Shown here piece by piece: positions 1 to 14,133 of a DNA stretch of 14,133 nucleotides. The DNA is taken from NCBI GenBank assembly GCA_003152795.1, contig PMBA01000091.1, forward strand, positions 975 through 15,107, in the 5' to 3' direction. Under the pieces are notes generated by a model, which saw nothing but the letters and a program-made list of their open reading frames with translations, had not been told where the DNA came from and did no database searches. A program made the translations under genes and the position numbers. The first letter of the stretch is position 1; every line of letters begins with the position of its first letter. Source of the DNA: Acidobacteriaceae bacterium (GTDB lineage Bacteria > Acidobacteriota > Terriglobia > Terriglobales > Acidobacteriaceae).

Positions 1-579
1 ACCGACCGCTTCTCCATGAAGTGGGATGGCGAGTGGCACATCACGGTGGAAGTGTTTCGCGACCTGGGCTTGGCGTTCGCGGCTGTCCTGGTATTGATCT
101 ACGTTCTTGTTGTGGGTTGGTTCCGTTCATTCGTCACGCCGCTAGTCATCATGGCGCCGATTCCGTTGACCCTGGTTGGCATTCTGCCGGCCCACGCCAT
201 GATGGGCGCGTTCTTCACGGCCACATCGATGATCGGATTCATTGCTGGTGCCGGAATCATCGTGCGCAACTCGATCATCCTCGTCGACTTCATCGAACTC
301 CGGCGTTCGCAGGGCATGCCGCTGGAAGAAGCCGTCGTGGATGCGGGCGCGGTGCGCTTCCGCCCAATGTTGCTGACTGCCGCTGCGGTAGTCGTGGGTG
401 CAAGTGTGATCCTGTTCGATCCTATTTTCCAAGGTCTCGCCCTTTCCCTGATGGCGGGCGAAGTAGCTTCCACGGTGCTCTCGCGCATGGCGGTGCCAGT
501 TCTCTACTACATGAGTGAGCGGCGAAACGCTGCGAAAACAGGCAAGACTCAGATTCCTATACAGGAGGCACATGTATGA
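1..579 (+). CDS. RND efflux transporter permease subunit, C-terminal part (5' end outside window)
   Basis: The reading frame is open from base 1, so this is the last ~192 codons of a larger gene, not a gene starting at the first internal Met (base 16). Several hydrophobic segments are visible (about residues 25-45, 48-70, 72-95, 120-160 counted from base 1). They include a stretch around [12 protein letters not shown] followed by RFRPMLLTA and the helix ending in VPVLYYM. This arrangement is typical of the last transmembrane helices of RND permeases (AcrB/CusA superfamily), inner-membrane proton-driven exporters that work with a periplasmic adaptor and an outer-membrane channel. The adaptor is presumably upstream, outside the window. 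The stop overlaps the start of the next gene (ATGA), so the two are translationally coupled. Family is confident; substrate (drug or metal) cannot be decided from this part. Confidence 0.9.
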
Positions 580-761
580 CAGTAGAACGCGGACTTCGAC
601 TCTTGGCAGGAGCTTTCATCCTTATTTCGCTCGGACTGGGACATTGGGTGACTCCCTACTGGTACCTGTTCACAGCCTTCGTGGGCCTCAACCTGTTTCA
701 ATCCGGGCTCACAAACTGGTGCCCTGCAATGATGTTTTTGAAGAAGCTGGGATTGCAATGA
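576..761 (+). CDS. DUF2892 (YgaP-like) small inner-membrane protein
   Basis: This is a 61-residue protein with two predicted membrane helices (about residues 7-24 and 28-45), followed by a [16 protein letters not shown] tail. The WCP motif (Cys49) before a short LKKLG end is the hallmark of the DUF2892 family, which also forms the membrane part of rhodanese YgaP. Function is unknown; the Cys could take part in sulfur or metal chemistry, but that is a guess. The start is well supported: AGGAGG at 563-568 lies 7 nt before ATG 576, and this ATG overlaps the TGA of the RND gene. The two are therefore probably one operon, and the pairing suggests an accessory role to the efflux pump. Confidence 0.87.
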
Positions 762-902
762 AGCAAGAGTCTCCAGATGGGTAAGAGCGCGGCGATCGTA
801 CTGGTTCAGCTCCATCCCATGGCAACCCGCGACTCATACCTGACCAAATCTCCAAACTTTCGATTTCGTTCGATGTATGCGCGAGGGTTCGTGAGATCGC
901 TT

Positions 903-2225
903 TCACTTTGCCTTCAATCCTTCGGTGATGAGCGGAGCCTCCGACTTCTGAAGTTCCGCCGCCACTTTTTCCATCTGGCGCATGGCGCGCAGGTGATTTC
1001 GTCCCGCAATTTTGAGTACGTCGTCGTCGGAGTACCCGCGCCGCAGAAGTTCCGCAAAAAGATACGGATAGCGCGTGACATTCTCTAGGCCAACCACCAT
1101 CGAATCCGGCGCGACATCATCGAAGTCGGCCCCAATGCCGATGTGGTCGACGCCCGCAACCTTGCGAATATGGTCGACGTGGTCGGCGACGTCGGAGATG
1201 GTACCGCGTGGATGTGGGTTTGCTTTTTCCCAATCGGCGATCCCTTTCGCTATCGCCTCATCGGTGTCAAGACGCGCGTGTAGGTCTCTGAGCGCTGCCG
1301 TGCGTTTCGCTTGCCACTCAGGGTACTGAGCCGACACGTAGTCGCAGACGAAGTTTACGTGCACCACCCCGCCATTGTCTGGCATCAGTCGCAACACATC
1401 ATCCGGAACGCAGCGTGGGTGCGGGTCAAGGGCGAAAGCGTTCGAGTGCGAGAAGATAACGGGAGCGCGCGTCACGTGTAGCGTGTCGCGCATGGTGTCC
1501 GCGCTAACGTGGGAAAGGTCCGCGAACATGCCCAGGCGGTTCATTTCCTTCACCACTCGCTCTCCGAACTCCGTGAGCCCGTAGTGTTCCGGTCGGTCCG
1601 TTGCGGCGTCGGCCCAATCGAGATTGTCCCAATGCGTCAGCGTCATATAACGCGCACCCAACTCGTGAAAAATGCGCAACGCCGCCGGCGATCTCTCAAT
1701 CATGTGGCCGCCTTCCACGCCCAGCAGGCAAGCAATACGTCCGGACTGATGGATGCGGTCGATATCGTCTGCAGTTCGCGCTTGTTCCAGGTCGGGCGAA
1801 CTGCGGATGAAGCGCAGAGCCACATCAAACTCGCGGAGCGCTTCATGCAACGATGTGTGCGTCCTCTCCTTGGCAGGGTGAACCCAAATCGACCAGTACT
1901 GCGCCCCGATGCGTCCTTCGCGCAACCGCGGAATATCCGCACAAAGCGTCGGCTGAACCCTGCTCATATCGAGTGACGCCAAGTCGCCTTCGTACGTTTC
2001 GAGAAGCATCGATGGCAGATCGTTGTGCGTATCAATGAGCGGAGCCTTCTCCAGAAGCGCCTTGGCTCGGCCGAGCAACTTTGGGTCAGGAACCAGCGAT
2101 TCCTCGGTAGCGGCCCTAACGCTCGCGAGCACAGAATGAGCGAGAAACGCGGAACCTGTGATCACACTTGTCTGCTGAAGAAAACGGCGACGCGAGATCA
2201 AACGGCGGCTCACTAACTTAGGCAT
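903..2225 (-). CDS. Tat-exported membrane dipeptidase (peptidase family M19)
   Basis: A 440-residue zinc dipeptidase of the renal-dipeptidase family (M19), which hydrolyses dipeptides, often including D-amino-acid-containing ones. Residues 11-17 (SRRRFLQ) followed by a hydrophobic stretch form a twin-arginine signal, so export in folded form to the periplasm is expected. The metal and active-site pattern is complete: H67-x-D69 in LIDTHNDLP, E171 in GVEGGH, H239 in DLSH, H260 in FSHS, and GADFDD near the C-terminus. The start ATG has GGAGAA (2232-2237 on the minus strand) 6 nt upstream. It lies 195 nt downstream of the ABC ATPase gene on the same strand, so it may be the last cistron of that operon or an independent gene. 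The gap shows short GC-rich dyads but no clear promoter or terminator. Its link to polyol import is unclear. Confidence 0.93.
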   Translation of the reverse strand: MPKLVSRRLISRRRFLQQTSVITGSAFLAHSVLASVRAATEESLVPDPKLLGRAKALLEKAPLIDTHNDLPSMLLETYEGDLASLDMSRVQPTLCADIPRLREGRIGAQYWSIWVHPAKERTHTSLHEALREFDVALRFIRSSPDLEQARTADDIDRIHQSGRIACLLGVEGGHMIERSPAALRIFHELGARYMTLTHWDNLDWADAATDRPEHYGLTEFGERVVKEMNRLGMFADLSHVSADTMRDTLHVTRAPVIFSHSNAFALDPHPRCVPDDVLRLMPDNGGVVHVNFVCDYVSAQYPEWQAKRTAALRDLHARLDTDEAIAKGIADWEKANPHPRGTISDVADHVDHIRKVAGVDHIGIGADFDDVAPDSMVVGLENVTRYPYLFAELLRRGYSDDDVLKIAGRNHLRAMRQMEKVAAELQKSEAPLITEGLKAK

Positions 2226-2420
2226 AACCTATTCTCCGTTGGAGTCTACAAGAAAGTACCGTAGTGCACGAGATTGGATGGTATGTGGATCTACACACAT
2301 CGTATCCCCCTGGCGGGGGCGAAGTGTGGGAGCGAGACTCGGTCGGAGAAGGTTCGCTCTTAGGGCGGCCTTTAACCGCATCTTGCCAATGGCACCGGCG
2401 TGCTCGCCAGGGTCCAAGAT

Positions 2421-3524
2421 TCAACATGGCTCGGCCTGGGGGTCAGAGCGGGTCAAAGCCCTTCCTGAGGAGTTGAACAGATGAGTTGCCTCGGAACGCG
2501 CGCGAAAAGCCACGTGATCGCCAGGCCGGGCTTGGGTATCGCCGTCGGTCTGTGCCACTAGCCTGGTTCCGTCCGCCAGCCGTGTGTGGAGATAGGCCCG
2601 CGGTCCCAAGTGCTCCAGCGCTTCGATCTCACCCCGCAACTCGCCCTCCGGCTCCAGCGCCAGGTGCTCCGCCCGAATTCCCAGCTTGATTTTTTCGTTA
2701 GCGTTCAGTTTTTGCAACGGCGCGGGTACGGTTATGCTCGTGCCACTCGTAAGCATCAGGGTCAGATGCTGTGCGTCAACCGTTTTGACCTCCGCGTCCA
2801 GGAAATTCATTTTCGGTGCGCCGATAAATCCTGCAACGAAAAACGTTGCGGGATGCTGGTAGAGCTCAAGAGGAGATCCCAATTGCTCAACGTTGCCCTG
2901 GTTGAGCACCACAATCCGGTCGGCCATAGTCATGGCTTCAAGCTGGTCGTGCGTGACGTAGATCATGGTGGTGTTAAGTTCTCGATGTAGCCGCGCCAAC
3001 TCCAGACGCATTTGGCCTTGCAGGGCGGCATCAAGATTCGAAAGTGGCTCATCCAACAGGAAGGCCTTCGGTTGCCGGACCATTGCGCGGCCGATGGCCA
3101 CACGCTGCAGTTGGCCTCCGGAAAGCTGGCTGGGCCTTCGTTCGAGCAAAGGCTCCATTTCCAGGATGCGCGCGACGGTGCGGACCTTCTGCTCTCGCTC
3201 TGCTTTCGGGGTTCCGCTCAGGCGCAGGCTGAAGCTCATGTTTTCCGCTACAGTCATGTGCGGATACAACGCATAACTCTGAAACACCATCGCCAAGCCG
3301 CGCTTTGCGGGTGGCACATCCTGCGCGGGCGAACCATCGATCAGGACTTCACCTTCCGTGACTTGTTCCAATCCAGCAATCATGCGCAGCAAGGTCGATT
3401 TACCACATCCCGACGGCCCCACGAAGGCGATGAATTCACGATCCTGGATCAGCAGGTCAATTCCATGAATCACTTCATGGGTCCCGAACTGCTTGCGCAC
3501 GTTTCTCAATTCGACTGTCGCCAT
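2421..3524 (-). CDS. smoK: ABC transporter ATP-binding protein, MalK/UgpC/SmoK type
   Basis: This 367-residue protein is the cytoplasmic ATPase of a carbohydrate importer. All nucleotide-binding motifs are intact: Walker A GPSGCGKST (36-44), Q-loop Gln82, signature LSGGQ (134-138), Walker B FLLDEP with D158/E159, D-loop SNLDA and switch His192 in YVTHDQ. After about residue 235 (GFIGAPKMNF) it continues into the C-terminal TOBE/OB regulatory region that defines the MalK/UgpC subfamily. It is the fourth gene of the transporter operon, 17 nt after the second permease. The symbol rests mainly on context: the neighbouring permeases and binding protein are SmoEFG-like, while the ATPase alone could equally be labelled ugpC or msmX. 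ATPases of this group are sometimes shared between several importers. Confidence 0.95.
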   Translation of the reverse strand: MATVELRNVRKQFGTHEVIHGIDLLIQDREFIAFVGPSGCGKSTLLRMIAGLEQVTEGEVLIDGSPAQDVPPAKRGLAMVFQSYALYPHMTVAENMSFSLRLSGTPKAEREQKVRTVARILEMEPLLERRPSQLSGGQLQRVAIGRAMVRQPKAFLLDEPLSNLDAALQGQMRLELARLHRELNTTMIYVTHDQLEAMTMADRIVVLNQGNVEQLGSPLELYQHPATFFVAGFIGAPKMNFLDAEVKTVDAQHLTLMLTSGTSITVPAPLQKLNANEKIKLGIRAEHLALEPEGELRGEIEALEHLGPRAYLHTRLADGTRLVAQTDGDTQARPGDHVAFRARSEATHLFNSSGRALTRSDPQAEPC

Positions 3525-3541
3525 CGTCTCCAGGCTCCCTT

Positions 3542-4363
3542 TTACTTAACCGCTCCGAACGATAGTCCGCGCACCATTTGCCGCTGGCTCATCCATCCAA
3601 AAATCAGGATGGGAGCAATCGACAGCGTGGAAGCCGCCGATAATTTCGCCCAGAAAAGACCTTCCGGACTGGAAAATGATGCGGTGAACGTGGTCAGCGT
3701 CGCGGCTTTCACCGTGGTCAGGTTTAGGCTCCAGAATGCTTCGTTCCAACAGAGAATTATGGAAAGCAGCGCCGTCGCAGCGATGCCTGGTGTGCACAGC
3801 GGCAGCAAAACGTGAACCAATTCCTCGATCTGCGTAGCGCCATCCATGCGGCTGGCCTCGAGGATCACCGCCGGCACTTCCCGAAAGAAGGAGAAGAGCA
3901 TCCACACCACGATGGGCAGAACGCTGATGCTGTCGATCAGGATCAACCCGAAGACGGTATCGAGCAGGCCGAGATCCCGCCACAGGAGGTAAATCGGAAC
4001 TAGGACGCCAACTGCCGGTAGCATTCTAGTGGAGAGCATCCAAAGCAGAATGTCGCGGGTCCGCCGTGTAGGAAAGAAGGCCATGCTGTAGGCGGCCGGG
4101 ATGGCCAGAGCCAGAGCCAGTAGGGTCGATCCCAGCGAAACCAGTACGCTATTTCTGGCGAACGCCAGATAATCGGCCCGCTCCAGCACGGCGTGATAGT
4201 TCTCCAACGTCGGGTGGAAAAACAATGCCGGTGGGGTGGCGACGGCGGCAATCTCGGTTTTAAAACTGCAGAGCAACATCCACAGGATGGGGAAGAACAT
4301 TCCCAGAGCAACGGCCCAAACCACGATCGCCAGCTCCCAGCGCACTTGCCCGATGCGTCTCAC
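3542..4363 (-). CDS. smoG: ABC transporter permease, MalG/SmoG-like (sugar-alcohol importer)
   Basis: A 273-residue inner-membrane permease with about six hydrophobic helices. The cytoplasmic EAA loop that docks on the ATPase is at about residues 169-188 (EASRMDGATQIEELVHVLLP). Long stretches match what I recall of SmoG/MtlG polyol permeases: MLPAVGVLVPIYLLWRDLGL, the WNEAFWSLNLT segment, FSSPEGLFWAKLSAAST and the terminal RGLSFGAVK. This is recall, not an alignment. The start ATG overlaps the stop of the upstream permease by 4 nt, which indicates translational coupling and a 1:1 heterodimer. No damage is seen. Confidence 0.94.
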   Translation of the reverse strand: MRRIGQVRWELAIVVWAVALGMFFPILWMLLCSFKTEIAAVATPPALFFHPTLENYHAVLERADYLAFARNSVLVSLGSTLLALALAIPAAYSMAFFPTRRTRDILLWMLSTRMLPAVGVLVPIYLLWRDLGLLDTVFGLILIDSISVLPIVVWMLFSFFREVPAVILEASRMDGATQIEELVHVLLPLCTPGIAATALLSIILCWNEAFWSLNLTTVKAATLTTFTASFSSPEGLFWAKLSAASTLSIAPILIFGWMSQRQMVRGLSFGAVK

Positions 4364-5250
4364 CGCAGATCCTCCAGGTTGCGCCCCACCACGCGCATGA
4401 GAAAAAAACAGACGATGTTCGCCAGGATGATGGCAATCACTCCTCCTGCCGAGGCGCGCCCCACGTCAAAGCCTAAGAGCGCATCGCGAAAGATCAGGTA
4501 AGCCAGATTGGTGGAAGCGAGCCCCGGGCCGCCGCCGGTGGCCACGTAAATTTCCGCGAAGAGGCTTAGGAAGAAAATCATCTCGATCATGGCCACCACC
4601 GCCATCGGCCGCAACAGATGCGGCAACTGGATGTAGCGGAAAAGTGCGATCGGTCCGCCGCCATCCAGCCGGGCAGCTTCTATCTGCTCGGGGTTGAGCG
4701 AGTGTAGCGCCGGCAACAGGATTAGCACGGCAAAAGGGGTCCATTCCCAGCCCACAATCAACACAATCGAGAGCATCGGCATGCGGGAGAAGAATTCGAT
4801 GGTGCCGAACCCGAGGGAACGCGTGATCCACGCGAAAAGGCCGAACACCGGGTTCATCAGCATGTTTTTCCAGATCAGCGCGCTCACCGTCGGCATCACA
4901 AAAAAAGGAGCGATAATCAGCAGGCGGCAAACATTGCGGCCAGGAAAATCCTGGTTGAGCAGCAACGAGAACAGCGTGCCAAAAATCAGAGTGATCGCAA
5001 GGACCAGGCCCACTAGGAACAGGGTGTTGCCCATCGCTATCCACAGCGCCCGATGAGTGAGCAAGTCACGATAATTCTCCCACCCGGCGAACGCCGTCTT
5101 CCCGGGTCTGAGCAGGTTATAGTGCTCGGCGGAAAACCAGAGCGTCATGGCCAGGGGCACGGCCATCCACAGGAAGAGCGCCCCGACGGACGGAGCGAGC
5201 AGTGGCCGGTGCAGGTGGCGGGTCGGTTTGCTAGCAACCTCTCCGGTCAC
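4360..5250 (-). CDS. smoF: ABC transporter permease, MalF/SmoF-like (sugar-alcohol importer)
   Basis: A 296-residue inner-membrane permease and the partner of the downstream gene. The hydrophobic helices begin at about residue 19. The EAA loop lies at about 191-210 (EAARLDGGGPIALFRYIQLP). The segments IIAPFFVMPTVSALIWKNML, FAEIYVATGGGPG and RASAGGVIAIILANIV are characteristic of the SmoF/MtlF group that imports sorbitol, mannitol and related polyols. Translation starts at GTG 5250, which overlaps the binding-protein stop (GTGA). The gene is therefore tightly coupled both upstream and downstream. The exact polyol cannot be read from the permease. Confidence 0.94.
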   Translation of the reverse strand: MTGEVASKPTRHLHRPLLAPSVGALFLWMAVPLAMTLWFSAEHYNLLRPGKTAFAGWENYRDLLTHRALWIAMGNTLFLVGLVLAITLIFGTLFSLLLNQDFPGRNVCRLLIIAPFFVMPTVSALIWKNMLMNPVFGLFAWITRSLGFGTIEFFSRMPMLSIVLIVGWEWTPFAVLILLPALHSLNPEQIEAARLDGGGPIALFRYIQLPHLLRPMAVVAMIEMIFFLSLFAEIYVATGGGPGLASTNLAYLIFRDALLGFDVGRASAGGVIAIILANIVCFFLMRVVGRNLEDLR

Positions 5251-6566
5251 TGGACGGATCTTCCTTTCAGCGAGCGTTCGGCTTCCGCTTGCGACAACGC
5301 CAGCGCCTGCTGGACCGTGGCGCGGCCTGCCAGCGCCGCACTGATTTCCTGTCCCACTTCGGCGCCAATGGCCTGAAATTCGGGAATTCCTACGTATTGA
5401 ACTTCCACGAAAGGAACCAGCGACCGGCTCCCTTTCGTGTAATCTGCGCTCAAGATGGCTTCGCGAACCAGTGGCGCAAAGGGAGCCGCTTGCAGGTAAG
5501 CGGGAATTTCATAGGTCGATTTTCGCGAGCCGGGAGGTATTCGCAACCAGCCGAAGCGCTCGCCAACCGTGGCGATGTACTGACGACTGGTGGCCCACTT
5601 GATAAATTGCTTAGCGATGTCAGCTCGCTTCGACGAGGCCGGGATCGCAAGTCCCCAACTCCAAACCCAGCCGGGGCCATTGGACACGTTCGCGATAGGT
5701 GCTTTGGCAAAATCGGTGGTGGTCGCCACGCGACTCTGGCTGGGATCGAGAAGGTAACCGGCAGCGGAAGTAGCGTCCACCCACATGGCACAATTTCCAT
5801 TGGCGAAGAGGGCGCGGTTCTCATTGTAGCCGTCGGTGATAGCGCCGGGCGGTCCGTACTTGCTGAGCAAGTCTACGTAAAAGCCCACAGCTTCGGCCCA
5901 GGCCCGACTGTTGAGCTGCGGCTTCAAGTCGGAGTCCATCCAGCGGCCTCCAAATGCGTGGACCAGTGTGCTGATGTAGGCGATATTCTGACCCCAGCCC
6001 GGTTCGCCGCGCAAACAGATGCCATAAACGTTATGTTCTGGGTCGTGCAGCTTTTGCGCGAACTGGCGTATCTGTTCGTAACTCGGCTGGACGGGCATTT
6101 CCAAGCCGGCTTTTCGAAATAGGTCCTTGCGATAGTAGGTAAAGGCACTCTCTCCATAGAAGGGCGCGGCGTACATCCGGCCCCGATAAGAGAGGCCTTG
6201 ACGCACCACGTCAAAGATATCGTCGTATCCGTAGTCCGCGCCCAGATCATCGAGTGGAACCAGCCAGCCGCGCTCCCCCCAGAGGGGAGCTTCATACGAA
6301 CCGATCGTTATGACATCGAAGGTGTTGCTTCCCGTGGAAATATCTATCGTCAGACGCTGGCGCAGGATGTTCTCCCCCAGCACTACCCAGTTCAACTTAA
6401 CGCCGCTCTGTTTTTCAAACTCCGAAGAGAGCTGCTGCATCAAGATCATGTCGGCATTGTTCACGGTAGCGACCGTCAGCTCCGGACGTCGGCCGGGATG
6501 ATAGAGAATCCATGCGAGGAGCACCACGCCCGCCAACAGTCCGATTGCTTTCCAGATCCGGCTCAT
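5247..6566 (-). CDS. smoE: Extracellular polyol-binding protein (family 1), SmoE/MtlE-like, probably membrane-anchored
   Basis: A 439-residue solute-binding protein that captures the substrate in the periplasm for the adjacent permeases. The mature part strongly recalls SmoE/MtlE: LTVATVNNADMI, FDVITIGSYEAPLWGERGWL, MYAAPFYGESAFTYYRKDLF, GICLRGEPGWGQN, NCAMWVDATSAAGY, SWGLAIPASS and VQYVGIPEFQAIG. The N-terminus is unusual. A basic start and a hydrophobic segment (about residues 6-22) run into HPGRRPEL without an Ala-x-Ala site or a lipobox Cys, so the protein may stay tethered as an inner-membrane anchor. Possible starts are TTG 6626, ATG 6575 and ATG 6566; I chose 6566 because a GGGATGG sequence lies about 5 nt upstream. 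First gene of the tightly coupled transporter block. Confidence 0.93.
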   Translation of the reverse strand: MSRIWKAIGLLAGVVLLAWILYHPGRRPELTVATVNNADMILMQQLSSEFEKQSGVKLNWVVLGENILRQRLTIDISTGSNTFDVITIGSYEAPLWGERGWLVPLDDLGADYGYDDIFDVVRQGLSYRGRMYAAPFYGESAFTYYRKDLFRKAGLEMPVQPSYEQIRQFAQKLHDPEHNVYGICLRGEPGWGQNIAYISTLVHAFGGRWMDSDLKPQLNSRAWAEAVGFYVDLLSKYGPPGAITDGYNENRALFANGNCAMWVDATSAAGYLLDPSQSRVATTTDFAKAPIANVSNGPGWVWSWGLAIPASSKRADIAKQFIKWATSRQYIATVGERFGWLRIPPGSRKSTYEIPAYLQAAPFAPLVREAILSADYTKGSRSLVPFVEVQYVGIPEFQAIGAEVGQEISAALAGRATVQQALALSQAEAERSLKGRSVQ

Positions 6567-6844
6567 AAGTGCCATCCCAGAATCAACGTGGCAAAGGGGT
6601 TTGGCTCTCCGCCCCTGCGTCCACAATTCAGCGGGTATATTCGACCCGATCGCGCAAGCTCCTTACAGGACCTGCGCAACCTACATTGCCAGTGCCAGCT
6701 TAGCCACAAGCGACGATGACCGCATCCGGCGAGCATCTGCGCGCGATAAACCCTTTGCGACGTTTGCGGAAGATGAGTTTGGTTAGACCGCCGAGTTCGA
6801 CTTTCGCCATCTGTATCTCATCTCTCAACAATCCTTGATCCGCA
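6567..6844 (-). other. Intergenic region between dehydrogenase and binding-protein genes
   Basis: About 280 nt with no convincing gene. It contains an imperfect hairpin at 6652-6677 (outer arms GCGCA/TGCGC, inner TCCT/AGGA around a TAC loop) with no T-run after it on either strand, so it is not a classical terminator. A direct repeat of TTTGCG lies near 6746-6760. The length suggests that the transporter genes could have their own promoter here, but I cannot point to a clear -35/-10 pair. Confidence 0.4.
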
Positions 6845-7615
6845 TTACCACGCCGTATAACCGCCATCCACGCTCAGTACAGACCCGGTGATGTAACTGG
6901 CTGCTTCGCTAGCGAGAAAGAGCACCGCCGTGGCTACCTCGCTCGGTTCGCCGCTGCGGGCAAAGGGTGTCATCTCGTCCCAGCATGCACTCCATTCCTT
7001 CCTTTGGCGCCCGCGCAACGTCATTGCCGTTGCAATATATCCGGGCGCCACAGCGTTCACGCGCACGCCGAACTTAGCCCATTCGCATGCAAGCGATTTC
7101 GTCAGGTGGTGAACCGCGGCTTTGCTCGCATTGTAGGGAGCCTGTGGCTGCGGCTTATTCACGATAATTCCCGACATCGAACCAATGTTTACCACGCTGC
7201 CTCGCCGGGCAGCGATCATATGCCCTCCGAAAGCGCGGCAGCAAAAGAACACGCCGTCAAGATTGATGCGCATCAGCTTGTAATACTCTTCGTCGCCATA
7301 CGCGGTTGCGTCGATGTTATCGGCGTAGCCTGCGTTGTTGACCAGCACGTCGACTTTCCCGTATTTCTTGAGCACAGCATCTGCGACCTGCTTCACAGCC
7401 TTTGAATCGGTGACGTCGAGAGGAAACAGCTCCGCCCGGTATCTTTCGTTCGTTAATTTCTCGACCGCCTCTCGGCCGTTGGTCTGGTCAATTTCCAAGA
7501 CTGCGATCGTCGCTCCGGCTTCCCCCAGAGCACGGGCAATCTCAAAACCGATTCCGCGGCCGGCTCCGGTAACTACGGCGATCTGGTCTTTCAAAAGAAA
7601 CTTCTCAGCGTACAT
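6845..7615 (-). CDS. Short-chain dehydrogenase/reductase, probable polyol dehydrogenase
   Basis: A 256-residue classical SDR, an NAD(P)-dependent cytoplasmic oxidoreductase. It shows the nucleotide motif TGAGRGIG (16-23), NNAG (93-96), Asn118, catalytic Ser148, Tyr161 and Lys165 in PYNASK, and the usual end ITGSVLSVDGGYTAW. An acidic residue at the end of the second strand (Glu41 in VLEID) favours NAD over NADP. The MSGIIVNKPQPQAPYNASKAA region resembles arabitol, xylulose and threitol dehydrogenases, so oxidation of the imported polyol to a ketose is the likely job; this is inference supported by the SmoEFGK-like importer downstream. A GTG at 7621 is in frame, but GGGAGG (7622-7627) sits 6 nt before ATG 7615, so I start there. 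It lies 278 nt upstream of the binding-protein gene. Confidence 0.9.
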   Translation of the reverse strand: MYAEKFLLKDQIAVVTGAGRGIGFEIARALGEAGATIAVLEIDQTNGREAVEKLTNERYRAELFPLDVTDSKAVKQVADAVLKKYGKVDVLVNNAGYADNIDATAYGDEEYYKLMRINLDGVFFCCRAFGGHMIAARRGSVVNIGSMSGIIVNKPQPQAPYNASKAAVHHLTKSLACEWAKFGVRVNAVAPGYIATAMTLRGRQRKEWSACWDEMTPFARSGEPSEVATAVLFLASEAASYITGSVLSVDGGYTAW

Positions 7616-7617
7616 GA

Positions 7618-8025
7618 TCACCCTCCCAGGATAATGAACCTACTGTCGCATGTTGTGGTAACCCGCTTACGACGAAGAGAACAGCCCACGCCAATGGACT
7701 TCACGGTTTCGATTGCCGCGCGGCTTTGTGACGTAGGAAAGGCACGAACCAAGATGTGGAATGCCTCTGGCAGGCCACTCGTGGCGATCCGTCCAAACAG
7801 TTCCAACGTCTTGCCCTTCGGGGTGGCCATAAAGACAAAGAAACTGAGGTTTGGCCGCGTCCTCGAGACTGCATCACCTGGTTCAACCACTTCCCAGTCT
7901 GGTTCGGCTTCCCCATTTTCGGCAACCACGGTCTTGCCCAGGATTGCCTTCAACTCCCGCGCTGAGATATGGCGTCGACTTGGGGTACGTAGCCCCGGAC
8001 TACACCTACCCAGGTTTTGCCTCAA
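7618..8025 (-). CDS. Hypothetical 135-codon open frame spanning the receptor-SDR gap (contains the HsdR relic)
   Basis: An uninterrupted frame begins at TTG 8023-8025, overlapping the receptor's TGA stop, and ends in TGA at 7618-7620, three bases before the SDR start ATG. It thus bridges exactly the space between the two genes. Its middle (about residues 22-90) is the HsdR relic. The first ~20 residues (rich in R, G and S) and the last ~45 residues match nothing I recognise. The frame could be chance openness, or a chimeric leftover whose translation helps couple the receptor and the dehydrogenase. Lack of a clear ribosome binding site for the TTG argues against a real protein. Confidence 0.2.
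   Translation of the reverse strand: MRQNLGRCSPGLRTPSRRHISARELKAILGKTVVAENGEAEPDWEVVEPGDAVSRTRPNLSFFVFMATPKGKTLELFGRIATSGLPEAFHILVRAFPTSQSRAAIETVKSIGVGCSLRRKRVTTTCDSRFIILGG
7622..7627 (-). promoter_or_regulatory. Ribosome binding site deciding the SDR start
   Basis: The minus strand reads GGGAGG, then GTGATC, then ATG. The 6-nt spacing to ATG 7615 is ideal, whereas the alternative GTG at 7621 would directly abut the site. The site also lies over the end of the upstream open frame, whose TGA is at 7618-7620. Confidence 0.75.
7756..7965 (-). pseudogene. hsdR: Relic of type I restriction enzyme R subunit (HsdR), internal fragment
   Basis: About 70 codons on the minus strand read as an internal piece of HsdR, the DNA translocase/nuclease subunit of type I restriction systems. 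The matching segment runs from ARELKAILGKTVVAENG through EPDWE and RPNLSFFVFMATPKGKTLEL to FGR...GLPEAFH. Family members have a very similar block (PNLSFFAFTATPKGKTLELFGR then PFHLYSMRQAIEEGF) in the first motor domain. Here the conserved TATPK helicase motif has become MATPK, and similarity stops right after AFH. A real HsdR is around 1000 residues, so well under a tenth remains. No HsdM, HsdS or other HsdR part is nearby. The identification rests on recalled family motifs and was not searched. Confidence 0.7.
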
Positions 8026-11000
8026 AACGTCAATACGCCGGTCACAACGATGATGCGGCCAGAACTGGGCGACCCAAACGATCCATAGGGGCTGGTTGGC
8101 GCCACCACGTCGCTTGTGATCAAACCCAGATTGGGGAGCGATGCATTATTGTTCGGCGCGGCGAAATTGGTGTGGTTGAATACGTTGAATGCCTGCGCAC
8201 CCACTTTGAACTGCATGCTCCCCTCCTGGAAAATGTTCTTATACACGCTCAAATCGACGTCGGCGTAGTGCGGCCCATAGAAGGCATTACGCGGCACGTT
8301 GCCGAAATTGGTCTGCGCAGGATCGTTGTACGGGTCCTGATTCGATACCCCAGAACCGTTAAAGAAATGGCCCTGGAAGCACGGGTGGGAAAACGAATTA
8401 CAGGAATGATTGAAGTGATTGTCCAGTACGTCCGCCAGCACGTAGTAATTGCCTGTGCCGTTGTATAGGTCGTTTTCAGCATTGCTATTGAACACGCTGA
8501 AGGGAAGGCCGGACCGCCAAAAGGCCTTGCCGCCAATCGTCCAGCCACCTGCGGCAAAATTAACAATTTTGTTTCGGAAATGGTTCGGCTCAACATATAT
8601 GAGATCGGCCAGAAAATTATGGCGGATGTCATAGTCGGCGTTCGAGTACATCAGCAGCGATGTGTGGTTCGGCACAATCTGGTAAGGAAGGCCATTGTTG
8701 TTAAAGTCCTCAGACTGGCCGCCGTTAGAAACGTCGTCGAGTGCGTGTGAATATGTGTAGGAGAAATTCGCAGTCACACCGTAACGATTGATGTGCTTGT
8801 AGATAACCGAGATCCCGTTATATCCAGATATGGCGTTATCGTTGATAATTCCCATCTGTCCGAACCGCGGATCGGGCGGATTGACCGGAACGTCCTCGAA
8901 ACTGGTATAGGCCGATGGAGGCGTGTATGCGTTTCCGGCCAGGTTCTGGTTAATTGCGTAATCGTAGCTGACCAGATCGTAGCCATGGTTCCCCACGTAG
9001 GAAAGGACCACAGCATCGGAACGGTCGAGCTGCATCTGGATTTGCAAACTCCACTCCAGATATTTCGGGCTCACAACGTGCTGCGGAGTCAAGTAGTGGG
9101 CGGGCGCAAAGAATGGTACGCCCGGCGGCAGCGACGCCTCCAGTTGGTTAGCGTTCAGCCCTGTGGAGAACCCGGCCGTAAGAGCGTTGTAGGAAGCGAG
9201 GGCGAAGGCTGGCGCGCTTCCCGGCCCCTGCCCCACGTTTCCAGCCTCTACGAATGCGCCGTAGTTGTCGGGAAAGGTCAAGTACTGATTTTCGATCAAC
9301 GCGCCGGGAAATGCGTCCGCGAAGACGCCCACGCCGCCGCGGAGGATGAACTTTCCGGTGCCTTTTGTATCCCAGTTGAAACCGAAGCGCGGCTGGATGA
9401 TGGCCATTTCCAGTGAGGAGAAGACTTTGTCATAGCCGGTAGCGATGGTCTGGTTGTACGGTGTGTCCAGGGTGACGTTCGTCGGTGGAAAGCCGCCGAG
9501 ATAGCGCGAAAAACAACTCGTGTTGCACCGGATATTTCCATTGCGGTCCACGCGGACACCGTAATCGAGAACCAATCGCCGAGTGGCCCTCCATTCATCC
9601 TGCGCGTAGATGCCGTAGTTGTAACCAGCCAGACTGATTTCCTTGACTTGATCAAAGGTCTGCTGAAAGTTCGAACCTGCCGATCCCGGCAGCACGCCGC
9701 CGGCGAGGTCGCCAAGACTGTTGAAGGTGTAATACCCGGCGTATGTATTCACCGTCGGGTAGCCGTCGGTGATGTCATATCGCTTGAAGTTGGCCCCGAA
9801 TTTCAGATTGTGGCCTCCTTTCAGCCAGGAAAGATCGTCCACGAATTGATATTGGGTGGAGTTAGTTGTTGTAGGATGGCCGCCCCAATCGAAACCAACT
9901 CTGCCACTCTGGCCCAGCCCGGTGGAAAAGTTGGTGCCGCCATCGGAACCATTGTTGAACTGCGCGGGCGATACCGCCAGCGTCTTCTGCAGATTTGCGG
10001 GGCCGAACGGCCACGAATAGTGGAAGCCCGATGCAATAAATTGATTGGTCACATTGGGGCCAAAAATGTACGTGTGGTTCAACTGACCGTTAAAAATGGG
10101 CTGCTTGCTGACCACGTTCAATAGTGGATTCACGACGCTGATGAAATTCGGCTGGAAGCCCTGATCGTCGCTAATCCGGACAAAGAGCTTCTGCTTGTCG
10201 TTGATGTTCCAGTCGCCGCGGCCAATGATCATATACTCGGTCAGTGCGCCGCTTGTTACGCCCGCCGCCGACGTCATGCACGCAATCGCCGTTCCCGAGG
10301 CGCCGGTCGGAACGGTGCCGAAATACGTGTTCGGCTGGCCATACACCGGTGTACCGGCATACGAGCCGCAACCGAGAGTCCCGCTCAAATCCTGAAGCGG
10401 ACCGTTTCCTGTCGTGACCGGCGCGGCGGTGCTGTAAAACGGTGACGTCTGCAGCAGATTAAACATCTGCGTATAGAGCGGCACGCTGCCGGCAGGAATT
10501 GTATTCAGGGTCGTGTTCTGAAATGCGGCGGTGGGAAAATTGACATAGCTGGTGGATGGCTGAACGTACCGAATACCTTCGGTGTCAGCGAAGAAAAACA
10601 ACTTCTTGCGGATAATCGGACCGCCAATCTGGGCTGAATATTGGTTGGAAACAGCCTTTTGCCGCGGTATGCCATTCAGGTTATTGAAGAAATCATTGGC
10701 GTTCAGGACGTCGCCGTTGTAGGTGTAATTCAACAAGCCATGGATGCGGTTGGTTCCGCTTTTCGTGACGTAGGTTTGGACAGCGCCCGCCTGACGACCC
10801 CATTCCGTGCTGTAGCCGTTCTGTACCAGCGACGCCTGATCGATTTCCGACGCACCGATGCTGAGCGTGGATGCGCCGACAGTGGAGACGTTGAAGAATG
10901 AGTCCGTCTGGTCGGCGCCGTTCAATATGATGAGGTTGGAAATGCCTGGAAGTCCGGCGGAACTGAAATTCCCGGTGGAAAATCCGTGGGAACCGTTCGT

Positions 11001-11600
11001 GTTTACTACAACGCCGGGCGCGGTGAAAGCAAAGGTCGTGATGTCACCGCCGGGACTAGGCAGGTTTTCAAATTGCTCCGTGGTAAACGTCGTGGTTATG
11101 TTGGCGGTCTGGGTGTCGACTAATTGCGCATTGTTCGCGCTGACCGTAATCGTCTCTTTGCTGCCCGTCGGGGTCACGGTCAAGTTGGACACGGACTGTT
11201 GGCTGACGAGAATCAAGACCGAAATCGCATTCGACTGGAGTCCCTGGGCGGAGGCCGAAACCGTATAGGCGCCCGGCTTCAGGAACGGGACGGTGTACAG
11301 ACCGCGGTCGTTCGTCGTCAGCGTGCGGGTAGCGCCGGTAGCGGTTTCCACGACGGTGACCGTCGCTCCGGGAACCACAGCTTCCGTGGAGTCGGTGACG
11401 ACGCCGTTCAGGCTTCCGGTGACGGCCGTTTGAGCCGATGCGTAGGGAGTCCCGTTCCAGCAGAGCATTCCAACCATCGCAATGGCGGCAACAATCCAAA
11501 ACCGACCGACGCTCACTCCGAAGCGGCCGGAGAACATTCGATGAAGACCCAAGGACGATCTGCACGACGTGAAATGGAAAGCAAGTACTTGGTTGCGCAT
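8022..11600 (-). CDS. TonB-dependent receptor with N-terminal carboxypeptidase-regulatory-like domain (Oar-like)
   Basis: A 1192-residue outer-membrane protein for TonB-driven uptake. A long signal peptide (hydrophobic core about 35-48, cleavage near ASA-Q, residues 54-57) precedes a carboxypeptidase regulatory-like beta domain (about 60-140: GSLNGVVTDSTEAVVPGATVTV). A plug-like region follows (about 150-300), and then a large beta-barrel. Typical landmarks are GGPIIRKKLFFFADTEGIRY, EWSLQIQMQLDRSDAVVLSYVGNHG, HNFLADLIYVEP and the final aromatic residue in VVTGVLTF, the barrel assembly signal. This architecture is common in Acidobacteriota, where such receptors are thought to import sugars or oligomers. 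Upstream in-frame codons to 11735 exist, but ATG 11600 has GGAGGG (11605-11610) 4 nt before it. The gene heads the minus-strand run, and a promoter and palindromic operator lie about 100-155 nt upstream. Confidence 0.93.
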   Translation of the reverse strand: MRNQVLAFHFTSCRSSLGLHRMFSGRFGVSVGRFWIVAAIAMVGMLCWNGTPYASAQTAVTGSLNGVVTDSTEAVVPGATVTVVETATGATRTLTTNDRGLYTVPFLKPGAYTVSASAQGLQSNAISVLILVSQQSVSNLTVTPTGSKETITVSANNAQLVDTQTANITTTFTTEQFENLPSPGGDITTFAFTAPGVVVNTNGSHGFSTGNFSSAGLPGISNLIILNGADQTDSFFNVSTVGASTLSIGASEIDQASLVQNGYSTEWGRQAGAVQTYVTKSGTNRIHGLLNYTYNGDVLNANDFFNNLNGIPRQKAVSNQYSAQIGGPIIRKKLFFFADTEGIRYVQPSTSYVNFPTAAFQNTTLNTIPAGSVPLYTQMFNLLQTSPFYSTAAPVTTGNGPLQDLSGTLGCGSYAGTPVYGQPNTYFGTVPTGASGTAIACMTSAAGVTSGALTEYMIIGRGDWNINDKQKLFVRISDDQGFQPNFISVVNPLLNVVSKQPIFNGQLNHTYIFGPNVTNQFIASGFHYSWPFGPANLQKTLAVSPAQFNNGSDGGTNFSTGLGQSGRVGFDWGGHPTTTNSTQYQFVDDLSWLKGGHNLKFGANFKRYDITDGYPTVNTYAGYYTFNSLGDLAGGVLPGSAGSNFQQTFDQVKEISLAGYNYGIYAQDEWRATRRLVLDYGVRVDRNGNIRCNTSCFSRYLGGFPPTNVTLDTPYNQTIATGYDKVFSSLEMAIIQPRFGFNWDTKGTGKFILRGGVGVFADAFPGALIENQYLTFPDNYGAFVEAGNVGQGPGSAPAFALASYNALTAGFSTGLNANQLEASLPPGVPFFAPAHYLTPQHVVSPKYLEWSLQIQMQLDRSDAVVLSYVGNHGYDLVSYDYAINQNLAGNAYTPPSAYTSFEDVPVNPPDPRFGQMGIINDNAISGYNGISVIYKHINRYGVTANFSYTYSHALDDVSNGGQSEDFNNNGLPYQIVPNHTSLLMYSNADYDIRHNFLADLIYVEPNHFRNKIVNFAAGGWTIGGKAFWRSGLPFSVFNSNAENDLYNGTGNYYVLADVLDNHFNHSCNSFSHPCFQGHFFNGSGVSNQDPYNDPAQTNFGNVPRNAFYGPHYADVDLSVYKNIFQEGSMQFKVGAQAFNVFNHTNFAAPNNNASLPNLGLITSDVVAPTSPYGSFGSPSSGRIIVVTGVLTF

Positions 11601-11705
11601 TGGACCCTCCATTTGCTTCTTTGACAATTCAAGGGCAGTCGGAGGAATTCCAATCCGGGCTCCCCGGGCTGCGATCTTGCGGTCGCGCGACATTTTGTCT
11701 CTTAC

Positions 11706-11735
11706 CCTATACTCCCCCCTCTCTTCGGTTGTCAA
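11706..11735 (-). promoter_or_regulatory. Predicted sigma-70-type promoter of the TonB receptor gene
   Basis: The minus strand carries a perfect TTGACA (11735-11730), an 18-nt spacer and TATAGG (11711-11706). Transcription would start near 11699 and leave a leader of about 100 nt before ATG 11600. The palindromic operator ends 8 nt upstream of the -35 box. An alternative promoter with TATAGA inside the operator (11758-11753) and TTGTTG 16 nt further upstream is also possible, and would place the palindrome over a -10 region. Confidence 0.5.
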
Positions 11736-11772
11736 TAATGAAAAGAATCGATTCTATAATCCAATATTGACA
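11722..11772 (-). repeat. Composite promoter/operator element, left copy (inverted relative to the right copy)
   Basis: On the minus strand this 51-bp element reads TGTCAAT, a 7-nt spacer, TATAGAATCGATTCT, 8 nt, TTGACA, 1 nt, CCGAAGA. The 50-bp copy at 12454-12503 on the plus strand has the same blocks in the same order, with at least 40 positions identical by eye. Each copy points towards the gene next to it: this one towards the TonB receptor. TGTCAA and TTGACA also form an outer dyad around the central palindrome. Confidence 0.7.
11744..11755. promoter_or_regulatory. Palindromic operator AGAATCGATTCT (LacI/GalR-like), receptor side
   Basis: A perfect 12-bp palindrome with a central CG, the form typical of LacI/GalR-family operators. 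It recurs exactly at 12470-12481. Its place upstream of a sugar-uptake receptor promoter supports a carbohydrate-responsive regulator. The regulator family is inferred from the operator shape only. Confidence 0.6.
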
Positions 11773-12015
11773 CGCAACAAAATATGTCAGGTGAGGGGAT
11801 AGAAAAGTCGCTATCTATATTTAGGTACATACATATACCAATATTCAGATTGTTCCAAGTGGAGCGGGTGAATCGGATCATGATCGGAATATCGATACTA
11901 TCTAGGAAGTTTTTCTATGCTGTGGATCAAGCTGTCGGAGCAGGCACAGTCTCGGGCTTCGCCCAAGGCTGGCGCCTCAGCGATTCAGAGCTGCAAAAGG
12001 AGAAGGGGATTGCTG
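11773..12015. other. AT-rich gene-free stretch
   Basis: About 240 nt between the left operator element and the lysA relic. The first ~140 nt are visibly AT-rich compared with all the surrounding genes. Open frames exist on the plus strand but show no recognisable protein signature. A degenerate operator-like sequence around TATCGATACTAT lies at 11890-11901; its right half matches the palindrome in 9 of 10 positions. The end of the stretch (about 11999-12008) carries the AGGAGAAGGG ribosome-site sequence of the lysA relic. Confidence 0.45.
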
Positions 12016-12451
12016 GTGAAGCGCACCGCGAAATCTAAGTTCCTACCGCCCCCGGCCTTTGTCTACCAGTGCGGGGTCGGTGGCGGGGGCCAACGCGTCT
12101 TGTTTTGTGAATCGGTCTCCCCTGGAACGGCTCGCGGCGAGTTATGGAACGCCGCTCTACGTGCACTCGACAGCGATGATCCGCGAGCGCATAAAGGCAT
12201 TCGCCCGCGCTTTCCGCTTGATCCCGCACACGCTTTGCTATTCCGTGAAGGCCAACTCCTCGTTGGCGATCTTGCGCTTAATCGCGCGCGAGAGTGCGGG
12301 GTTCGATGTGCTTTCCGGGGGAGAGCTCGAAAGAGTTCTACGCGTGGATCGCCACGCAGCAAACCGCGTGGTCTATTCCGGTGTCGGTAAGACCGTGCCG
12401 GAAATGGAGCTCGCCCTACGGGCCGGAATCCTCCTGTTCAACATTTCCTAG
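12016..12451 (+). pseudogene. lysA: Diaminopimelate decarboxylase (lysA), frameshifted and 3'-truncated relic
   Basis: LysA is a PLP enzyme that makes lysine from meso-diaminopimelate. From GTG 12016 (GAAGGGG 7 nt upstream) one frame gives FLPPPAFVYQCG...VLFCESV. After one extra T at about 12118 the next frame continues with PLERLAASYGTPLYVHS, CYSVKAN (PLP lysine codon at 12248), AGFDVLSGGELERVL and VVYSGVGKTVPEMELALRAGILLFN. Together these follow the LysA N-terminal half in order. The frame then hits TAG (12449-12451), exactly where similarity to the usual FNVES continuation ends. Only about 145 of ~420 residues remain, and the whole C-terminal domain is missing. It cannot encode an active enzyme; a functional lysA should exist elsewhere. 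The break lies two bases from the right copy of the regulatory element. Confidence 0.82.
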
Positions 12452-12453
12452 CT

Positions 12454-12503
12454 TGTCAATTCACAGTATAGAATCGATTCTATTTATTGTTGACAGCCGA
12501 AGA
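12454..12503 (+). repeat. Composite promoter/operator element, right copy
   Basis: This plus-strand element reads TGTCAAT, a 6-nt spacer, TATAGAATCGATTCT, 8 nt, TTGACA, 1 nt, CCGAAGA. It matches the minus-strand copy at 11722-11772 block for block. It begins immediately after the broken end of lysA and points towards the esterase. TTGACA (12490-12495) would be a perfect -35 box, but no good -10 is seen 16-19 nt downstream, so the true promoter of the esterase is unresolved. Confidence 0.68.
12468..12483. promoter_or_regulatory. 16-bp palindromic operator ATAGAATCGATTCTAT (LacI/GalR-like), esterase side
   Basis: A perfect 16-bp palindrome with a central CG, containing the same 12-bp core as the site at 11744-11755. 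It lies about 90 nt upstream of the esterase start and suggests shared control of the esterase and the TonB receptor. Confidence 0.62.
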
Positions 12504-12570
12504 TGAGGGTGTTGCCACTGCCACTGTTATTTTGTTCTCCATCGGCATGCCTGCTCATGGAAGAGGGAAC

Positions 12571-14133
12571 ATGATTAGAGCGTCGACGATATTGATCGCG
12601 GCCCTCCTGCTCTCCGAGAGCATCGCAAACACTCAAGCTCCCGCCGTCTCCGCACCGGAGGTCACAACCGCGTCCGGAGTCCTCGCAGGTATCCATTTCG
12701 GTCCCGGGCGGAGTGAGGTAGCCTTCCTCGGCATCCCCTACGCTGCACCGCCCATCGGCAACCGTCGTTGGCTGCCGCCACAACCGGCGAGCAACTGGTC
12801 TGGCATCCGCTCGGCGAAGCAATTCGCTCCAACTTGCCCACAGCTCCCCTCTTCGTGGTGGCCGGAAATGGCGGGTCGTGAGCGCTTGGAAACCAGTGAA
12901 GATTGCCTTTATCTCAACGTCTGGACCACAAACCTGCCGGACGCCATGAAGCAGCCGGTGATGGTGTGGATCCACGGAGGCGGCAATGTGGAAGGCTCGA
13001 GTCAAATACCACCTCTTGCTCCGGCACTCGCTCGAAGAGGAGTTGTGGTGGTCACCGTCGAATATCGTCTGGGGGTGCTCGGTTTCTTGGCTCATCCGGC
13101 CCTGACAGCCGAATCACGGCATCATTCCTCCGGAAATTACGGCTTACTTGACCAAATTGCCGCACTCGAATGGGTACGGCACAACATTGCAGCCTTTGGG
13201 GGCGACCCGAACTCAGTCACAATATTTGGCGAATCGTCCGGCGCAGAGGATGTTTGCCATTTATTGGTATCGCCTCTCAGTGTGGGACTCTTTCATAAAG
13301 CCATTCTTGAAAGTAGCGTCTGTTTGGATTCTGTTTATTCTGCCTTGACAATACCACCAGACTTCTACGGCAATCACCGACTCGGAGAAGCCTTAGGCAT
13401 CCGACTTTCTGCTGCTCTTGGAATCGCGAATGATACGAATGCGCTGGCCTCTTTGCGCGCTCTGGCACCGGACAAGCTGCTGGAAGCGGCGCATAACCTA
13501 ATGTCCGCAGACTTCGATGTCATCGTTGACGGATGGGTGGTGCAAAATCAGCCCGCAATAACCTTTAAGATGCGACGCCAGGCGCTGGTCCCCGTGCTGG
13601 TCGGCAGCAATGCCGACGAGACTACGGTCTTCGGGAAACCGTCGCCGCTCGCTACCACGGATTCTCGCCCGAAAAATATCGCGCAATACCGGCAGTGGCT
13701 GGCGAACGAATTCCGCGAGTTCGCCAACGATGTTTGGAAAGTCTATCCTGCAACCTCCGATGCGGAGGTCGAGAACGTGCTTGTTCGTATGCAAACGGAT
13801 TACGGCTATGGATTTGGATCGTATGCGTTGGCGAAAGCAATGTCGGACGCAGGCCAGCCTGCGTATCTGTACTACTTTACTTACGTCGGACGCGATCCTT
13901 TTGCCGTGCTTGGCGCATTCCATAGCGAGGAAATGATGTTTATTGGTGACACCTATTGGAAAAGCTGGGTGCCCAACTCAGACGATGAGAAACTCTCAAA
14001 AATAATGGGGGACTACTGGGTGCAGTTCGCAAAAAGCGGCAACCCCAACCGTCGCGGTCTTCCGGAATGGCCCCTCTATAAAGAAAAGAGTGGGCGGTGT
14101 ATGGAACTTGGGCGCGAAGTAAAATCCCGTTCG
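12571..14133 (+). CDS. Secreted type B carboxylesterase, 3' end outside window
   Basis: The frame is open from 12571 through the last base of the window (521 codons, no stop), so the gene is almost complete but cut. An N-terminal hydrophobic stretch (ASTILIAALLLSESIANTQA) is a signal peptide, so the enzyme acts in the periplasm or outside. Family marks are VAFLGIPYAAPPIGNRRW, EDCLYLNVW, the oxyanion-hole segment VMVWIHGGGN, and the nucleophile elbow FGESSGA with Ser222. The catalytic Glu350 is in GSNADE and His451 in GAFHSEE, with spacing as in acetylcholinesterase and p-nitrobenzyl esterase. Most relatives have GESAG; here it is GESSG. ATG 12571 is preceded by AGAGGG 3-4 nt upstream; ATG 12547 is also in frame but lacks a ribosome site. 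The palindromic operator upstream ties it to the receptor. Substrate unknown; an acylated sugar or polyol would fit the locus. Confidence 0.93.
   Translation, partial: MIRASTILIAALLLSESIANTQAPAVSAPEVTTASGVLAGIHFGPGRSEVAFLGIPYAAPPIGNRRWLPPQPASNWSGIRSAKQFAPTCPQLPSSWWPEMAGRERLETSEDCLYLNVWTTNLPDAMKQPVMVWIHGGGNVEGSSQIPPLAPALARRGVVVVTVEYRLGVLGFLAHPALTAESRHHSSGNYGLLDQIAALEWVRHNIAAFGGDPNSVTIFGESSGAEDVCHLLVSPLSVGLFHKAILESSVCLDSVYSALTIPPDFYGNHRLGEALGIRLSAALGIANDTNALASLRALAPDKLLEAAHNLMSADFDVIVDGWVVQNQPAITFKMRRQALVPVLVGSNADETTVFGKPSPLATTDSRPKNIAQYRQWLANEFREFANDVWKVYPATSDAEVENVLVRMQTDYGYGFGSYALAKAMSDAGQPAYLYYFTYVGRDPFAVLGAFHSEEMMFIGDTYWKSWVPNSDDEKLSKIMGDYWVQFAKSGNPNRRGLPEWPLYKEKSGRCMELGREVKSRS

What the first reader, a model, noticed from the sequence alone, without database searches (positions are those of the whole stretch)
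11722..12503. Two inverted copies of a ~50-bp promoter/operator element drive genes apart
The block order TGTCAAT, TATAGAATCGATTCT, TTGACA, CCGAAGA occurs on the minus strand at 11772-11722 facing the TonB receptor and on the plus strand at 12454-12503 facing the esterase. Spacings are nearly the same (7 versus 6 nt, then 8 and 1 nt in both). Such conservation well beyond a bare palindrome means either duplication of one regulatory unit or strong selection on a multi-part site. It predicts one regulator for uptake and hydrolysis genes and marks the boundaries of a rearranged segment. The outer TGTCAA/TTGACA dyad is extra structure not expected for a simple LacI-type operator.
Basis: partly seen in the sequence, partly recalled or inferred. 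Interest (0 to 1): 0.75.

Follow-up and report, generated by a model that had tools for sequence, protein, structure and literature searches.

The report
Paired LacI-type operator-promoters in Acidobacteria
Two near-identical control switches in the genome of an Acidobacteria-type bacterium appear to put an outer-membrane nutrient receptor and an ester-cutting enzyme under one sugar-sensing regulator, which looks like an ordinary kind of sugar-use control circuit whose parts have been shuffled around the genome.

Summary
The composite element (operator TATAGAATCGATTCT, 8 nt, TTGACA, 1 nt, CCGAAGA) lies at 11722-11772(-) and 12454-12503(+); none of 200 shuffles reproduces it. It reads as a LacI-family operator just upstream of a -35 box. 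The same composite precedes a mutarotase / symporter / isomerase operon on another contig of this genome (C243) and in two related MAGs (bog_202, fen_85). A model built from the window copies alone ranks exactly those three promoters next after the window in 24 genomes. On C243 and in bog_202 the nearby LacI-family gene has tandem copies of the operator, making it the likely, autoregulated regulator. The window esterase is an 86% paralogue of one on C243. Copy 2 is a relative of the C243 operon promoter (77% over 77 bp) joined to the esterase at 12533/12534, next to a truncated decarboxylase fragment. So shared regulation and a duplicated regulatory unit are supported, and copy 2 marks rearrangement junctions; nothing shows this for copy 1. 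The outer TGTCAA arm is not at a fixed position and is missing in one promoter. Verdict: new member of a known kind (local LacI regulon). Binding, sign of control and ligand are inferred, not shown.

The parts
11722..11772 (-). Composite regulatory element, copy 1, facing the TonB-dependent receptor
11744..11755 (-). LacI-type operator of copy 1 (AGAATCGATTCT, CG centre)
   Evidence: like sites upstream of LacI genes
11730..11735 (-). -35-like TTGACA of copy 1, 8 nt downstream of the operator
11706..11711 (-). Putative -10 TATAGG, 18 nt after TTGACA (4 of 6 to consensus)
8022..11600 (-). TonB-dependent receptor-like outer membrane protein (CarboxypepD_reg + OMP_b-brl_4); start taken at the ATG at 11600, preceded by GGAGG
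   Evidence: start codon chosen by eye
11979..12445 (+). Truncated, frameshifted 5' fragment of a lysA-like (PLP-dependent decarboxylase, PF02784) gene; 86% DNA match to an intact copy in bog_202 (G017:C17); the name lysA is by eye
12454..12503 (+). Composite regulatory element, copy 2, facing the esterase
12470..12481 (+). LacI-type operator of copy 2 (core of ATAGAATCGATTCTAT)
12490..12495 (+). -35-like TTGACA of copy 2 (no clear -10)
12459..12533 (+). Promoter block homologous to the C243 operon promoter (77%, E 4e-8 against the contig); meets the esterase block at 12533/12534
12571..14133 (+). Carboxylesterase (COesterase, PF00135), runs off the window; 86% protein paralogue on C243
   Evidence: start codon chosen by eye

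Best explanation
Both copies are promoters of one local LacI-family regulon for uptake and breakdown of an unidentified (perhaps esterified) sugar compound. Each has a 12-16 bp LacI operator centred about 14 bp upstream of the -35 box TTGACA, hence near -50. The likely regulator is the RbsR/PurR-like LacI-family protein encoded on contig C243 (L113:6650-7720), divergent from a mutarotase / SSS symporter / isomerase / esterase gene run with the same promoter type, and carrying two tandem operators before its own gene. Inferred mechanism: without ligand the protein sits on the operators and represses its own gene, the operon, the receptor and the esterase; a sugar ligand releases it. Copy 2 arose when a copy of this operon promoter and an esterase copy came together behind a decarboxylase-gene relic. 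Shown: sequence homology, positions, gene linkage, recurrence in two other genomes. Inferred: binding, sign of control, ligand, order of events. The 0.8 is for one LacI regulon whatever the sign; repression by itself I put at about 0.55.
For: Window-only model R2 on 24 genomes: after the two window copies (E 1e-9), the next three hits are G017:C186:3114 (E 0.022), G000:C243:6106 (0.064) and G018:C37:553 (0.073), all upstream of the same orthologous operon; the next is E 0.44 (the same three lead in 34 loci). Operator-to-TTGACA spacing 8, 8, 9, 8, 8 in five promoters whose flanks 21-60 nt upstream are only 17-38% identical. LacI gene near the operon in C243 and bog_202 (85% identical) with tandem AGAATCGATTCA / AGATTCGAATCT in a 39-nt stretch identical in both. 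Among 24 genus genomes a LacI at 80% identity or more was found only in G000 and G017. LacI relatives of 41-43% identity also carry such sites before their starts: L198 and L224 within 2 mismatches, L199 at 3. The esterase stands with this operon in C243, palsa_359 (L189/L196) and L206; a TonB receptor in bog_202 and palsa_359. CG-centred even palindromes are characteristic of LacI-family sites and 72% of the regulators studied were autoregulated (PMC4052901: section 9 read; passages).
Against: No LacI gene was found on the window's contig; the assembly has 10 LacI-family genes and binding was not testable. One of the others (C426, L093) has AGAATTCGTATTCT before its start: the same half-sites AGAAT/ATTCT, 2 bp further apart. 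The two closest non-orthologous relatives of the regulator lack the site (L197, 49% identity, has CGAAACGTTACG; L201, 47%, none listed); in all, 6 of 11 LacI genes examined have no GAATCGATTC-type site (one of the six, L209, has only ACAATCGATCGT). Only 3 of 18 mutarotase loci examined have the composite. The operator alone is not rare: at 2 mismatches 13 places in 24 genomes against 6 for the reversed control pattern. Held-out E-values are individually weak (0.02-0.07). Copy 2 lacks a -10. The window receptor is only about 25% identical to those of bog_202 and palsa_359. An operator centred near -50 is not the textbook repressor position.
Confidence: 0.8

Rival explanations
1. Same regulon, but the LacI-family protein activates these promoters: bound at about -50 it contacts RNA polymerase, while it represses its own gene through the site next to its extended -10. 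(This is a rival on the sign of control only and overlaps the 0.8 above.)
For: Operator-to-TTGACA distance 8-9 nt in 5 of 5 promoters across diverged flanks; weak or missing -10 boxes; in the lacI promoter the second operator runs into TGCTAT(A/C)CT (by eye).
Against: The promoters may be homologous, so spacing could be inherited; in L198 (G081) a related operator, at 3 mismatches, lies downstream of TTGACA-17-TTAAAT, a repressor position (spacing by eye). Activation by LacI-family proteins such as Cra is recalled, with one passage naming Cra an activator.
Confidence: 0.25
2. The repeats are ends of a mobile element or a MITE-like insertion (terminal inverted repeats of the 11722-12503 segment), not regulatory sites.
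For: Inverted orientation, 708 nt apart; junctions beside copy 2 and a broken gene between the copies.
Against: No transposase-like ORF seen between them among ORFs of 80 aa or more (by eye); the same element occurs singly upstream of the same operon in C243, bog_202 and fen_85; the operator part also stands before LacI genes.
Confidence: 0.04
3. Another regulator, not the C243 LacI, binds the element (one of the other nine LacI-family proteins, or a non-LacI protein reading the TTGACA/TGTCAA arms).
For: 10 LacI-family genes in the assembly, which is 82% complete; one on C426 has AGAATTCGTATTCT before it; a 47% identical paralogue on C435 stands beside a receptor-like gene (receptor by eye); TGTCAA-like arm in 4 of 5 promoters.
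Against: Apart from the wider-spaced C426 site, no AGAATCGATTCT-like palindrome was listed upstream of the other nine LacI genes (up to 350 nt each, filter CG-centred 14-mers with at least 6 of 7 pairs, which itself missed one of the two C243 sites).
Confidence: 0.13

Closest known systems
Local LacI-family sugar regulons (comparative genomics, PMC4052901; section 9 and passages read)
   Same: CG-centred even palindrome, site before the LacI gene itself, linked transporter and sugar enzymes, tandem sites
   Different: Genes of the proposed regulon are dispersed on at least two contigs; operator sits upstream of -35 at a near-fixed distance; tandem sites 19 bp apart, not at the 13/22/32 bp peaks reported there
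Xanthomonas sux locus: LacI/GalR-family SuxR controlling TonB receptor SuxA, transporter SuxC and amylosucrase SuxB (PMC1790865; passages read)
   Same: One LacI-family protein controls an outer-membrane TonB receptor, an inner-membrane transporter and an enzyme
   Different: Other phylum; symporter of the SSS family; esterase/isomerase/mutarotase instead of amylosucrase; parts not in one locus; no experiment here
RbsR / PurR subgroup of LacI-family proteins
   Same: Best NCBIfam and PDB-sequence matches of the C243 regulator
   Different: 262 bits against the RbsR cut-off of 531, so not assignable as RbsR; target genes differ

Membership tests
Local LacI-family regulon | Even palindromic site with central CG | tested here: met
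   AGAATCGATTCT exact in both copies; feature from PMC4052901
Local LacI-family regulon | LacI-family gene linked to a target operon bearing the site | tested here: met
   C243 and bog_202 loci; not so on the window contig itself, which has no LacI hit
Local LacI-family regulon | Site before the regulator gene itself (autoregulation) | tested here: met
   Sites starting 111/92 and 112/93 nt before the start in C243 and bog_202; presence of the site only, control not shown
Local LacI-family regulon | Target genes share a function | tested here: inconclusive
   Receptor, esterase, mutarotase, symporter and isomerase stand together in palsa_359; substrate unknown; the window receptor is not orthologous to that one
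Local LacI-family regulon | Regulator binds the sites in vitro or in vivo | not testable with these tools
   needs EMSA, DAP-seq or ChIP
Xanthomonas-type carbohydrate-uptake (TonB receptor) locus | Receptor, inner-membrane transporter, enzyme and regulator in one locus | tested here: not met
   Parts are split between C268 and C243 in this assembly (whether the contigs are neighbours is unknown); in palsa_359 they are together, with a divergent LacI only 31% identical
Insertion element with terminal inverted repeats | Paired repeats flank a mobile unit or occur paired elsewhere | tested here: not met
   Single copies at the same operon elsewhere; no transposase-like ORF between the copies (by eye)

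The most novel reading that the evidence does not exclude
A LacI-family protein in Acidobacteriota that activates a dispersed nutrient-uptake regulon from an operator held at a fixed distance (8-9 nt) upstream of the -35 box, with the operator-promoter cassette duplicated and captured by new genes such as the window esterase.
Probability: 0.22. Interest if true: 0.45.

Novelty: new member of a known kind. Interest (0 to 1): 0.3.

Why it matters
Two searches of open-access papers combining Acidobacteria with LacI terms listed no paper whose title or abstract start describes a LacI regulon of this phylum (and 2 papers listed), and the LacI regulon survey PMC4052901 does not contain the word Acidobacteria in its held text. 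The locus gives a concrete, testable operator, regulator and target set, and shows a promoter block moved to a new gene, a plausible route by which such regulons spread over a genome.

Tried and rejected
TonB-receptor relatives as a footprint: in 27 related receptor loci besides the window's own (31-43% identity) no AGAATCGATTCT-like exact 12-bp palindrome was seen upstream; imperfect sites were not tested there, and 5 of the 27 have less than 400 nt of upstream DNA (L039, L041, L047, L049, L054). One search was the same idea with wrong strand handling and is discarded. Loose pattern GAATCGATTC-N9-TTGACA with 1 mismatch in 150 genomes: 18 genomes with 23 places, reversed control 1; besides the window only the fen_85 (G018) hit was followed. 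Operator alone at 2 mismatches, 24 genomes: 13 places, reversed control 6; apart from G000 and G017 they were not followed, except that the G007 and G011 contigs were scanned for further motifs and one G006 place came up again as a weak R2 hit. R1 over 120 genomes: 30 genomes have a hit at E<=1; the four strong ones are its training set; fen_85 (E 1e-3) counted; the G035 hit (E 0.002) lies by an endonuclease III-like gene (by eye) with a degenerate operator and was set aside; the other weaker hits were not examined except C435. R1 over 33 named loci: 4 hits, bog_202 (training), fen_85, and weak ones in L208 and L224, the latter just upstream of a LacI gene. Three weaker R2 hits (two in G003, one in G006) look like chance. 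C435 (LacI paralogue, R1 hit E 0.19) was read without a clear operator. Mutarotase search: 42 matches in 36 of 200 genomes; upstream DNA of 18 of them was examined. Divergent promoters from the TGTCAA arm: by eye only bog_202 shows a possible -10; not pursued. Looping between the two copies: not tested. The order of events (promoter joined to esterase, or esterase added to the C243 operon) could not be decided. No structure prediction was run. L151 and L154-L157 were fetched and not examined; L153 was looked at only through its overlapping locus L123; L158 was only scanned.

Full report
CHECK. It is the first inverted repeat listed for the window (37 nt, 89%, 708 nt between the arms), and none of 200 shuffles holds its composite pattern. 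In the 4.72 Mb, 475-contig, 82%-complete assembly only these two places match AGAATCGATTCT-N8-TTGACA exactly.

WHERE ELSE. Searching the 16-bp operator with up to 2 mismatches in 24 genus genomes gave 13 places in 8 genomes (reversed control pattern: 6 places), so the operator alone is not rare. The own genome has three places: the two in the window and C243:6537, about 100 nt before a LacI-family gene. C243 (L113) carries LacI 6650-7720(+) and, divergently, orthologues of three bog_202 proteins plus an esterase 86% identical to the window's. The bog_202 proteins were named by family scans: a mutarotase-like protein (NF052227, 283 of 550 bits needed), an SSS symporter (PF00474) and a fucose-isomerase-like protein (PF07881, 23.6 of 28 bits needed). 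The C243 contig has N gaps that split some of these frames. Upstream of that gene run lies TATAGAAGCGATGCT-N9-TTGACA. In G017 the same operon has TATAGCAACGATTCT-N8-TTGACA, a divergent TonB receptor and an 85% identical LacI. In G018 the same operon has AGAAACGATTCA-N8-TTGACA about 115 nt before the mutarotase.

HELD-OUT TEST. Model R2 was built from the two window copies only. In 24 genomes its best hits outside the window are exactly the three operon promoters (E 0.022, 0.064, 0.073), the next being E 0.44. In 34 loci the same three lead. Individually these E-values are weak and only roughly calibrated; the force lies in all three marking one orthologous operon.

ANATOMY. Operator to TTGACA is 8, 8, 9, 8, 8 nt (copy 1, copy 2, C243, G017, G018). 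TTGACA was part of the pattern that found G018, but C243 and G017 were found by the operator alone. Operators are 75-100% identical pairwise; the 20 nt after TTGACA 25-65%, the next 40 nt 15-40%, the 20 nt before the operator 15-50%, the 40 nt before that 17-38%. So the core is conserved beyond its surroundings. Best -10 candidates are TATAGG (18 nt, copy 1), TATCAA (18, C243), AATAAT (19, G017) and TCGAAT (18, G018); copy 2 has none above 2 of 6. TGTCAA is 11, 10 and 16 nt before the operator, AGTCAA at 12 in G018, absent in C243, so it is not a fixed part. Before the LacI genes GATAGAATCGATTCATTTGCGAAGATTCGAATCTGCTAT is identical in C243 and G017, the second site running into an extended -10-like TGCTAT(A/C)CT (by eye), an arrangement that fits autorepression.

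REGULATOR. The C243 protein has LacI and Peripla_BP_3 domains and matches RbsR/PurR models below their cut-offs. Of 11 LacI genes examined (C243, G017 and the nine others listed, which printed matches above 30% identity), four have an operator within 2 mismatches before the start (L113, L114, L198, L224), one at 3 mismatches (L199, TGAAACGATTCA), and six have no GAATCGATTC-type site, among them the two closest non-orthologues (L197 at 49%, with CGAAACGTTACG, and L201 at 47%). Among the other nine LacI genes of the own genome, one (C426) has AGAATTCGTATTCT, the same half-sites 2 bp wider. Of 18 mutarotase loci examined (of 42 matches) 3 carry the composite.

LINKED FUNCTION. In palsa_359 a TonB receptor, an esterase (54% to the window's), the mutarotase, symporter and isomerase stand on one strand in a row, with a divergent LacI only 31% identical and no operator within 2 mismatches. 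In L206 an esterase (52%) precedes the mutarotase. So the esterase accompanies this operon in three genomes and a receptor in two; in our genome the set is spread over C268 and C243. Among 61 genomes the best relative of the window receptor has 43% identity.

REARRANGEMENT. Window 12534-13650 matches C243 1117-1 (87.5%) and window 12459-12533 matches C243 6149-6073 (77%, E 4e-8 against that contig); the blocks meet at 12533/12534. Window 11979-12445 is 86% identical to the start of an intact lysA-like gene in bog_202; here it is frameshifted and its match ends just before copy 2. The only other match to that stretch in the own genome is 70% identical. Hence copy 2 sits in a mosaic; nothing comparable was found at copy 1.

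READING. This fits a local LacI-family regulon of the kind catalogued in PMC4052901 (section 9 read; passages) and resembles the experimentally shown SuxR control of a TonB receptor in Xanthomonas (PMC1790865, passages). Repression is the default reading; activation from about -50 is a live alternative because the spacing is so constant. Substrate and sign of control are unknown.

Noticed in passing
window 2421-7621 (-): Downstream of the receptor: SDR dehydrogenase, solute-binding protein, two permease-like ORFs and a UgpC/MalK-type ATPase (sugar ABC transporter), then an M19 dipeptidase; the contig has no copy of the 12-bp operator within 2 mismatches outside the two elements (permeases by eye).
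   Followed up: partly
window 11979-12445: Frameshifted, truncated lysA-like fragment; an intact 435-aa copy in bog_202 (L115:6336-7643).
   Followed up: partly
L113:1-1086: Second esterase copy of the same genome, 86% identical, cut by the contig end.
   Followed up: yes
L191 about 9700-9770 (G078): A different LacI-type palindrome (CGTAACGTTTCG) lies 1 nt upstream of TTGACA-17-TAAAAG: again an operator directly upstream of a -35-like box (read by eye).
   Followed up: partly
L114 8060-8560: Apparent remnant of a transposase-like gene between the isomerase and lacI in bog_202 (judged by eye).
   Followed up: no
G000:C435 (L150:4549-9549): Paralogous LacI (47%) divergent from another receptor-like gene, with nearby alpha-mannosidase-like and GH92-like genes (names by eye), probably a separate glycan locus.
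   Followed up: partly
L093 (G000:C426): AGAATTCGTATTCT 44 nt before a LacI gene of another subgroup: same half-sites as the window operator but 2 bp further apart.
   Followed up: no
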